From Lachnospiraceae bacterium (GTDB lineage: Bacteria; Bacillota; Clostridia; Lachnospirales; Lachnospiraceae), in the NCBI GenBank assembly GCA_022483465.1, contig JAKVNF010000002.1, forward strand, positions 310,001 through 374,000: a stretch of 64,000 bases of DNA, given 5' to 3'. The translations under genes and the position numbers were made by a program. The notes beneath the pieces are model-generated. The model was not told the DNA's origin and did not search any database. It was given only the letters and a program-made list of their open reading frames with translations. Of the stretch, positions 1-64,000 are shown one piece after another (positions within the stretch are counted from its first letter, which is position 1; every line of letters starts with the position of its first letter).

Positions 1-1
1 C

Positions 2-694
2 CCCGGCGGGTACATCGTCAATGCATCCAGTGAGGAGGGGCGCCTCTGCGTCAACGGGATGAGCGACTTTGCACGGGATGCCGCCCGGGCAAACAGCGCG
101 ATCGTCGTGACCGTGGGCCCCGAGGAGTTTGGGGGGAGCGGCGTTTTGGACGGGCTCACCTTCCAGGAAGCGCTCGAGGAGCGGGCCTTTGCCCTCGGGA
201 AGGGGTCCGTCCCCATCGAGTGGTATCCGGACTACGCAGCGGGCGTTGAGACGGGGAAGGCGCCGGAGGATCTTGGAAAAGAGGAGGACAGTAAGGCCCT
301 CTGCATCCGCGGGAAGAGCCGGATCGCAGACTTATCTGACCTTCTTCCAAAGCCCCTTGCCAAGGACCTTCTTGCCGGCATGGCGCACTTTGACCGGGTG
401 ATCCCGGGCTTTGCCGGGCGGGAGTGCTTTGTTGCCGGCATCGAGTCGAGAACCTCCTCCCCGGTCCGCCTGCCAAGGACCGAGGCAGGAGAGAGCACCG
501 GCCTTTCCGGCCTCTATCCGACCGGAGAGGGCGCCGGCTTTGCTGGCGGCATCATGTCCGCCGCCCTGGACGGGATGCGGCAGGCGGAGGAGATCGAAAA
601 GCGATTCCTCCCCAATCCCGCCTGGGAAACTGAAAAAATAGAGATCGTAGAGAATATCGAGAAAAATGGAAATGACAGCGGAACACAGCAGTGA
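2..694 (+). CDS. FAD-dependent dehydrogenase, COG2509 type (5' truncated by window edge)
   Basis: This is the C-terminal part of a predicted FAD-dependent oxidoreductase of the uncharacterised COG2509 group. The reading frame is open from base 2, so the true start lies outside the window. The clearest signature is the C-terminal GEGAGFAGGIMSAALDG segment (about residues 178-194 of the visible part), a flavin-contacting glycine-rich stretch typical of this family. An early PGGYIVNASSEEG segment also fits. The substrate is unknown. The next gene, proB, starts inside its last 29 bases, suggesting translational coupling. The N-terminal dinucleotide-binding motif is not visible, so function rests on the C-terminal signature. 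Confidence 0.75.
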   Translation, partial: PGGYIVNASSEEGRLCVNGMSDFARDAARANSAIVVTVGPEEFGGSGVLDGLTFQEALEERAFALGKGSVPIEWYPDYAAGVETGKAPEDLGKEEDSKALCIRGKSRIADLSDLLPKPLAKDLLAGMAHFDRVIPGFAGRECFVAGIESRTSSPVRLPRTEAGESTGLSGLYPTGEGAGFAGGIMSAALDGMRQAEEIEKRFLPNPAWETEKIEIVENIEKNGNDSGTQQ

Positions 695-1556
695 CAATGA
701 GATCTACCGGCAGCACCTGCCAGAGAAAAAGCGCATCGTCGTCAAGGTGGGATCTTCCTCCCTCCTGCACAGCCAGACCCAGCGGCTCGACTACCACCGG
801 ATCGACCGGCTCGCGGGGGAGCTCTCGGACCTCAAAAACGCCGGAAAGGACGTGATCCTCGTCTCCTCCGGCGCTGCAGCGGCAGGACGGGAGGCCCTAG
901 GGCTCTCCTCCGACGTCTACCGGGCCGAGATCGGCATGAACATCAAGCAAGCCTGCGCCGCCGTCGGCCAGGCCAGGTTGATCCAGATTTACCAGAAATT
1001 CTTTTCCGAGTACAATCAGACCTGTGCCCAGGTGCTGATGACAAAGAACACGGTGGCGAACCCGAGTTCCCGGGAGAATCTCCAGAACACGATGGAAGAG
1101 CTCCTTCGCCTTGGCGTCATCCCCATCGTCAACGAGAACGACTCCGTCGCCGTCAACGAGTTCATCGTGGGCGACAACGACAACCTCTCGGCGATGGTGG
1201 CCTCGGTGACCCACGCAGACCTCTTGATCCTCCTCTCCGACGTGGAGGGACTGTTCACGGACGATCCCAGAAAGAACCCCCACGCGAGCTTCATCGAGTG
1301 CGTGCCGCACCTGGACGACACCTTCCTTCGGATGGGTAAAAAATCCACCGGCTCCTTTGCGGGGACCGGCGGCATGGACACAAAGCTCCACGCGGCAAGG
1401 ATCGCCACGGCCTCCGGCTGCGACATGGTGATCTGCACCACCGCCCGGGGCATGGGCATCATCCGGGATGTGGCCACGGGCAAAAACGTGGGCACGCTCT
1501 TTGTGGCGTGCCCGGATGCGAACTTTCGGCTGGATGACTACATCCGCCAGCTCTGA
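666..1556 (+). CDS. proB: glutamate 5-kinase
   Basis: Predicted cytosolic kinase that phosphorylates L-glutamate to glutamate 5-phosphate, the first step of proline synthesis. The amino acid kinase fold is evident from KVGSSSL near residues 27-33, the NENDSVAVNEF region, and GTGGMDTKLHAA near residues 233-244. At 296 residues it ends after the kinase domain and lacks the C-terminal PUA domain of the longer enterobacterial form. The start overlaps the preceding gene by 29 bases; an ATG six bases downstream is an alternative. No proA follows, so the partner reductase must be encoded elsewhere. The next gene begins almost immediately downstream. Confidence 0.93.
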   Translation: MEMTAEHSSDNEIYRQHLPEKKRIVVKVGSSSLLHSQTQRLDYHRIDRLAGELSDLKNAGKDVILVSSGAAAAGREALGLSSDVYRAEIGMNIKQACAAVGQARLIQIYQKFFSEYNQTCAQVLMTKNTVANPSSRENLQNTMEELLRLGVIPIVNENDSVAVNEFIVGDNDNLSAMVASVTHADLLILLSDVEGLFTDDPRKNPHASFIECVPHLDDTFLRMGKKSTGSFAGTGGMDTKLHAARIATASGCDMVICTTARGMGIIRDVATGKNVGTLFVACPDANFRLDDYIRQL

Positions 1557-1571
1557 TTGAGGTTTTGTAAG

Positions 1572-2222
1572 ATGAGACAGGACAGAAAGTTACAGGAGAG
1601 CCCCTCCCCGGCCCCTCTCACCGCCGAGGAAAAGGCGGTAGCAGAGGAGAAAAAGGCATTTCGGGAGCGGATGAAGGCCCTGCGGGACGCCATCCCGCAG
1701 GAGACAAGGGCAGAGGAGGACAAGATCCTCACCGACATGATCCTGCAGACGCCCTTCTACGCGCAGGCCAAGTGGATTCTGACCTACGTGAGCTTTGGGA
1801 GCGAGGTGGACACCCACGCCCTGATCCAGCGGGCCCTCAAGGACGGAAAGCGGGTCTTTGTGCCCTGCGTGCGGGACAAGTCCATGGATTTCTACGAGAT
1901 CGAGTCCAAGCGGGACCTTGCCCCCGGAACCATGGGGATCCCGGAGCCCGACCCGAACCCGGCAAAGAAGTTCCCCTATGAGCTCCACCTCTCCCTGGAC
2001 CGGGCGGAGGAGTGCGCGGTCTTTGTGCCGGGCCTTGCCTTTGACAAGAGCTGCCATCGGATCGGCTACGGCGGGGGCTACTATGACCGGTTTCTCGCCT
2101 CCTTTCGCAAAAAGATGGCCGTGGGCCTTTGCTACAGCGAGCAGGTGCAGGAAAACATCCCCTGCCTTCCCACCGACATGACAACCGACATCGTGGTCAC
2201 CCCGACGGGTGCCTTTTTCTGA
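1572..2222 (+). CDS. 5-formyltetrahydrofolate cyclo-ligase
   Basis: Predicted ATP-dependent enzyme converting 5-formyl-THF to 5,10-methenyl-THF, which recycles folate. The family signature GYGGGYYDRFL sits near residues 165-175, preceded by the FVPGLAFD strand. Length (216 residues) is slightly above usual because of a charged N-terminal extension. A TTG at 1557 is in frame, but the ATG at 1572 has a TTGAGG ribosome binding site about nine bases upstream, so it is preferred. It lies between proB and larE in the same tight run of genes. Family confidence is high. Confidence 0.9.
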   Translation: MRQDRKLQESPSPAPLTAEEKAVAEEKKAFRERMKALRDAIPQETRAEEDKILTDMILQTPFYAQAKWILTYVSFGSEVDTHALIQRALKDGKRVFVPCVRDKSMDFYEIESKRDLAPGTMGIPEPDPNPAKKFPYELHLSLDRAEECAVFVPGLAFDKSCHRIGYGGGYYDRFLASFRKKMAVGLCYSEQVQENIPCLPTDMTTDIVVTPTGAFF

Positions 2223-2248
2223 TTTTCTACGGGAGTATAACGAAATTT

Positions 2249-3136
2249 ATGGCAGATCAAAACAGGGCGGCAGAAGCCGCCGTGAAGCAGGTGGACGAGA
2301 ACCTTGCCCGCAGCAAGTGGGAGAAGCTCTGCGCCCTCCTGCAGGAAGCGGGAAGTGTTGCCGTCGCCTTCTCCGGGGGCGTGGACTCCACGCTCCTTCT
2401 CTATGCAGCGCACCAGGTGCTCGGGGACAAGTGCCTTGCCCTGACCGCCGCCTCCGCCACGTTCCCCGGGCGGGAGGCAAAGGAGGCGGAGGCGTTCTGC
2501 AAAGCCAATGGCATCCGGCAGCTCGTCTTTTCCTCCAATGAGCTGGACGTGCCCGGCTACCGGGACAACCCGGTGAACCGGTGCTACCTCTGCAAGAAGA
2601 GCCTCTTCACCCAGATGGAGGAGATCGCCAAAAAGGAGGGCCTTGCCCACGTGGCGGAGGGTTCCAACCTGGATGACCTCGGGGATTTCCGCCCGGGTCT
2701 TGTGGCGATCAGGGAGCTCCACGTCCTCTCGCCCCTTCGGGAGGCGGGCCTCCACAAGGACGAGATCCGTTTTCTCTCCAAAAGTTTCGGCCTTCCCACC
2801 TGGCGCAAGCAGTCCTATGCCTGCCTGGGCTCCCGCTTTGTCTACGGGGAGCGGATCACCGAGAGGAAGCTCTCCATGGTGGAGCGGGGCGAGGAGCTTC
2901 TCCTCTCCCTGGGCTTTACCCAGCTTCGGGTGCGCATCCACGGGGACCTGGCAAGGATCGAGGTCCTGCCGGAGCAGTTCCCGGATCTTCTCGCCCACCG
3001 GGAGGAGATCGTGCGGTCCCTCAAGTCCTACGGCTTTACTTACGTGACCATGGACCTTGCCGGCTACCGCACCGGAAGCATGAATGAGACACTCTCGAAG
3101 GAAGAGGTGTCCGAAGCCCTGAAGGGGCACACATGA
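2249..3136 (+). CDS. larE: pyridinium-3,5-bisthiocarboxylic acid mononucleotide sulfurtransferase LarE
   Basis: Predicted PP-loop ATPase that installs sulfur during synthesis of the nickel-pincer nucleotide cofactor. The PP-loop SGGVDS lies at residues 42-47. A CYLCKKSLF motif follows at 112-120, and Cys192 in SYACLGSR aligns with the context of the sacrificial cysteine of characterised LarE. The frame opens upstream at 2129, but that part overlaps the preceding gene and is not LarE-like. The ATG at 2249 has GGGAG upstream and gives a normal 295-residue protein. It overlaps larB by four bases (ATGA). No larC or larA is present in the window. Confidence 0.92.
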   Translation: MADQNRAAEAAVKQVDENLARSKWEKLCALLQEAGSVAVAFSGGVDSTLLLYAAHQVLGDKCLALTAASATFPGREAKEAEAFCKANGIRQLVFSSNELDVPGYRDNPVNRCYLCKKSLFTQMEEIAKKEGLAHVAEGSNLDDLGDFRPGLVAIRELHVLSPLREAGLHKDEIRFLSKSFGLPTWRKQSYACLGSRFVYGERITERKLSMVERGEELLLSLGFTQLRVRIHGDLARIEVLPEQFPDLLAHREEIVRSLKSYGFTYVTMDLAGYRTGSMNETLSKEEVSEALKGHT

Positions 3137-3894
3137 TGACCACCGAGGAGATCCTGGAACAGGTAAAAGCTGGCGCCCTCGGCATCGACGAGGCAGCGGG
3201 GATGCTCAAGCAGCAGCCCTTTGAGGACCTGGGCTTTGCAAAGCCCGACTACCAGAGAAGCCTTCGCACCGGCTTTCCCGAGGTGGTCTACTGCGAGGGA
3301 AAGGAGGACGCCTTCCTGACCGCCATCGTGCAGAAGCTCTATGAGAAAAACGGAAGGGTCCTGGGAACCCGGTGCTCCGCACACCAGGCAGACCTTGTCA
3401 AGGCCGCTTTTCCCGAGACGGACTACGACCCGGTCTCCCGGACGCTGATCCTTGGAACAGCGCCGGAAGCCACAGGGAATGTTGCCATCTGCTGCGCCGG
3501 CACTGCGGACCTCTACTGCGCGGAGGAGGCGGCACGGACCGCCGCCTTTCTCGGGGCCAAGGTGACCCGTGTCTATGACGTCGGGGTCGCCGGCCTCCAC
3601 CGGCTCCTCTCCCGCATGGAGGAGATCACCTCCGCCAACTGCGTGGTCGCGGTCGCCGGGATGGAGGGAGCCCTCGCCAGCGTCGTGGCGGGCCTTGTGG
3701 AAAACCCCGTCATCGCGGTCCCCACCCACGTGGGGTATGGGGCGAGCTTTCACGGCCTTTCGGCGCTTCTCACCATGATCAACAGCTGTGCCAACGGCAT
3801 CAGCGTCGTCAACATCGACAACGGCTTCGGCGCCGGGTACCTGGCGGCCCAGATCAACCGGCTTGCGGTGCGCGGATCTTCCAAATCGACTTAA
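3133..3894 (+). CDS. larB: nickel pincer cofactor biosynthesis protein LarB
   Basis: Predicted carboxylase/hydrolase that acts on nicotinic acid adenine dinucleotide in the first step of nickel-pincer cofactor synthesis. The C-terminal half resembles PurE-like (AIR carboxylase-like) folds, with VAVAGMEGALASVVAGL and PTHVGYGASF motifs near residues 173-210. Length (253 residues) is normal. It overlaps larE by ATGA; a second ATG directly follows the first. The larE-larB pair implies that the organism makes the cofactor, used by lactate racemase (LarA) and LarA-like racemases, encoded elsewhere. Confidence 0.92.
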   Translation: MMTTEEILEQVKAGALGIDEAAGMLKQQPFEDLGFAKPDYQRSLRTGFPEVVYCEGKEDAFLTAIVQKLYEKNGRVLGTRCSAHQADLVKAAFPETDYDPVSRTLILGTAPEATGNVAICCAGTADLYCAEEAARTAAFLGAKVTRVYDVGVAGLHRLLSRMEEITSANCVVAVAGMEGALASVVAGLVENPVIAVPTHVGYGASFHGLSALLTMINSCANGISVVNIDNGFGAGYLAAQINRLAVRGSSKST

Positions 3895-3917
3895 AACCGG
3901 CCCCGCACAATGGTATC

Positions 3918-4559
3918 ATGGGCTGGGAAAGGAAACAGGGTTTGAGCAGGACAATCTATCTTCTCCGGCACGGGGAGACCGAATGGAACAAAAAAAAGCT
4001 CTTTCAGGGCCAGACCGACATCCCCCTGGACGAGGCGGGGATCGAGCAGGCAAGGGCCTGCAGGGAGATGGCAGAGTCCCTCCATCTCTCCTTTGACCGG
4101 GTCTATGCGAGTCCCCTGAAGCGGGCGCTGGAGACCACGGAAATCGTGAGCGGCCTGCCAAAGGAGAAGATCATGACAGACAGACGGCTTATGGAGATGG
4201 ACTTTGGCCCCATCGACGGCACCCCCTTTGACAAAGAGAGCCCCGACTGCGGGCTCCTCTTTCAGGACCCGGACCGGTACGTGCCGGCGGCGGGGGCGGA
4301 GAGTTTTCCCGCCCTCCGCGCGCGCCTTGCGTCCTTTTTTGCTGACCTGGCAGAGGGCCCCGGGGAGCGGATTCTCGTCGGTTCCCACGGCTGCGCCATC
4401 CGGTGCATGCTGGTGAACTTCGGGTATTTAAAGCTCCACGACATCTGGCAGCAGCACATCCCCAACTGCACCCTGATCGAGGTCCAGCCTGCGCCGGATT
4501 CCACCTTCCAGGTGGGGAAATTTTTAGAGATCAGTCAGTTTTCATCCAAACACGTTTGA
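3918..4559 (+). CDS. histidine phosphatase family protein
   Basis: A phosphoglycerate-mutase-like phosphatase. The catalytic RHGET motif lies at residues 17-21 (if the ATG is used), and the second catalytic His is in GSHGCAIRCML. Family members include phosphoserine, alpha-ribazole and sugar phosphatases, so the substrate cannot be told from sequence. No good ribosome binding site precedes the ATG at 3918. A TTG at 3942 has AAAGGA about eight bases upstream and would start just before the first beta strand, so 3942 may be the true start. It lies 23 bases after larB. Confidence 0.85.
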   Translation: MGWERKQGLSRTIYLLRHGETEWNKKKLFQGQTDIPLDEAGIEQARACREMAESLHLSFDRVYASPLKRALETTEIVSGLPKEKIMTDRRLMEMDFGPIDGTPFDKESPDCGLLFQDPDRYVPAAGAESFPALRARLASFFADLAEGPGERILVGSHGCAIRCMLVNFGYLKLHDIWQQHIPNCTLIEVQPAPDSTFQVGKFLEISQFSSKHV

Positions 4560-4579
4560 CGTCTTACAAGGAGGTCGAA

Positions 4580-5689
4580 ATGGAAGCGAAGGAAGCCAAA
4601 CAGAAGGAAACAAAGACCACCGCACCCAAGGAGCGCTATGTCGCCTACGTCTCCTGCTACACCACGGCGTCGGACGAGAAGTACGGCATCCGCATCTACG
4701 ACGTGGACATGGAGGAAGGGCGCTTCATCGAGAAGGACCAGGTGGAGATCACCAACTCCTCCTACGTCACCATCTCCCACAACCGCAAGTACCTGTACTC
4801 CATCACAGACATGGGCGTGGAGGCCTACGTGATCGGACCCGACGGGGACCTGACCTTTTTGAACAAGCACGGCATCAACGGCATGCGCGGCTCCTACCTC
4901 TCCACCGACTACACCGACCGGTGGCTGTTTGTGGCGGGCTACCACGACGGCAAGATCACCGTGCTGCGGCTTGGGGAGGACGGCAGCATCGGGGAGATCA
5001 CCGATGAGGTCTTTCATCGGGGCATGGGGTCTGTCGCCGAGCGCAACTTCCGCCCCCACGTGCAGTGCGTCAAGATGACCCGGGACAACCGGTTCCTCTG
5101 CGCCGCGGACCTTGGCCTCGACCACGTCAACGTCTACCGCTTTGACTCCGCAAACGGCAGGATCCGCCAGGTGGACATCATCCACTGCGACCTGGAGTCC
5201 GCGCCCCGGCACCTGAAGTTCTCCCGAGACGGGCAGTTCCTCTACATCGTCAACGAGATGAAGAACACCATCGACGTCTACCACTACAGCGTCAAGAACG
5301 AGGAACCGGACTTTGAGAAGCTCCAGACCGTCTCCACGCTGAACAACTACCACTCCAGCGACGCGGCGGCCTCGGCCCTGAACTTCTCCTTTGACTTCCA
5401 GTACCTGATCAGCTCCAATGCGGGGGACAACTCCGTCGTGATCTTTAAGATCGACCAGAAGACAGGGCTCTTGACCAAGGTTCTGTGCCTTCCGGTCTCG
5501 GGCGACTACCCCAAGGACTGCGCCCTGTTCCCGGACAACCGGCACCTGGTGTCCTTAAACCACGAGTCCAACACGATGACCTTCTTCCGCGTGGATCTCG
5601 AGAAGGGGCTTCTCATCATGCACGGCAAGGAGATGCACATCGACCAGCCCAACTGCGTGATCTTCCAGCGGCTCGCCCCGAAGGCGTAA
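4580..5689 (+). CDS. lactonase family protein (seven-bladed beta-propeller)
   Basis: Predicted cytosolic beta-propeller of the 6-phosphogluconolactonase-like (YbhE/Pgl) family. Repeated blade motifs such as PRHLKFSRDGQFLYIVNE, FRPHVQCVKMTRDNRFL and PKDCALFPDNRHLVSLN recur roughly every 45-50 residues over 369 residues. The start at 4580 follows a strong AAGGAGG site. The first twenty residues are Lys/Glu-rich and precede the propeller. Some members hydrolyse 6-phosphogluconolactone; others have unknown roles. No pentose phosphate gene is adjacent, so the substrate is uncertain. Confidence 0.82.
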   Translation: MEAKEAKQKETKTTAPKERYVAYVSCYTTASDEKYGIRIYDVDMEEGRFIEKDQVEITNSSYVTISHNRKYLYSITDMGVEAYVIGPDGDLTFLNKHGINGMRGSYLSTDYTDRWLFVAGYHDGKITVLRLGEDGSIGEITDEVFHRGMGSVAERNFRPHVQCVKMTRDNRFLCAADLGLDHVNVYRFDSANGRIRQVDIIHCDLESAPRHLKFSRDGQFLYIVNEMKNTIDVYHYSVKNEEPDFEKLQTVSTLNNYHSSDAAASALNFSFDFQYLISSNAGDNSVVIFKIDQKTGLLTKVLCLPVSGDYPKDCALFPDNRHLVSLNHESNTMTFFRVDLEKGLLIMHGKEMHIDQPNCVIFQRLAPKA

Positions 5690-5717
5690 AGACGATTCGA
5701 CACAGAAAGGAAATGTT

Positions 5718-6836
5718 ATGGCAGGCAGCAGTTTTGGCAACATCCTCCGGCTGACCACCTGGGGGGAGTCCCACGGGCCCAAGGTGGGCTGTGTTCTCGA
5801 CGGCTTCCCCGCGGGGATGGAACTTAGTGAAGAAGACATCCAGGTCTATCTCGATAAGAGGCGCCCCGGGCAGTCCTCCCTGACCACCCAGCGGCGGGAG
5901 AGCGACCTCGTCCACATCTACTCCGGCGTATTTGAGGGAAAGACGACCGGCACCCCGATCAGCCTCGTCATCGACAACACGGACCAGCACTCCAAGGACT
6001 ACAGCGATCTCGCGGACTGCTTCCGGCCGGGTCATGCGGACTTCGGCTACTACACGAAGTACGGGATCCGGGACTATCGGGGCGGCGGCCGCGCCTCCGC
6101 CCGGGAGACCGCCTGCCGGGTGGCGGCGGGCGCGGTCGCGGAGAAGTTCTTAAAAGAGCTCGGGATCACCTTCTCGTTCTACACGGCGGCGATCGGCGAG
6201 GTCGTGCTGGACCCGAAGGCCTATGATCCGTCCCTTCTGTATGCAACGCCCACGAACTTCCCGGACAAAAAGGCAGATGCGGACGCAACAGCCCTCATCG
6301 AGGCCTGCAAGGCACGGAAGGACTCCGTGGGCGGCATGGTCCGGGGCGTCATCTCCGGCGTCCCCGCCGGCATCGGAGATCCCACGTACCTTCGCCTCGA
6401 TGCCTGTCTTGCCTCTGCCATGATGAGCATCAACGCCTCCAAGGCGGTGGGCATCGGGGACGGCGTCTTTGCAGGGATGCGCTACGGCTCCCAGAACAAC
6501 GACGCCTTCTACACCGATGAGGACGGCGTCATCCGCACCAGGACGAACCACGCGGGCGGGATCCTCGGCGGCATCACGGATGGCTCCGACATCGTGATCA
6601 GCACCACCTTCAAGCCCACCCCCAGCATCGCAAGCCCCCAGGAGACCGTGATGACCGACGGGACCCCGAAGGCCCTCTCGATCCACGGCCGCCACGACCC
6701 CTGCGTCGTGCCGCGTGCCGTCGTTGTCTGTGAGACCATGTGCGCCCTGGTCCTTCTGGATGCGATGCTCCTCAACATGACCGCACGGGCGGAGAACGTC
6801 AAAAACTTTTACCTGCACCGGGATAGTACGATATGA
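5718..6836 (+). CDS. aroC: chorismate synthase
   Basis: Catalyses the last step of the shikimate pathway, converting EPSP to chorismate with reduced FMN. The N-terminal GESHGPKVGCVLDG signature, the RPGHADFGYYTKYG motif and the FRPGHAD...GGGRASARET segment are all present, and the C-terminal PRAVVVCETMCALVLLDAML helix fits. Length (372 residues) is normal. The start has AAAGGAAA upstream. Its last four bases overlap the tgt start (ATGA), so the two are translationally coupled. No other shikimate gene is in the window. Confidence 0.95.
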   Translation: MAGSSFGNILRLTTWGESHGPKVGCVLDGFPAGMELSEEDIQVYLDKRRPGQSSLTTQRRESDLVHIYSGVFEGKTTGTPISLVIDNTDQHSKDYSDLADCFRPGHADFGYYTKYGIRDYRGGGRASARETACRVAAGAVAEKFLKELGITFSFYTAAIGEVVLDPKAYDPSLLYATPTNFPDKKADADATALIEACKARKDSVGGMVRGVISGVPAGIGDPTYLRLDACLASAMMSINASKAVGIGDGVFAGMRYGSQNNDAFYTDEDGVIRTRTNHAGGILGGITDGSDIVISTTFKPTPSIASPQETVMTDGTPKALSIHGRHDPCVVPRAVVVCETMCALVLLDAMLLNMTARAENVKNFYLHRDSTI

Positions 6837-7996
6837 GCAAAGAAGACTGCACCTACACCATCAAAACCGTCGAGGGACGTGCCAAGCGGGCAACGCTTGA
6901 GACCGTCCACGGCACCATTGAGACCCCGGTCTTTATGAACGTCGCGACCTGCGGCGCGATCAAGGGGGGCCTCTCCCAGCACGACCTGGAGTCCATCGAC
7001 ACCCAGGTGATGCTCTGCAACACCTACCACCTGCACGTGCGCACCGGGGACGAGACGATCAAGGCCCTCGGCGGCCTGCACAAGTTTACGCTCTGGAAGC
7101 ACCCGATCCTCACGGACTCCGGCGGCTTTCAGGTCTTCTCCCTGGCGGAACTTCGAAACATCAAGGAGGAGGGCGTCACCTTCCACTGCCACATCGACGG
7201 CAGAAAGATCTTCATGGGCCCGGAGGAGAGCATGCGGATCCAGGCGAACCTGGGATCCACCATCGCCATGGCCTTTGACGAGTGCCCGCCGGCCCTTGCG
7301 GAGGAGTCCTATGTGAAGGCCTCCGTCGAGCGGACCGCCCGCTGGCTCCTTCGCTGCCAGAAGGCGATGAACGAGTACAAGCAGGAGGAGGATGCGGTGA
7401 ATCCCCACCAGCTCCTCTTTGGCATCAACCAGGGCGCCATCTACCCGGAGATCCGCATCGACAATGCCAAGCGGATCGCGGAGCTCGACCTCGACGGGTA
7501 CGCCGTGGGCGGCCTTGCCGTCGGCGAGACCCACGAGCAGATGTACGACATCCTGGACCAGACCGTCCCCTATCTGCCGCAGGATAAGCCCACCTACCTG
7601 ATGGGCGTCGGGACCCCGATCAACATCCTCGAGAGCGTGGAGCGGGGCATCGACTTCTTCGACTGCGTCTATCCCTCGCGGAACGGGCGTCACGGAAACC
7701 TCTACACGAACCACGGCACCCTGCACATCAAAAACGCCAGGTACGAGCGGGATCCCCGCCCGATCGAGGAGGGGTGCGGCTGCCCTGTGTGCCGGGCCGG
7801 CTACTCAAGGGCCTACGTGCGGCACCTGCTCAAGGCGGATGAGGCCCTGGGCCTTCGCTTTTGCGTGATGCACAACCTCTACTTCTACAACCACCTGATG
7901 CAGCAGATCCGGGACGCCTTGGACGCCGGGAACTTCGCTGCCTTCAAGAAGGAGAAGGTGGAGGCCCTCTCCGGAAACGCGGAGGACAAGGAGTAA
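6833..7996 (+). CDS. tgt: queuine/preQ1 tRNA-guanine transglycosylase
   Basis: Exchanges guanine-34 for preQ1 in GUN-anticodon tRNAs during queuosine synthesis. The base-binding motif TDSGGFQVFSL is near residues 99-109. The catalytic nucleophile Asp is in FFDCVYPSRNGRHG, and the zinc site is GCGCPVCRAGYSRAYVRHLL followed by a downstream His. Length (387 residues) is normal. It is the last gene of the run that starts at the left edge. The non-coding hairpin-repeat block begins 11 bases after its stop. Confidence 0.95.
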   Translation: MSKEDCTYTIKTVEGRAKRATLETVHGTIETPVFMNVATCGAIKGGLSQHDLESIDTQVMLCNTYHLHVRTGDETIKALGGLHKFTLWKHPILTDSGGFQVFSLAELRNIKEEGVTFHCHIDGRKIFMGPEESMRIQANLGSTIAMAFDECPPALAEESYVKASVERTARWLLRCQKAMNEYKQEEDAVNPHQLLFGINQGAIYPEIRIDNAKRIAELDLDGYAVGGLAVGETHEQMYDILDQTVPYLPQDKPTYLMGVGTPINILESVERGIDFFDCVYPSRNGRHGNLYTNHGTLHIKNARYERDPRPIEEGCGCPVCRAGYSRAYVRHLLKADEALGLRFCVMHNLYFYNHLMQQIRDALDAGNFAAFKKEKVEALSGNAEDKE

Positions 7997-8050
7997 GAGA
8001 GACAAACTGCCCTTCGGGTCAGTAAAACTGTCCCTTCGGGACAGAAAAAC

Positions 8051-8309
8051 GGCCCTTTCACTTTTTTTGTGGGATGAGCCCCTCCTGACCTCCGCTCAGA
8101 GCCCTGGATCCGGCTTCTTCTCTGGTGCCCAATAAGCCTTTTGGGTTACTGTAATCTTTGCCGGACCGTGGGAGCATCGCCGAGGGGCCCACGGTCTCGG
8201 AGCTGTCTCTGCCAGTCCAGACTACCACTTGAAGTGGTAGTACTTTTAAGAAGATATCATCTATGGATTATCTCCTTCTGGTGCATCACACAAGAAAAAT
8301 GAAAGACCC
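8051..8309 (-). mobile_element. 259-bp non-autonomous miniature element derived from the ISL3-family IS at 28.6 kb
   Basis: The left end (GGCCCTTTCACTTTTTTTGT...) is the reverse complement of the right end of the intact element at 28571-30323, matching almost perfectly for about 30 bases and again through the GACCGTGGG/CCCACGGTC hairpin (8164-8196 here, 30181-30213 there). The right end (8262-8309) matches the reverse complement of the intact element's left end. The transposase gene is missing. A perfect 8-bp direct repeat AGAAAAAC flanks it (8043-8050 and 8310-8317). It is therefore an internally deleted, presumably trans-mobilised copy inserted in opposite orientation into the hairpin array. 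Confidence 0.9.
8221..8241. repeat. perfect palindrome inside the miniature element
   Basis: ACTACCACTT-G-AAGTGGTAGT is a perfect 10-bp inverted repeat around a single central base. It lies where the transposase gene has been deleted, close to the junction between the two retained ends. No counterpart was seen in the two end regions of the intact element that were compared, so it may be specific to this derivative. Confidence 0.7.
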
Positions 8310-8428
8310 AGAAAAACTGTCCCTTCGGGTCAGAAAAACTGTCCCTTCGGGTCAGTAAAACTGTCCCTTCGGGACAGAAAAACTGTCCCTCCGGGACAGT
8401 TTAGAAGATTTTCACAACATCGCCCTTC

Positions 8429-8457
8429 TTGTGAATTGTCCGGCCGTGTTGTATCAT
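8429..8457 (+). promoter_or_regulatory. sigma-A promoter for yajC
   Basis: TTGTGA, a 17-base spacer and TATCAT lie 39 bases upstream of the yajC start and downstream of the hairpin array. The expected start site is near 8464. A GGAGG ribosome binding site precedes the ATG. Confidence 0.7.
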
Positions 8458-8495
8458 TGGCCTAGTTTGGTAAAAATTTACGGAGGATATCAATC

Positions 8496-8882
8496 ATGCT
8501 GCAGAATGCACTTCTCTTGTCGTCCTCGTCTTCCTCTAGCGGAGGCGGGGTGATGATGATCGTCTACCTGGTCATCATCGTCGTGTTCTTCTATTTCTTC
8601 TTCATTCGCCCGCAGAGGAAGGAGCAGAAGGAGAAGGATACGATGCTCAGCTCCCTGGAGGTCGGAGATTCCGTTCTGACCACCGCCGGCTTCTACGGCA
8701 TCGTCATCGACATCACCGATGACACCGTCATCGTTGAGTTCGGCAACAACAAGAACTGCCGGATCCCGATGCAGAAGTCCGCAATCGTCCAGATCGAGAA
8801 GCCTCAGGACGCTGCCGCTGTGGCAGAGGACAAGTCCGAGGACAAGAAGGACGAGAAGAAGGAAGACAAAAAGACCAAGTGA
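8496..8882 (+). CDS. yajC: preprotein translocase subunit YajC
   Basis: Small single-pass membrane protein that associates with SecDF and assists Sec-dependent export. After a short serine-rich N-terminus, one hydrophobic helix (about residues 19-37) is followed by FIRPQRKEQK, the family hallmark, and a cytosolic beta-rich domain (GDSVLTTAGFYGIV). The C-terminus is an unusually long, highly charged Asp/Glu/Lys tail of about 30 residues. It has its own promoter and a strong terminator, so it is monocistronic. No secD or secF is adjacent, although tgt-yajC proximity is common in bacteria. Confidence 0.93.
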   Translation: MLQNALLLSSSSSSSGGGVMMIVYLVIIVVFFYFFFIRPQRKEQKEKDTMLSSLEVGDSVLTTAGFYGIVIDITDDTVIVEFGNNKNCRIPMQKSAIVQIEKPQDAAAVAEDKSEDKKDEKKEDKKTK

Positions 8883-8887
8883 GCATC

Positions 8888-8926
8888 CGCCCCCTCTGCC
8901 GGCATCCGGGACAGAGGGGGCGTTTT
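8888..8926 (+). terminator. intrinsic terminator of yajC
   Basis: CGCCCCCTCTG and CAGAGGGGGCG form an 11-bp perfect stem with a 13-base loop, followed directly by TTTT. Confidence 0.9.
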
Positions 8927-9008
8927 GCACCTGGCATACAAACCCGCCGCAGCCAGAAACGTATCATACGTTTTTTGTATGAGGTTCGGTAGGAAACGGA
9001 TATCTGAA

Positions 9009-9037
9009 TTGCATCCTCGTTCCGATTCGGCTAGAAT
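9009..9037 (+). promoter_or_regulatory. sigma-A promoter for leuB-ilvD-ilvB
   Basis: TTGCAT, a 17-base spacer and TAGAAT. Transcription would start near 9044, leaving a leader of about 115 bases before leuB. The stretch 8927-9008 before it holds only a weak AACGTA-TCA-TACGTT stem with a T-run (8958-8976). Confidence 0.72.
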
Positions 9038-9122
9038 GGCGTTTGTTAGTCCAAAAAGAGCGGGTGATCCGGCAGGACGAACCAGCGCGCCGCCTGTTGT
9101 ACGGCGGCACCCGGGCAGGATC

Positions 9123-9144
9123 CCGTGCCCCCATGGGGGCACGG
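9123..9144 (+). promoter_or_regulatory. perfect hairpin immediately upstream of the leuB ribosome binding site
   Basis: CCGTGCCCCCA and TGGGGGCACGG form a perfect 22-base palindrome ending three bases before AGGAGG of leuB. No T-run follows, so it is not a terminator by itself. A second stem (GCCGCC/GGCGGC) lies about 30 bases upstream in the same leader. Position suggests a role in translation or mRNA stability, but this is inference. Confidence 0.6.
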
Positions 9145-9157
9145 ACAGGAGGTAACT

Positions 9158-10264
9158 ATGAATCTGGATATCGCTTGCATTCCGGGCGACGGAATCGGCC
9201 CGGAAATTGTGACCGAAGCAAAGAAGGTGCTAGAGGCCGTATGCCGTGCATACGGCCACACCATTACCTTTACCGATCTCTACATGGGCGGCTGCGCCAT
9301 CGACAAGTTCGGGGTGCCGCTTCCCGAGGAGACGGTGGCGACCGCAAAGACCAAGAAGGCGGTCCTGATGGGGTCCATCGGCGGAGACGCCAGGACCTCC
9401 CCCTGGTACAAGCTCGAGCCCCAAAAGCGGCCCGAGGCGGGACTCCTTGCCATCCGCAAGGCCCTGGGCCTGTACGCGAACCTTCGTCCCGCCTACCTCT
9501 TCCCGGAGCTTGCGGACTCCTGCCCGCTGGCTGCCAAAGAGGGCGGACGCACCTTTGACCTCGTGATCGTCCGGGAGCTGACCGGAGGCCTGTACTTCGG
9601 AGACCGCTGGACGAAGACGATCGACGGCGTGGAGACCGCCGTCGACACCTTGAAGTACAACGAGAACGAGATCCGCCGCGTCGCGAAGACCGCCTTCGAC
9701 ATCGCCTCCAAGCGCACAAAGAAGGTCACCTCCGTCGACAAGGCAAACGTGCTCGACACCTCCCGCCTGTGGCGCAAGGTGGTGCATGAGGTGGCAAAGG
9801 ACTACCCGGACGTCGAGGTCAACGACATGCTCGTCGACAACTGCGCGATGCAGCTCGTCAAGGACCCGGAGCAGTTCGACGTCATTCTCACCGAAAACAT
9901 GTTTGGAGACATCCTCTCGGATGAGGCCTCCATGATCACGGGCTCCATCGGCATGCTCAGCTCCGCCTCCTTAAACGAGACGAGCTTTGGCCTCTACGAG
10001 CCCAGCCACGGCTCCGCGCCGGACATCGCAGGACAGAACATCGCAAACCCGATTGCCACCATTCTCTCCGCGGCCATGATGCTGCGCTACAGCTTCAGCC
10101 TCACAAAAGAAGCAGACGCGATCGAGGCAGCGGTCAAGAAGACCCTGGCAGACGGCATCCGCTCCAGGGACCTGATGCCCCGGGATCCCGCAGAGCGGGA
10201 GGGCCTCACCGAGGTGTCCTGCAGCGGCATGGGCGATGCGGTTGCCGCAAGAATTCATCGTTGA
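9158..10264 (+). CDS. leuB: 3-isopropylmalate dehydrogenase
   Basis: NAD-dependent oxidative decarboxylase of leucine synthesis (3-isopropylmalate to 2-oxoisocaproate). The N-terminal [12 protein letters not shown], the [12 protein letters not shown] loop, [20 protein letters not shown] and [12 protein letters not shown] mark the family and its metal and NAD sites. The start at 9158 follows AGGAGG; an in-frame ATG at 9125 lies within the leader hairpin and is unlikely. The product is 368 residues. ilvD follows after 50 bases containing a GCCCTGC/GCAGGGC stem (10276-10295) without a T-run. leuA and leuCD are not in the window. Confidence 0.95.
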
Positions 10265-10314
10265 TTTTCACAGCAGCCCTGCGAAGAGGCAGGGCAGAAA
10301 GAGATTAAAACACT

Positions 10315-12003
10315 ATGCTCAGTGATAATGTCAAGAAGGGCGTCCAGCAGGCGCCCCACAGAAGTCTGTTCAACGCACTCGGATTCACCAAGGAGGAGAT
10401 GGCAAAGCCGCTCATCGGCGTTGTCTGCTCCTACAATGAGATCATCCCCGGCCACATGAACCTGGACAAGATCGCCCAGGCAGTCAAGCTCGGCGTCGCC
10501 GAGGCGGGCGGCATGCCCGTCATGGTCCCTGCCATCGCGGTCTGCGACGGCATCGCCATGGGCCATGTCGGCATGAAGTACTCCCTGGTGACCAGAGACC
10601 TGATCGCGGACTCCACCGAGTGTCTCGCCAAGGCCCATCAGTTTGACGCCCTGGTCATGATCCCCAACTGCGACAAGAACGTCCCCGGCCTTCTGATGGC
10701 AGCGGCAAGAATCAACATCCCCACGGTCTTTGTCTCCGGCGGCCCGATGCTGGCAGGCCATGTCAACGGAAAGAAGCGCTCCTTAAGCTCCATGTTCGAG
10801 GCGGTGGGTTCCTACGATGCGGGCAAGATCACCGCAGAGGAGCTTGCCAACTACGAGGAGAACGTCTGCCCGACCTGCGGCTCCTGCTCCGGCATGTACA
10901 CCGCAAACTCCATGAACTGCCTGACCGAGGCCATCGGCATGGGCCTTCGCGGCAACGGCACGATCCCCGCGGTCTACTCCGCGAGAATCCGCCTCGCCAA
11001 GGAGGCAGGCTACCAGGTGATGTACTGCCTTGAGCACAACATCCGTCCCAGAGACATCATGACCCGGGACGCCTTTGAGAACGCCCTGACGGTGGATATG
11101 GCCCTTGGCTGCTCCACCAACACTATGCTTCATCTGCCGGCCATCGCCCACGAGTGCGGCATCGAGCTGAACATGGAGTTCGCAAACGAGATCTCCAGCA
11201 AGACCCCGAACCTCTGCCATCTGGCACCGGCTGGCCCGACCTACATGGAGGACCTGAACGAGGCAGGCGGCATCTACGCCGTCATGAAGGAGCTGACCAA
11301 GAAGAACCTCCTGCACCTGGACGGCATCACCGTCACCGGAAAGACGACGGGAGAGAACATCAAGGATGCAGTGAACAAGAACCCTGAGGTCATCCGTCCC
11401 ATCGACAACCCCTACATGCCCAACGGCGGCATCGCCGTCTTAAAGGGCAACATCGCCCCGGACACCGGCATCGTCAAGAGATCCGCTGTGGCGCCCGAGA
11501 TGATGAAGCACGAGGGACCCGCCAGAGTCTTTGACTGCGAGGAGGATGCCATCAAGGCCATCACCACCGGCAAGATCCACGACGGCGATGTGGTTGTCAT
11601 CCGCTATGAGGGACCTAAGGGCGGCCCGGGCATGCGCGAGATGCTGAATCCCACCTCCGCGATCATCGGCATGGGCCTTGGCAGCACCGTGGCTCTGCTC
11701 ACCGACGGCCGCTTCTCCGGCGCATCGAGAGGTGCCGCCATCGGCCACATCTCCCCGGAAGCAGCAGTCGGCGGACCGATCGCCCTCATCGAGGAGGGAG
11801 ATATCATCTCCATCGACATCCCGAACAACAGCCTGAACGTGAAGGTCTCCGATGAGGAGCTGGCGCGCAGAAAGGCTGCCTGGAAGCCGAGAACCCCGAA
11901 GATCACCGACGGCTACCTGGCACGGTACCAGGCCCTCGTCACCTCCGGAAACCGCGGCGCCATCCTGGAGCTTCCCAAGGAGCTTCGCCCGGACGCACAG
12001 TGA
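10315..12003 (+). CDS. ilvD: dihydroxy-acid dehydratase
   Basis: Iron-sulfur enzyme dehydrating 2,3-dihydroxy acids to 2-oxo acids in isoleucine, valine and leucine synthesis. Cluster ligands are visible in [11 protein letters not shown] (about residues 120-130) and [18 protein letters not shown] (about residues 185-202). The C-terminal [19 protein letters not shown] motif is typical. Length (562 residues) is normal for the shorter IlvD type. It sits between leuB and ilvB with short gaps, consistent with one operon. Confidence 0.96.
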
Positions 12004-12036
12004 GCGGCGCCTGCATTTCGCAAGAGAGAGTACAAC

Positions 12037-13752
12037 ATGAAACTCAATGGTTCTGAAATCATCGTGCAGTGCCTGAAGGAGCAGGGCGTGGATACCGTCT
12101 TCGGCTATCCGGGCGGGTCCATCTTAAACGTCTATGACGCGCTCTATCAGCACGCCGGGGAGATTCGGCACGTTTTAACCAGCCACGAGCAGGGCGCCGC
12201 CCACGCGGCGGACGGCTATGCAAGGGCCTCCGGAAAGGTGGGCGTCTGCATGGCCACCTCCGGCCCCGGAGCCACCAACCTGGTCACCGGCATTGCCACC
12301 GCCTACATGGACTCCGTCCCGATCGTCGCCATCACCTGCAACGTGACCCTGCCGCTTCTTGGCAAGGACAGCTTCCAGGAGGTGGACATCGCGGGCATCA
12401 CCATGCCCATCACCAAGCACGGCTTCATCGTCAAGGACGTGGAGCAGCTTGCCCCCACGATCCGCCGCGCCTTCCGCATCGCGAAAACAGGGCGCCCGGG
12501 TCCTGTCCTCGTGGACATCACGAAGGACGTGACCGCGGCGGTCACGGAGTTTGTGCCGGCGACCCCCGCCGAGCTCTCCAGCAGAGCGATGTCCCGGGTG
12601 AACAGCTCCCTCCCCGCAGAGAAGAAGTACACCGAGGCGGATTTGGACGAGGCAGCCGCCATGATCCAAGCCGCCAAGCGCCCCTTCCTGTATGTGGGCG
12701 GCGGCGCCGTCTGGGCCGATGCCTGGAAGGAAGTCCGCGCCCTGGATGCGCTCCTCGATGCCCCCGTCTGCGACACGCTGATGGGAAAGGGCGTCTTTGA
12801 CGGGAGCGATCCCCACTACACCGGCATGATCGGCATGCACGGGACCAAGGCCTCGAACTTCGGCCTCTCCCAGGCAGACCTCGTCATTGCCCTGGGCACC
12901 CGCTTTTCCGACCGGCAGATCGGCAACGCCAAGACCTTCTGCAAGGACGCAAAGATCCTGCAGATCGACATCGACGACGCCGAGATCAACAAAAACGTCC
13001 GGGTCACCAAGGCCCTGGTCGGGGACCTGAAGGAGATCCTCGCCGCGCTGAACGGGAAGCTTCGAAAGACCTCCCATCCGGAGTGGCTTGCAAAGATCCA
13101 GGAGCTCAAAAAGACCTATCCGCTGTCCTATGACCGCGACCGGCTGACCTGCCCCATGGTCATTGAGGCGCTGGACAAAGCAACCAAGGGCGACGCGATC
13201 ATCACCACCGATGTCGGCCAGCACCAGATGTGGACCGCCCAGTATTACACCTTCCACGCGCCGCGGCATCTTCTCACTTCCGGCGGACTTGGTACCATGG
13301 GATACGGACTTGGTGCCGCCATTGGTGCAAAAATAGCAGAGCCGGACAAGACCGTGGTGAACATCACGGGAGACGGGTGCTTCCGCATGAATCTGGTGGA
13401 GCTCGCCACCGCAAGCCGCTACAACCTGCACGTGATCGACATCATCGTTGACAACCAGGTGCTGGGCATGGTGCGGCAGTGGCAGACGCTCTACTACGGC
13501 AAGCGCTATTCCCAGACGATCCTTACGGACAAGGTCGACTACTGCAAGGTGGCCGAGGGCATGGGCTGCATCGCGATCCGCATTCAGGATCCCGCCGATG
13601 TGGAGCCCGCGCTCCAGAAGGCCCTCGCCGCAGACGGCCCCGTGGTCATCGACTGCTGCATCGCAGAAGACGACAAGGTGTTCCCGATGGTCTCGCCCGG
13701 AAGTGACATCGCACAGGCCTTCGATGCAGAGGACCTTGCGAAGAAACAGTGA
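12037..13752 (+). CDS. ilvB: acetolactate synthase large subunit
   Basis: Thiamine-diphosphate enzyme condensing pyruvate to acetolactate, or with 2-oxobutyrate to acetohydroxybutyrate. The catalytic Glu is in SHEQGAAHAADGYAR (near residue 50). A TPP-binding motif begins at GDGCFRMNLVELATA and ends at VDNQVLGM. Length (571 residues) matches the biosynthetic enzyme. No small regulatory subunit gene (ilvN/ilvH) follows; the next gene is an unrelated L,D-transpeptidase with its own promoter. The regulatory subunit is probably encoded elsewhere. Confidence 0.95.
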   Translation: MKLNGSEIIVQCLKEQGVDTVFGYPGGSILNVYDALYQHAGEIRHVLTSHEQGAAHAADGYARASGKVGVCMATSGPGATNLVTGIATAYMDSVPIVAITCNVTLPLLGKDSFQEVDIAGITMPITKHGFIVKDVEQLAPTIRRAFRIAKTGRPGPVLVDITKDVTAAVTEFVPATPAELSSRAMSRVNSSLPAEKKYTEADLDEAAAMIQAAKRPFLYVGGGAVWADAWKEVRALDALLDAPVCDTLMGKGVFDGSDPHYTGMIGMHGTKASNFGLSQADLVIALGTRFSDRQIGNAKTFCKDAKILQIDIDDAEINKNVRVTKALVGDLKEILAALNGKLRKTSHPEWLAKIQELKKTYPLSYDRDRLTCPMVIEALDKATKGDAIITTDVGQHQMWTAQYYTFHAPRHLLTSGGLGTMGYGLGAAIGAKIAEPDKTVVNITGDGCFRMNLVELATASRYNLHVIDIIVDNQVLGMVRQWQTLYYGKRYSQTILTDKVDYCKVAEGMGCIAIRIQDPADVEPALQKALAADGPVVIDCCIAEDDKVFPMVSPGSDIAQAFDAEDLAKKQ

Positions 13753-13764
13753 AGAGGATATAAT
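13736..13764 (+). promoter_or_regulatory. sigma-A promoter for the L,D-transpeptidase gene
   Basis: TTGCGA, a 17-base spacer and a consensus TATAAT. The -35 box lies inside the 3' end of ilvB and the -10 box lies just after its stop codon. Confidence 0.72.
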
Positions 13765-13789
13765 CCCGGAGATGTGCGGGCTTATATCC
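13756..13789 (+). promoter_or_regulatory. inverted repeat covering the -10 box and start region
   Basis: GGATATAA and TTATATCC, with inner CCCG/CGGG arms, form a 12-bp stem with one mismatch and an eight-base loop. It spans the -10 box and the predicted transcription start of the L,D-transpeptidase gene. No T-run follows. It could be an operator or simply a weak 3' hairpin for ilvB. Confidence 0.5.
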
Positions 13790-13828
13790 CGCGACAGACA
13801 TCATGTTTTTCTACCGGGAGGAGAATCC

Positions 13829-14713
13829 ATGCGCAAGACGCTTTCCAAACTTCTCTGCCTGGCTGCAGCTGCGCTTCTGACCGCCTTTGCGGCGGTCCCG
13901 GCGAAGTCAGCCAAGGCAGCCACGACCGATGAGCAGACGCAGGCCGTCATTGATTACATCGCGAGCCTTTCGCCCGCCGCACCCCAGTGTCAGATCACCT
14001 ATGACTTCGGGGACGGCAAGACCTACACCGTGGGCCCCGAGATGGCCATGTCCATGATGAAAACCAATGACGACGGCTCCTACTACATCGATCCCACCAC
14101 CAACTACTACGTGCTCGACGCCGACAAGATGATCGGCTTCTTCACGTCGCTCGATCAGCAGTTCCAGCCGACGCAGAACGGCGCGGATTTCACGACCCGC
14201 ACCGGCAAGTACCTGCACTACGACCAGACGGACAACGATGCGAGAGTGATCGACGTGCTGAAGGAGGTCCCCTACCTCTCCGAGGCGATCATGGCGCAGA
14301 AGACCGAGACCAGAACTCCTGCCCTCTCGCTGGGTTCGACCTACGTGGAGGTGGATCTGACCAACCAGAAGGCCTACTACTTTGACAACGGCACCGTCAC
14401 CTGGTCCTCCGACATTGTCAGCGGCAATGTCAGCGAGAACAACGCAACACCGGTGGGTGTCTTTGCTATCAACAAGTACATGACCACTGACACCGTGCTC
14501 ATCGGGGAGGGCAACTCCTATCAGACGCCGGTGTCCTACTGGATGCCCTTCGTCGGCAACAGCGTCGGGCTCCACGATGCCACCTGGCGGTCCTACTTCG
14601 GCGGCACCATCTACAAGACCAACGGCTCTCACGGCTGTGTCAACCTTCCCTATGAAAAGGCGAAGGGACTCTACAGCCTGGTCTCCGTCGGCACCCCCGT
14701 CATCGTCCACTGA
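13829..14713 (+). CDS. secreted L,D-transpeptidase (YkuD domain)
   Basis: Predicted exported enzyme that cross-links or modifies peptidoglycan through 3-3 linkages. A signal peptide is clear: RKTLSK, a hydrophobic stretch and a likely AKA/AKSAKA cleavage region within the first 30 residues. The catalytic YkuD motif is near the C-terminus: His in GLHDATW, then SHGCVN with the active Cys near residue 270. The middle region of about 150 residues is not recognised. The start at 13829 follows GGGAGGAG. Its promoter and downstream terminator indicate a single-gene transcript. Confidence 0.9.
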   Translation: MRKTLSKLLCLAAAALLTAFAAVPAKSAKAATTDEQTQAVIDYIASLSPAAPQCQITYDFGDGKTYTVGPEMAMSMMKTNDDGSYYIDPTTNYYVLDADKMIGFFTSLDQQFQPTQNGADFTTRTGKYLHYDQTDNDARVIDVLKEVPYLSEAIMAQKTETRTPALSLGSTYVEVDLTNQKAYYFDNGTVTWSSDIVSGNVSENNATPVGVFAINKYMTTDTVLIGEGNSYQTPVSYWMPFVGNSVGLHDATWRSYFGGTIYKTNGSHGCVNLPYEKAKGLYSLVSVGTPVIVH

Positions 14714-14730
14714 CGGCGGGATCCATCCAG

Positions 14731-14769
14731 AAACAAGGGAGGAAGCGGGAAACAGCTTCCTCTTTGTTT
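14731..14769 (+). terminator. intrinsic terminator between the L,D-transpeptidase gene and serC
   Basis: AAACAAGGGAGGAAGC pairs with GCTTCCTCTTTGTTT over about 15 bp with G-T wobble and an eight-base loop. A-rich and T-rich flanks make it usable in both directions. Confidence 0.75.
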
Positions 14770-14799
14770 ATACAATCCACGACAGGAGGAAATGGAGAA

Positions 14800-15891
14800 A
14801 TGGGACGAGTTTATAACTTTTCGGCGGGCCCGGCAATGCTTCCCCTCGAGGTACTCGAGGAGGCGCAGCGGGATCTTTTGGATTACAAGGGAACCGGCAT
14901 GTCCGTCATGGAGATGAGTCATCGGGGCAAGGTCTTCGACGGCATCATCAAGCAGGCCGAGGCAGATTTCCGCACCCTGGTGGGCGTTCCGGACAACTAC
15001 TACGTGCTGTTCTTACAGGGCGGCGGCTCCCAGCTCTTCGCCGAGGTTCCGCTGAACCTGATGAGGAACAAGAAGGCCGGCTATGTCATCACCGGCAACT
15101 GGGCCAAGAAGGCATGGCAGGAGGCGCAGAAGTACGGCGACGCCGTCGCGCTTGCTTCCTCCGCTGACCAGAACTTCACCTACATCCCCGACTGCTCCGA
15201 CCTGCCGATCACCTCGGATATGGACTACGTCTACATCTGCGAGAACAACACGATCTACGGCACCGAGTACTTCACCCTGCCCAACACCAAGGGCGTCGAC
15301 CTCGTGGCAGATGTCTCCTCCAACTTCCTGTCCCGTCCGATCGATGTGACCAAGTATGGCATGTTCTTCGGCGGCGTGCAGAAGAACGTGGGCCCCGCCG
15401 GCTGCGTCATCGCCGTCATCCGCAAGGATCTCGTGCGCGAGGATCTGCCGGAGCAGGTGCCGACCATGCTGCGGTTTGACACCCAGGCAAAGAAGGACTC
15501 CCTCTACAACACACCGCCCTGCTGGCAGATCTACATCTGCGGCCTGGTCTTCAAGTGGCTGCTGAAGATGGGCGGCCTCGAGGAGATGAACCGCCGCAAC
15601 GAGGCCAAGGCAAAGATCTTCTACGATGCCCTGGATGCCTCGACCCTCTTCAAGGGCACCGTCCGCAAGCAGGACCGCTCTCTGATGAACGCGCCGTTTG
15701 TGACCGGCAACAAGGATCTGGATGCCGAGTTCGTCAAGGAGGCCGAGGCACAGGGGCTCGTCTCCCTGAAGGGCCATCGGACCGTGGGCGGCATGCGCGC
15801 CTCCATGTACAACGCCATGCCCATCGAGGGTGTTGAGAAGCTCGTCTCCTTCATGAAGGAGTTCGAGGCAAAGCACCCGGTACTGGATTGA
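14800..15891 (+). CDS. serC: phosphoserine aminotransferase
   Basis: PLP enzyme converting 3-phosphohydroxypyruvate and glutamate to phosphoserine. The family N-terminus YNFSAGPAMLP, the MEMSHRGKVF segment, and the Schiff-base Lys in FFGGVQKNVGPAG (near residue 190) are present, and RASMYNAMP near the end is typical. The start at 14800 has AGGAGGA upstream and removes a spurious N-terminal extension. It is followed 16 bases later by serA, so both enzymes of the phosphorylated serine route are co-transcribed. Confidence 0.96.
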   Translation: MGRVYNFSAGPAMLPLEVLEEAQRDLLDYKGTGMSVMEMSHRGKVFDGIIKQAEADFRTLVGVPDNYYVLFLQGGGSQLFAEVPLNLMRNKKAGYVITGNWAKKAWQEAQKYGDAVALASSADQNFTYIPDCSDLPITSDMDYVYICENNTIYGTEYFTLPNTKGVDLVADVSSNFLSRPIDVTKYGMFFGGVQKNVGPAGCVIAVIRKDLVREDLPEQVPTMLRFDTQAKKDSLYNTPPCWQIYICGLVFKWLLKMGGLEEMNRRNEAKAKIFYDALDASTLFKGTVRKQDRSLMNAPFVTGNKDLDAEFVKEAEAQGLVSLKGHRTVGGMRASMYNAMPIEGVEKLVSFMKEFEAKHPVLD

Positions 15892-15907
15892 CACAAGGAG
15901 GAGCAAG

Positions 15908-17077
15908 ATGGCGAATTTCAAGTACGCAACCCTGAACAACATCGCAACGGCCGGCACGGACCGCTTCGACGCAAACTTCGAGGAGACCGAGAACCTGGAT
16001 GAGGCAAACGGCATCCTGGTCCGCTCCGCAAAGATGCACGACATGACCTTCTCCGACAACCTCCTTGCCATCGCAAGAGCAGGCGCCGGCGTCAACAACA
16101 TCCCCCTGGATGTCTGCGCGAAGAAGGGCATCGTGGTCTTCAACACCCCCGGTGCCAACGCCAACGGCGTCAAGGAGCTGGTGATCGCGGGCATGCTCCT
16201 CGCCTCCCGCGACATCGTCGAGGGCATCGACTGGGTCCGCTCCAAGTGGAATGACCCGGATGTGGCCGCCGATGTGGAGAAGGAGAAGAAGAAGTTCGCC
16301 GGCACCGAGATCGAGGGCAAGAGGCTCGGCATCATCGGCCTGGGCGCCATCGGCGTGCGGGTTGCGAATGCCGCGGTGTACCTCGGCATGGATGTCTACG
16401 GCTACGACCCCTACGTGGGTGTGGACAACGCCTGGCACCTCTCCCGCAAGGTCACCCATGTGACTGATATCAACGAGATCTACAAGAACTGCGACTTCAT
16501 CACGATCCACGTCCCGGCGATGGACTCCACCAAGGGGTACATCTCCAAGGAGGCCATCGACATGATGAAGCCCGGCGTCATCGTCCTGAACATGGCCCGC
16601 GACGTCCTCGTGGATGAGAAGGCCATGATCGCCGCCATCGACGCAGGGAAGGTGCGCCGCTATGTCTCCGATTTCCCGAACCCGACTGTGGCAGGCCACC
16701 GCGGCTGCATCACCACGCCGCACCTTGGCGCCTCCACCGAGGAGTCCGAGACCAACTGCGCCGTGATGGCAGCAGATGAGCTCCAGGAGTACCTGGAGAC
16801 CGGTTCCATCCGGAACTCCGTGAACTATCCTAAGTGCGAGCTGGGCGCGCTGCAGACCGCAAACCGCATCTGCATCTTCCACAGCAACAAGACAAACATG
16901 ATCTCGAAATTCACCGCCGTGCTCGGCGGAGCTGGGATCAACATTGCGGAGATGACGAACAAGTCCAAGGGCGAGGTCGCCTACTCCGTCTTCGATGTGG
17001 ACAGCAAGGTGTCGGAGGAGACCGTGAAGGCGCTCCAGGGCATTGACGATGTGTTCCGCGTCCGCGTGATTCAGTAA
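15908..17077 (+). CDS. serA: D-3-phosphoglycerate dehydrogenase with C-terminal ACT domain
   Basis: NAD-dependent first enzyme of serine synthesis. The Rossmann motif GLGAIGVRVANAA is near residues 142-154. The catalytic Arg lies in the NMARDVLVDE segment, and the His is in TTPHLGASTEES. Residues from about 315 to the end form an ACT domain, usually the serine-sensing feedback site. Length (389 residues) corresponds to the short type lacking the ASB domain. It lies between serC and a DUF1015 gene, a conserved arrangement in Clostridia. Confidence 0.95.
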   Translation: MANFKYATLNNIATAGTDRFDANFEETENLDEANGILVRSAKMHDMTFSDNLLAIARAGAGVNNIPLDVCAKKGIVVFNTPGANANGVKELVIAGMLLASRDIVEGIDWVRSKWNDPDVAADVEKEKKKFAGTEIEGKRLGIIGLGAIGVRVANAAVYLGMDVYGYDPYVGVDNAWHLSRKVTHVTDINEIYKNCDFITIHVPAMDSTKGYISKEAIDMMKPGVIVLNMARDVLVDEKAMIAAIDAGKVRRYVSDFPNPTVAGHRGCITTPHLGASTEESETNCAVMAADELQEYLETGSIRNSVNYPKCELGALQTANRICIFHSNKTNMISKFTAVLGGAGINIAEMTNKSKGEVAYSVFDVDSKVSEETVKALQGIDDVFRVRVIQ

Positions 17078-17096
17078 CCATAAACAGAAACTTTGA

Positions 17097-17127
17097 GGGG
17101 GCAGGTCCTTGCGGCCTGCCCCTTTTT
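17097..17127 (+). terminator. intrinsic terminator after serA
   Basis: GGGGCAGG and CCTGCCCC form an eight-base-pair stem followed by TTTTT. The last T is adjacent to the GGAGG ribosome binding site of the next gene, so the DUF1015 gene is probably expressed by partial read-through. Confidence 0.85.
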
Positions 17128-17139
17128 GGAGGAAAACAC

Positions 17140-18378
17140 TTGGCAACCATCAGACCATTCGCAGCATACCGGCCGGCACCGGGTCAGGAGAAGACCATCG
17201 CAGCGCTCCCCTATGACGTCTTCACAAAGAAAGAGGCGCGGGCGTATGTGGAGAAGCACCCGGACTCCTTCCTTGCGATCGACCGGGCAGAGACCCAGTT
17301 CCCGGAGGATGTCTCAACCTACGATGACAGGGTCTACGACAGGGCGAGGGACATGCTAGAGGAAAAGATCCGGGACGGTGTGTTTGTCCAGGACGAAAAG
17401 CCCTGCTTCTACCTCTACGAGGAGACCTGGCAGGGGAGGACCCAGACTGGCATTGTCGCCTGCGCCAGTGTCGACGAGTACAAGAAGGGGATCGTGCGCC
17501 GGAATGAGAACACGATCGAGGAGAAGGAAGAGGACCGCACCCGGCACGTGGAGACGACCGGCTTTCAGACGGGGCCGATCTTTCTCACCTACCGGAGAAA
17601 CGATACCCTCGAGCGGATCGTCTTTGACAAGAGGCAGCAGACGCCCGTCTGTGACTTTGTCTCCGACACCGGCATTCAGAACCGCATCTGGGTGATCGAT
17701 GATCCGGAGACAATTGGCGCAATCGAGAAGGCCTTTGCCGAAGTGAAGCGGATCTACATCGCAGACGGCCACCACCGGGCAGCCTCTGCGGTGAAGGCAG
17801 CAGACAAGCTCCGGGCAGAAAACCCGGACTGCACAGGGGACGAGCCCTACAACTGGTTTCTCAGCGTCCTCTTCCCGGACACGGAGCTGGTCATCATGGA
17901 CTACAACCGGGTCGTCACGGACCTCAACGGCTTTGACAAGAGCGAGATCCTGACCAAAATCAAGGGAATCTTCCAGGTGACGCCCTACCGCAAGCAGCCC
18001 GCAAAGCCCCAGGCAAAGGGCGAGATCGGGATGTACCTGGGCCACTCCTGGTACCTGCTCTCGGTGCGGAACAACGAAAAGCACGGCGGCCCCGTGGGGA
18101 GCCTGGACGTGTCCATCCTGCAGAGAAAGGTCCTGGATCCCATCTTCGGGATCCGGGATCCCCGGACGGATGAGCGGATCCGCTTCGTCGGGGGCACCGA
18201 GGGGCTTGCGGCCCTGGCAGCTCTTGCCGACAAGACCGGCGGCGCCGCCTTTGCGATGTACCCCACCAGCATGGCGGAGCTCTTTGCTGCGTCGGATGCG
18301 GGCCTTCTGATGCCGCCCAAGTCCACCCTCTTTGAGCCCAAGCTCCTGTCGGGGCTCTTCCTGCACAAGATCCGATAA
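17140..18378 (+). CDS. DUF1015 family protein (COG4198)
   Basis: Conserved cytosolic protein of unknown activity found beside serCA in many Clostridia. The start is a TTG with GGAGG seven bases upstream; it gives the typical N-terminus IRPFAAYRPAPGQ. The most conserved feature is IADGHHRAASA (DGHHR at residues 209-213), resembling the phosphate-binding loop of ParB/Srx-fold proteins, to which the ADP-dependent serine kinase SerK also belongs. No phosphoserine phosphatase gene is nearby. A role in serine or phosphoserine metabolism is inference from context. Confidence 0.88.
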   Translation: MATIRPFAAYRPAPGQEKTIAALPYDVFTKKEARAYVEKHPDSFLAIDRAETQFPEDVSTYDDRVYDRARDMLEEKIRDGVFVQDEKPCFYLYEETWQGRTQTGIVACASVDEYKKGIVRRNENTIEEKEEDRTRHVETTGFQTGPIFLTYRRNDTLERIVFDKRQQTPVCDFVSDTGIQNRIWVIDDPETIGAIEKAFAEVKRIYIADGHHRAASAVKAADKLRAENPDCTGDEPYNWFLSVLFPDTELVIMDYNRVVTDLNGFDKSEILTKIKGIFQVTPYRKQPAKPQAKGEIGMYLGHSWYLLSVRNNEKHGGPVGSLDVSILQRKVLDPIFGIRDPRTDERIRFVGGTEGLAALAALADKTGGAAFAMYPTSMAELFAASDAGLLMPPKSTLFEPKLLSGLFLHKIR

Positions 18379-18449
18379 GCCCGGGATGGGAGAGGGCCTT
18401 GCTATTTCACTTGTCAGAAAGTGATGAAAATATTTGGGCAAACTTTGCC

Positions 18450-18478
18450 TTGCATTCCCTTCTCTGCACCCTTATAAT
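18450..18478 (+). promoter_or_regulatory. strong sigma-A promoter for tRNA-Thr
   Basis: TTGCAT, a 17-base spacer and a perfect TATAAT. The expected start is near 18485, about 29 bases before the mature tRNA. Confidence 0.88.
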
Positions 18479-18486
18479 AATTCAAG

Positions 18487-18510
18487 TGTCAGCGGAAAAC
18501 CGCTGACACC
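18487..18510 (+). promoter_or_regulatory. perfect hairpin at the 5' end of the tRNA-Thr transcript
   Basis: GTGTCAGCGG-AAAA-CCGCTGACAC is a 10-bp perfect stem with an AAAA loop. It falls between the predicted transcription start and the tRNA 5' end. No T-run follows, so it should remain in the precursor and be removed by RNase P. Its function is unknown. Confidence 0.7.
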
Positions 18511-18513
18511 CAT

Positions 18514-18586
18514 GCTGGAATAGCGCAGTTGGTAGCGCAACTGATTCGTAATCAGTAGGTCGAGGGTTCAAGTCCCTTTTCCAGCT
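18514..18586 (+). tRNA. tRNA-Thr (anticodon CGT)
   Basis: The cloverleaf folds fully. The acceptor stem is GCTGGAA/TTCCAGC, the D stem GCGC/GCGC, and the anticodon stem ACTGA/TCAGT with loop TTCGTAA (anticodon at 18547-18549). The T stem-loop is GAGGG-TTCAAGT-CCCTT. The discriminator is T and the CCA end is not encoded. It reads ACG codons, and its upstream promoter and downstream terminator make it a stand-alone unit. Confidence 0.95.
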
Positions 18587-18590
18587 GAAG

Positions 18591-18619
18591 ACCGGAAGCG
18601 ACATGCTTCCGGTTTTTTG
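18591..18619 (+). terminator. intrinsic terminator of tRNA-Thr
   Basis: ACCGGAAGC-GACAT-GCTTCCGGT followed by TTTTT, beginning five bases after the tRNA. Confidence 0.93.
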
Positions 18620-18651
18620 TTTTCCAAAAATCAATATTTTACCGTGTCTAC

Positions 18652-18688
18652 GGCGGTTCCCGGGAATTTCCCAGGGGCCGCCTTTTTT
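18652..18688 (+). terminator. second intrinsic terminator downstream of tRNA-Thr
   Basis: GGCGGTTCC pairs with GGGGCCGCC (two G-T pairs), followed by TTTTTT. It backs up the tRNA terminator and insulates the glycosidase genes that follow. Confidence 0.8.
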
Positions 18689-18713
18689 GGTGTCTGCTCA
18701 CCATTTCACCAAT

Positions 18714-18743
18714 TTGTTTTACCGTTCTCCGAATTCCTGATAC
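18714..18743 (+). promoter_or_regulatory. possible sigma-A promoter for the GH3 gene
   Basis: TTGTTT, an 18-base spacer and TGATAC lie about 60 bases before the GH3 start codon, immediately after a terminator. The match to consensus is moderate. Confidence 0.45.
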
Positions 18744-18804
18744 CGGGGAAATCCCGAAATGCCGTACCCTGAGGAAGACAAAGGGAAACAAAGGAGGACG
18801 TCTC

Positions 18805-21309
18805 ATGAGCCGAACTTTCGGAACCACCAACCCACAGGAAACGAAGATGGAACTTGCCCACCGGACCCTCGCAAGAAGGGCCGCCGCAGAGAGCTTTGTC
18901 CTTCTTCGAAACGAGCACCGGACCCTGCCGCTTGCCCCGGGCAGGATCGCCCTCTACGGGATCGGGGTAAGGCGGACCGTCAAGGGGGGCCTTGGCAGCG
19001 GCTCCGTCAGCGAGCGCTACAGCGTCACGATCGAACAGGGCCTTGTCCATGCCGGCTTTACGGTCACCACAACGCGATGGCTGAACGACTTTGACCACAC
19101 CTATGAAAAAGCCTACCAGGCCTGGCACGACATGGTGGAAGGGAAGGTGGCCGGGCTCACCGATCCCACGAAGATCATCCCCCTGGCCCACAGCTATGTC
19201 TTTCCGTACCCGACAAGCCGCCCGGTCACAGAGGAGGATATCGAGGAGAGCGACACCGACACCTGCCTCTACGTCCTCACCAGGCAGGCGGGAGAGGGGC
19301 TCGACAGAAAGCCGGAAAAGGGCGATTTCTACCTGACCGATGCGGAGGAGCAGGATATCGCGCTCCTTGCCAGACGCTATCCGAAGTTCATCCTTGCCGT
19401 CAATGTCGGCGGGCTCGTGGACTTCTCGTTCCTCGATGCCATCCCCGGGATCGACGCCATCGTCCTGTTTGTGCAGGGCGGGGAGGAGGGCGGCAATGCC
19501 CTGGCCGATGTGCTCACCGGGAAGCGGAACTTCTCGGGGCACCTTGCCGACACGATCCCGCTCTCCTATGCGGACGTGCCCAGCGCCCGCACCTTCAGCG
19601 ATCTCGACGGGGATGACCAGAACGACACCTATCACGAGGGGATCTACGTCGGGTATCGCTACTACGACACCTTCGGAAAATCCGTGCGCTTTCCCTTCGG
19701 ATTCGGCCTCTCCTATACAACCTTCTCCGAGAGCTGCACGGGCTTTTCCCAGATAGGGGATGAGGTCACAGTGCGGGTCAGGGTCAAAAACACCGGCGCC
19801 GTGTCCGGCCGTCAGGTGATCCAACTCTATCTTCTGCTGCCGCAGACGGAATTTCGCTCCGAGACAAAGCGCCTTGCCGCCTTTGACAAGACAAAAGACC
19901 TTGCCCCGGAGGAAGAAGAGGAGAGGAAGCTATCCTTCCGCCTCTCAGACGCCGCGGTCTACGACGAGGCCCGCTCCGCCTTTGTCCTGCAGCGGGGCAC
20001 CTACGTGCTCTGCCTCGGGGAGGACAGTAGGCACCTGACCCCGGCAGCCGCCTTCTTCCTTCGGGAGCACCACATCGTGCTGCAGTGCAGGTCCTGCTGC
20101 GCCCCGACCGGGAAGATCGAGGAGCTCTGCCCACCGAAAACATCACCCCTTTCGCTCCCGGAGGACATCCCCCTTCTTCCCATCCGGGAGGAGGAGATCC
20201 CGGCGCGGACCGTCCGGTATGAGGAACCCACGGTAAAAGAGAGCAGGGCGGACAAGGCGTTTCTCGATTCCCTGACGGACAAGGAGCTGGTCCGGCTTGT
20301 CATCGGCGGGAATCTCATGCAGGCCGATCCCGGGTCCTTTGAAATCACCGGGGCAGGCGGTAAGACGCCCACCTGCTTTGCAAAGAAGGGCCTTCAGAAT
20401 CTTTGCTTTTCCGACGGCCCCGCCGGCATCAACATCGCAGAGCGGGTCTATCTCTTACCGGGCGGGAAGGAGGCGCCCGCCGCGGTCCCGGAGCGCTACC
20501 AGTGGGGGATCCTCGCCCACAGCCTGGACCGCTTAAAGGATCAAAACCTCCCCATCGTCTACCGCGAGGCGACTGCCTGGCCGGTGGAGACCCTGCTCGC
20601 CCAGTCCTGGGATCCGGGGCTTCTCGAGGAGATCGGCGACGCCACCGGGGAGGAGATGGAGGCGTTTGGAATCTCAGTCTGGCTTGCCCCTGCCATGAAT
20701 CTCCACCGGAATCCTTTGGGCGGCAGGACCTTTGAGTACTACAGCGAGGATCCGCTGATCTCCGGAAAGCTTGCTGCCGCCATCACAAGAGGCGTGCAGC
20801 GCCGCGATGGCAAGTTTGTCTGCCTCAAGCACTTTGCCTGCAACAACGGCGAGAACAACCGAAACGGCATCAGCGAGAACGTCTCGGAGCGGGCACTGCG
20901 CGAGCTGTACCTGAAAGGCTTTGCAATCGCGGTGCGGGAGGGTCAGCCCGGAACGCTCATGACCTCCTACAACATGCTCAACCACACCTACACCGCAAAC
21001 CGCCACGACCTTGTCTGCGACATCCTGCGCTGCGAGTGGGGGTATGAGGGCCTCGTTATGACCGACTGGTCGAGCACCAACGAGAAGGCGGCGGACCCAG
21101 CCGCCTGCATGCTGGCGCAGAATGACCTCATCATGCCGGGCACGCCCTTTGACCGGAGCGCCCTGGAGAAGGCCGTCACAGAGGGGAGACTGAAAAGAGC
21201 GCAGATCCTGCCCTGCGCCCTGCGGCTGCTGCACCTTGTGGAACAGGGCCTCCCCGCCCTGGACGCCGCAGGAGAAGAAGCGGAAGCAGGAGACGGCAGA
21301 AAAGCCTGA
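18805..21309 (+). CDS. GH3 beta-glucosidase with reversed domain order
   Basis: Predicted exo-acting beta-glucosidase/xylosidase, cytosolic because no signal peptide is seen. The usual C-terminal GH3 alpha/beta sandwich comes first (about residues 30-240). A fibronectin-III-like region follows (about 315-410, VRVRVKNTGAVSGRQV). The TIM-barrel catalytic domain is last (about 495-810). The nucleophile is Asp754 in VMTDWSSTNEK, and KHFACNNGENNRN is the substrate-binding KH motif. Reversed order is known for some rumen and gut bacterial GH3 enzymes. Length (834 residues) fits. The start at 18805 follows AAAGGAGG. It leads the carbohydrate island. Confidence 0.92.
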   Translation: MSRTFGTTNPQETKMELAHRTLARRAAAESFVLLRNEHRTLPLAPGRIALYGIGVRRTVKGGLGSGSVSERYSVTIEQGLVHAGFTVTTTRWLNDFDHTYEKAYQAWHDMVEGKVAGLTDPTKIIPLAHSYVFPYPTSRPVTEEDIEESDTDTCLYVLTRQAGEGLDRKPEKGDFYLTDAEEQDIALLARRYPKFILAVNVGGLVDFSFLDAIPGIDAIVLFVQGGEEGGNALADVLTGKRNFSGHLADTIPLSYADVPSARTFSDLDGDDQNDTYHEGIYVGYRYYDTFGKSVRFPFGFGLSYTTFSESCTGFSQIGDEVTVRVRVKNTGAVSGRQVIQLYLLLPQTEFRSETKRLAAFDKTKDLAPEEEEERKLSFRLSDAAVYDEARSAFVLQRGTYVLCLGEDSRHLTPAAAFFLREHHIVLQCRSCCAPTGKIEELCPPKTSPLSLPEDIPLLPIREEEIPARTVRYEEPTVKESRADKAFLDSLTDKELVRLVIGGNLMQADPGSFEITGAGGKTPTCFAKKGLQNLCFSDGPAGINIAERVYLLPGGKEAPAAVPERYQWGILAHSLDRLKDQNLPIVYREATAWPVETLLAQSWDPGLLEEIGDATGEEMEAFGISVWLAPAMNLHRNPLGGRTFEYYSEDPLISGKLAAAITRGVQRRDGKFVCLKHFACNNGENNRNGISENVSERALRELYLKGFAIAVREGQPGTLMTSYNMLNHTYTANRHDLVCDILRCEWGYEGLVMTDWSSTNEKAADPAACMLAQNDLIMPGTPFDRSALEKAVTEGRLKRAQILPCALRLLHLVEQGLPALDAAGEEAEAGDGRKA

Positions 21310-21334
21310 CAACAGACAAGGAGGACACCCATCC

Positions 21335-22702
21335 ATGAACTATGATCTCAAATCCATCACCATCCGGCAGATTCTCGAAGATCCCGGCCTGAAGGAAGTG
21401 GTTGACCGCCACCTGCCGGGCCTGGTGGATCAGGCCGCGGCCAATCCCATGGCGGCCACCATGTCCCTGAACACGCTGGTGGCCTACTCTGGACTTCCAA
21501 AGACCGCGATCCCCGCCCTGGAAAAAGCGCTTCTTGCCTACGGCGCAGGGCGGGGCCTTACGGAGGCGGAACAGAAGGCAATCCAGCGGTATCAGAAGAT
21601 CGCCGAAGAGGATAAGGTCCACTGGGCGCAGAAGAAAACAAAGCCCGATGTGCCGCCCCGCAGCGTCATCTATCCCGGGAAAATCTGGACCGACACCAAG
21701 GGAGAGCGCATTCAGGCCCACGGCGGTGCCCTCACAAGAGAGAATGGCTGGTACTACTGGTACGGGGAAAACAAGGCGCACACGACGGGCACCGATGCGA
21801 TCTGGACCTGGGGCATCCGCATGTACCGCTCGAAGGACCTCTATAACTGGGAGGACCTGGGACTTATCATCCCGCCGGTTCTGGACGATCCCGCCTCGCC
21901 CCTCTACCCGGAGCAGCACCTGGACCGGCCCCACATCCGAAAGAGCCGAGAAACCGGAAAGTATGTCGCCTGGATCCGCCCCTCCGGCGGGGTCTTCGTG
22001 ATCCTTGCCGCCGACCGCCTGACAGGCCCCTATGAGATCGTCAAGACCGACTACCGGCCCCTCGGGGACCCCGTCGGGGACTACGACATCATCGAGAACG
22101 CCAGAACCGGGAAGAGCTTCCTCTTCATGGACTGCGGCCACACGAAAGTATGCGGCTATGAGCTCGCGGATGACCTCCTGTCCGCGGTCTCCCGGGTCTC
22201 TGTGCAGTACGAAAACAGAAGGCCGCCGCTTTGCCGGGAGGGGATCGCCCTCCTCGAACGCGATGGAAAGTACGTCATGTTTTCGAGCAGCATGTCGGGG
22301 TACCTCCCCAACGAGAGCGATGCCGCCCTCTCGGATTCCCTCACACAGCCCTTTGTCTCCGTGGGCGACCCCTACGTCGGGGATCCCACCGGCACCTCCT
22401 TCCACAGCCAGTTCACCCAGTGCTATCCCGTGCCCGGGACGGACACGGTGATTGTCCTCGCCGACCGGTGGGTGCCGGGGCACATGCTGGATGCAAGGCA
22501 GCAGGACGCAATGCTTCGCTGCATCGAAAAGACCTACGATCCGGAGCACGTGAAGGTGAGTAAAGAGGAACAGGAGACGTTTGAAAAGCTCCCCATGCTG
22601 GAGAGCGCCAACACCTCCGTGGCGGACTACGTCTGGCTCCCTCTTGCGTGGAAGGACGGGCGCCCGGTCCTTGCCTGGCAGGATGCCTGGACGATCCGCT
22701 GA
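21335..22702 (+). CDS. GH43-like five-bladed propeller glycosidase with N-terminal helical domain
   Basis: Residues from about 100 to 455 form a family-43-like beta-propeller: GKIWTDTKGERIQAHGGA, WYYWYGENK, MYRSKDLYNWEDLGL, DRPHIRKS and SVADYVWLPLAW. Residues 1-75 form a separate, mostly helical domain beginning MNYDLKSITIRQILEDPG. No signal peptide is present, so it probably acts on imported oligosaccharides together with the GH3 enzyme 25 bases upstream. The start at 21335 follows AAGGAGG. A shorter, broken paralog lies at 25.6-26.7 kb on the opposite strand. The substrate cannot be assigned. Confidence 0.82.
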   Translation: MNYDLKSITIRQILEDPGLKEVVDRHLPGLVDQAAANPMAATMSLNTLVAYSGLPKTAIPALEKALLAYGAGRGLTEAEQKAIQRYQKIAEEDKVHWAQKKTKPDVPPRSVIYPGKIWTDTKGERIQAHGGALTRENGWYYWYGENKAHTTGTDAIWTWGIRMYRSKDLYNWEDLGLIIPPVLDDPASPLYPEQHLDRPHIRKSRETGKYVAWIRPSGGVFVILAADRLTGPYEIVKTDYRPLGDPVGDYDIIENARTGKSFLFMDCGHTKVCGYELADDLLSAVSRVSVQYENRRPPLCREGIALLERDGKYVMFSSSMSGYLPNESDAALSDSLTQPFVSVGDPYVGDPTGTSFHSQFTQCYPVPGTDTVIVLADRWVPGHMLDARQQDAMLRCIEKTYDPEHVKVSKEEQETFEKLPMLESANTSVADYVWLPLAWKDGRPVLAWQDAWTIR

Positions 22703-22835
22703 CGCAATCTCGCAGAAAAGAAAAGGAAACGCAAATCTGCGATAGGACCTGCCCTGGGAAAGCCGCGAGAATCCGGGACAGAAATCACAAGAAGCCCTGC
22801 AAAAGCGCAGGGCCTGGAAGAAAGAAGGAAATGCG

Positions 22836-23798
22836 ATGGAAGAGAAGAGTTTTCTCAATTCCTATGACAACACAGAGGAACTGCTGCAGCAGTTCCCGGT
22901 GGAGCATCCGACCCCGGTGACCACCGAGATGGAAAAGCGGATCCAGAACCGGCTCCTTACGGGATTTGCGAACTGGAACCGCGGGTTTGACGCCTGGAAG
23001 GCCTGGGGAGATATCCTGTACACCCCGGAATCCCTCTACAACGTCCACAGCGTCCACTTGACGCTGAAGGAGTACCAGGCCGCCATGTACGGAACGCTCC
23101 GCCGTGCGGACATCCAGATGGGCGCCTTTCACCACATGCTGGTGAGCGACTCCTGGTGCGCGATCCGGTATGCCATCACCACAACGCCGAGGGGCGGTGA
23201 GGCCGTCCATGACACCGTCATGGAGTTTGTCCACTTCGGGGACTTCGGCAAAGACCTCGGCACCCGCGTCATCGAGGGCTGGGCCGGCACCCGGGGAAAA
23301 GACTATGACATGCTGACCATGCTGCAGACGAAGGAGGAGAAGGAGGCGCAGGCAAGGGCCCAGCGGGAGATCCTCTCCTGGAAGAATCCGGACACCGAGG
23401 ACCTCGAAAAGAAGTATCCGGTGCTGCACCCGACAAAGGTCGTAGGAGCGCAGGGCGAGGCCATGCGGCAGCTGATTCTGTCCTCCTTCGATACCTGGAA
23501 CACGGGAAGTGCTTCCTGGGGCGATGCGCTCTCGGAGAATCTTGCCGCCCACTTCGATGACCAGGACGAGGACAAGGCTTCCTACCTTGCGGGAAGAAAG
23601 CGGGAGGAGGAGACGGTTTCCACCAAGCGCCTCTACTTTGACAGCATGCTCCTTGCGGGAGACATGGCGGCAATCCACTACCGGACGGCCCGGACCGACC
23701 TGGCAACCGGGGAGAAGACGCCAGGTGAGCGGATGCAGTTTCTTCGCTTTGCGGATGAGAATGGAACGTTGAAGATCCAGGAGATCTGGACCAAGTGA
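22836..23798 (+). CDS. tandem NTF2/SnoaL-like domain protein
   Basis: A 320-residue protein made of two related halves. Residues 1-155 (LLQQFPVEHPTPVTTEMEKR, FANWNRGFDAWKAWGD) align with residues 175-320 (LEKKYPVLHPTKVVGAQGEA, FDTWNTGSASWGDAL). Each half looks like an NTF2-like fold, in which a conical barrel forms a small-molecule pocket. No catalytic residues can be assigned. The 133-base gap before it holds a GCCCTGC/GCAGGGC stem (22794-22813). It is followed 11 bases later by another NTF2-like gene, suggesting a joint role, perhaps in handling aglycones released by the neighbouring glycosidases (inference). Confidence 0.7.
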   Translation: MEEKSFLNSYDNTEELLQQFPVEHPTPVTTEMEKRIQNRLLTGFANWNRGFDAWKAWGDILYTPESLYNVHSVHLTLKEYQAAMYGTLRRADIQMGAFHHMLVSDSWCAIRYAITTTPRGGEAVHDTVMEFVHFGDFGKDLGTRVIEGWAGTRGKDYDMLTMLQTKEEKEAQARAQREILSWKNPDTEDLEKKYPVLHPTKVVGAQGEAMRQLILSSFDTWNTGSASWGDALSENLAAHFDDQDEDKASYLAGRKREEETVSTKRLYFDSMLLAGDMAAIHYRTARTDLATGEKTPGERMQFLRFADENGTLKIQEIWTK

Positions 23799-23809
23799 AA
23801 GGAGACATC

Positions 23810-24340
23810 ATGACACTGGAAGAGCGGCTTGCAATGCACAAGAAGATGGCAGAGGCCTACTGGAGCGCCTACAAGACCAGGAACGTCGAGGATGGAGCCA
23901 AGTATGAGGACTGGGTCTTTGCACCCCACGCGACCTACTGGTCTCCCTACTTTGGCAACAACGTGATCGACCTCGACAACAACCCGATGTCGGTGCAAAT
24001 AAGCGCCACCATGGAGGCCGCGACCTACTCGGTGACGATGCCTGACTGGACCCCGCTGGACTGCCGCTGCTGGCCCTCGGACCGCGGATTTGTGATGCTG
24101 ACCCACTTTGGCGGCCACACACCGGACGGCGTGCTGCACGACTTCTACGCCTACGGCTTTGTCGACACCAACGAGAAGGGGGAGATCACCCACTGGGAGA
24201 CCCATGTGAGTCCCGAGTACAACGACTTTCTGGACGTGGCGATCGGCGTGCACGGCCCCTTCAAGAACGGCGCCGGCGAGTACATGCAGGCCGTGGCAAA
24301 GCGCATGCAGGAAAAGGGCGTCAAGATCCACCTGCAGTGA
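23810..24340 (+). CDS. single-domain NTF2/SnoaL-like protein
   Basis: A 176-residue protein with one predicted NTF2-like domain, beginning MTLEERLAMHKKMAEAYWSAY and containing YEDWVFAPHATYWSPYFG. Similar proteins include polyketide cyclases, isomerases and dehydratases, so activity is open. The ATG at 23810 with AAAGGAG upstream is preferred over a GTG at 23795 that overlaps the previous stop. It ends three bases before the stop codon of the convergent AraC gene, so the two transcripts meet tail to tail. Confidence 0.75.
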   Translation: MTLEERLAMHKKMAEAYWSAYKTRNVEDGAKYEDWVFAPHATYWSPYFGNNVIDLDNNPMSVQISATMEAATYSVTMPDWTPLDCRCWPSDRGFVMLTHFGGHTPDGVLHDFYAYGFVDTNEKGEITHWETHVSPEYNDFLDVAIGVHGPFKNGAGEYMQAVAKRMQEKGVKIHLQ

Positions 24341-24343
24341 GCC

Positions 24344-25579
24344 TCACTCCCCCCGCTCCCTGGCCCGGTAGGACGTGGGAGACTCTTTCAGATAGCGCTG
24401 GAAGAGGGTCGTGTAGTAGCTCGGCGAGTTGAACTGATACATGCTGCAGATCTCCTGCACCGGAAGGTCCGTGTTGACGAGCATCCTGGCGGAGGCCTCA
24501 ATCCGCTTTCTCTGGGTGTACTGGGCGATGGTCTCGCCGGTCTCCTGACGAAAGCGCCGGGAGAGGTAGTAGGCGGTGTAGCCGCAGGCGCTTGCCAGGT
24601 CCTCCAGTGTGATCTTCTTTGTGAGGTTCGTGTCGATCATGTCGATGCACTGGTGGACCGGCCGCGAGTAGGGGGTCTTTGCCCGGTAGGCGTGGACGCG
24701 CTCCGCAAAGTCCTGCACGATGGTCTGCCCAAGGTCCGCGCACTGGCCCATGTCCGCGCAGTCCTCCGCCATATCCACGTACCGGTCGCACATCGAGTAA
24801 GCGGTCTCCGCGGGGAGCCCGCCTGCAATCGCGGCCCGGCTCGCCAGGGCGATCAGGGTGATCATCGAGTCCTTGGCGGCCCGGAGGTTGTCATTTCGGC
24901 GGGAGCGCACGCCCGGGCTGATCAGGGCCGCCGAGTCCAATGCCGCCTGAAAATCCATGCTGCCGGTGCGGATTGCATCGAGCAGCATGTTTTCGACCTG
25001 CTGCACGCCTGCGTGGAGGAACTCCCCCTCCTCATCCTGGGCCCCCGGGTGCGGCCCCCGGTCCGGGACCCGGGGCCTTCGGATCTGGGACATGGCCGCC
25101 TTGGTGCCTGTGAGGCACTCGTGGAGCATCAGGGCGTCCGCAAAGAGCACGTTGGAGGGGATCGTCGGGATCTCCTCCAGCGCGGCAAAGACCCGGCGGC
25201 GGATCTCCACGGTGTGCTGCTGGGAGTCGACGATGCGCCGCATCTTGCGCTGGGAGGACTCGTTCATGTAGATCGGGCCCATGACGATGACCCGGTCCCC
25301 GAAGAAGTCGCAGAGCCACTGGAGGCTCACTTCATTGGAGAGGATGCAGATGGTCCGCTCCTCCTCGGTGTTGAGATAATACTGGAGGGAGGCATAGGCC
25401 CTGCTGAAGCGAAAGAAGTACTCCTGCAGATCGTCCGCAGGGGGCGTTGCGTGGATAGCCAGCGTCCTGCCGTGCAGTTCATACTCCCAGAAGCGGACAC
25501 TGCTGCAGCTCTGCACCATCTCCTGGAACAGGGCAAGGCGCTGCCTGATCTCTTTTTCCGAAAACGCCGATTTCTCCAT
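24344..25579 (-). CDS. AraC family transcriptional regulator
   Basis: Predicted DNA-binding regulator of carbohydrate genes. The C-terminal 95 residues carry two helix-turn-helix motifs of the AraC type (ITLEDLASACGYTAYYLSRR and the VQEICSMYQFNSPSYYTTLF segment). The N-terminal 300 residues are not recognised and probably sense a ligand. The start at 25579 follows AGGAGG seven bases upstream; an ATG at 25612 lies before that site and is not preferred. It sits between the intact GH3/GH43-like/NTF2-like operon and a broken GH43-like gene, so it probably controls that island. Confidence 0.87.
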   Translation of the reverse strand: MEKSAFSEKEIRQRLALFQEMVQSCSSVRFWEYELHGRTLAIHATPPADDLQEYFFRFSRAYASLQYYLNTEEERTICILSNEVSLQWLCDFFGDRVIVMGPIYMNESSQRKMRRIVDSQQHTVEIRRRVFAALEEIPTIPSNVLFADALMLHECLTGTKAAMSQIRRPRVPDRGPHPGAQDEEGEFLHAGVQQVENMLLDAIRTGSMDFQAALDSAALISPGVRSRRNDNLRAAKDSMITLIALASRAAIAGGLPAETAYSMCDRYVDMAEDCADMGQCADLGQTIVQDFAERVHAYRAKTPYSRPVHQCIDMIDTNLTKKITLEDLASACGYTAYYLSRRFRQETGETIAQYTQRKRIEASARMLVNTDLPVQEICSMYQFNSPSYYTTLFQRYLKESPTSYRARERGE

Positions 25580-25608
25580 GCTGCACCTCCTGGTGGATGT
25601 CATCCATT

Positions 25609-26674
25609 TCATAGCATATCGAAAAGAAGCCCTGCTGCCGGAACGCTTCCGGTGCAGGGCTCCTTTGGTTCTTCGCTGCTGCCTTCGTCCGCAAACTCCG
25701 CAGGAGACCAGGCATCCCGCCAGGGGATCGTGACCTGCCCATCGGGGTGGGCTTCATCCGGCTCCGTGAACTTCATCGGGAGCCAGACGTAGTCCGCGAC
25801 GGAGGTGTTCCGGTTGGCATCGCCGAAGATCCGGAGCAGGTTCTTCTGCGGCAGATGGTGCCTTGCGGCGATCGCCATGATCTCCTCCCGCCGCCCGGTG
25901 AAGGCGGCCTCGTAGATCTCCTGGTAGACGGCGTCCAGGTCCATGGCCCCCGGGACCCAGCAGTCCGCCAGGGCGATGAAAAGGTCCTTCTTCCCGGCCA
26001 CATGGAACACCGAGGAGATCTGGGAGTGGAACGAGGTGCCGGTGGGGTCATCCGGGTGGGGATTGCCCAGCACCGTGTAGGGCCCGTGCCAGGTGTCCGC
26101 GACGGCGATCCCGCTGGGATTGGGGAGATACCCCGTCGTTCCGGAGGTCACGTCCGTGTAGTCCTGCGTTAAGTCCGCGCAGCTCGTCTCGCTGTGGACC
26201 CGCTCGAAGCAGCAGTAGGCCTTCCCGTCCGGTGCCACAGCGAGGTCAAAAGCCCCGGCGTTCATGCCGAGGGGCCGCAGATTCTTCCGGACCATGGTAT
26301 AGGGTCCCGTCAGGCGGTCGGCGGTGAGGATCGTCATGGCCTTTCATCACCTTCACCCAGCAGACGTACTTCTTCGTGAACCGGTTGTAAATCATGTGCG
26401 GCCGGTCCATCTGGGCCTTGGGGTAGAGCGGGGAAGTGGGGTCGTCCTCGTCCGGCGGGATCAAAAGCCCCAGGTCCTCCCAGTTGACGAGGTTCTTCGA
26501 GCGGTAGCAGCGCACGCCCCAGTGCCAGAAGCCGTTCTTTCCGTCGGTCTTCTCCTTGTTCTCCCCGTATCAGCAGTAGGTCCCGTCCTCGCAAAACAAA
26601 GACGCGCCGTGCGCCTGAATCCGGTGTCCCGAGGTGTCAAGCCACACCTGTCCCGGTCTGATCATGGTTTCCAT
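25609..26674 (-). pseudogene. broken GH43-like glycosidase gene (in-frame stop and frameshift)
   Basis: On the minus strand a good AGGAGG and ATG at 26674 begin a product starting METMIRPGQVWLDTSGHRIQAHG, closely resembling the intact paralog at 21.3-22.7 kb but without its N-terminal helical domain. A TGA at about 26570 replaces the second Trp of the paralog's WYYWYGEN. A one-base shift near 26335-26340 then moves the frame between MKG and MTILTADRLTGPY. The rest continues to SVADYVWLPMKF and a tail longer than in the paralog. An IS1634-family element lies 16 bases upstream of the ATG, removing its promoter. Confidence 0.88.
25621..25661 (-). terminator. intrinsic terminator at the 3' end of the broken GH43-like gene
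   Basis: On the minus strand, AGCCCTGC plus an inner CCGGAA/TTCCGG stem closes with GCAGGGCT and is followed by TTCTTTTC. It overlaps the last codons of the degraded frame, which suggests that the original stop lay upstream. Confidence 0.75.
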
Positions 26675-26707
26675 CGCATACCTCCTACAACCCTAAATCG
26701 CAAGTTT

Positions 26708-28429
26708 TTATACTAGCAGCTTGATCTCAGTTGCCTGGTTGATTGCCTCGTCCTCTGTGAGGCCAACCTTGGAGACCAGTTCCTTCTGAATCCTGCTCAT
26801 CGCATAGGACGGATACCAACTGCCATCAGACTGCAGTTCCACCTTATACTTGTTTAGCTCCATCATCTCGAAGGCGATGGTTGCACTGGTCTTATCGTGA
26901 AGCACTTCCCTCAAATCCCATGTCAGCGTGGCAAAGAGAATGCTTGCGATAAAGGCCGTGAACATCTTCCCCCGATATGTCTCGATGGAGTGGGTGTATG
27001 TGACCGACAGATCAAAGTGCCGCTTGATGGATTCGAAGACGTGCTCCACAACATCACGTCGCCGGATAATCCGGATTGCCTCGGATGCCGTCATTTCAGT
27101 ATCACTGACGAGAACAAAGAATCCGGCACGATCGACCATCGTCTGGATCATTTCAGTGTCCTCCAGGATGGTGAAGTTCTTCCCTGTTTCTGGATCGGCC
27201 TTTTTAACGACAATGATCCCTTTTGGAGCGTAGTCCTGCGCCATCTTTTCCGTGTAGCGTTTTCTCTTGGATGCCTCATTGAAGTAATAGGAAATAGTGC
27301 TCCTTATGGACTGTTCCTCATCAAATTCCCGGGAGTGATCAAAGAAGAGGTAGGCAAAGCAAGCCTTTCCAGCCACTGTTACCGGGTACCGCTTTCCAAA
27401 TACGTTGGGCTCCGTCGTCAGGTATTTCTGCTTTCCGCGGATCTCCGCTCCATGATCTTTGATGAGCGCATCTACCCAGTTGACATTGTCTGGACAGAGG
27501 ACACCATATTCCAGATCCTTTACTTTCCGGAGGGCTTTGATGATGTCCTCTGAAAAGTATCCTCGATCGAACATTGCGAACAGCTTTTGATATCCTGCAT
27601 CCACGATCTTTTTCAATGAGAAGGACGTCTGCACCTTATCCAGGAGAGAACCGTCGTAGTGCTCATACCACATAGGAATGCCGGTCTCTTCATCCACAAA
27701 CATAGCCGTGTTAATGATCTTCAGGCCAAAATCGGTCTTGGATTTTCCGAACTCTGCAAGATCTTCATTCTCGGACTGGGTGTTTTGATTGGTTGAGTCA
27801 AAGGCAATGACCCGATTGCTGTCCTTTCGGGGAAATCGTTTCTCGTATTCTTCCCGGAAAATCCGGAAGAACACATTGATATTTCCCTCATCTGACCCGA
27901 TCAGACGGTATAGGCCGCTGACTTCACTGTCGTCGATGACACGATCCAGACCGCAGTAGTGATCAAAACACCAACCGGGAAACAGCTGGGCAGTTGAACT
28001 TTCCGCAACAATGGAGTAGACGGCCAATGCAATGATTTTCCGCTCATATTCAGGGTAGACCCGTGTCAGAGCGGTATAGCATCCGGATTGCTCTGCGGCC
28101 GCCTTTAGAACCAGGTACGGTCCAAAGGAGAGCTTCGAATCCGTTTTGCCGGCAGCTTTACGGGCCTTTGTGCCGAAGGTGTCCTTCAGTCGGTTCACCT
28201 CAGCATCGATGGGACCGAAGAACTGCTCATAGTTCTTGTTTGGATGCATATGAGAGCGATCGCCATCGACAATTTTTCCGATTGAGATCCGTTTGTCGAC
28301 AGGACGCCGCTTCTCAGAGTCCCAATGATACTCTGTGGCGAGCAAGACATAACCCGTGGTGAGGATATGGATAGTTCCCTTGTCGCTTGATTTCGGAGTT
28401 TTAACGAGTACATCTGTATTGCTGTACAT
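26708..28429 (-). CDS. IS1634 family transposase
   Basis: A 573-residue DDE transposase of the IS4-like superfamily. Recognisable parts are AFDSTNQNTQSENEDLAEFG (first catalytic Asp region), FAMFDRGYFSEDIIKAL (second Asp) and RRRDVVEHVFESIKRHFDL (Glu region, a YREK-like segment). The frame is intact. The start at 28429 has AGAGGG upstream on the minus strand. The codon use is more AT-rich than in the host genes. Because the right terminal repeat is now split, transposition in cis should be impaired even if the protein is active (inference). Confidence 0.9.
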   Translation of the reverse strand: MYSNTDVLVKTPKSSDKGTIHILTTGYVLLATEYHWDSEKRRPVDKRISIGKIVDGDRSHMHPNKNYEQFFGPIDAEVNRLKDTFGTKARKAAGKTDSKLSFGPYLVLKAAAEQSGCYTALTRVYPEYERKIIALAVYSIVAESSTAQLFPGWCFDHYCGLDRVIDDSEVSGLYRLIGSDEGNINVFFRIFREEYEKRFPRKDSNRVIAFDSTNQNTQSENEDLAEFGKSKTDFGLKIINTAMFVDEETGIPMWYEHYDGSLLDKVQTSFSLKKIVDAGYQKLFAMFDRGYFSEDIIKALRKVKDLEYGVLCPDNVNWVDALIKDHGAEIRGKQKYLTTEPNVFGKRYPVTVAGKACFAYLFFDHSREFDEEQSIRSTISYYFNEASKRKRYTEKMAQDYAPKGIIVVKKADPETGKNFTILEDTEMIQTMVDRAGFFVLVSDTEMTASEAIRIIRRRDVVEHVFESIKRHFDLSVTYTHSIETYRGKMFTAFIASILFATLTWDLREVLHDKTSATIAFEMMELNKYKVELQSDGSWYPSYAMSRIQKELVSKVGLTEDEAINQATEIKLLV

Positions 28430-28467
28430 GGCCGCCCTCTAAATTGCTAGTAAAATATCTATCAGTT

Positions 28468-28496
28468 ATTATACTAGCATTTTACAGAGGTTACAA
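28468..28496 (-). promoter_or_regulatory. sigma-A promoter of the IS1634 transposase
   Basis: On the minus strand, TTGTAA, a 17-base spacer and a perfect TATAAT lie 39 bases before the transposase start. The promoter is inside the element. Confidence 0.75.
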
Positions 28497-28713
28497 TGTC
28501 GTTTTATGCCCTATTTCCAACGTCTATTGACATTTTAATGGAGTCATCCCGGGACGCCTAGTAAAAAACTGGGTCTTTCATTTTTCTTGTGTGATGCACT
28601 AAAAGAAGGCAGCCTATAGAGAATATCATCTATTTACAAAAAGAGATTTCCTGATATCATCTCGATTGCACGTCGCCCAAGATATGCAATACGGGATAAA
28701 AAGGAAACCTCTT

Positions 28714-30162
28714 ATGAATCAGAATTATACATACACCGAGGCGAATGGGCAAATGTCTTTTGCTGCCCGGACTCAAAATGACTATCTGATGTTCCCAAGC
28801 CACCTGACGGGGTTCCATCAGGAGAGCGTTGAAGAGGTTCCTATTCGAGACGTCAGGCCCTTCCACTCCATGCGGAAGAGCAAACTGAGTGAGAATACCT
28901 TCAAAAGGGCTTATATTCTGCGCGGTAAATTGGACCAGCTGGACCATCCTGTATGCTCTTGCTGCGGGCGCAGGATGTACAAGAATCAGACCTACCACAC
29001 GAAGATCAAACACATTCCCTTTCAGGCATGCCAAACCATCATTGAGTGCGACAAGTACCAGTGGAGATGCAATCTCTGTGGCAAGACCATCACACCGGAT
29101 GTCGCGTTCAAGGCAGATGATTCGATGATTACAAAGGAGCTTGAGCAGCTGATCATCCGCTATCTTTCTATGGATGAATTTACCCTTACGGACACGGCAA
29201 TCATTACTGGCGTCAACATCAATACGATCAAGAAGATCGATCTTAAGCGTCTGAAGGGTCTTTACGCGGATGAGAATGGCAAGCTCAAAAAGCCTGCCGC
29301 CTATGCAAGGTATCTTGCCATTGACGAGTTCAAGCTGCATAACGGACACAAATATGCGACGCACATCATAGACCTGATAACCGGTGCGGTGCTGTTCATC
29401 CGAGCAGGCAAAACAAAGGCCGTTGTAGAAGAATTCATGGAGCTGGTGGGTGACGACTGGATGCATCATGCAGAGGCCGTTGCCATGGATATGAACAGCG
29501 ACTTCCAGGAGGCTTTCAAGGCAAAATGCGGTTGGATCCAGATCGTTTATGATCATTTCCACATCGTCAAGAACTTCAACGAGAAGGTCATTGCCGAGGT
29601 TCGGAAGGAGGAACAGATCCGCCTGAAGAAGGAAGGCCTGGTCGAGGAAGCTACTGTTCTGAAGGGGTCAAGGAAGATACTCTGTGCCAGCAGGGAGTCC
29701 CTGCAGAAACACGATCAGGAAGCCCGTGAGGGCAAGGTGTGCCGCAAGGGATCTGCGATCTTCGGTACGACCGATTACAGGCATACCCATGACGATTTCG
29801 AGCGGCGATACGACGACATCATCAACTCGAACAAGCTGCTGTTCACCTGTGATCTGATCAAGCAGGCCATGCAGGAAGCATATGCCTCAGCCAATCAGGC
29901 GACGATGATCGAGAAGTTTACAGATATCATCGACTGGTGCAGGGGCACGAAAAATGAGCACTTTCTCTGGTTTGCCAGGCTCATTGAGAACCACTTTGAC
30001 GGCATTGTGGGATACGGGCTCTATCCGATCAGCTCCGGGAAGATAGAGGGGATCAACGCACACATCAAGGTCATTCGCAGGAAAGCCTATGGCCTTCCAG
30101 ATGATGAGTACTTTTTCCTAAAGATCATGGATGCATCCAGAAATCCGTACAAGAGGATCTGA
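28714..30162 (+). CDS. ISL3 family transposase
   Basis: A 482-residue transposase. The N-terminus carries a zinc finger (CSCCGRRMY ... CNLCGKTI, about residues 85-130) and a helix-turn-helix region. The DDE domain has Asp in YLAIDEFKLHNG, Asp in AVAMDMNSDFQEAF and Glu in SGKIEGINAHIKVIRRKAYG. The ATG at 28714 has AAAAGGAAA upstream; an ATG at 28666 lacks a good site. The frame is intact, so the element may be mobile and could also act on the miniature copy at 8.05-8.31 kb, which keeps both ends. Confidence 0.95.
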   Translation: MNQNYTYTEANGQMSFAARTQNDYLMFPSHLTGFHQESVEEVPIRDVRPFHSMRKSKLSENTFKRAYILRGKLDQLDHPVCSCCGRRMYKNQTYHTKIKHIPFQACQTIIECDKYQWRCNLCGKTITPDVAFKADDSMITKELEQLIIRYLSMDEFTLTDTAIITGVNINTIKKIDLKRLKGLYADENGKLKKPAAYARYLAIDEFKLHNGHKYATHIIDLITGAVLFIRAGKTKAVVEEFMELVGDDWMHHAEAVAMDMNSDFQEAFKAKCGWIQIVYDHFHIVKNFNEKVIAEVRKEEQIRLKKEGLVEEATVLKGSRKILCASRESLQKHDQEAREGKVCRKGSAIFGTTDYRHTHDDFERRYDDIINSNKLLFTCDLIKQAMQEAYASANQATMIEKFTDIIDWCRGTKNEHFLWFARLIENHFDGIVGYGLYPISSGKIEGINAHIKVIRRKAYGLPDDEYFFLKIMDASRNPYKRI

Positions 30163-30180
30163 TGGATAAAGCTGTTCCGA

Positions 30181-30213
30181 GACCGTGGGCCCCTCGGCGA
30201 TGCTCCCACGGTC
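30181..30213 (+). repeat. subterminal hairpin of the ISL3 element
   Basis: GACCGTGGG and CCCACGGTC form a perfect nine-base-pair stem with a 15-base loop, starting 19 bases after the transposase stop. The same structure is kept in the miniature copy at 8164-8196. It may end the transposase transcript or assist end recognition. Confidence 0.7.
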
Positions 30214-30344
30214 CGCCCGGGAGTACAGATGCACGGAGAGCAGAAGGCACCTGTGGAGGACCGGGGCAGAGGACCTCGGAGACGGTCAGGAAGGGCTCAT
30301 CCCACAAAAAAAGTGAAAGGGCCAAAAAACTTTGCGATTTTGGG

Positions 30345-30408
30345 ATCCAAAAGATTTCCCATACATCCTCCTTCTTTGACAGGTAAGTGCATTGTCTAAA
30401 TTATTATA
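30345..30408 (-). pseudogene. minus-strand gene-start remnant cut off by the IS1634 insertion
   Basis: Read on the minus strand, a TATAAT box (30403-30408) is followed by AAGGAGG (30367-30373) and an ATG at 30362 that encodes MGNLLD before running into the IS end at 30344. This looks like the promoter and translation start of a gene reading toward the broken GH43-like gene, now severed. What the gene encoded cannot be told from six codons. No convincing -35 box was found. Confidence 0.4.
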
Positions 30409-30548
30409 CGGGAGAGGACAGGAGAGCTGCGATTGCAATTTCGCTTTTCGTATCGTGACTTTGCGCTTACCCCTGGGTCCCCCCGTCCGGTTGCCCGTCA
30501 ATATTTCCACCTTTCTCCCCTGCCCCCGGCCGGTTCTGTCCAGTTTTC

Positions 30549-30577
30549 ACAAATGTTTGTCACAGAGAAACATTTGT
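30549..30577. promoter_or_regulatory. operator-like inverted repeat upstream of sstT
   Basis: ACAAATGTTT and AAACATTTGT are perfect 10-bp inverted arms separated by nine bases. They lie directly upstream of the sstT promoter. The AT-rich symmetric half-sites resemble a repressor or activator binding site. The rest of 30409-30548 shows no gene. Confidence 0.6.
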
Positions 30578-30578
30578 C

Positions 30579-30606
30579 TTTTCTTGGCGGACAGCTGTGG
30601 TACAAT
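30579..30606 (+). promoter_or_regulatory. extended -10 promoter of sstT
   Basis: TGGTACAAT (extended -10, TACAAT at 30601-30606) with a weak TTTTCT -35 box 16 bases upstream. The start codon is 64 bases further on. Confidence 0.55.
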
Positions 30607-30669
30607 ATTTCCTGCCGCGTAAGAAAAACTTCAGCGCGGCAATATGTTTTCAGAGAGGGAGAACAAAAC

Positions 30670-31962
30670 ATGTCAGCATTCAAAAAGTACGTTGCCGCCA
30701 TCGCGAGGTGTTACACCCAGTCCAGTCTGATCCTGCGGATTGTGATCGGTCTGGTGATCGGCGCCTTCCTCGGCGTCTTTGTCAAGAACTGGACGTTTCT
30801 CGGCGTCCTGGGAGACCTCTTCGTGGGCGGCCTCAAGGCCATGGCCCCGATCCTGGTCTTTGTCATCGTGTCCGGAGCCCTTGCCCAGTCGAGGTCACGC
30901 CTCGACTCCCGGTTTGGGACCGTCCTCTTTTTGTACCTTCTGACCACGCTGGACGCCGCAGTGCTCGCGGTCTTCACGAGCTTTGCGTTCCCGCAGAAGG
31001 TAGCACTCCAGAGCGCCTCCGAGGGGCTGACGGCCCCGCAGGGCCTTTCGGAGGTCTTCTCGACCCTCCTCTCCAACCTGGTGGCGAATCCCTTCTTGGC
31101 GATCACAAATGGCAACTACATCGGGATCCTGTTCTGGGCGGTGCTCTTTGGCCTTGCGATGAAGCGCATCGCAAGCGAGGAGAGTAAGACCTTCATGGTG
31201 AACGTCTCCGACGCGGTCTCCCAGATCGTGCGCTGGATCATCGGCTTTGCGCCGTTCGGGATCTGCGGCCTGGTGTACACAAACGTGTCCACAAACGGCC
31301 TCTCGATCTTCCAGGACTACGGAAAGCTCCTGGCACTCCTTGTTGGCACGATGCTCCTGCAGGCCCTTGTGATCGCGCCCTTTATCGCGTTTTTATTCCT
31401 GCACCGCAATCCCTACCCGCTGCTTTTTAGGTGCCTTCGGGAGTCCGGCGTGACAGCCTTCTTTACGAGGTCCTCCGCGGCTAACATCCCGGTGAACATG
31501 GCCCTTTGCGAAAAGCTCGAGCTCGATAAGGATATGTACTCGGTGGCCATCCCCTTGGGCGCCACCATCAACATGGACGGCGCCGCGATCACGATCACGG
31601 TCATGACCCTCGCCGCCGCCAACACCCTGGGCATCCAAGTTTCGATCCCCGCGGCGATTGTGCTCTCGTTCCTGTCCGCCCTTGGCGCCTGCGGCGCCTC
31701 CGGCGTTGCCGGCGGGTCCCTTCTTCTCATCCCGATGGCCTGCTCCCTCTTTGGGATCTCCAACGACGTCGCGATGCAGGTCGTCGCCGTGGGCTTTATC
31801 ATCGGCGTCGTGCAGGACTCGGTGGAGACCGCGCTGAACTCCTCGGGAGACGTGATGTTTGCGGCCACCGCCGACTACGCGCAGCGCATCCGGGAGGGCA
31901 AGCCCCTGCCGGAATTCATGCAGACGAAAAAGGAGCGGGCCGCGGCAAAAGCCCAGTCCTGA
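30670..31962 (+). CDS. sstT: sodium:serine/threonine symporter
   Basis: Predicted inner-membrane Na+-coupled importer of serine and threonine, in the dicarboxylate/amino acid:cation symporter (DAACS) family. The diagnostic segments FFTRSSAANIPVNMALCEKL (about residues 258-277) and IPLGATINMDGAAITITVMT are nearly identical to characterised SstT, and about eight hydrophobic helices are visible. The start at 30670 has GAGAGGGAG upstream; longer in-frame extensions run through the promoter region. Length is 430 residues. Given serC-serA elsewhere in the window, serine is both made and imported. Confidence 0.93.
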   Translation: MSAFKKYVAAIARCYTQSSLILRIVIGLVIGAFLGVFVKNWTFLGVLGDLFVGGLKAMAPILVFVIVSGALAQSRSRLDSRFGTVLFLYLLTTLDAAVLAVFTSFAFPQKVALQSASEGLTAPQGLSEVFSTLLSNLVANPFLAITNGNYIGILFWAVLFGLAMKRIASEESKTFMVNVSDAVSQIVRWIIGFAPFGICGLVYTNVSTNGLSIFQDYGKLLALLVGTMLLQALVIAPFIAFLFLHRNPYPLLFRCLRESGVTAFFTRSSAANIPVNMALCEKLELDKDMYSVAIPLGATINMDGAAITITVMTLAAANTLGIQVSIPAAIVLSFLSALGACGASGVAGGSLLLIPMACSLFGISNDVAMQVVAVGFIIGVVQDSVETALNSSGDVMFAATADYAQRIREGKPLPEFMQTKKERAAAKAQS

Positions 31963-31963
31963 T

Positions 31964-31992
31964 TTGCATTCCGGGGTCGCATCCCCTACAAT
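31964..31992 (+). promoter_or_regulatory. sigma-A promoter for argH
   Basis: TTGCAT, a 17-base spacer and TACAAT begin right after the sstT stop codon and lie 48 bases before the argH start. Confidence 0.8.
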
Positions 31993-32039
31993 GCTCCCTG
32001 AATACTTTTTGAGACGATCTGAAAAAAGAGGAGATTTCC

Positions 32040-33443
32040 ATGGCGCAGCTCTGGGGCGGCAGATTTACCAAACAGACCAGTTCCATCACGAAGGAACTGG
32101 GCGATTCCATCTACTTTGACAAGGCTCTCTGGAAAGAGGACATCACGGGCAGCATCGCCCACGCAAAGATGCTGGGCCGGCAGGGCATCCTCACGAAGGA
32201 GGAGTCGGACCACATCGTGGCGGGCCTTGCGTCCATCTACAACGATCTGGACGCGGGGAAGCTTGCGATCTCCAACGACTGCGAGGACATCCACAGCTTT
32301 GTGGAGGCAACCCTGATCGACCGCATCGGAGACGACGGAAAGCGCCTCCACACCGGGCGCTCCCGGAACGACCAGGTCGCCCTGGACATGAAGCTCTACA
32401 CAAGAGGCGCGATCGACGATGTCGCAAGAGAGGTGCTTCTTCTCGAGGACACGATTTTGGACCTCATGGACAAGAATCGGGACACCTTCATGCCGGGTTT
32501 TACCCACCTGCAGAAGGCGCAGCCTGTGACCCTTGCCCACCACTTCGGCGCCTACTTCGAGATGTTTAAGAGGGACTTTTCAAGACTTGCCGACTGCAGG
32601 GCAAGGGAGAACTACTGCCCTTTGGGGAGCGGTGCCCTTGCCGGCACCACCTATCCCCTGGACCGGGACTTTGTGGCCAAGGAGCTCCACTTTACTGCCC
32701 CCACGGCCAACTCCATGGACTCGGTCTCCGACCGGGACTTTCTTCTGGAGTTTTTGTCCGATCTCTCCATCCTGATGATGCACCTCTCCAGGCTCTCGGA
32801 GGAGATCTGCATCTGGAACACCAATGAGTATCGCTACGTCGAGCTCGATGACGCCTTCTCCACTGGCTCCTCGATCATGCCCCAGAAGAAAAACCCCGAC
32901 TTTGCGGAGCTGACCAGGGGCAAGACCGGACGGGTCTACGGGGATCTGATGGCGCTCCTCACCGTGATGAAGGGTCTTCCCCTTGCCTACGACAAGGACC
33001 TGCAGGAGGATAAGGAGCCGGTGTTCGATGCGGTGAAGACCGCGAAGGGGTGCCTCGAGATGATGCGGGGCATGCTCTCGACGGCGACGTTCCGCAGGGA
33101 TGTGATGGAGCGCTCCGCAAAGCACGGCTTTACCAACGCCACCGACGCGGCGGACTACCTGGTGAACAAGGGGGTTCCCTTCCGGGATGCCCACGGCATC
33201 GTCGGGCAGCTCGTTCTGTACTGCATTGACAATGGCAAGGCGCTGGACGACCTCTCCCTGGAGGAGTTCCACCGCTTTTCCGATGTATTTGATTCCGATA
33301 TCTATGATGCGATCTCGCTGAAAACCTGCGTCGAGAAGCGCCTGACCAAGGGTGCCCCCGGCGAGAAGGCGATGGAAGAGGAGATTGCGCAGAGCAGGGC
33401 ATGGCTCCGGGAGGCTGAGAAATCCCTTCCGGTTCAGGCATAA
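32040..33443 (+). CDS. argH: argininosuccinate lyase
   Basis: Cleaves argininosuccinate to arginine and fumarate. The superfamily signature GSSIMPQKKNPD lies near residues 275-287, with HTGRSRNDQVALDMKL near 104-119 and GFTHLQKAQPVTLAHH near 153-168. Length (467 residues) is normal. The start has GAGGAG upstream. argG is not adjacent. It has its own promoter and precedes asd by 22 bases. Confidence 0.96.
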   Translation: MAQLWGGRFTKQTSSITKELGDSIYFDKALWKEDITGSIAHAKMLGRQGILTKEESDHIVAGLASIYNDLDAGKLAISNDCEDIHSFVEATLIDRIGDDGKRLHTGRSRNDQVALDMKLYTRGAIDDVAREVLLLEDTILDLMDKNRDTFMPGFTHLQKAQPVTLAHHFGAYFEMFKRDFSRLADCRARENYCPLGSGALAGTTYPLDRDFVAKELHFTAPTANSMDSVSDRDFLLEFLSDLSILMMHLSRLSEEICIWNTNEYRYVELDDAFSTGSSIMPQKKNPDFAELTRGKTGRVYGDLMALLTVMKGLPLAYDKDLQEDKEPVFDAVKTAKGCLEMMRGMLSTATFRRDVMERSAKHGFTNATDAADYLVNKGVPFRDAHGIVGQLVLYCIDNGKALDDLSLEEFHRFSDVFDSDIYDAISLKTCVEKRLTKGAPGEKAMEEEIAQSRAWLREAEKSLPVQA

Positions 33444-33465
33444 CAAAAACCACATGGAGGCTATG

Positions 33466-34554
33466 ATGGAGAAATTACGAGTTGGCGTACTTGGCGGCAC
33501 CGGCATGGTCGGGCAGAGATTCATCCAGATCCTGGAGCACCATCCCTGGTTTGAGGTGGCGGAGATTGCCGCCTCCGGCAGGAGCGCCGGAAAGACCTAC
33601 GGCGAGGCCGTGGAGGGCAGATGGAAGCTCGACGGCACCGTCCCCGAGGCAGCCGCGAAGATCGTGGTGAAGGACGTGGCGGATGTGGAGTCCGTGGCGC
33701 AGGATGTGGACTTTGTCCTCTCCGCCGTCAACATGTCCAAGGACGAGATCCGCGCGATCGAGGAGGCCTATGCAAAGACCGAGACCCCGGTGGTCTCCAA
33801 CAACTCCGCCCACCGCTGGACGCCGGATGTGCCGATGATCATCCCGGAGATCAACCCCGAGCACACCGAGGTCATCCCTTACCAGAAGAAGCGCCTCGGC
33901 ACCACCAGGGGCTTCATCGCCGTCAAGCCCAACTGCTCGATCCAGTCCTACACGCCTGCCCTGGCAGCCTGGAAGGAGTTTGAGCCCTACCAGGTGGCAG
34001 CAACCACCTATCAGGCAATCTCCGGCGCCGGCAAAACCTTCAAGGACTGGCCCGAGATGGTCGGCAACATCATCCCCTTCATCTCCGGCGAGGAGGAGAA
34101 GAGCGAGAAGGAGCCGCTTCGCATCTTCGGCCACGTGGATCCCGAGAAGGGCGTCATCGTCCCCGCGGAGTCCCCTCTCATCACCTGCCAGTGCCTGCGC
34201 GTGCCGATCCTCTACGGACACACCGCCGCGGTCTTCGTCAACTTCAGAAAGAAGCCCACGAAGGATGAGCTGATCGCAAAGCTGCGCGGCTATGCCGGCG
34301 TGCCCCAGGAGCTCGCCCTTCCGTCCGCACCCGAGCACTTCATCCAGTACCTGGAGGAGGACGATCGTCCCCAGGTCACCAAGGATGTCAACTACGAGAA
34401 CGGCATGGGCGTCTCCATCGGACGGCTCCGGGAGGACACCCTGTTTGACTGGAAGTTCGTCGGTCTCTCCCACAACACCCTCCGCGGCGCCGCGGGCGGT
34501 GCGGTGGAGTGCGCAGAGCTCTTAAAGGAGCAGGGACTCATCCAGCACAAGTAA
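33466..34554 (+). CDS. asd: aspartate-semialdehyde dehydrogenase
   Basis: NADP-dependent enzyme making aspartate semialdehyde for lysine, methionine and threonine synthesis and for the peptidoglycan precursor diaminopimelate. The Rossmann motif VGVLGGTGMVGQRF is at the N-terminus. The active Cys157 lies in KPNCSIQSYTPAL and the catalytic His in the GHTAAVFVNF region. It resembles the archaeal/fungal-type Asd in sequence. The ATG at 33466 is chosen because GGAGG lies five bases upstream; ATGs at 33454 and 33463 are too close to it. A strong terminator follows. Confidence 0.93.
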   Translation: MEKLRVGVLGGTGMVGQRFIQILEHHPWFEVAEIAASGRSAGKTYGEAVEGRWKLDGTVPEAAAKIVVKDVADVESVAQDVDFVLSAVNMSKDEIRAIEEAYAKTETPVVSNNSAHRWTPDVPMIIPEINPEHTEVIPYQKKRLGTTRGFIAVKPNCSIQSYTPALAAWKEFEPYQVAATTYQAISGAGKTFKDWPEMVGNIIPFISGEEEKSEKEPLRIFGHVDPEKGVIVPAESPLITCQCLRVPILYGHTAAVFVNFRKKPTKDELIAKLRGYAGVPQELALPSAPEHFIQYLEEDDRPQVTKDVNYENGMGVSIGRLREDTLFDWKFVGLSHNTLRGAAGGAVECAELLKEQGLIQHK

Positions 34555-34590
34555 GAAACGGCAATCGGCGGGCCCTTCGCCCGCCTCGCA

Positions 34591-34619
34591 AAAGAAGGCC
34601 CGCCCGGGCCTTCTTTTTG
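34591..34619 (+). terminator. intrinsic terminator after asd
   Basis: AAAGAAGGCCCG-CC-CGGGCCTTCTTT is a 12-bp stem ending in a T-run. A separate GGCGGGC/GCCCGCC hairpin (34567-34585) precedes it. The remaining bases to 34739 show no gene. Confidence 0.9.
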
Positions 34620-34739
34620 CGTCAGGGGACTGGAAGTTGCAGGCGTTTGGTGGCAGAATAGGTTCACCGGGGCAGGTGTCCCGGGGTCTTTTCTCAACGC
34701 GCCGATCGGCGCAGATTCCGCCGCAGAAAGAACGATTGC

Positions 34740-36851
34740 ATGGGTAAAGTTGTCTATATTTCTGAGAAACCGAGTGTTGCGCAGCAGTTTGCCGACGCGC
34801 TGGGCCTTCGCTTTGCGCGCCGTGAGGGCTATCTGGAGGGACAGGACACCATCGTGACCTGGTGCCTGGGGCATCTGGTCACGATGTCCTACCCCGAGGC
34901 CTATGACCCAAAGCTCAAGAAGTGGTCCATGGATACGCTCCCGTTTTTGCCGAAGGAGTTCAAGTACGAGGTGATCCGCGATGGCGGCACCAAAAAGCAG
35001 TACGAGATCGTGAAAAAGATCCTCACCTCCCCGGAGGTGGAGCGGATCTATATCTGCACCGACTCCGGGCGCGAGGGAGAGTACATCTACCGCCTGGTGG
35101 CAAGACAGGCCGGGGTGAAGGGCAAGGAGGAAAAGCGGGTCTGGATCGACTCCCAGACAAAGGAGGAGATCCTGCGTGGCATCCGGGAGGCAAAGGACGA
35201 CTCCGCCTATGACCACTTAGGTTCCGCCGCCTACCTTCGCGCCAAGGAGGACTACCTGATGGGGATCAACTTCTCCCGGGCCCTCACGCTGAAATACCGG
35301 TACCCGATCCAGGACTTTCTCGGGATGGACCGGTGCGTCATCGCCGTCGGCCGGGTCATGACCTGCGTCCTGGGGATCGTGGTGCGCAGGGAGCGGGAGA
35401 TCCGCGCCTTTGTGCCAACGCCCTTTTTCCGGGTCACCGGGACCTTCGGCAAGACGGACCTGGAGGGGAACCTCCTCACCTTCCCCGCGGACTGGTCCGC
35501 GGTGGCGGGAAGCCGCTACTTCCAGTCCCCGAAGCTCTACCGGGACAACGGCTTTTTAAAGCGGGAGGACGCAGAGGAGCTCATCCAATATCTCACCGCC
35601 CCCGGGGAGCCCCCGGCCGTCCCGAAGGTGGAGAGCATCTCCCACAAAAAGGAGACGAGAAACCCGCCGACTCTCTACAACCTGGCAGAGCTCCAAAACG
35701 ACTGCTCCCGGTACTTTAAGATCTCCCCGGACCAGACCCTTGCGATCGCCCAGGAGCTCTATGAAAAAAAGCTCACCACCTACCCCCGGACCGATGCGCG
35801 TGTCCTCTCCTCGGCGGTTGCCAAGGTGATCGATGACAACCTAAAGGGCGTCGGCTCCCAGCCGATGTTTGCCCCTTTTGTGCAGCAGATCCTCGCCTCC
35901 GGGACAGACAAAAAGATCGGAAAGACCAAGTACACGAACGATGCGATGATCACGGATCACTACGCGATCATCCCGACGGGGCAGGGGTTCTCTGCCCTGC
36001 GTGGCCTCTCCCCGACCTCGGCGAAGGTCTACGAGCTCATCGTGCGCCGGTTCCTTGCCATCTTTTATCCGCCTGCCATCTTTGATAAAATATCGCTGTC
36101 GGTTGTCGTCCGGGGGGAGCACTTCGGGACAAGCCAGAAGGTCTTAAAGGACCCGGGGTACCTTGCCGTCACCGAGTTCTCCTTCCGCAAAAAGCGGGAC
36201 GCCGAAAAGGACGAGGAGAGCGAAGAAGGCGGAGAGGAAAAGAGCGCCGATCTTTCCAAGATTCTCAGCCACCTGAAAAAGGGAGACGAACTCCTTGCCA
36301 AGGGGTATGAGATCAAGGAGGGACAGACGCAGCCCCCCAAGCGCTACAACTCGGGCTCCATGATCCTCACCATGGAGAACGCGGGCCAGTTCATCGAGGA
36401 CGAGACGCTTCGGGAGCAGATCAAGGGCTCCGGCATCGGCACCTCGGCCACCCGGGCGGACATCTTAAAGAAGCTCGTGACCAACCGGTACCTGGACCTA
36501 AACGGAAAGACCCAGATCTACACCCCCACCCAGCTGGGGGAGATGATCTACGACGTCTGCGACTGCTCGATCCGCTCGCTCCTCGACCCCAAGCTCACCG
36601 CGTCCTGGGAGATGGGACTTTCCCGGGTGGCAGAGGGGACGGTCACCGAGGACGAATACATGGAAAAGCTCGAGGGCTTTATCCAGCGGCGGACCGACTT
36701 CGTAAAGCAGACGAACTACACGGGTCCCTTGCGGCAGCAGTTCGAGAAGGAAGCCGCGTTCTATCCCAAGAAGATGAACTTCGACAAGACCCGCTACGCC
36801 CCTTCAAAGCGATCGGGCGGCACCAGGAAAAAGCGGGAAGCGAAAACCTAA
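34740..36851 (+). CDS. topB: DNA topoisomerase III (type IA)
   Basis: Single-strand-passing topoisomerase. The TOPRIM start VVYISEKPSVAQQFADALG and the TDSGREGEYIYRLV metal site (near residues 110-123) are present. The active tyrosine Tyr348 is in TTYPRTDARVLS, and IGTSATRADILKKL is also typical. Length (703 residues) is normal for TopB, and no C-terminal zinc fingers are seen. The charged C-terminus (KRSGGTRKKREAKT) may bind DNA. A TopA for the essential type IA function should be encoded elsewhere. Confidence 0.94.
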   Translation: MGKVVYISEKPSVAQQFADALGLRFARREGYLEGQDTIVTWCLGHLVTMSYPEAYDPKLKKWSMDTLPFLPKEFKYEVIRDGGTKKQYEIVKKILTSPEVERIYICTDSGREGEYIYRLVARQAGVKGKEEKRVWIDSQTKEEILRGIREAKDDSAYDHLGSAAYLRAKEDYLMGINFSRALTLKYRYPIQDFLGMDRCVIAVGRVMTCVLGIVVRREREIRAFVPTPFFRVTGTFGKTDLEGNLLTFPADWSAVAGSRYFQSPKLYRDNGFLKREDAEELIQYLTAPGEPPAVPKVESISHKKETRNPPTLYNLAELQNDCSRYFKISPDQTLAIAQELYEKKLTTYPRTDARVLSSAVAKVIDDNLKGVGSQPMFAPFVQQILASGTDKKIGKTKYTNDAMITDHYAIIPTGQGFSALRGLSPTSAKVYELIVRRFLAIFYPPAIFDKISLSVVVRGEHFGTSQKVLKDPGYLAVTEFSFRKKRDAEKDEESEEGGEEKSADLSKILSHLKKGDELLAKGYEIKEGQTQPPKRYNSGSMILTMENAGQFIEDETLREQIKGSGIGTSATRADILKKLVTNRYLDLNGKTQIYTPTQLGEMIYDVCDCSIRSLLDPKLTASWEMGLSRVAEGTVTEDEYMEKLEGFIQRRTDFVKQTNYTGPLRQQFEKEAAFYPKKMNFDKTRYAPSKRSGGTRKKREAKT

Positions 36852-36868
36852 TTCAGGAGGAGTATGTG

Positions 36869-37546
36869 ATGGCATTTGAATCGTATCGGATTGACAAGAT
36901 GTTGAACCTTGAGGAGACGATTGCCGCCTCGCTCTTTGACGGAAAGACCTACCCCTGGGAGGTCCTGCCGGACATCGAGGGCTTTCTTATCGAGCTCGGC
37001 AAGACCCTGCCCAAGGACCGGTTCGAGGAGCGGGAGGAGCACATCTGGATTGCAAAGAGCGCGAAGATCTTTGACTCCGCGTACATCGCCGGCCCCTGCA
37101 TCGTCGACGAGGAGGCGGAGCTTCGCCAGTGCGCCTTCGTCCGCGGCAAGGCACTGATTGGAAAGCACTGCGTGGTCGGCAACAGCTGCGAACTCAAGAA
37201 CGTCGTGCTGTTCAACAACTGCGAGGTGCCACACTACAACTACGTCGGTGACTCGGTCCTGGGCTTCCACGCCCACATGGGGGCCGGGGCCATCACCAGC
37301 AACATCAAGTCCGACCGCACCAACGTGGTCCTGCACGACGGGACCGACACCCTGGCCACCGGCTACCGGAAGATGGGTGCCATCCTGGGCGACTACGTCG
37401 AGGTGGGCTGCAACAGTGTCTTAAACCCTGGCACCGTCGTCGGCCCCCACACCAACATCTATCCGCTCTCCATGGTGCGCGGCTGCGTGCCGGCAGAGCA
37501 CATCTACAAGGACAAGGACCACGTGGTCCCAAAGACCGCGCGCTGA
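36869..37546 (+). CDS. left-handed beta-helix (hexapeptide repeat) protein, nucleotidyl/acyltransferase-like
   Basis: A 225-residue protein whose middle and C-terminal parts show hexapeptide-type repeats (IAKSAKIFDSAYIAGPCIVD, VGNSCELKNVVLFNNCEVPH, LGDYVEVGCNSVLNPGTVVG), giving a left-handed beta helix. Similar proteins include the acetyltransferase half of GlmU and DapH-type enzymes, and some are annotated as UDP-N-acetylglucosamine pyrophosphorylases without a nucleotidyltransferase domain. The ATG at 36869 is eight bases after AGGAGG and is preferred over a GTG at 36866. The substrate is unknown. It follows topB by 17 bases. Confidence 0.75.
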   Translation: MAFESYRIDKMLNLEETIAASLFDGKTYPWEVLPDIEGFLIELGKTLPKDRFEEREEHIWIAKSAKIFDSAYIAGPCIVDEEAELRQCAFVRGKALIGKHCVVGNSCELKNVVLFNNCEVPHYNYVGDSVLGFHAHMGAGAITSNIKSDRTNVVLHDGTDTLATGYRKMGAILGDYVEVGCNSVLNPGTVVGPHTNIYPLSMVRGCVPAEHIYKDKDHVVPKTAR

Positions 37547-37567
37547 CCAGCCACTGGGGGTGATGTC

Positions 37568-39427
37568 ATGGCCAATCAGAGTCTCGCATTTATCGAGCTG
37601 TTCTGGGAACTGATGAACCGAAAGACCGGGGATCTGGGACGGGTGGATTTCACGCCCCAGAAGCCGCCGTTTGACTTTACGTCGCCCATCGAACAGCCCT
37701 TTGCAAGAAGTACACCGGAGGAGCAGGGCGTCGACAGCGAAAAGCTCTCGCAGATGATGTCGGAGCTTCTCTCCTCCAAAAACGTGGACCTGCACCAGAT
37801 CTTCATCGTGCGGAACAACCACGTGATCTTAGAGCACGCCTTCGGCGCCTACCGGCCCGGCGTCTGGCACATCACCTACTCGATGTGCAAGAGCTTCACC
37901 GGTATGGCGATCGGCCTTCTGCACGACGAGGGCAAGCTCTCCGTCAATGACCGGGTGCTGTCCTTTTTCGAGGACGTCAACACGCCCCAGGGGATCCTGG
38001 CAAGGCTCCGGTACCGGGATCTGACGATCCGGCACCTTCTCACCATGTCCACCGGCGTCTCCTTCAACGAGGTGGGGGCGATCTCCGGGAACGACTGGGT
38101 GAAGTCCTACTTCGAGTCCGGCTCGAAGTTCCCCTTCGGGACCCAGTTCGACTACAACAGCATGAACTCCTTCATCCTCTCCGCCATCGTGACGAAGATC
38201 ACGGGCAAGACGATGTTCGAGTACCTGAAAGAAAAGCTATTTTCCCCCATGGGGATCACCAAGGTCTTCTGGGAGTCCTCCCCGACCGGCATCACCAAGG
38301 CGGGCTGGGGCATGTTTCTGACCCCGGAGGACGCGGCAAAACTGGGAAAGCTCTACCTGGACCACGGGATGTGGAACGGGACCCAGCTGATTTCGCGGGA
38401 GTGGGTGGAGGAGTCCACCAAGCCCCAGATCGCGACCGACCGGGACGACAACCCCTTCTACGGCTACCAGCTCTGGATCGGGAACCTCCCCGGGTCCTTC
38501 ATGTACAACGGTATGCTGGGGCAGAACGTCTACATCTACCCCTCGCTGAACACGATCGCCGTCGTCAACGCGGGCAACACCGAGGTCTTTGCCAACGGCA
38601 CCATGACCCAGATCCTGCGCTCCTACCTGACGGAGGACTTTGGGCAGGACAAACCGCTCCCGGAGAACCCGGCCGCGGTGCGCAACCTCTCCCGGATCGC
38701 CGCCTCCACCGACGAGAAGCAGCGCATCCCGATGATCCGCTCCGGCGGCTGGGGCCGGCCGCCCCGGATTGCCACCTCGGGCTTTTCCTTCTTCAGCCAG
38801 CTGGACGGAAGGGTCTACGAGATGCGCTCCAAGGGCATCGGCCTGTTCCCCCTGATCATGCAGGTCGTCCACTACAACTACACCGACGGCATCCGGTACC
38901 TGCGGTTTTGCTGCCAGCATGACCGGTACGCGCTGGAGTTTCTCGAGGGGGATGAGGTGTTCCGGATCCCCGTGGGCTACGGGGAGAGCCGGCACACCAG
39001 CATCACCATGCACGGCGAGGAGTACCTGATCGGCGCCAAGGGGCGCTTTGGCTGGAACGAGGACGGCAAGATGGTCCTGACGCTGGAGATCTCCTACATC
39101 GAGGAGGCCTGCAAGCGGATGCTCAAGATCGAGTTCGCAGACCGGGATCACCTGATCCTGAAGTGGAACGAGGCCCCTGGCAACAAGATCATCGAGGGGA
39201 CCCTGGAGATGATCACGACGGGTTCGGGCAACACGAACGCCTTTGTGGAGGGGATGCTCTCCAGGGTGAGCCCGAGTCTCATCCACGAGACCATGTATTC
39301 GGCCATCCACCCGGTGGTGGACGCGGACTACGTCTGCACCGACGCATCCTCGGACCTTTCGGACCTTGCCCTGTTCCATGCGCAGAAGGAAAAGGCGGAG
39401 GAAGATGCCGCAAAGAAGGAGTCCTAA
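37568..39427 (+). CDS. cytosolic serine hydrolase, beta-lactamase/class C fold, with C-terminal domain
   Basis: Residues about 45-365 form a class C beta-lactamase-like hydrolase domain with the SxxK motif S105-M-C-K108 and the YxN-like Y196-N-S. Residues about 385-600 form a second, beta-rich domain of unknown function. No signal peptide or membrane anchor is seen, which is unusual because most proteins with this fold act outside the cell. It may be an esterase or D-amino-acid peptidase working on cytosolic substrates (inference). The start follows GGGGGTGATGTC. It lies six bases before the MutS-like gene. Confidence 0.8.
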   Translation: MANQSLAFIELFWELMNRKTGDLGRVDFTPQKPPFDFTSPIEQPFARSTPEEQGVDSEKLSQMMSELLSSKNVDLHQIFIVRNNHVILEHAFGAYRPGVWHITYSMCKSFTGMAIGLLHDEGKLSVNDRVLSFFEDVNTPQGILARLRYRDLTIRHLLTMSTGVSFNEVGAISGNDWVKSYFESGSKFPFGTQFDYNSMNSFILSAIVTKITGKTMFEYLKEKLFSPMGITKVFWESSPTGITKAGWGMFLTPEDAAKLGKLYLDHGMWNGTQLISREWVEESTKPQIATDRDDNPFYGYQLWIGNLPGSFMYNGMLGQNVYIYPSLNTIAVVNAGNTEVFANGTMTQILRSYLTEDFGQDKPLPENPAAVRNLSRIAASTDEKQRIPMIRSGGWGRPPRIATSGFSFFSQLDGRVYEMRSKGIGLFPLIMQVVHYNYTDGIRYLRFCCQHDRYALEFLEGDEVFRIPVGYGESRHTSITMHGEEYLIGAKGRFGWNEDGKMVLTLEISYIEEACKRMLKIEFADRDHLILKWNEAPGNKIIEGTLEMITTGSGNTNAFVEGMLSRVSPSLIHETMYSAIHPVVDADYVCTDASSDLSDLALFHAQKEKAEEDAAKKES

Positions 39428-39433
39428 CCCAAC

Positions 39434-41152
39434 ATGAACAGTACCGCCGCATTCTGGCTCCTGGCAGCTGCCGTCATCGCGGCGGTGGCAGCGCTTGGCG
39501 CCGTCAATGAGAAAAGAAGAAAGCGGGACCTTGCGGCCCGCTTTCAGAAGACCTTCGGGAAAGTCCCGGACAAGAAGCTCTCCGCCGCAAGGAGGGAGCA
39601 CCTTGCCGGGTACCTCACCCACCACAAAAGACCAAACCAGATCGATGCGATCACCTGGAATGACCTGGACATGGACCGGGTCTTTGCAAGGATCGACAGC
39701 ACCGAAAGCGGCGCGGGAGAGGAGTATCTCTACTTCCTGCTCCACAGCCCGGAGGAAGAACAGGGCGGGGGCGGCCTCCCGGAAGAGACCGTCTCGTTTT
39801 TGGAAGATCCCGCAAAAGCGTCCCTGCGCACAGAGCTCCAGCTCATCTTTCACGACCTCGGCCGCATGGGCGCCTACAGCTTCTGCGAGGGTCTCGATGC
39901 CCTGGAGAAGGTGAAGACCTCCGGAGCCGCGTCCCACGTCCTGGCGCTTCTTGCGCCCTTTGTCAGCATCGCGGTGCTCTTTTGGAGTGCCAGGATCGGG
40001 ATCGTGCTCCTTCTTTTGGTGATCGTCGTCAACATCGCGACCTACTCCGGCGAGAAGAAGAAGATCGAGGAGTCCCTGGCTACAATCCGGTACCTCCTTC
40101 GAATGAAGAAGGCGGCGGAGAAGATCCTCGCCCTGCAGGAGTCGATCCCGGGGGAGGACCTGAAAGCCCTCCAGACACGCTGCGATCGCCTCTCCGGGTT
40201 CTCCCGGGGGTCCTTCTGGGTGACCGGCGGCTCTGCCTCCGGCAGCCCCCAGGACGCGGTCCTCGACTACATCCGGATGATCTTCCACGTGGACCTCATC
40301 CGCTTTTCCGGCATGGTGTCCTATGTCCGGAAAAATCGGGAGACGGTGGACGGGCTCTTTACGTTCCTTGGAAGGATCGATGCCGAGATCAGCGCGGCCT
40401 CCTTTGCCAAGAGCCTGCCCGCAACCTGTACGCCGGTGTTTGCAAGGGATGCCCAAAAGCCGTTCTTCCACGCGACAGGGCTCTACCATCCGCTCTTGGA
40501 ATCGCCCGTTGCCAATGACCTTGCGGCGGATAGGCCGCTTCTTCTCACCGGCTCCAACGCCTCCGGCAAGTCGACGTTTTTAAAGAGCGCCGCCCTGGCG
40601 GCCCTCCTTGCCCAGACCCTGCACCTTGTGCCGGCGGCCTCCTACGAGGCGCCCCGCTTTGCGATCTTTTCGAGCATGGCGCTTCGGGACTCCATCGCAG
40701 GCGGCGCGTCCTACTTCATGGTGGAGATCCGCTCCTTAAAGCGGATCCGGGACGCGGCCCTTGCCTCGAAGCGCCCGGTCTTTGCCCTCATCGACGAGGT
40801 GCTCCGGGGCACCAACACCGTGGAGCGCATCGCCGCCTCCACCGAGATCCTGCGGGACCTCGCCGGAAAACACGCCCTGCTCTTTGCGGCCACCCACGAT
40901 GGGGAGCTGACCCAGAGCCTTTCGGGGCAGTACGAAAACTACCACTTCGAGGAGACCTGGGACGGGAAGGATGTGACCTTCTCCTACCGGCTCCACGAGG
41001 GACCCGCCACCACGCGCAACGCGATCCGGCTCCTGTCCGCCGTGGGCTTTGACCCCGCCGTCACCGATGCGGCAGAGGCCCTGGCCCGGGACTTTGAGAC
41101 CTCCGGACACTGGCACTGGAACCGGGAACACGAAGAGGAAAACACTTTATGA
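39434..41152 (+). CDS. membrane-anchored MutS-type ATPase
   Basis: A 572-residue protein with the MutS ATPase domain at its C-terminus: Walker [10 protein letters not shown] at residues 373-381, Walker B region [18 protein letters not shown] and [12 protein letters not shown]. It has no mismatch-recognition domain. Two hydrophobic regions are present: about residues 7-24, and about 173-202 with one or two helices. It should therefore be anchored with the ATPase in the cytosol. Such MutS-like membrane proteins are widespread in Clostridia but their role is not established. True mutS lies at 55.6 kb. The last four bases overlap rnhA. Confidence 0.85.
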
Positions 41153-41652
41153 CCCATGTAGAAATCTTTACCGACGGCGCCGCCCGGGGAAACCCCAACG
41201 GCCCCGGCGGATACGGCGCCATCCTGCGCTTTACCGACAGCAAGGGCGGCGTCCACGAGAAGGAGCTCTCCGAGGGCTTCAACCCGACCAGCAACAACCG
41301 GATGGAGCTTCTTGCCGCCATCAGCGCCCTGGAGCAGCTCACCCGCTCCTGTGACGTGGACCTGTACTCGGACTCGAGCTATCTCATCAATGCCGTCAAC
41401 AAGGGGTGGCTTGTCTCCTGGCAGCGAAACGGCTGGCGGACCGCGGACAAGTCCCCGGTCAAGAACCGCGACCTCTGGGAGCGGTTTTTAAAGGCCAAGG
41501 CACCGCACCGGGTGACCTTTCACTGGGTGAAGGGCCACGCCGGACACCCGGAGAACGAGCGGTGCGACACACTGGCAACTTCTGCCGCAGACGCCATGAG
41601 AGGGACAAGGAGGCCCAACCTGGATGGAACTCAAAATCAAAAGACTTCGTGA
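41149..41652 (+). CDS. rnhA: ribonuclease HI
   Basis: Degrades RNA in RNA-DNA hybrids. Motifs: [20 protein letters not shown] with the first catalytic Asp (residue 9), [13 protein letters not shown] with the Glu, [12 protein letters not shown] with the second Asp, and [19 protein letters not shown] with the final His and Asp. Length is 167 residues. It starts inside the stop of the MutS-like gene (ATGA), and its last 29 bases overlap dut, giving a coupled trio. Confidence 0.95.
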
Positions 41653-42061
41653 GAGCGCAATCCTCCCCAAGCGGGGGAGCGAGAAGGCCGCCGGCTATGA
41701 CCTGTACGCGGACAACGAGGAGGCGGTCACCATCGCGCCCCACACCACCGCCATGATCGGCACCGGCCTTGCGATGGAGATCCCGGAGGGGTACTTCGGC
41801 GCGATCTTTGCGCGCAGCGGCCTGGCCGCCAAGCAGGGCCTTCGCCCCGGCAACTGCGTCGGGGTGGTGGATGCCGACTACCGGGGAGAGTGGAAGATTG
41901 CCCTGCACAACGACACGGACAAGCCCCAGACGATCGCGCCCCACGAGCGCATCGCCCAGATGGTGGTGCTTCCCTTCCTCCCTGTGACCTTTGCGGAGGT
42001 GTCGGAGCTCTCCGACACGGCCCGGGGCGCAGGCGGCTTTGGCAGCACCGGCAGGCAGTAA
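41624..42061 (+). CDS. dut: dUTP diphosphatase
   Basis: Hydrolyses dUTP to dUMP and pyrophosphate, limiting uracil incorporation into DNA. All trimeric dUTPase motifs are seen: [59 protein letters not shown] and the C-terminal [11 protein letters not shown]. Length (145 residues) is normal. It overlaps rnhA by 29 bases in another frame; the ribosome binding site (AGGAGG) lies inside rnhA. Confidence 0.95.
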
Positions 42062-42066
42062 GCATC

Positions 42067-42570
42067 ATGGCCCCCACAGGCCCTGTGGATCCCCTGGAGG
42101 AGATCCGAAAGACCCGAAAGAAGGAGCGGCAGGAGATCCTCTCCCTGGAGAAGGGGACCCGCTACCGCTTTTCGCTCTCGAAGGCGCCGGATCCCGCCGC
42201 CCTGAAAGCCCTGAACGCGGTGCTCCCCGGCCGCCTTCTGTTTCGGGCGGAGGACGGGAACCTTGTCATCACGGTGCGGGAGCAGAACGTCGAGGAGATC
42301 CGCACAAGAGGCGCCGGGAGAAAACAGCTCCCCCGGGAGCTCTTCCCAAATCCCGCGAACCCCTTTGACCTTCTTCCCGACGGCGTCAGCGGCGTTGCCA
42401 CCGTGCACAAGGTGGAGGCCCTGATCCGGGCGGTGGGGAGCGAGCGGGCGGCGGAGCTTCTTGGAATGTCCAAGACCGGCATGTACAAGCGCCTTCGCGC
42501 CGCGCGGGCCAAAAAGATCCCGGCGGGGCCCTTCGAGGAGCCCCTGGGGGAGGGGGACTGGAAGTTCTAG
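42067..42570 (+). CDS. hypothetical protein with C-terminal helix-turn-helix
   Basis: A 167-residue protein, not assigned to a family. The N-terminal half is charged and mixed alpha/beta. Near residues 115-150 the sequence VHKVEALIRAVGSERAAELLGMSKTGMYKRLRAARAKK has the pattern of a Fis-like helix-turn-helix (quoted here in two parts: VHKVEALIRAVGSER and AAELLGMSKTGMYKRL). The ATG at 42067 is five bases after the dut stop, with only a weak ribosome binding site, so coupling to dut is likely. It could regulate DNA or nucleotide genes (inference). Confidence 0.65.
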   Translation: MAPTGPVDPLEEIRKTRKKERQEILSLEKGTRYRFSLSKAPDPAALKALNAVLPGRLLFRAEDGNLVITVREQNVEEIRTRGAGRKQLPRELFPNPANPFDLLPDGVSGVATVHKVEALIRAVGSERAAELLGMSKTGMYKRLRAARAKKIPAGPFEEPLGEGDWKF

Positions 42571-42673
42571 GAAGCGAAAGATCTGCTTTCTCCCCCGTGC
42601 CGGATGATGTATGATGGTTGATTGTCGGGGCAGACATGCCCGGTCCTTTGTCAGAATAAGGAGGATTTGTGTA

Positions 42674-43810
42674 ATGAAAAGAAAAAAGATTGGCGCAGTG
42701 CTCTCGTGTGTGCTCCTCGGCGCCGGCCTGATCGTCGGCTGCGGAAGCAAGGACACCGCAGACACCGCAGTGGAGGAGGCCACCTGGGAGACCATTCCCG
42801 CCTCCACCGAGGCCGCCACAGAGGCGGCGACCGAGGCGGTCACCGAGGAGTCTGCAGATGAGGCCGTGACCGTGCCGGAGGGCGATTACCTCTCCGAGCT
42901 GACCGGCCTTCCGATCTCTGAGGACATCAAAGACCAACGCCCCATCGCCATGATGATCGATAACGACTCCCGTGCTCTGCCGCACTTCGGTGTGGTGGAC
43001 TGCGACGTCGTATATGAGATGATGAACTCCACCGAGAACAACCGCATCACCCGTCTGATGTGCCTGATGAAGGACTGGGGCAACATCACCAAGCTCGGCT
43101 CGATCCGCTCCACGCGGCCCACGAACGTCATCCTGGCCTCTGAGTGGAACTCCATTCTCTGCCATGACGGCGGCCCGTTCTACATCAACGACTACCTGAA
43201 CCAGAGCTGGGCTCCGCCGCACATCTCCGGGTATTTCTCCCGTGTGGACAACGGCAAGGCGACCGAGTTCACCGAGTTCTGCCTGGAGGGCGAGATGACC
43301 AAGCGTGTCGCCTCCGAGGGCATCTCGGCCACCTACACCGCCAACCCCGGCAACCACTTCAACTTTGCCGAGTACGGCACCGAGGTGACGCTGGGAGATG
43401 ACCAGGGCGCCATCAACGCGGACAGCATCAGCCTGCCGTTCTACAACACGAGCTCCACCTTAAAGTACAACCCGTCCACCAACACGTACGACTACTATGA
43501 GTTCGGAAACGTGTCCCAGGACGGTGCCACCGGGGAGACTCTGACCTTCAAGAACGTCATCATCCAGGACTGCTCCTTCACGCAGCTCGACTCCAACGGC
43601 TACATGATCTACAACTGCGTGGATGCCACCGGCAACAACGGCTACTACCTGACCGACGGCAAGGCGATCCCGATCTCCTGGTACAAGAACGACTACTCCG
43701 CGATCACCAAGTACTATGACCAGAACGGCAACGAGATCACCGTCAACGACGGCAAGACCTACATCGCCCTGGTGCCCAGCGACACCTGGGGTGAGGTTGC
43801 CATCCAATAA
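42674..43810 (+). CDS. DUF3048 domain lipoprotein (YerB-like)
   Basis: Predicted membrane-tethered extracellular lipoprotein. The signal peptide MKRKKIGAVLSCVLLGAG ends in a lipobox LIVGC, with Cys23 as the lipidated residue. A low-complexity Thr/Glu/Ala linker (about residues 28-65, with repeated TEAA units) follows. The DUF3048 domain then runs to the end (IAMMIDNDSRALPHFGV, LGSIRSTRPTNVILASEW, GWYKNDY-like regions). The function of DUF3048 is unknown. The start has AAGGAGG upstream. A TATGAT box at 42610-42615 may be its -10 element. It lies 21 bases before gltX. Confidence 0.88.
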   Translation: MKRKKIGAVLSCVLLGAGLIVGCGSKDTADTAVEEATWETIPASTEAATEAATEAVTEESADEAVTVPEGDYLSELTGLPISEDIKDQRPIAMMIDNDSRALPHFGVVDCDVVYEMMNSTENNRITRLMCLMKDWGNITKLGSIRSTRPTNVILASEWNSILCHDGGPFYINDYLNQSWAPPHISGYFSRVDNGKATEFTEFCLEGEMTKRVASEGISATYTANPGNHFNFAEYGTEVTLGDDQGAINADSISLPFYNTSSTLKYNPSTNTYDYYEFGNVSQDGATGETLTFKNVIIQDCSFTQLDSNGYMIYNCVDATGNNGYYLTDGKAIPISWYKNDYSAITKYYDQNGNEITVNDGKTYIALVPSDTWGEVAIQ

Positions 43811-43831
43811 CGAAGAAGGGAAGCAAACCGC

Positions 43832-45283
43832 ATGAAAATCAGAACCAGATATGCACCCAGTCCCACCGGAAAGATGCATGTCGGAAACCTGCGCACCGCA
43901 CTCTATGCCTACCTGATTGCCAAGCATGAGGGGGGCGACTTCATCCTCCGGATCGAGGACACCGATCAGGAGCGGTACGTGGAGGGCGCCGTCGACATCA
44001 TCAACCACACCATGCAGGAGACGGGCCTCATCCCCGATGAGAGCCCGGACCTGGGCGGACCGGTGGGCCCCTATGTCCAGTCCGAGCGGGTCAAGAGCGG
44101 CCTGTACATGAAGTACGCAAAGCAGCTGATCGACAAGGGCGAGGCCTACTACTGCTTCTGCACCCCGGAGCGGCTCGAGAGCCTCAAGCAGGTCGTGGCA
44201 GGCAAGGAGATCTCCGTCTACGACAAGCACTGCCTGCACCTCTCGAAGGAGGAGATCGAGGCGAATCTCGCGGCCGGCAAGCCCTACGTCATCCGCCAGA
44301 ACAACCCCACCGAGGGCACCACGACCTTCCACGATGAGCTCTACGGCGACATCACGGTGGAGAACAAGGAGCTGGACGACATGATCCTGATCAAGTCCGA
44401 CGGCTATCCCACCTACAACTTCGCCAACGTCATCGACGACCACCTGATGGGCATCACCCACGTGGTCCGGGGCAACGAGTACATCTCCTCCACCCCCAAG
44501 TACACCAGACTCTACCAGGCCTTCGGCTGGGAGGAGCCCAAGTACATCCACTGCCCGCTGATCATGGGCGAGGACCACAAGAAGCTCTCCAAGCGCCACG
44601 GGGCGACCTCCTATGAGGACCTGGTGGAGCAGGGACTTCTGCCGGAGACCATCGTCAACTTCATCGCACTTCTGGGCTGGAGCCCGGAGGGCGATCGGGA
44701 GATCTTCAGCCTGGACGAGCTTGTCAAGGAGTTCGACTACCACCGCATCGGAAAGAGCCCGGCGGTCTTTGACTACACGAAGCTCCACTGGATGAACGGC
44801 GAGTACTTCAAGGCCATGGACCCGGAGAAGTTCTACGAAAAGGCAGAGCCCTGGCTCAAGCAGGCCATCACCAAGCCGGAGATCGACCTAAAGCAGCTCT
44901 CTGAGATGGTCCGCACGAGGGCAGAGGTCTTCCCGGAGATCCCGGATATGATCCGCTTCTTCGAGACCCTCCCCGACTACGACACGGCGCTCTTTGACAA
45001 CAAGAAGCAGAAGGCGACGAAGGAGAACAGCCTGCAGATCCTCGAGGAGATGCTCCCGATCTTTGAGAAGGAGGAGCACTTCACCAACGATGCACTGTTT
45101 GCCGACATCGCAGCCTATGCAGAGGAAAAGGGATTCAAGAACAAGACCGTCATCTGGGTGGTCCGCATCGCCGTCTCCGGGCAGGCAGTGACGCCCGCCG
45201 GCGCAACGCAGATCATGGAGATCCTGGGTCGCGACGAGTCCCTCGCAAGACTCCGGAAGGCAGTGGCCAAGCTGCAGGCCTGA
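43832..45283 (+). CDS. gltX: glutamyl-tRNA synthetase
   Basis: Class I aminoacyl-tRNA synthetase charging tRNA-Glu. The HIGH-type motif is TGKMHVGNLRTALYAY (residues 10-25) and the KMSKS-type motif is HKKLSKRHG near residues 250-258. The C-terminal anticodon-binding helical domain is complete. Length (483 residues) is normal. Whether it is discriminating or also charges tRNA-Gln cannot be told; no gatCAB genes are in the window. A terminator follows 44 bases after the stop. Confidence 0.96.
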   Translation: MKIRTRYAPSPTGKMHVGNLRTALYAYLIAKHEGGDFILRIEDTDQERYVEGAVDIINHTMQETGLIPDESPDLGGPVGPYVQSERVKSGLYMKYAKQLIDKGEAYYCFCTPERLESLKQVVAGKEISVYDKHCLHLSKEEIEANLAAGKPYVIRQNNPTEGTTTFHDELYGDITVENKELDDMILIKSDGYPTYNFANVIDDHLMGITHVVRGNEYISSTPKYTRLYQAFGWEEPKYIHCPLIMGEDHKKLSKRHGATSYEDLVEQGLLPETIVNFIALLGWSPEGDREIFSLDELVKEFDYHRIGKSPAVFDYTKLHWMNGEYFKAMDPEKFYEKAEPWLKQAITKPEIDLKQLSEMVRTRAEVFPEIPDMIRFFETLPDYDTALFDNKKQKATKENSLQILEEMLPIFEKEEHFTNDALFADIAAYAEEKGFKNKTVIWVVRIAVSGQAVTPAGATQIMEILGRDESLARLRKAVAKLQA

Positions 45284-45300
45284 ATGCAGCACCGCATCTC

Positions 45301-47280
45301 GTGAATTTCATCAACCATTCTTCCGTACCGGCATCGCACCAGGATGCCGGTGCGTTTTTTTCTCTCACCGATTCCCAAACAAAAAGTAAACAATCATCCG
45401 AAGGCAAAAAGCCGGTCGGAAACGCCGCGCAGAACCGGGCTATTACCCACAGAACAGGGCCCATGCTCTGCCTTGCCGGCCCCGGGAGCGGAAAGACCTT
45501 CACCCTGGTGCAGCACATCCTGTTTTTGATCGAGGAGGAGCACGTTGCCCCGGACCGGATCCTCGTCCTCACCTTCTCCCGGGCGGCCGCGCAGGAGATG
45601 GAAGAGCGATATTTTCGGGAACTCCGAAAGGCGGGAAAACCCTCTTCCCTTCGCGGAAAACCCTTCTTTGGCACCTTTCACGCCCTGTTTTTCCGGATTC
45701 TCAAGGCCCACTCGAGCGCACAGCTTGCCCTTGTAGCCACCGATGCCAAGACAAAAGTCCTGCAGCGGCTCTTTTGGGACTGCTGCAAGAAGGCGCCGGA
45801 GGAGCGGGACATCCTGGACCTCATGGCGGCGATCTCTGCCATGAAGAACGGGACATTGGACGACCTTGCCCTTGCGCAGGATCCGGTTCTTGCCTATGCA
45901 AGCCGCGGCTATGCGGAGTACCTGCGCGCGATGCACCTCGTGGACTTCGACGACTTTGCCCTCTCCTGCAGGGAGCTTCTTCTGGGGAGCCCGGACATCC
46001 TGCAAAGGGAGCAGTCCCGCTTTGACCACATCCTGGTGGATGAGTTCCAGGACATCAACGCGGTGCAGCTTCAGATCACCCTCCTTCTGGGGGCACAGCA
46101 CAAAAACTTCTTTGTCGTCGGGGACGATGACCAGTCGATCTACGGCTTTCGGGGCGCCGATCCCGAGGTCTTCCAAAAGTTCCTCGCCGCCTGCCCCGGG
46201 GCGGAGCAGGTGACCCTCTCCGTCAACTACCGGTGCGAGGAGCCGATTCTGACCGCCGCCTGCAAGGTCATCGCGCAGAATCAGAACCGCCTGCCCAAGA
46301 AGATCACCGCGGCAAAGAAGGGGACCCGGAAGGTGGAGCTGGAGGGCTTTGCAGACCTCCTTGAGGAGACCGAGAAGGAGGCCCAAATTCTGCGGGTCTA
46401 CCTGGACCAGGGCGGGGATCCCAGGGATGCCGCGCTGATTCTGCGGACCCACGCCAGCGCCCAGAAGGTGGCGGGCCGCCTTGCCCAGCTCGGGATTCCC
46501 ATCGCCGGGCGAAAGATCCGCCTCCCCGCCTACCTCACCGGGATCTACGACGACACGGCGGGATATGTCCGGCTGGCCAGGGAGCTCTCGCAGAAAGGAA
46601 GCGCCGATGCCTCCCTGATTCTTGCCGTCATGAACCGCCCCCAGAGGTACTTTCTCCCAAAGGATGCGGGGTACGGCCCCCAGACAAGGGAGCTGCTCCT
46701 TGGAAGGATCCCGAAGGGGTCCCCCGCGAGAAAGGACATGGAGGAGTTTCTTGCCGATGTTGCCGCCATCGGCCTTCTCTCCCCGATGCGGGGCTTTTCC
46801 TACCTCCGCTTTCAGGTGGGCCTCGAGAAGGTAGTGCAGACAGAGCAGGGCGGGAGAGAGAACGAGCGGATTCGAAACGTCTTTGACGCCATCGGGCAGC
46901 TCGCAGCAAAAAGCCCGGACCTTGCCTCCTTTGAGGAGGCGCTCCTTCAGGAAAAGGCGCGCCTTCAGAGCCTTCGGGGGCGGGAGGAGGTGACAAAGGA
47001 GGGCGTCCAGCTTCTCACGATGCACGCCTGCAAGGGCCTTGAGTTCTCCCTGGTGATCCTGCCGGAGTGCAACGAGGGGGTTCTCCCGGGGCGGCAGTCG
47101 GTGCAGACGGGAAACATTGAAGAAGAGCGGCGGCTCTTCTACGTCGCGATGACGAGGGCCCGGGAGCAGCTCGTCCTCCACTACCGGGAGGGGGACGGCG
47201 CACAGCCCTCGCGCTTTCTGGAGCCCCTGGCATATCTCGAACAAAAGAAGTCCTCGCCCTTTGCGCGTTGGGGACTTTGA
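45301..47280 (+). CDS. UvrD/Rep-type superfamily 1 DNA helicase (start uncertain)
   Basis: Predicted 3'-5' DNA helicase. The Q motif NAAQNRAI precedes Walker A GPGSGKT (residues 60-66). Other SF1A motifs are ILVDEFQDINAVQ, VVGDDDQSIYGFRGA, SVNYRCEEPI and LLTMHACKGLEFSLVILPEC. At 659 residues it is shorter than UvrD/PcrA. The only in-frame start before the Q motif is GTG at 45301; it has no ribosome binding site and lies upstream of the gltX terminator hairpin, which would then be inside the coding sequence. The ATG at 45463 would remove the Q motif. Translation start is therefore unresolved. Confidence 0.85.
   Translation: MNFINHSSVPASHQDAGAFFSLTDSQTKSKQSSEGKKPVGNAAQNRAITHRTGPMLCLAGPGSGKTFTLVQHILFLIEEEHVAPDRILVLTFSRAAAQEMEERYFRELRKAGKPSSLRGKPFFGTFHALFFRILKAHSSAQLALVATDAKTKVLQRLFWDCCKKAPEERDILDLMAAISAMKNGTLDDLALAQDPVLAYASRGYAEYLRAMHLVDFDDFALSCRELLLGSPDILQREQSRFDHILVDEFQDINAVQLQITLLLGAQHKNFFVVGDDDQSIYGFRGADPEVFQKFLAACPGAEQVTLSVNYRCEEPILTAACKVIAQNQNRLPKKITAAKKGTRKVELEGFADLLEETEKEAQILRVYLDQGGDPRDAALILRTHASAQKVAGRLAQLGIPIAGRKIRLPAYLTGIYDDTAGYVRLARELSQKGSADASLILAVMNRPQRYFLPKDAGYGPQTRELLLGRIPKGSPARKDMEEFLADVAAIGLLSPMRGFSYLRFQVGLEKVVQTEQGGRENERIRNVFDAIGQLAAKSPDLASFEEALLQEKARLQSLRGREEVTKEGVQLLTMHACKGLEFSLVILPECNEGVLPGRQSVQTGNIEEERRLFYVAMTRAREQLVLHYREGDGAQPSRFLEPLAYLEQKKSSPFARWGL
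45327..45361 (+). terminator. intrinsic terminator after gltX
   Basis: ACCGGCATC and GATGCCGGT form a nine-base-pair stem with a seven-base loop; GCG and a run of seven T follow. It overlaps the first codons of the frame assigned to the helicase. Confidence 0.85.
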
Positions 47281-47438
47281 AAACACCGCCTTTGGGCATG
47301 AATCTAAAGGCAGCAGGGGAAGGATGGTCTTTGATACGATGAGAATAAAGGGGTGAAAGCTATGAAGCCGAATGCAGTCGACACTAGATATATCTTTTTA
47401 TAAATCATTTTCAGATCAGTGCAGTCCGTTCTCCTTTG

Positions 47439-47447
47439 TGGTAAAAT
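47439..47447 (+). promoter_or_regulatory. possible extended -10 promoter of the GH13-like gene
   Basis: TGGTAAAAT resembles the extended -10 box of sstT (TGGTACAAT). No good -35 box is seen. It lies 48 bases before the start codon. The rest of 47281-47438 holds a 13-codon open frame (47362-47403, MKPNAVDTRYIFL) behind AAAGGGG, of doubtful meaning. Confidence 0.45.
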
Positions 47448-47494
47448 GTCTCCCTGCACAGGCAAAAATCTGCGACTCTGGGAGGGAAGGAATT

Positions 47495-49456
47495 ATGCCG
47501 CAATCGTTTGTTACATCCCCTGCTCATACCGTACTGCCCGGCACCATCGTCTACCAGCACAGCGTGGTCTTCAGCGCTGTGTTCCGGGACTGCACCTCGT
47601 GCGGGATCATCCTGTACCGCATCGCCGGCAGCGGCCCCGCCCGGAAGACCGTCATCCCCTTTACCGATAAGTATCGCTATGGGAGCCTGTACTCCATCCG
47701 CATCGATCACATCGATCCCGGTGCCTATGCCTACCGCTACTACCGAGACAATTACACCTTTGAGGACCCCTATGCGAGGGAACTGGTCACCATCCGCACC
47801 GAGGACGGGGAGACACTGACCGCCTGCCGGCTCTTCTTTGCCCCGGAGGACTCCCTCCCCGCCTACAGCGGCGCCTTTGGCAGGACCAAGGCGGACTGGG
47901 CGGATGAGATCCTCTACTGCATGCACGTCAAGGGCTTCACCGCCTCCCGCACCGCCACCGGCCGCCACAAGGGCACGTTCCAGGGCCTGGCAGACAAGGT
48001 CCCCTACCTGTCAAAGCTCGGCATCACCGCCGTGGAGCTTCTCCCGGTCTATGAGCTTCGCCCGGAGGTTCTGGGGATGGAGGTTCTGGACCCCGCCGCG
48101 AAAAAGACAGAAGAGCATCCGACCTCCCTTCCCCTGGCAAAGCCCGAGGGGGCCGAAAAGCCCAACTACTGGAACTTCGGGGAGGGATGCTACTTTGCCC
48201 CCAAGAGGGAGTACGCCGCCACAGGTGACCCCCAGAAGGAGTTTCGGGAGATGGTGGCAAAGCTCCACAAGGCCGGGATCCGGGTCTACCTGCAGCTCTT
48301 TTTCCCGGACACGGTGACGATCCAGACCCAGCTCGAGTGCGCAAGGTTCTACGTGACCCACTACCACATCGATGGGTTCCACCTGAAGGGAAACGATGCC
48401 GCCCTAAAGACCCTCTGCTCGGATCCCATGCTCTCCGACACCGCGATCTTTTACTACAACTTTCCCTATGAGGACCTGGAAAAGCAGGACAAGGAAAACC
48501 CCGCCGCCGGGCGCCCGCGGGTCCAGCACCTGTGCGAGTACACGGACCAGTACGAGGGGATCCTGCGCCGCTTTGTCAAATCCGACAACGGCGTGCTGGA
48601 GGACTTTGCCCGGGCCTTTACCGATGTCCCGACGGGACACGGCAGAGTCCACTACGTGACCAACTACGAGGGCTTCACCCTCTGCGACCTCGTCTCCTAC
48701 AACTGGAAGCACAACGAGGCCAACGGGGAGGAGGGAAGGGACGGAAACGACCAGAACCTCTCCTGGAACTGTGGCGTCGAGGGAAAGAGCCAGCGCAAGG
48801 ACGTCCGGACCCTGCGCCTTCGCCAGATGAAGAACTTCTTCGCCTTAAACCTCCTGTCACAGGGGACACCGCTTCTTCTCGCGGGAGATGAGAGAATGAA
48901 CTCCCAGGAGGGCAACAACAACCCCTACTGCCAGGACAACGAGACCGGGTGGGTGACCTGGAAGGACACCGCGGACGCGGGGCGGCTTTTGAAATTCACC
49001 GAGGCCATGATCGCCTTCCGCAAGGCCCACAGTGTCTTCCGGCGCCGGACCCCCTTCCGGTTCTCCGACTACCGGGTGACCGGGTATCCGGATCTGTCCT
49101 TCCACGGGAAGGACGCCTGGAAGCCAGACTTCTCCAGCTACAGCCACACGGTGGGCATCCTCTTCGATGAGCACTACGCGGAGGAGAATCCGTCGGATTC
49201 CCTCCTCTACGTCGCCGTCAACATGCACTGGCACAACCAGCTCCTTGGCATCCCTGCGCCGCCCCAGGGCAGAGAGTGGGTCAAGATCATGGACACCTTT
49301 GAGGAGCAGTCCTTCCCGGAGACGCCCTGGACGCTGTCCGACCAGCGCAGCATCGGCGTGCGGGGCCGCTCGGTCTGCATCCTGGCGACAAGAGAGATCC
49401 CGAAAAAGCCCCTTGCCAGTGCCCTGGTGCACCCCGCGGGGGATCGCGACCTGTAA
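47495..49456 (+). CDS. GH13 isoamylase/GlgX-like protein lacking catalytic residues
   Basis: A 653-residue protein with the layout of a glycogen-debranching isoamylase: an N-terminal carbohydrate-binding-like domain (1-125), a TIM barrel (ADWADEILYCMHVKGFT onward) and a C-terminal beta domain. The catalytic regions are altered. Region II is IDGFHLKGND instead of DGFRFD, region III lacks the EPWD Glu (FYYNFPYED), region IV is VTNYEGFTLCD instead of VTAHDGFTLND, and region I is VYLQLFFPDTV. The NKHNEANGE-type region is preserved as YNWKHNEANGEEG. It is probably a non-catalytic glucan-binding protein (inference). The start follows GGAGGGAAGG. Confidence 0.82.
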   Translation: MPQSFVTSPAHTVLPGTIVYQHSVVFSAVFRDCTSCGIILYRIAGSGPARKTVIPFTDKYRYGSLYSIRIDHIDPGAYAYRYYRDNYTFEDPYARELVTIRTEDGETLTACRLFFAPEDSLPAYSGAFGRTKADWADEILYCMHVKGFTASRTATGRHKGTFQGLADKVPYLSKLGITAVELLPVYELRPEVLGMEVLDPAAKKTEEHPTSLPLAKPEGAEKPNYWNFGEGCYFAPKREYAATGDPQKEFREMVAKLHKAGIRVYLQLFFPDTVTIQTQLECARFYVTHYHIDGFHLKGNDAALKTLCSDPMLSDTAIFYYNFPYEDLEKQDKENPAAGRPRVQHLCEYTDQYEGILRRFVKSDNGVLEDFARAFTDVPTGHGRVHYVTNYEGFTLCDLVSYNWKHNEANGEEGRDGNDQNLSWNCGVEGKSQRKDVRTLRLRQMKNFFALNLLSQGTPLLLAGDERMNSQEGNNNPYCQDNETGWVTWKDTADAGRLLKFTEAMIAFRKAHSVFRRRTPFRFSDYRVTGYPDLSFHGKDAWKPDFSSYSHTVGILFDEHYAEENPSDSLLYVAVNMHWHNQLLGIPAPPQGREWVKIMDTFEEQSFPETPWTLSDQRSIGVRGRSVCILATREIPKKPLASALVHPAGDRDL

Positions 49457-49474
49457 GACAACCTGGAGGCTGCA

Positions 49475-50092
49475 ATGGCAACAAAGAACATTCCGCCGAT
49501 CACTGCAAAAAAGGCCTGGAGCCACTTCCGGACCATCACCAAACACAAGGTCTATGTCGCCCGGGAGTGCTTCTCGGTCGGCCTCTACCGGCAGGGCCTG
49601 CTGCATGATCTGAGCAAGTATTCGCCGACAGAGTTTCTGGTCGGCGCCCGCTACTACCAGGGGACCCAGAGCCCCAACAACAAGGAGCGGGAGGTGACCG
49701 GCGTCTCCACCGCCTGGCTCCACCACAAGGGCCGGAACCTGCACCACTACGAGTACTGGCTCGACTACTCGACAAGGACCGACGGCGGGATCAACGGCTC
49801 CGGCATCATCCCCTGCAAGATGCCCGGCCGGTACGTGGTCGAGATGTTCCTGGACCGGGTCGCAGCCTCCAAGGTCTACCGGGGCGCTGCCTATACCGAC
49901 GCGGATCCCTGGAAGTACTACGCAACGGGCAACACGAGACGCTTCCTGTACCCGGAAACCGCAGACCTTCTGGAGAAACTCCTTCTGATGCTGCGGGATG
50001 AAGGGGAGGAGAAGACCTACGCGTACATCCGCGCCCACCTCTACCAAAAGTCCCTCTTCCCCCGGGCAAAGAAGCAGAAGGGGAAGCGCTGA
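49475..50092 (+). CDS. DUF5662 family protein
   Basis: A 205-residue cytosolic protein of unknown function common in Clostridia. It is rich in conserved His and Tyr: KHKVYVARECF, GLLHDLSKYSPTEF, AWLHHKGRNLHHYEYWLDY. The arrangement (HD followed by HH and HHYEYW) resembles a metal site of an HD-like hydrolase, but no activity is known. The start has GGAGG upstream. Its stop overlaps the next start (TGATG). It follows the GH13-like gene by 18 bases. Confidence 0.75.
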   Translation: MATKNIPPITAKKAWSHFRTITKHKVYVARECFSVGLYRQGLLHDLSKYSPTEFLVGARYYQGTQSPNNKEREVTGVSTAWLHHKGRNLHHYEYWLDYSTRTDGGINGSGIIPCKMPGRYVVEMFLDRVAASKVYRGAAYTDADPWKYYATGNTRRFLYPETADLLEKLLLMLRDEGEEKTYAYIRAHLYQKSLFPRAKKQKGKR

Positions 50093-50877
50093 TGTCACTC
50101 ACACCGGAACAGATCCTGCGCTTTCAAAGAGCTCGGGATGCCGTCGTCAGGCCGGGGGAGCGGGAGAGAAACGGCATCGGCACCCAGATGGAGAAGACCG
50201 TCCACGCGGTATGCAAGCGCTACGTGGATCCCGATCCCGACCACCAGGAAATCCCGGTGGCGGGGTACATCGCAGATCTCTTTGACGGAACCAGGATCAC
50301 GGAGGTCCAGACGGGGAGCTTTGCCCCGCTAAGGAGAAAGCTCCTGGCCTTCCTGCCCAGGTATCCGGTGACGATACTGCACCCGATCCCCCATGAAAAA
50401 TGGCTTACCTGGATTGATCCGGAAAGCGGGGCCCTGTCGAAGCGGACAAAATCGCCTGTGACGGGGTCGTTTTATCATGCCTTCCGGGAGCTCTATGAGA
50501 TTCGGCCCTTCCTGCAGGATCCCAACCTGACCCTGCAGCTGCTCCTCATCGACATGGAGGAGTACCGGGTACAGGACGGCTGGGGGCGCGGCGGAAAGCG
50601 GGGCTCCCACCGGTACGATCGGATCCCGGAAAAGCTTGTGGACGAACTTGTGCTCAAGGGCCCGGACGACTATAATGCCTTTCTTCCGGAAGGGCTGCCG
50701 GACGCCTTTACAAGCCGCGAGTTTGTCCAGGCGGCGGCACGCAAAAAAGTCCGCACCGTCTCCCCCTCCACGATGCTCCAGGTCCTTGCGGAGCAGGGGG
50801 TCGTCACCCGCTGCGGAAAGCGCGGAAACAGCTATCTCTGGACCGTCCCGAAGGACCGCCCAGAAAAAGGAGAGTAA
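50092..50877 (+). CDS. hypothetical protein: nuclease-like N-terminus and winged-helix C-terminus
   Basis: A 261-residue protein, not recognised as a named family. In the N-terminal half, a helix GIGTQMEKTVHAVCKRY is followed by GYIADLFDGTRITEVQTG. The D...ExQ spacing is like a PD-(D/E)XK nuclease core with Gln in place of Lys. The C-terminal 60 residues (FTSREFVQAAARKK, then LQVLAEQGVVTRCGKRGNSYLW) have the pattern of a winged helix. Both assignments are inference. It is coupled to the DUF5662 gene by a TGATG overlap. The IscB element begins right after its stop. Confidence 0.6.
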   Translation: MSLTPEQILRFQRARDAVVRPGERERNGIGTQMEKTVHAVCKRYVDPDPDHQEIPVAGYIADLFDGTRITEVQTGSFAPLRRKLLAFLPRYPVTILHPIPHEKWLTWIDPESGALSKRTKSPVTGSFYHAFRELYEIRPFLQDPNLTLQLLLIDMEEYRVQDGWGRGGKRGSHRYDRIPEKLVDELVLKGPDDYNAFLPEGLPDAFTSREFVQAAARKKVRTVSPSTMLQVLAEQGVVTRCGKRGNSYLWTVPKDRPEKGE

Positions 50878-50879
50878 GA

Positions 50880-51320
50880 TTCTCACTAACCCCACGGCAA
50901 GCCGTGGGGGTTGTGTGACAACACAGCCCCATCGGCCTAACGTGAGGACTGCAGCACCATCGCAGTCCTGAGTGAGTAGCCTCATGCCTGTCCAAAAACC
51001 TTCGGATTGCGGATGGGCTACGTTATCAGCAAATTCGGCAGATCAGTTCCGGCTTGTCTGCTCGTGAACACAGGCACCAGTGGATGCTCTCACAAGTCCA
51101 CTGCTCTGCGGTGTGTCACTAAACATTTCTGAGGGTAGGAGGAGTGTGATACACAACAAACTGCTGACAACATTGGCGATGTGGACCCGCCGAACGGGGC
51201 TTCTTCTTCCGGGAAGGAGCCTCCTGTAGGCAGAACCCCGTGTATGCCTTCCCTGAGGAGACACAGCACGGGAAGCCGTAAGGCACCGTAACGATTGTAT
51301 GATTTTCAGAAAGGAGGCAT
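50880..51320 (+). ncRNA. predicted omega RNA region of the IscB system
   Basis: The 448 bases between the element's left end and iscB carry no protein gene but are rich in stems: CCCCACGGC/GCCGTGGGG, AGGACTGC/GCAGTCCT (50945-50970 area) and GGGG...CCCC pairing around 51195-51240. In characterised IscB systems the omega RNA is encoded upstream of iscB on the same strand, and its guide comes from the DNA flanking the left end. Here the guide would derive from about the last 16-20 bases before 50880. The limits given are approximate and the RNA is predicted, not shown. Confidence 0.6.
50890..50909 (+). repeat. left-end hairpin of the IscB element
   Basis: Perfect nine-base-pair stem CCCCACGGC/GCCGTGGGG with an AA loop, paired in form with the right-end hairpin. 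Confidence 0.85.
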
Positions 51321-51325
51321 CAGTT

Positions 51326-52696
51326 ATGCTGACCTATGTACTGGCTGCAGACGGCTCACCGCTGATGCCGACCTACAACATCAAAAAGGTGAGACAGATG
51401 CTCAAAGGCGGCAGGGCAATCATTGCAGGCCACAAGCCGGGATTTACAATCCGGCTGACCTACGCTCTGCCGGATCAGAAAACGCCGCATACGCAGAAGG
51501 TCGAACTCTGCGAGGATACCGGCTATCAGCATATCGGGGTCTCCGTAAAGAGCACAAAGCATGAGTTTGTCCATCTGCAGGTCGATACACTTGCAGATGA
51601 GAAGCAGCATCACGATGCACAGAGACGGTACCGCCGCACAAGACGAAACCGTCTCCGGTATCGTGAAGCGAGGTTCGACAACCGCACACACTCCAAGAAG
51701 CCCGGATGGCTTGCACCCTCACTTCAGCATAAAGCGGATATCCATGTGCGTCTTGTATCCACGTTCCAAAAGGTACTGCCGATTCGTGATGTATACCTTG
51801 AAGTGGGGACATTCGATACACAGGTTCTCGAGGCAAAGGAAAAGGGCCTGCCAATTCCGGAAGGATCAGACTATCAGCATGGAGTCCGTTACAGCATTGC
51901 TACGCTTCGTGAAGCGGTATTTTATCGTGACGGCTACAAATGCCAATGCTGCGGTAAGGGGATCGAAGATGGACGGATTCTGCGTGTGCACCATGTTGGT
52001 TACTGGAAAACACCCTCCGATCATACAGACCGGTTGGGCAACCTGATTACGGTCTGCACGAAATGCCATACGGCGGCAAACCACAAAAAAAGTGGCAAAC
52101 TATATGGCTGGAAGCCGAAGATGAAACCTCTGACTGGCGCAGCGTTTATGAACACCGTGCGGTGGAAAATTGTGCAGGCTGTCAAAGACTTGGATTCCAG
52201 TCTGACTGTGCATACCACGTATGGAGCATATACAAAGCTGTCACGTCGGGATCACTCCCTTGCCAAGACGCATGCAAATGATGCCTATTGTATGGGAGCG
52301 TTTCAGCCGGGGCACAGAGCGGCGGAACAGCTTCTGAAAAAGAAACGCCGTAATCATCGTGTGTTGTCCAAATTCTACGACGCGAAGTATATTGATATCG
52401 GGGATGGTGTCAAAAAGTCCGGATCAGATCTGTCCTGTGGCAGAACAAACCGTTCAGAGCCTCGAAATGGGAAAAAGAACTTTCGGATCTTTCGTGGCAA
52501 AAAGGTAAGCAAAGGACGTATCGCCGTTCGAAAGCAGCGATATCCGATTCAGCCGGGAACACAGGTAATGTATAAAAAGCATACCTATGTTGCAGTTGGA
52601 ACACACAACAACGGCACAGCAGTTGTACTGAATTCAGGCAAAAGCGTATCTGTCAGTAAGCTACGGATATTGCATCATGCCGGAGCTTTTATTTGA
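51326..52696 (+). CDS. iscB: RNA-guided endonuclease IscB
   Basis: A 456-residue ancestor-type relative of Cas9. The N-terminal PLMP domain is visible (DGSPLMPTYNIKKVRQML). The RuvC-I Asp64 is in CEDTGYQHIGVS. An Arg-rich bridge helix spans residues 99-120 (RRYRRTRRNRLRYREARF). The RuvC-II Glu159 is in VYLEVG. The HNH domain (about 196-260) has CQCCGK, the His pair in RVHHVGYW and CTKCHTAANH. RuvC-III is KTHANDAYCMG (His316, Asp319). A C-terminal beta-rich domain follows. All nuclease residues appear intact. ATG 51326 follows AAGGAGG. Confidence 0.93.
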   Translation: MLTYVLAADGSPLMPTYNIKKVRQMLKGGRAIIAGHKPGFTIRLTYALPDQKTPHTQKVELCEDTGYQHIGVSVKSTKHEFVHLQVDTLADEKQHHDAQRRYRRTRRNRLRYREARFDNRTHSKKPGWLAPSLQHKADIHVRLVSTFQKVLPIRDVYLEVGTFDTQVLEAKEKGLPIPEGSDYQHGVRYSIATLREAVFYRDGYKCQCCGKGIEDGRILRVHHVGYWKTPSDHTDRLGNLITVCTKCHTAANHKKSGKLYGWKPKMKPLTGAAFMNTVRWKIVQAVKDLDSSLTVHTTYGAYTKLSRRDHSLAKTHANDAYCMGAFQPGHRAAEQLLKKKRRNHRVLSKFYDAKYIDIGDGVKKSGSDLSCGRTNRSEPRNGKKNFRIFRGKKVSKGRIAVRKQRYPIQPGTQVMYKKHTYVAVGTHNNGTAVVLNSGKSVSVSKLRILHHAGAFI

Positions 52697-52716
52697 GAAA
52701 GGGGGACGGCGCTCCT

Positions 52717-52736
52717 CCCCGCTGCAAGCGGCGGGG
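52717..52736 (+). repeat. right-end hairpin of the IscB element
   Basis: CCCCGCTGC/GCGGCGGGG, a nine-base-pair stem (one G-T) with an AA loop, 20 bases after the iscB stop and 19 bases before the pepT ATG. Confidence 0.85.
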
Positions 52737-52755
52737 TTTCCGCGCCTGTATTATT

Positions 52756-54072
52756 ATGAAACTTCATTTTGAACCCAAGGCGATGACCGAGCGCTTTGTC
52801 CGCTATGCCGCCATCTATACCCAGTCCAGGGAGGGTGTCCCGGACACCCCCAGCACCCCCTGCCAGCGGGATCTCGCAAAGGTCCTCACGAAAGAACTGC
52901 AGGAGATGGGCGCAAAGGACGTCGCCTTCGATGAGGACAAGTGCTACGTCTACGCGGAAATCCCCGGGAATCTCCCGAAGCAGAAGTGCGACCCCGCGGC
53001 CGTAAAGTCCCTCCCCGATGCCGCAAAGAAGCGCCGGGAGAACACCGCGCCGATTCTGGGTCTTATGGCCCACATGGACACAAGCTGCGCGGTGGATGCC
53101 AGGGAGATTCATCCCCGCGTCATCGAAAACTACGACGGCTCTGTCATCCGTCTCAATGAGAAGTACGTACTGGACCCCGCCGAGTACCCGGATCTTGCCG
53201 CGCGCAAGGGGCAGACCCTGATTGTCACCGACGGGACCTCCGTCCTTGGCGGCGATGACAAGGCGGGCGTCACCGCCATCATGGAGGCCGCTGCCTTCTT
53301 CCTCTCCCACAAGGAGATCGCCCATCCCACGATCCGCATCGCCTTCACCCCGGACGAGGAGGTGGGGAACGGCACCCTGAACCTTGACTATGACCGCTTT
53401 GCCTGCGACTACGCCTACACGGTGGACGGAGGCGGCGAGGGAGAGCTCGAGTACGAGAACTTCAACGCGGCTTCCTGCGATGTCCACGTGACCGGCCTCT
53501 CGACCCACCCGGGTTCTGCCTGCGGGAAGATGAAAAACGCGCTGCTTGTCGCAAACGAGTTCATCAGCCTCCTGCCCGCCCTGGAGACCCCCTATTACAC
53601 GAAAGACCACGAGGGCTTCTTCCATGTGGAGGAGCTCCACGGCACCTGCGACAGCGCTGACCTTGCCATCATCATCCGGGACCATGACGCCAAGCGCTTT
53701 GCGGAGCGCAAGGAGACTGCCGAGAAGATCGGGAAGGTGTTAAATGACCGGTACGGCGCCGGCACTGTGGATGTCAAAGTCCGCGACTCCTACTACAACA
53801 TGCTCTCCAAGATTGAACCCCACATGCACCTTGTGGAGAATGCGAAGAAGGCGATGGAGGAGATCGGCGTTGCGCCGAAGATCCAGCCGATCCGGGGCGG
53901 CACCGACGGGTGCGTCATCAGCTTCCGGGGCATTCCCTGCCCGAACCTCTTTACCGGTGCCCACAACTACCACAGCCGCTACGAGTACGTGAGCGGGCAG
54001 GAGCTTGCGCTCTCTGCCGAGACGCTGATCAGGATAATGAACAAATATGCAGAATACGACATTGACCGCTGA
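52756..54072 (+). CDS. pepT: peptidase T (tripeptide aminopeptidase, M20 family)
   Basis: Zinc-dependent cytosolic aminopeptidase releasing N-terminal residues from tripeptides. Metal and catalytic motifs are GLMAHMDTSCAV, LGGDDKAGVTAIMEAA, FTPDEEVGNG and RGGTDGCVIS. A His near HNYHSRYEYV completes the site. Length (438 residues) is slightly above usual. The ATG at 52756 has no ribosome binding site because the iscB element ends just before it. An ATG at 52783 is weak too. A TTG at 52693, overlapping the iscB stop, has GGAG seven bases upstream and would add 21 residues encoded by the element end. The start is unresolved. Confidence 0.92.
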   Translation: MKLHFEPKAMTERFVRYAAIYTQSREGVPDTPSTPCQRDLAKVLTKELQEMGAKDVAFDEDKCYVYAEIPGNLPKQKCDPAAVKSLPDAAKKRRENTAPILGLMAHMDTSCAVDAREIHPRVIENYDGSVIRLNEKYVLDPAEYPDLAARKGQTLIVTDGTSVLGGDDKAGVTAIMEAAAFFLSHKEIAHPTIRIAFTPDEEVGNGTLNLDYDRFACDYAYTVDGGGEGELEYENFNAASCDVHVTGLSTHPGSACGKMKNALLVANEFISLLPALETPYYTKDHEGFFHVEELHGTCDSADLAIIIRDHDAKRFAERKETAEKIGKVLNDRYGAGTVDVKVRDSYYNMLSKIEPHMHLVENAKKAMEEIGVAPKIQPIRGGTDGCVISFRGIPCPNLFTGAHNYHSRYEYVSGQELALSAETLIRIMNKYAEYDIDR

Positions 54073-55570
54073 AACCATCATTGCAAACGCAAGGCGCCAC
54101 GCCTCCGAGGAGGACGCGAAGGCGCTTTCAAACGACGAGGAACTCCGCCGCCAGGAGGCGTTTTTGGACCTTGCGAAAGACCAGACAAGACAGCTCGCAG
54201 AGCTCCTTGGCCGCACCCCCACCTACTGCGTGGTGAACTTTGGCTGCCAGATGAACGCCAAGGACGCGGAGAAGCTCTGCGGCGTCCTGAAAGAAGCGGG
54301 ATACGAGGAGAGCGACCGGGAGGATGCGGACTTTGTGGTCTACAACACCTGCACGGTGCGGGACAACGCGGACCAGCACTTCTACGGGCGCCTCGGCCGG
54401 GCAGCTCACTTTCGCAAGAGCCATCCCTACATGAAAATCGCGGTCTGCGGCTGCATGATGCAGGAGCCCGCCTGTGTGGAGAAGGTCAAGAAGAGCTACC
54501 CCTACGTGAACCTCGTCTTCGGCACCCACAACCTGTTCCGGTTCCCGGAGTACCTGGCAGACGTCTATGAGAACCAAAACGGCGACTTTGACCCCCGGGG
54601 GAGAAAGCTCTACGTCGTCTGGAAGGACACGAAGGAGATCGTGGAGGACCTCCCGGCGGAGCGCAAATACCCCTATAAGTCCGGCATCAACATCATGTTT
54701 GGCTGTGACAACTTCTGCACCTACTGCATCGTCCCCTACGTGCGGGGCAGGGAGCGCTCGAGAAAGCCCACCGACATCATCCGGGAGGTGGAAAGACTCG
54801 TCGCAGACGGCGTCGTGGAGGTCATGCTCCTTGGGCAGAACGTCAACTCCTACGGACATGACCTGACACCAGAGGTGAGCTTTGCGGAGCTTCTTGCCGC
54901 GGTTGCCGAGGTGCCGGGCGTCAAGCGGGTGCGCTGGATGACCCCCCACCCCAAGGACATGGGGGAGGATGTGATCCAGGTGATCGCCTCCCATCCCAAC
55001 ATCGCCCGCCACATCCACCTGCCGCTCCAGTCGGGCTCGACGAAGATCCTAAAGCGGATGAACCGGCGCTACACCAAGGAGCAGTACCTGGACCTTGCCA
55101 TGAGGATTCGGGAGGAGCTCCCCGACTGCGCGATCACGACGGACCTCATCGCGGGCTTTCCCGGGGAGACGCCAGAGGACGTGGACGAGACCCTGGACGT
55201 CATCAACACCGTCCACTTTGACAACGCCTACACCTTCATCTACTCCAAGCGCACCGGGACCCCGGCGGCGAAGATGGAGCAGGTGCCGGAGGATCAGGTC
55301 AAGGCGGGCTTTGACCGGGTCCTTGCCGCGGTGCAGGAAAACGCCAGGGAGCGGACTGCCCTCCTTGCGGGATCGGTGCAGACTGCCCTCTGCGAGGAGA
55401 TGAATCCCCAGGAGCCGGGCTATGTGACCCTTCGCCTCTCCAACAACACGCTGGTCCATGTGCCGGGCGATGCCTCCATGATCGGGCGCTTTTACGACGT
55501 GCGCCTGGACACCTGCCGGGGCTTCTACTACTTCGGCACCGTGTGCGGGGAGAACAAGCGGGGATATTGA
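54047..55570 (+). CDS. miaB: tRNA-2-methylthio-N6-dimethylallyladenosine synthase
   Basis: Radical SAM enzyme adding the methylthio group to i6A37 in tRNA. Auxiliary-cluster cysteines lie in VNFGCQMNAKDAE, YNTCTVRDNA and VCGCMMQEP. The radical SAM CxxxCxxC is in GCDNFCTYCIVPYVRGRERS, and a C-terminal TRAM domain is present. It has an N-terminal extension of about 60 residues before the first domain. The start overlaps pepT by 26 bases. miaA, which makes the substrate i6A, lies in the same cluster at 60.3 kb. Confidence 0.95.
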   Translation: MQNTTLTAETIIANARRHASEEDAKALSNDEELRRQEAFLDLAKDQTRQLAELLGRTPTYCVVNFGCQMNAKDAEKLCGVLKEAGYEESDREDADFVVYNTCTVRDNADQHFYGRLGRAAHFRKSHPYMKIAVCGCMMQEPACVEKVKKSYPYVNLVFGTHNLFRFPEYLADVYENQNGDFDPRGRKLYVVWKDTKEIVEDLPAERKYPYKSGINIMFGCDNFCTYCIVPYVRGRERSRKPTDIIREVERLVADGVVEVMLLGQNVNSYGHDLTPEVSFAELLAAVAEVPGVKRVRWMTPHPKDMGEDVIQVIASHPNIARHIHLPLQSGSTKILKRMNRRYTKEQYLDLAMRIREELPDCAITTDLIAGFPGETPEDVDETLDVINTVHFDNAYTFIYSKRTGTPAAKMEQVPEDQVKAGFDRVLAAVQENARERTALLAGSVQTALCEEMNPQEPGYVTLRLSNNTLVHVPGDASMIGRFYDVRLDTCRGFYYFGTVCGENKRGY

Positions 55571-55588
55571 AGAAAGGATTGTGTTCGC

Positions 55589-58297
<2,709 letters not shown>

Positions 58298-58300
58298 CTT

Positions 58301-60343
58301 ATGGCTGAAATTCATGTGCTGGACTCTGACACGATCAACCGCATCGCCGCGGGCGAGGTGGTGGAGCGCCCCGTCAACGTGGTCAAGGAGTTGGCGGAGA
58401 ACGCCATCGACGCCGGGGCCTCGGCGATCACCATCGAGATCAAAAACGGCGGCATCGACCTGGTGCGGGTCACGGACAACGGCTGCGGCATCGAGCCGGA
58501 CCAGATCACCAAGGCCTTCCGCCGGCATGCAACCTCGAAGATCACCAGCGATGCGGATCTTGCGAGCCTTGTGACCCTGGGCTTTCGCGGCGAGGCGCTC
58601 TCCTCGATCGCCTCGGTCTCGGAGGTCGAGATGATCACGAAGACCAAAGACGAGATCACCGGGATCCGGGCGCGGAACCACGCCCCGGCAGCCGGTGCCC
58701 CCGCCTCCGACGAGATCCCGCTGGACATCACTGAGGTGGGCGCCCCGGACGGCACCACCGTGATCGTGCGGGACCTCTTCTACAACGTGCCCGTGCGCAA
58801 GAAGTTCTTAAAGAGCCCCCAGACCGAGGGCGGGTACATCACGGACCTGGTGGAGCACCTCGCCCTGTCCCACCCGGAGATCTCCTTCCACTACCGGATG
58901 AACAACACGGAGAAGCTCCACACCACCGGAAACGGGGAGGAGAAGGAGCTGATCTACCGCATCTACGGGCGGGACATGGCAAACTCCGTGATCCCCGTCA
59001 ACGTCTCCAACGAGAAGGGACTGCTGACCGGGTACCTGGGCCGCCCCGAGTTCTCGAGAAGTTCAAGAAACTTTGAAATCTTCTTTGTCAACGGGCGAAT
59101 CCTGCACTCGGACGTCCTCGCCAAGTCCCTGGAGGAGGGGTACGGCACGGACCTCATGCAGCACCGCTTCCCCTTTGCGATCCTGCACCTGACCCTTCCC
59201 CCGGAGGACATCGACGTCAACGTGCACCCCGCCAAGATGGAGGTGCGCTTTGCCCATCCCGAGGAGGTCTATGCCTTCATCAAGGAGGGCGTCCATGGGA
59301 GCCTTCACCGGGTGGACCTGATCCCGAAGGAGACCTTCCTGACGGAGGGAGAGCGCAAAGAAGAACAGAAGAAGGAGGAGGCCGAGCGAAAGGCCGCCGA
59401 GAAGGCACAGCCCCACACCGAGCAGTTCGAGGCAAGGGCCATGGAGCGGGAGGGCACCCCGGTGCCGGCGCCCCACAAGAGCCCCTTCCCGAAGCAGATC
59501 CGGGTCCTGGACGAGGTGCTGGGAGAGAAAAAGGAGAGCGCTGCGGCAGAGCCTGCTGCTGTCTTCTCCTTTGTGGACACCAGGGAAGAGGAGACCGCCA
59601 ATCCGTCCCAGCTTCCCCCGAAAAAAGAGGAGGAAGCGCAAAACGAGCCCGCCGGCACCTATGCCCAGGCAAGCCTCTTTGCCAAGGAGGCGCCTGCTGC
59701 AAAAGACCAAAACAAAGCGGAACCCGTCCCGGCGCGGCAGTTCACGAAGGAGCAGTTCAAGGACTACCGGATCGTGGGCCAGGTGTTTCAGACCTACTGG
59801 ATTGTCGAGCGGGGCGAGGAGCTTCTTCTCATCGACCAGCACGCGGCCCACGAGAAGGTCAACTTCGAGCGGCTGATGAAGCGGCTCGAAAAAGAGCAGA
59901 GTGAGAGCGCGCCCTCCCAGCTCCTTGCCCCGCCGATCGTCGTGAACCTGACCGGCAAGGAGGAGGGGGCGCTGCAGAAGTACCAGGACGCCTTTACCAA
60001 GATGGGATATGAGATCGAAGGCTTTGGCGACGGCTCCTACGCGATCCGGGCGGTGCCCTTGGAGCTCTATGCCAACGAACCGGCGGCCCTTCTCCGGGAG
60101 GTTCTCGACGAGATCCTCGGGGAGAAGCTCTCCGGGACCCCGGCGGCGATCCTCTACAAGATCGCCTCGATGAGCTGCAAGGCGGCGGTGAAGGGAAACC
60201 AGACCCTCTCGATGCACGAGGCGGAGGGGCTCATTGGCGAGCTCCTCTCCCTGGACAATCCCTACCACTGCCCCCACGGACGCCCCACGATGATCCTCCT
60301 GTCGAAGCAGGACCTGGAGAAGAAGTTCAAGAGGATCGTGTGA
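58301..60343 (+). CDS. mutL: DNA mismatch repair protein MutL
   Basis: GHKL ATPase coordinating mismatch repair. ATP-binding motifs are VVKELAENAIDAGA, DNGCGIEPDQ and TLGFRGEALSSI. The C-terminal endonuclease motif DQHAAHEKVNFE (from residue 512) fits the DQHA-x2-E-x4-E pattern, so this is the nicking MutL used where MutH is absent. The linker (about 345-490) is Lys/Glu/Ala-rich and low in complexity. Length is 680 residues. Its stop overlaps the miaA start (TGATG). Confidence 0.97.
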   Translation: MAEIHVLDSDTINRIAAGEVVERPVNVVKELAENAIDAGASAITIEIKNGGIDLVRVTDNGCGIEPDQITKAFRRHATSKITSDADLASLVTLGFRGEALSSIASVSEVEMITKTKDEITGIRARNHAPAAGAPASDEIPLDITEVGAPDGTTVIVRDLFYNVPVRKKFLKSPQTEGGYITDLVEHLALSHPEISFHYRMNNTEKLHTTGNGEEKELIYRIYGRDMANSVIPVNVSNEKGLLTGYLGRPEFSRSSRNFEIFFVNGRILHSDVLAKSLEEGYGTDLMQHRFPFAILHLTLPPEDIDVNVHPAKMEVRFAHPEEVYAFIKEGVHGSLHRVDLIPKETFLTEGERKEEQKKEEAERKAAEKAQPHTEQFEARAMEREGTPVPAPHKSPFPKQIRVLDEVLGEKKESAAAEPAAVFSFVDTREEETANPSQLPPKKEEEAQNEPAGTYAQASLFAKEAPAAKDQNKAEPVPARQFTKEQFKDYRIVGQVFQTYWIVERGEELLLIDQHAAHEKVNFERLMKRLEKEQSESAPSQLLAPPIVVNLTGKEEGALQKYQDAFTKMGYEIEGFGDGSYAIRAVPLELYANEPAALLREVLDEILGEKLSGTPAAILYKIASMSCKAAVKGNQTLSMHEAEGLIGELLSLDNPYHCPHGRPTMILLSKQDLEKKFKRIV

Positions 60344-61296
60344 TGGAAGACAACAGGCACCCGCTCATCATCCTGGCGGGCCCCACCGCGGTGGGAAAGA
60401 CCGCGGCCTCGGTGGCACTGGCAAAGCAGTTTTCCGGCAGCATCGTCTCCGCGGACTCGGTGCAGGTCTATCAGTACCTGGATATTGGAAGCGCCAAGGT
60501 GACGAAAGAGGAGATGCAGGGCATCCCCCACTACCTCATCGACTGCATTGACCCGAAGGAGGAGTGGAATGTCTTTCGCTTCCAGAAGGAGGCAAAGGCC
60601 GCGATCCGAGAGATCGAAGAAGCGGGGCGCCTTCCCTTTCTCGTCGGGGGGACCGGGTTCTACATCCAGTCCGTCCTCTACGACATCGACTTCACCAGCG
60701 AGGACACGGACAAGTCGGTCCGGGCGCGCTGGCAGGCGTATGCACAGGAAAAGGGAGATGCGGCGCTCTGGGAGGCCCTGCGCCTTGTGGACCCCGCCTC
60801 CGCCGCGTCCATCGACCCCCACAATGAAAAGCGCCTGATCCGGGCGCTGGAGTACTACGAGTCCACCGGGGAGCGGATCTCGGACCACAACCAAAAGGAG
60901 CGGGAAAAGCCCGCGGCCTACGACGCCCTCTTTTTCGTCCTCACGATGCGGGACCGGGCGGCCCTCTACGAGCGGATTGAAAAGCGGGTGGACAAAATGA
61001 TGGAAGAGGGCCTTTTGGAGGAGGTGAAGCGCCTCCGGGACCTTGGCCTTACCAAAACGGACCTCTCCATGCAGGCCCTCGGCTACCGGCAGCTTCTGTC
61101 CTACCTGGAGGGGGACTGCACCCTGGAGGAAGCCGTGCAGGAGATCAAGACCCAGACACGGCACTTTGCAAAGCGCCAGCTCACCTGGTTTCGGCGGGAA
61201 CGGAACGTCACCTGGGTGTACGCGGACGACTATCCCAACCGGGAAGATCTGGTGGAAGCCCTTGCGGCCGCGGTGCGATCGCATTATCATCTCTAA
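60343..61296 (+). CDS. miaA: tRNA dimethylallyltransferase
   Basis: Transfers the dimethylallyl group to A37 of tRNAs reading UNN codons. The P-loop GPTAVGKT is near residues 11-18, followed by SADSVQVYQYLDIGSAK and HYLIDCIDP, with the C-terminal RQLTWFRRERNVTWV typical. Length is 317 residues. The ATG at 60343 overlaps the mutL stop (TGATG); a GTG at 60340 is less likely. Its product is the substrate of MiaB encoded upstream. Confidence 0.96.
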   Translation: MEDNRHPLIILAGPTAVGKTAASVALAKQFSGSIVSADSVQVYQYLDIGSAKVTKEEMQGIPHYLIDCIDPKEEWNVFRFQKEAKAAIREIEEAGRLPFLVGGTGFYIQSVLYDIDFTSEDTDKSVRARWQAYAQEKGDAALWEALRLVDPASAASIDPHNEKRLIRALEYYESTGERISDHNQKEREKPAAYDALFFVLTMRDRAALYERIEKRVDKMMEEGLLEEVKRLRDLGLTKTDLSMQALGYRQLLSYLEGDCTLEEAVQEIKTQTRHFAKRQLTWFRRERNVTWVYADDYPNREDLVEALAAAVRSHYHL

Positions 61297-61327
61297 AAAT
61301 CGAACAAGAAAGAAGAATAAAGGAAAA

Positions 61328-62674
61328 ATGGAAGAACAGACAACATGGGCAGCATATCGGGCACTGGGGATCTCCGACGAGGTCCTCGACTTTGCAGAGC
61401 CGATTTTGGACGGGCTCTCGGAGCGCTTTGCCAGGATCGATGCGATCGCGGAGTGCTGCCAGCTGCGCGTCATCAAGGCGATGCAGGATGCCCACATCGG
61501 GGAGGCAAACCTCTCCGGCACCACGGGCTACGGATACGATGACATCGGGCGGGAGGGCCTCGAGCAGGTCTACGCCAACTATTTCCACACGGAGGACGCC
61601 CTGGTGCGCCCGCAGATCACCTGCGGCACCCACGCTCTGGCGACCGCCCTGTTCGGGAACCTGCGAAGCGGCCAGATTCTCCTCTCGGTGGCGGGAAGGC
61701 CCTATGACACTCTGGAGGAGGTCATCGGCATCCGCCCCTCCAGAGGGTCCCTGGCAGAGTACAACATCGGCTACCAGCAGATCGACCTTCTGCCGGATGA
61801 CTCCTTTGACCTCGACAAGATCCGGGAGGTCTTAACTTCCGACACCGAGCACAAGATCCACCTCGTCACCATCCAGCGCTCCAAGGGCTACCAGGCGCGC
61901 CGTACCTTCTCTGTGGACCAGATCGGGGACTGCATCCGGTTCATGAAGGCCATCCGCCCCGACTGCATCTACATGGTGGACAACTGCTACGGCGAGTTCA
62001 CCGAGGAGAAGGAGCCCTCGGATGTGGGTGCCGATATGGTGGTGGGTTCCCTCATCAAGAACCCGGGCGGCGGCCTTGCCCCCTGCGGCGGGTACGTTGT
62101 GGGGACCAAAGAGTGCGTTGCCAACGCCGCGATACGCCTGACGAGCCCCGGCCTTGGGAAGGAGGTCGGCGCAAGCCTCTCCGTCCTGCCCCGGCTCTAC
62201 CAGGGCTTTTTCCTCGGACCCACGGTGACCGCCGCGGCGGAAAAGGGCGCGGTCTTTGCGGCCTGCTGCTATGAGGCCCTGGGCTTTGACGTTGTCCCGA
62301 AGGGATCCGAGATCCGTCACGACATCATCCAGGCCATCACGTTCCACCACAAGGAGGGCGTCATCGCCTTCTGTCAGGGCATTCAGGCGGCCTCCCCGGT
62401 GGACTCTTACGTTGCCTGCGAGCCCGCCCCGATGCCGGGCTACGACTCCGACGTCATCATGGCGGCGGGCGCCTTCGTCTCCGGCAGCTCCATCGAGCTC
62501 TCCGCAGACGGCCCCATCCGGGAGCCCTACACGGTCTACTTCCAGGGGGGTCTGACCTGGCCCCACGCAAAATTCGGCATTCTGAAAACCCTGCAGAACA
62601 TGCATGAGCGGGGTCTCGCGACGTTTCCCGCCGGCGATAGTACTTGCAGGCAGGGTACAAACTCCTTAAAATAA
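61328..62674 (+). CDS. PLP-dependent YnbB-like protein (methionine gamma-lyase family)
   Basis: A 448-residue fold-type I PLP enzyme of the COG4100 group, often annotated as methionine gamma-lyase or aluminium resistance protein. The predicted Schiff-base Lys244 lies in GSLIKNPGGGLAPCGGYVVG, with VDNCYGEFTE (PLP-binding Asp) before it. The exact reaction is not established for most members. The start at 61328 has AAAGGAAA upstream. It ends the miaB-mutS-mutL-miaA run, an arrangement frequent in Clostridia, and is followed by a terminator. Confidence 0.87.
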   Translation: MEEQTTWAAYRALGISDEVLDFAEPILDGLSERFARIDAIAECCQLRVIKAMQDAHIGEANLSGTTGYGYDDIGREGLEQVYANYFHTEDALVRPQITCGTHALATALFGNLRSGQILLSVAGRPYDTLEEVIGIRPSRGSLAEYNIGYQQIDLLPDDSFDLDKIREVLTSDTEHKIHLVTIQRSKGYQARRTFSVDQIGDCIRFMKAIRPDCIYMVDNCYGEFTEEKEPSDVGADMVVGSLIKNPGGGLAPCGGYVVGTKECVANAAIRLTSPGLGKEVGASLSVLPRLYQGFFLGPTVTAAAEKGAVFAACCYEALGFDVVPKGSEIRHDIIQAITFHHKEGVIAFCQGIQAASPVDSYVACEPAPMPGYDSDVIMAAGAFVSGSSIELSADGPIREPYTVYFQGGLTWPHAKFGILKTLQNMHERGLATFPAGDSTCRQGTNSLK

Positions 62675-62734
62675 GTTCGACCGCCCGGGGGAGGGAACAC
62701 CTTTCGTCGGGGCCAAACCGTAACCATTCAGGCT

Positions 62735-62761
62735 GCCCCCTGAGAAGGGGGCGCTTTTTTT
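62735..62761 (+). terminator. intrinsic terminator after the YnbB-like gene
   Basis: GCCCCC-TGAGAA-GGGGGC, GC and a run of seven T. The 60 bases between the gene and this hairpin are GC-rich with no recognised regulatory RNA. Confidence 0.85.
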
Positions 62762-62776
62762 CAGACAGGAATCACT

Positions 62777-63853
62777 ATGCGTTTATTCGGACGATCCCAG
62801 CAGGAGGATGCGGGGCGGGCTGGCCTGCTCCGCGGCGGAGAGAAAAATGCCTTCGGCATCGACCTCGGCACCTGCAACATCAAGATCTTCAACAACACCA
62901 CCAGCCGGATCACCACCCAGAAGAACATGATCGCGATCCAGAACCGGCAGACCATGATTGCCTACGGCGACAGCGCCTACGAGATGTTCGAGAAATCCCC
63001 GGCGAGCATCAAGGTCACCTCCCCGATCGGGGGCGGCGTCATCGCGGACATCCAGAACATGGAGCGCCTCTTAAACTCCCTGATCCGGGACCAGCAGAGG
63101 GGCCAGCTTCGCGGTGCGGACTACTACCTGACGATCCCCTCGGACGTCACCGAGGTGGAGAAGCGGAGCTTCTACGACCTCGTCAAGGACTCCGGCATCC
63201 GGGCGCGCAGCGTCTACGCGGTGGACAAGGCGATCGCCGACGGCCTTGGCCTTGGCATCGACATCAACAACTCCCAGGGGTGCCTCGTGGTGGATGTGGG
63301 CTATGACACGACCGAGGTCTCCATCCTCTCTTTGGGCGGCATTGTGCTGAGTAAGCTCCTAAAGACCGGGGGCCGTGCCTTCGACACCGCGGTCATCACA
63401 GCGGTCCGGCGGGAGTACAACCTCATCATCGGCCAGCGCACCGCCGAGAACGCCCGCACGCTCCTCTCGACGACGACGGGGAACAAGACCTCGATCCCGG
63501 TGTTCGGCCGGGACATCGTCACGGGCCTTCCGATGGAGAAAATCCTCAAGGCGGAGTTTGTCTCCGCAGCCCTCAAGGAGAACTTCCGCTCGATCTGCGA
63601 TCAGGTGAAGGTGATCCTCGAGCGCACGCCGCCGGAGCTCTCCGCGGACATCTACCGGAACGGGATCTTCCTGACCGGCGGCGCCTGCCAGCAGGAGGGC
63701 CTTGCAGACCAGCTCGCCCGCACCTGCCAGCTCGACGCCAATGTCCCCGACGCGCCGGTGGAGACCGCCGCCCGGGGGCTGGCCCAGGTGATCCGGAAGG
63801 CCAGCTGCAGAAACCTTGCGTACACGATTGAGGGACTGGGGAATTACGGATGA
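62777..63853 (+). CDS. mreB: rod shape-determining protein MreB/Mbl
   Basis: Actin-like ATPase that organises lateral wall synthesis at the inner face of the membrane. Actin-fold motifs are GIDLGTCNIKIFN (phosphate 1), VVDVGYDTTEVSIL (phosphate 2), and FLTGGACQQEG (adenosine). The N-terminal 25 residues are a charged extension before the first strand; canonical MreB starts closer to it. A paralogous MreB or Mbl may exist elsewhere. The start lies 15 bases after the terminator with AGGAA upstream. Its stop overlaps mreC (ATGA). Confidence 0.9.
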   Translation: MRLFGRSQQEDAGRAGLLRGGEKNAFGIDLGTCNIKIFNNTTSRITTQKNMIAIQNRQTMIAYGDSAYEMFEKSPASIKVTSPIGGGVIADIQNMERLLNSLIRDQQRGQLRGADYYLTIPSDVTEVEKRSFYDLVKDSGIRARSVYAVDKAIADGLGLGIDINNSQGCLVVDVGYDTTEVSILSLGGIVLSKLLKTGGRAFDTAVITAVRREYNLIIGQRTAENARTLLSTTTGNKTSIPVFGRDIVTGLPMEKILKAEFVSAALKENFRSICDQVKVILERTPPELSADIYRNGIFLTGGACQQEGLADQLARTCQLDANVPDAPVETAARGLAQVIRKASCRNLAYTIEGLGNYG

Positions 63854-64000
63854 TCCAGGGAGCCAGGAGAAGAAAGGGTGAACGAAAGCGGATCGAGATT
63901 CCGGGCAGATATCTGCTGCTGGTCGTCACGGTCCTGTGCATCGCCCTGATTGCGATTACCTACAACACAAATCTGGTGACCCGGGTGCTGAACACCACCG
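63850..64000 (+). CDS. mreC: rod shape-determining protein MreC (3' truncated by window edge)
   Basis: The first 50 residues of MreC: a basic N-terminus (MIQGARRRKGERKRIEIPGR) and one transmembrane helix (about residues 21-37, YLLLVVTVLCIALIAIT). The rest of this bitopic cell-shape scaffold lies beyond the window. The start overlaps the mreB stop by ATGA, the standard mre operon order. Assignment rests on position and topology, as the conserved extracellular domain is not visible. Confidence 0.8.
   Translation, partial: MIQGARRRKGERKRIEIPGRYLLLVVTVLCIALIAITYNTNLVTRVLNTT

What the first reader, a model, noticed from the sequence alone, without database searches (positions are those of the whole stretch)
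50879..52745. Complete-looking IscB (OMEGA) locus with a long structured leader
The protein keeps all RuvC and HNH catalytic residues, the PLMP domain and the bridge helix. About 450 non-coding, stem-rich bases precede it inside the element. Established work shows that IscB proteins use an omega RNA encoded upstream, with a guide taken from the DNA flanking the left end. Here the guide would come from the 3' end of the nuclease-like gene. The locus lacks TnpA, so it may be a stand-alone programmable nuclease.
Basis: partly seen in the sequence, partly recalled or inferred. Interest (0 to 1): 0.72.

Follow-up and report, generated by a model that had tools for sequence, protein, structure and literature searches.

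The report
IscB transposon with portable ribosome-binding site
This is an intact, multi-copy bacterial jumping gene encoding an RNA-guided DNA cutter; it often sits exactly between a gene's ribosome-binding site and its start codon, and its tail appears to carry a replacement ribosome-binding site so that the split gene can still be translated.

Summary
In detail: an intact IscB gene with a HEARO (omega) RNA lies here, catalytic residues conserved. Ten two-ended copies in the same genome fix the element at 50882-52755, followed by ATGA. In the window that ATGA is the start codon of pepT; pepT's original Shine-Dalgarno (SD) is stranded on the far side, in the guide-supplying flank. It is a multi-copy mobile element, not a stand-alone nuclease. 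It lacks TnpA, and none was found beside 160 related loci.

The unexpected part is the right end. Here and in relatives from several phyla the element often sits between a gene's SD and its ATG: a stranded SD lies left of 34 of 102 insertions, against 22 of 612 control windows. Before the ATGA, 47 right ends carry an SD-like stretch, then a strongly covarying two-tier hairpin, then about 10 nt, then the ATG, like the split ribosome-binding sites of phage T4 genes 38 and 25. In front of ilvB in this genome a 65-bp remnant of such an end supplies the only evident SD, while congeners have an ordinary one.

A known kind of element with an apparently undescribed adaptation. Architecture and insertion habit are shown; the translational function is inferred, and the founding papers could not be read.

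The parts
50882..52755 (+). whole HEARO/IscB element
   Evidence: 11 left and 13 right ends of copies in the same genome
50862..50881 (+). left flank: presumed source of the guide; holds the original SD of pepT (AAGGAG, 50867-50872)
   Evidence: joined flanks give SD-spacer-ATG; guide role inferred from published IscB work
50882..51191 (+). HEARO (omega) RNA scaffold
   Evidence: Rfam RF02033, 89.3 bits
51192..51325 (+). rest of the leader, least diverged part of the element among the 10 copies (1.0%)
51326..52696 (+). iscB, 456 aa, RuvC and HNH residues intact
52696..52706 (+). SD-like stretch of the right end (AGAAAGGGGGA), -15.5 kcal/mol with the 16S tail
52708..52746 (+). two-tier right-end hairpin: outer stem 52708-52712 with 52742-52746, inner hairpin 52717-52736
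   Evidence: covariation in 36 right ends, window fold
52756..52759 (+). ATGA: target and presumed TAM, also the start codon of pepT
   Evidence: shared by 13 of 13 right ends; joined site; congener without the element
52756..54072 (+). pepT (peptidase T, 438 aa), the gene whose SD and start codon were separated
   Evidence: NCBIfam peptidase-T

Best explanation
An intact HEARO/IscB (OMEGA) element, probably moved in trans by a Y1 transposase (inferred). The IscB-omega complex would use the left flank as guide and ATGA as TAM, cut the resealed or element-free allele and so keep the element in place (inferred from known IscB/TnpB biology). ATGA is also a frequent way for genes to begin, and elements of this kind often sit between a gene's SD and its ATG (shown). 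Their right end carries an SD-like stretch, a conserved hairpin and about 10 nt before that ATG (shown). The hairpin would bring the element's SD to working distance, as in phage T4 genes 38 and 25, so the right end acts as a portable split ribosome-binding site that keeps the downstream gene translated (inferred).
For: Exact ends and restored gene starts or reading frames; congener with an uninterrupted site. SD 4-18 nt left of the left junction: own 6/11, relatives 13/52, viral contigs 15/39; control windows 2/66, 7/312, 13/234. SD plus ORF of at least 50 codons at the ATG: 10/31 against 62/1938 other ATGA sites in the same flanks. Anti-SD peak just before the hairpin, 44 of 47 below -8 kcal/mol, in all phases of iscB. 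Hairpin covariation score 0.631 against at most 0.165 when slid. Genes opened at the ATGA match families from their N-termini. RefSeq starts coincide in 5 of 8 plasmid loci. ilvB remnant. Hairpin-bridged SD precedent (PMC3014915, passages).
Against: No wet evidence. A hairpin next to the end also suits ssDNA transposition. SD-ATG spacing after folding is no better than shuffles (median 10 against mean 11.6). In the window the AUG is predicted paired (0.04 unpaired), and the lowest-energy fold of the ilvB remnant pairs part of its SD. pepT could instead start in frame at TTG 52693, overlapping the iscB stop. The genome has a second ilvB-like gene (C2:322184). About half the own copies and many relatives are not at start codons. 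My right-end pattern was written after seeing part of the data and finds only 38 of 74 relatives and 27 of 80 viral loci.
Confidence: 0.68

Rival explanations
1. Ordinary IscB element with target ATGA. Selection removes insertions inside genes, so start-codon ones remain; the GAAAGGAGG-hairpin block is a DNA signal for the transposase with no role in translation.
For: Hairpin ends are usual for IS200/IS605 elements (recalled); the same right end is present at insertions inside genes; the spacing test did not beat shuffles.
Against: The motif is the complement of the 16S tail; right ends without an ATG at the boundary mostly lack it (2 of 7 below -8 kcal/mol, 3 unclear ones aside); the ilvB remnant keeps it where no other SD is evident.
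Confidence: 0.2
2. Translational coupling: ribosomes that finish iscB melt the right-end hairpin and re-initiate downstream, so the downstream gene is tied to iscB translation; in the window re-initiation could use TTG 52693.
For: The SD lies in or just behind the last iscB codons; in two plasmid loci the iscB stop overlaps the next start; open frame from TTG 52693.
Against: Folding sequesters the SD by TCCTCCC in only 1 of 48; the ilvB remnant has lost iscB but keeps the SD.
Confidence: 0.12
3. Stand-alone programmable nuclease or defence gene.
For: No tnpA in the element; active sites intact.
Against: Ten two-ended copies at unrelated sites with the same ends; 38 Y1 transposase matches, some of them fragments, in the genome.
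Confidence: 0.03

Closest known systems
HEARO / IscB (OMEGA) elements (PMC9755519, passages read; Weinberg 2009, Kapitonov 2016 and Altae-Tran 2021 recalled, not held)
   Same: IscB domain set, upstream HEARO RNA, ATGA-type target or TAM, usually no TnpA nearby
   Different: Start-codon landing and an SD-hairpin right end are not described in the passages I could read; whether the founding papers mention them is unknown to me
IS200/IS605 elements with TnpB (recalled)
   Same: Hairpin ends, guide from the flank, TAM equal to the target site
   Different: Mirror arrangement (guide left, TAM right); no TnpA in the element; three TnpA families of this genome whose ends I compared have other ends
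Split ribosome-binding sites of phage T4 genes 38 and 25 (PMC3014915, passages read)
   Same: SD separated from the AUG by a hairpin that shortens the distance
   Different: There it serves one phage gene; here it is the end of a mobile element and would serve whatever gene lies behind it

Membership tests
IscB (OMEGA nuclease) | PLMP, RuvC with bridge helix, HNH in one protein with catalytic residues | tested here: met
   PLMP seen as PLMPT in the alignment
IscB (OMEGA nuclease) | omega (HEARO) RNA directly upstream | tested here: met
   RF02033, 89.3 bits
IscB (OMEGA nuclease) | RNA-guided DNA cleavage with a TAM | not testable with these tools
   ATGA at 13 of 13 right ends fits published NTGA/NTG TAMs of IsrB (PMC9581776, passages)
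Mobile element | several copies with the same ends at unrelated sites; site without the element | tested here: met
   one congener site
IS200/IS605 family | Y1 transposase in the element or in trans with matching ends | tested here: inconclusive
   none in the element; 38 Y1 matches in the genome, 20 loci compared by end sequence without a real match, 14 further places only scanned for hairpins
Split ribosome-binding site (T4 genes 38/25 type) | SD, then a hairpin, then the start codon | tested here: met
Split ribosome-binding site (T4 genes 38/25 type) | translation depends on SD and hairpin | not testable with these tools
   needs reporter assays

The most novel reading that the evidence does not exclude
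A widespread class of IscB/HEARO transposons is adapted to sit between a gene's SD and its start codon: the ATGA target coincides with a frequent gene start, and the right end is a portable split ribosome-binding site that takes over translation of the host gene. Insertions in front of genes such as carB, hisA, rlmN and pepT are thereby tolerated, the host comes to depend on the transposon end, and remnants can become a gene's only ribosome-binding site (ilvB here).
Probability: 0.58. Interest if true: 0.82.

Novelty: new variant of a known kind. Interest (0 to 1): 0.67.

Why it matters
If true, it explains how TnpA-less IscB elements persist in front of important genes and shows that a transposon end can evolve into a translation-initiation module. 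It makes the question of where HEARO elements land, and why hosts tolerate them, testable with a reporter and an insertion assay. It would be a natural hairpin-bridged ribosome-binding site found in several phyla. It also means that the guides of such copies contain SD sequences, which bears on off-target cutting at other gene starts.

Tried and rejected
(1) I first thought the RuvC-I aspartate was lost; alignment places it at CEDTG, D64, intact. (2) A cognate transposase in the same genome: ends of the IscB element against 20 of the 38 Y1 matches gave no real match; 14 further places were only scanned for hairpins. An IS200-like family starting AATGAAACAG and a lone TnpA with a CAACCCCC hairpin resemble the IscB ends slightly; I did not count this. 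(3) SD-ATG spacing after folding: no better than shuffles. (4) Codon conservation of a C-terminal T-E-R-R as the cause of GAAAGGAGG: disfavoured, since the motif lies in all phases and behind the stop. (5) SD sequestration by TCCTCCC: above 0.5 in 1 of 48. (6) Other targets of the window guide: no site with ATGA within 3 mismatches in the own genome. (7) No match of the leader in the E. coli collection. (8) Literature searches: no listed title or abstract start describes start-codon insertion or a ribosome-binding site in IscB/HEARO elements; full texts were mostly not opened. The founding papers are not held. I recall that Weinberg 2009 noted ATGA or GTGA behind HEARO elements, so part of this may be in print.

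Choices and rows dropped: one copy with mismatched flanks (L013) before the binomial (6 of 12 used; 6 of 13 right ends in all). Two left ends were set by hand (L133, L140; L140 counts as a hit) and 1 of 53 left out as too short. 80 viral loci gave 39 distinct left flanks. In one search right ends without an ATG 5-14 nt after the hairpin (10 of 38 relatives, 5 of 27 viral loci) and 4 duplicates (51 to 47) were left out. 36 of the 47 right ends went into alignment A4; the 11 left out were chosen by eye. One search used the 31 loci with both ends, without the window. The 8 plasmid loci were picked by me from the 30 rows shown. The proteins were picked by me among loci with long ORFs.

Full report
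WHAT IS THERE. The window holds an intact IscB gene (51326-52696, 456 aa) behind a HEARO (omega) RNA (50882-51191, RF02033, 89.3 bits). The protein passes the curated guided_IscB model. Catalytic positions are invariant or at least 90% conserved in 24 aligned IscB proteins and intact in all 10 two-ended copies of this genome; one copy has a stop codon. The copies differ pairwise by 1.5 to 5.3% and mean dN over mean dS is 0.15, so the protein has been under purifying selection.

EXACT ENDS. The genome (4.3 Mb) gives 18 matches: 7 full copies, 3 copies split in two by inserts, and fragments of 4 more. Eleven left ends begin CTCACTAACCCC and 13 right ends finish with ATGA, so the element is 50882-52755. 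Joining the flanks of the 10 two-ended copies restores natural sequence in most. Five become an SD-spacer-ATGA gene start: pepT in the window, a DUF308 protein, a melibiase-type glycosidase, and two proteins without a Pfam hit. Three (L010, L012, L017) become one long reading frame across the joint. L011 is less clear, and L013 looks mismatched by my reading. One of 61 genomes in the genus aligns across the window joint (G431, 70%, query 12-281 of 300; its start reads ATGT, not ATGA).

NO TRANSPOSASE OF ITS OWN. The element lacks tnpA. None of 160 related loci has a Y1 transposase within the fetched flanks (up to 3-4 kb a side, often less), by tblastn with four TnpA of this genome. [quoted passage not shown] The genome has 38 Y1 matches, some of them fragments, none shown to share the ends. 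Movement in trans is inferred.

START-CODON LANDING. In the own genome 5 of 10 two-ended copies, and 6 of 13 right ends counting the remnant before ilvB, sit exactly at a start codon. A crude gene caller puts 8 of 534 ATGA tetramers of the window at gene starts; at assumed rates of 1.5 to 5%, six of twelve has a probability of 1e-8 to 1e-5. As an annotation-free test I asked how often an SD lies 4-18 nt left of the left junction: own 6/11, relatives from GTDB genomes 13/52, an independent set of viral contigs 15/39 distinct flanks. Six control windows further left gave 2/66, 7/312 and 13/234. In the 31 related loci with both ends defined, 10 have both a stranded SD and an ORF of at least 50 codons opening at the ATG, against 62 of 1938 other ATGA sites in the same flanks (p 3e-8); SD alone 11/31 against 97/1938, ORF alone 21/31 against 641/1938. 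Family searches of proteins opened at that ATG (ten relatives, five, two in both): matches beginning within the first eight residues include a PRK13670 nucleotidyltransferase, HisA, YhbY (just under its cut-off), RlmN, a CarB-type carbamoyl-phosphate synthase, a dicarboxylate symporter, an M42 peptidase and a flavodoxin (the last two under their cut-offs). Two had no family hit in the library searched for them, and one (L206) matched only in its C-terminal part. Of 8 plasmid loci examined, the annotated start of the next gene coincides with the right-end ATG in 5 (Cetobacterium, Anoxybacillus thioredoxin, Finegoldia, Shewanella, Pseudoalteromonas); two L. salivarius loci and Natranaerobius do not show it.

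THE RIGHT END IS BUILT LIKE A SPLIT RIBOSOME-BINDING SITE. I took 47 distinct right ends with an ATG 5-14 nt after the terminal hairpin (26 relatives, 20 viral loci, the window). Complementarity to the 16S rRNA tail peaks just before the hairpin: in the bins starting at -25 and -20, 81% fall below -8 kcal/mol, against 2-19% in bins from -100 to -35; 44 of 47 fall below -8 within 40 nt, and in 39 of 47 the best site of the whole 100 nt lies there. 36 of 47 have at least 7 and 24 of 47 have 9-11 contiguous bases of AGAAAGGAGGTGA; the stretch lies in phase 0, 1 or 2 of iscB or behind its stop (18, 17, 5, 7), which argues against amino-acid conservation. Between SD and ATG lies a two-tier hairpin. 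On 36 of the 47, 88.4% of cells are paired against 29-49% when partners are slid, with 117 two-sided changes against 21-38 and a covariation score of 0.631 against at most 0.165; all six outer-stem pairs show two-sided changes. The structure came from the same alignment, which favours it over slid versions, most of all on cells paired. Partition-function folding gives the outer stem above 0.5 in 35 of 48, the SD unpaired above 0.5 in 36 of 48, and the SD sequestered by TCCTCCC above 0.5 in 1 of 48. Of the 10 relatives' right ends set aside for want of an ATG, three (L135, L159, L201) have it slightly beyond my limit or are cut off; of the other seven, two fall below -8.

A NATURAL EXPERIMENT. 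In front of ilvB in this genome (C2:611728) a 65-bp stretch of the right end is the only part of the element found. It keeps GAAAGGAGGAG, the hairpin and ATGA. ilvB has no SD close to its start (-3.2 kcal/mol). All 19 congener loci fetched score -5.7 to -13.4 in that place; six of these (L352, L354, L357-L360) look like slips to another start, leaving 13 that I trust. The simplest reading is that ilvB now uses the transposon-derived SD across the hairpin. Against it: the lowest-energy fold of the remnant pairs part of the SD, and the genome has a second ilvB-like gene.

HOW IT MOST LIKELY WORKS. Shown: element, ends, ATGA, SD sequences on both sides, covarying hairpin, excess at start codons, open downstream genes. 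Inferred: RNA-guided cutting of the resealed site, movement by a Y1 enzyme in trans, and translation of the host gene from the element's SD with the hairpin bridging the gap. The precedent is T4 genes 38 and 25, where a structure reduces SD-AUG spacing from 22 to 5 and from 27 to 11 nt (PMC3014915, passages read). The TAM fits: IsrB enzymes read NTGA, TTGA or NTG (PMC9581776, passages read). Bacterial genes are enriched in A after the start codon (PMC5850271, start of abstract in the listing), so ATGA is a frequent gene start. Whether the element prefers start codons or merely survives there is not resolved.

WEAK POINTS. No wet evidence; a hairpin also suits ssDNA transposition; spacing after folding is no better than shuffles (median 10 against mean 11.6); in the window the AUG is predicted paired, and pepT could start in frame at TTG 52693, overlapping the iscB stop. 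My right-end pattern was written after seeing part of the data and finds 38 of 74 relatives and 27 of 80 viral loci. The founding HEARO, ISC and OMEGA papers could not be read.

VERDICT. A known kind of element, confirmed; a right-end architecture and insertion habit that I did not find described and that can be tested directly.

Noticed in passing
L016:5577-6790 and L017:4369-5583 (own genome, C3 and C1): Two IscB copies are interrupted by what looks like the same insertion sequence (ends GGCGTTAGTAAGAAAACGGG) at nearly the same base of iscB, about 1 bp apart, suggesting a hotspot or two independent hits.
   Followed up: no
L018:5076-5334 (own genome, C3): One IscB copy carries an insert of about 260 bp at a short repeat.
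   Followed up: no
L013:4041-5918 (own genome, C3:400739-402614): IscB copy with one stop codon whose left flank looks like a gene start and whose right flank reads as the inside of an acetyltransferase-like gene; possible recombination between copies.
   Followed up: partly
own genome, C2:611728-611781: 65-bp remnant of the right end directly before ilvB; ilvB has no other SD close to its start.
   Followed up: yes
own genome: 38 matches to Y1 transposases, at least three multi-copy families, one of them with TnpB; none shown to share the IscB ends.
   Followed up: partly
L134, L145, L146, L147, L150, L155, L169: A second type of HEARO right end (TTCATC- instead of TTCCTCC-, in L135 TTCCTCC) without ATG at the boundary and mostly without SD, suggesting another target class.
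   Followed up: partly
L158, L172, L179, L180: Four copies in Erysipelotrichaceae RD49 share right ends that run into ATATGGA rather than ATGA, so the target may differ there.
   Followed up: no
window 51192-51325: Stretch between the Rfam HEARO match and iscB is the least diverged part of the element (1.0%), suggesting it belongs to the omega RNA.
   Followed up: no
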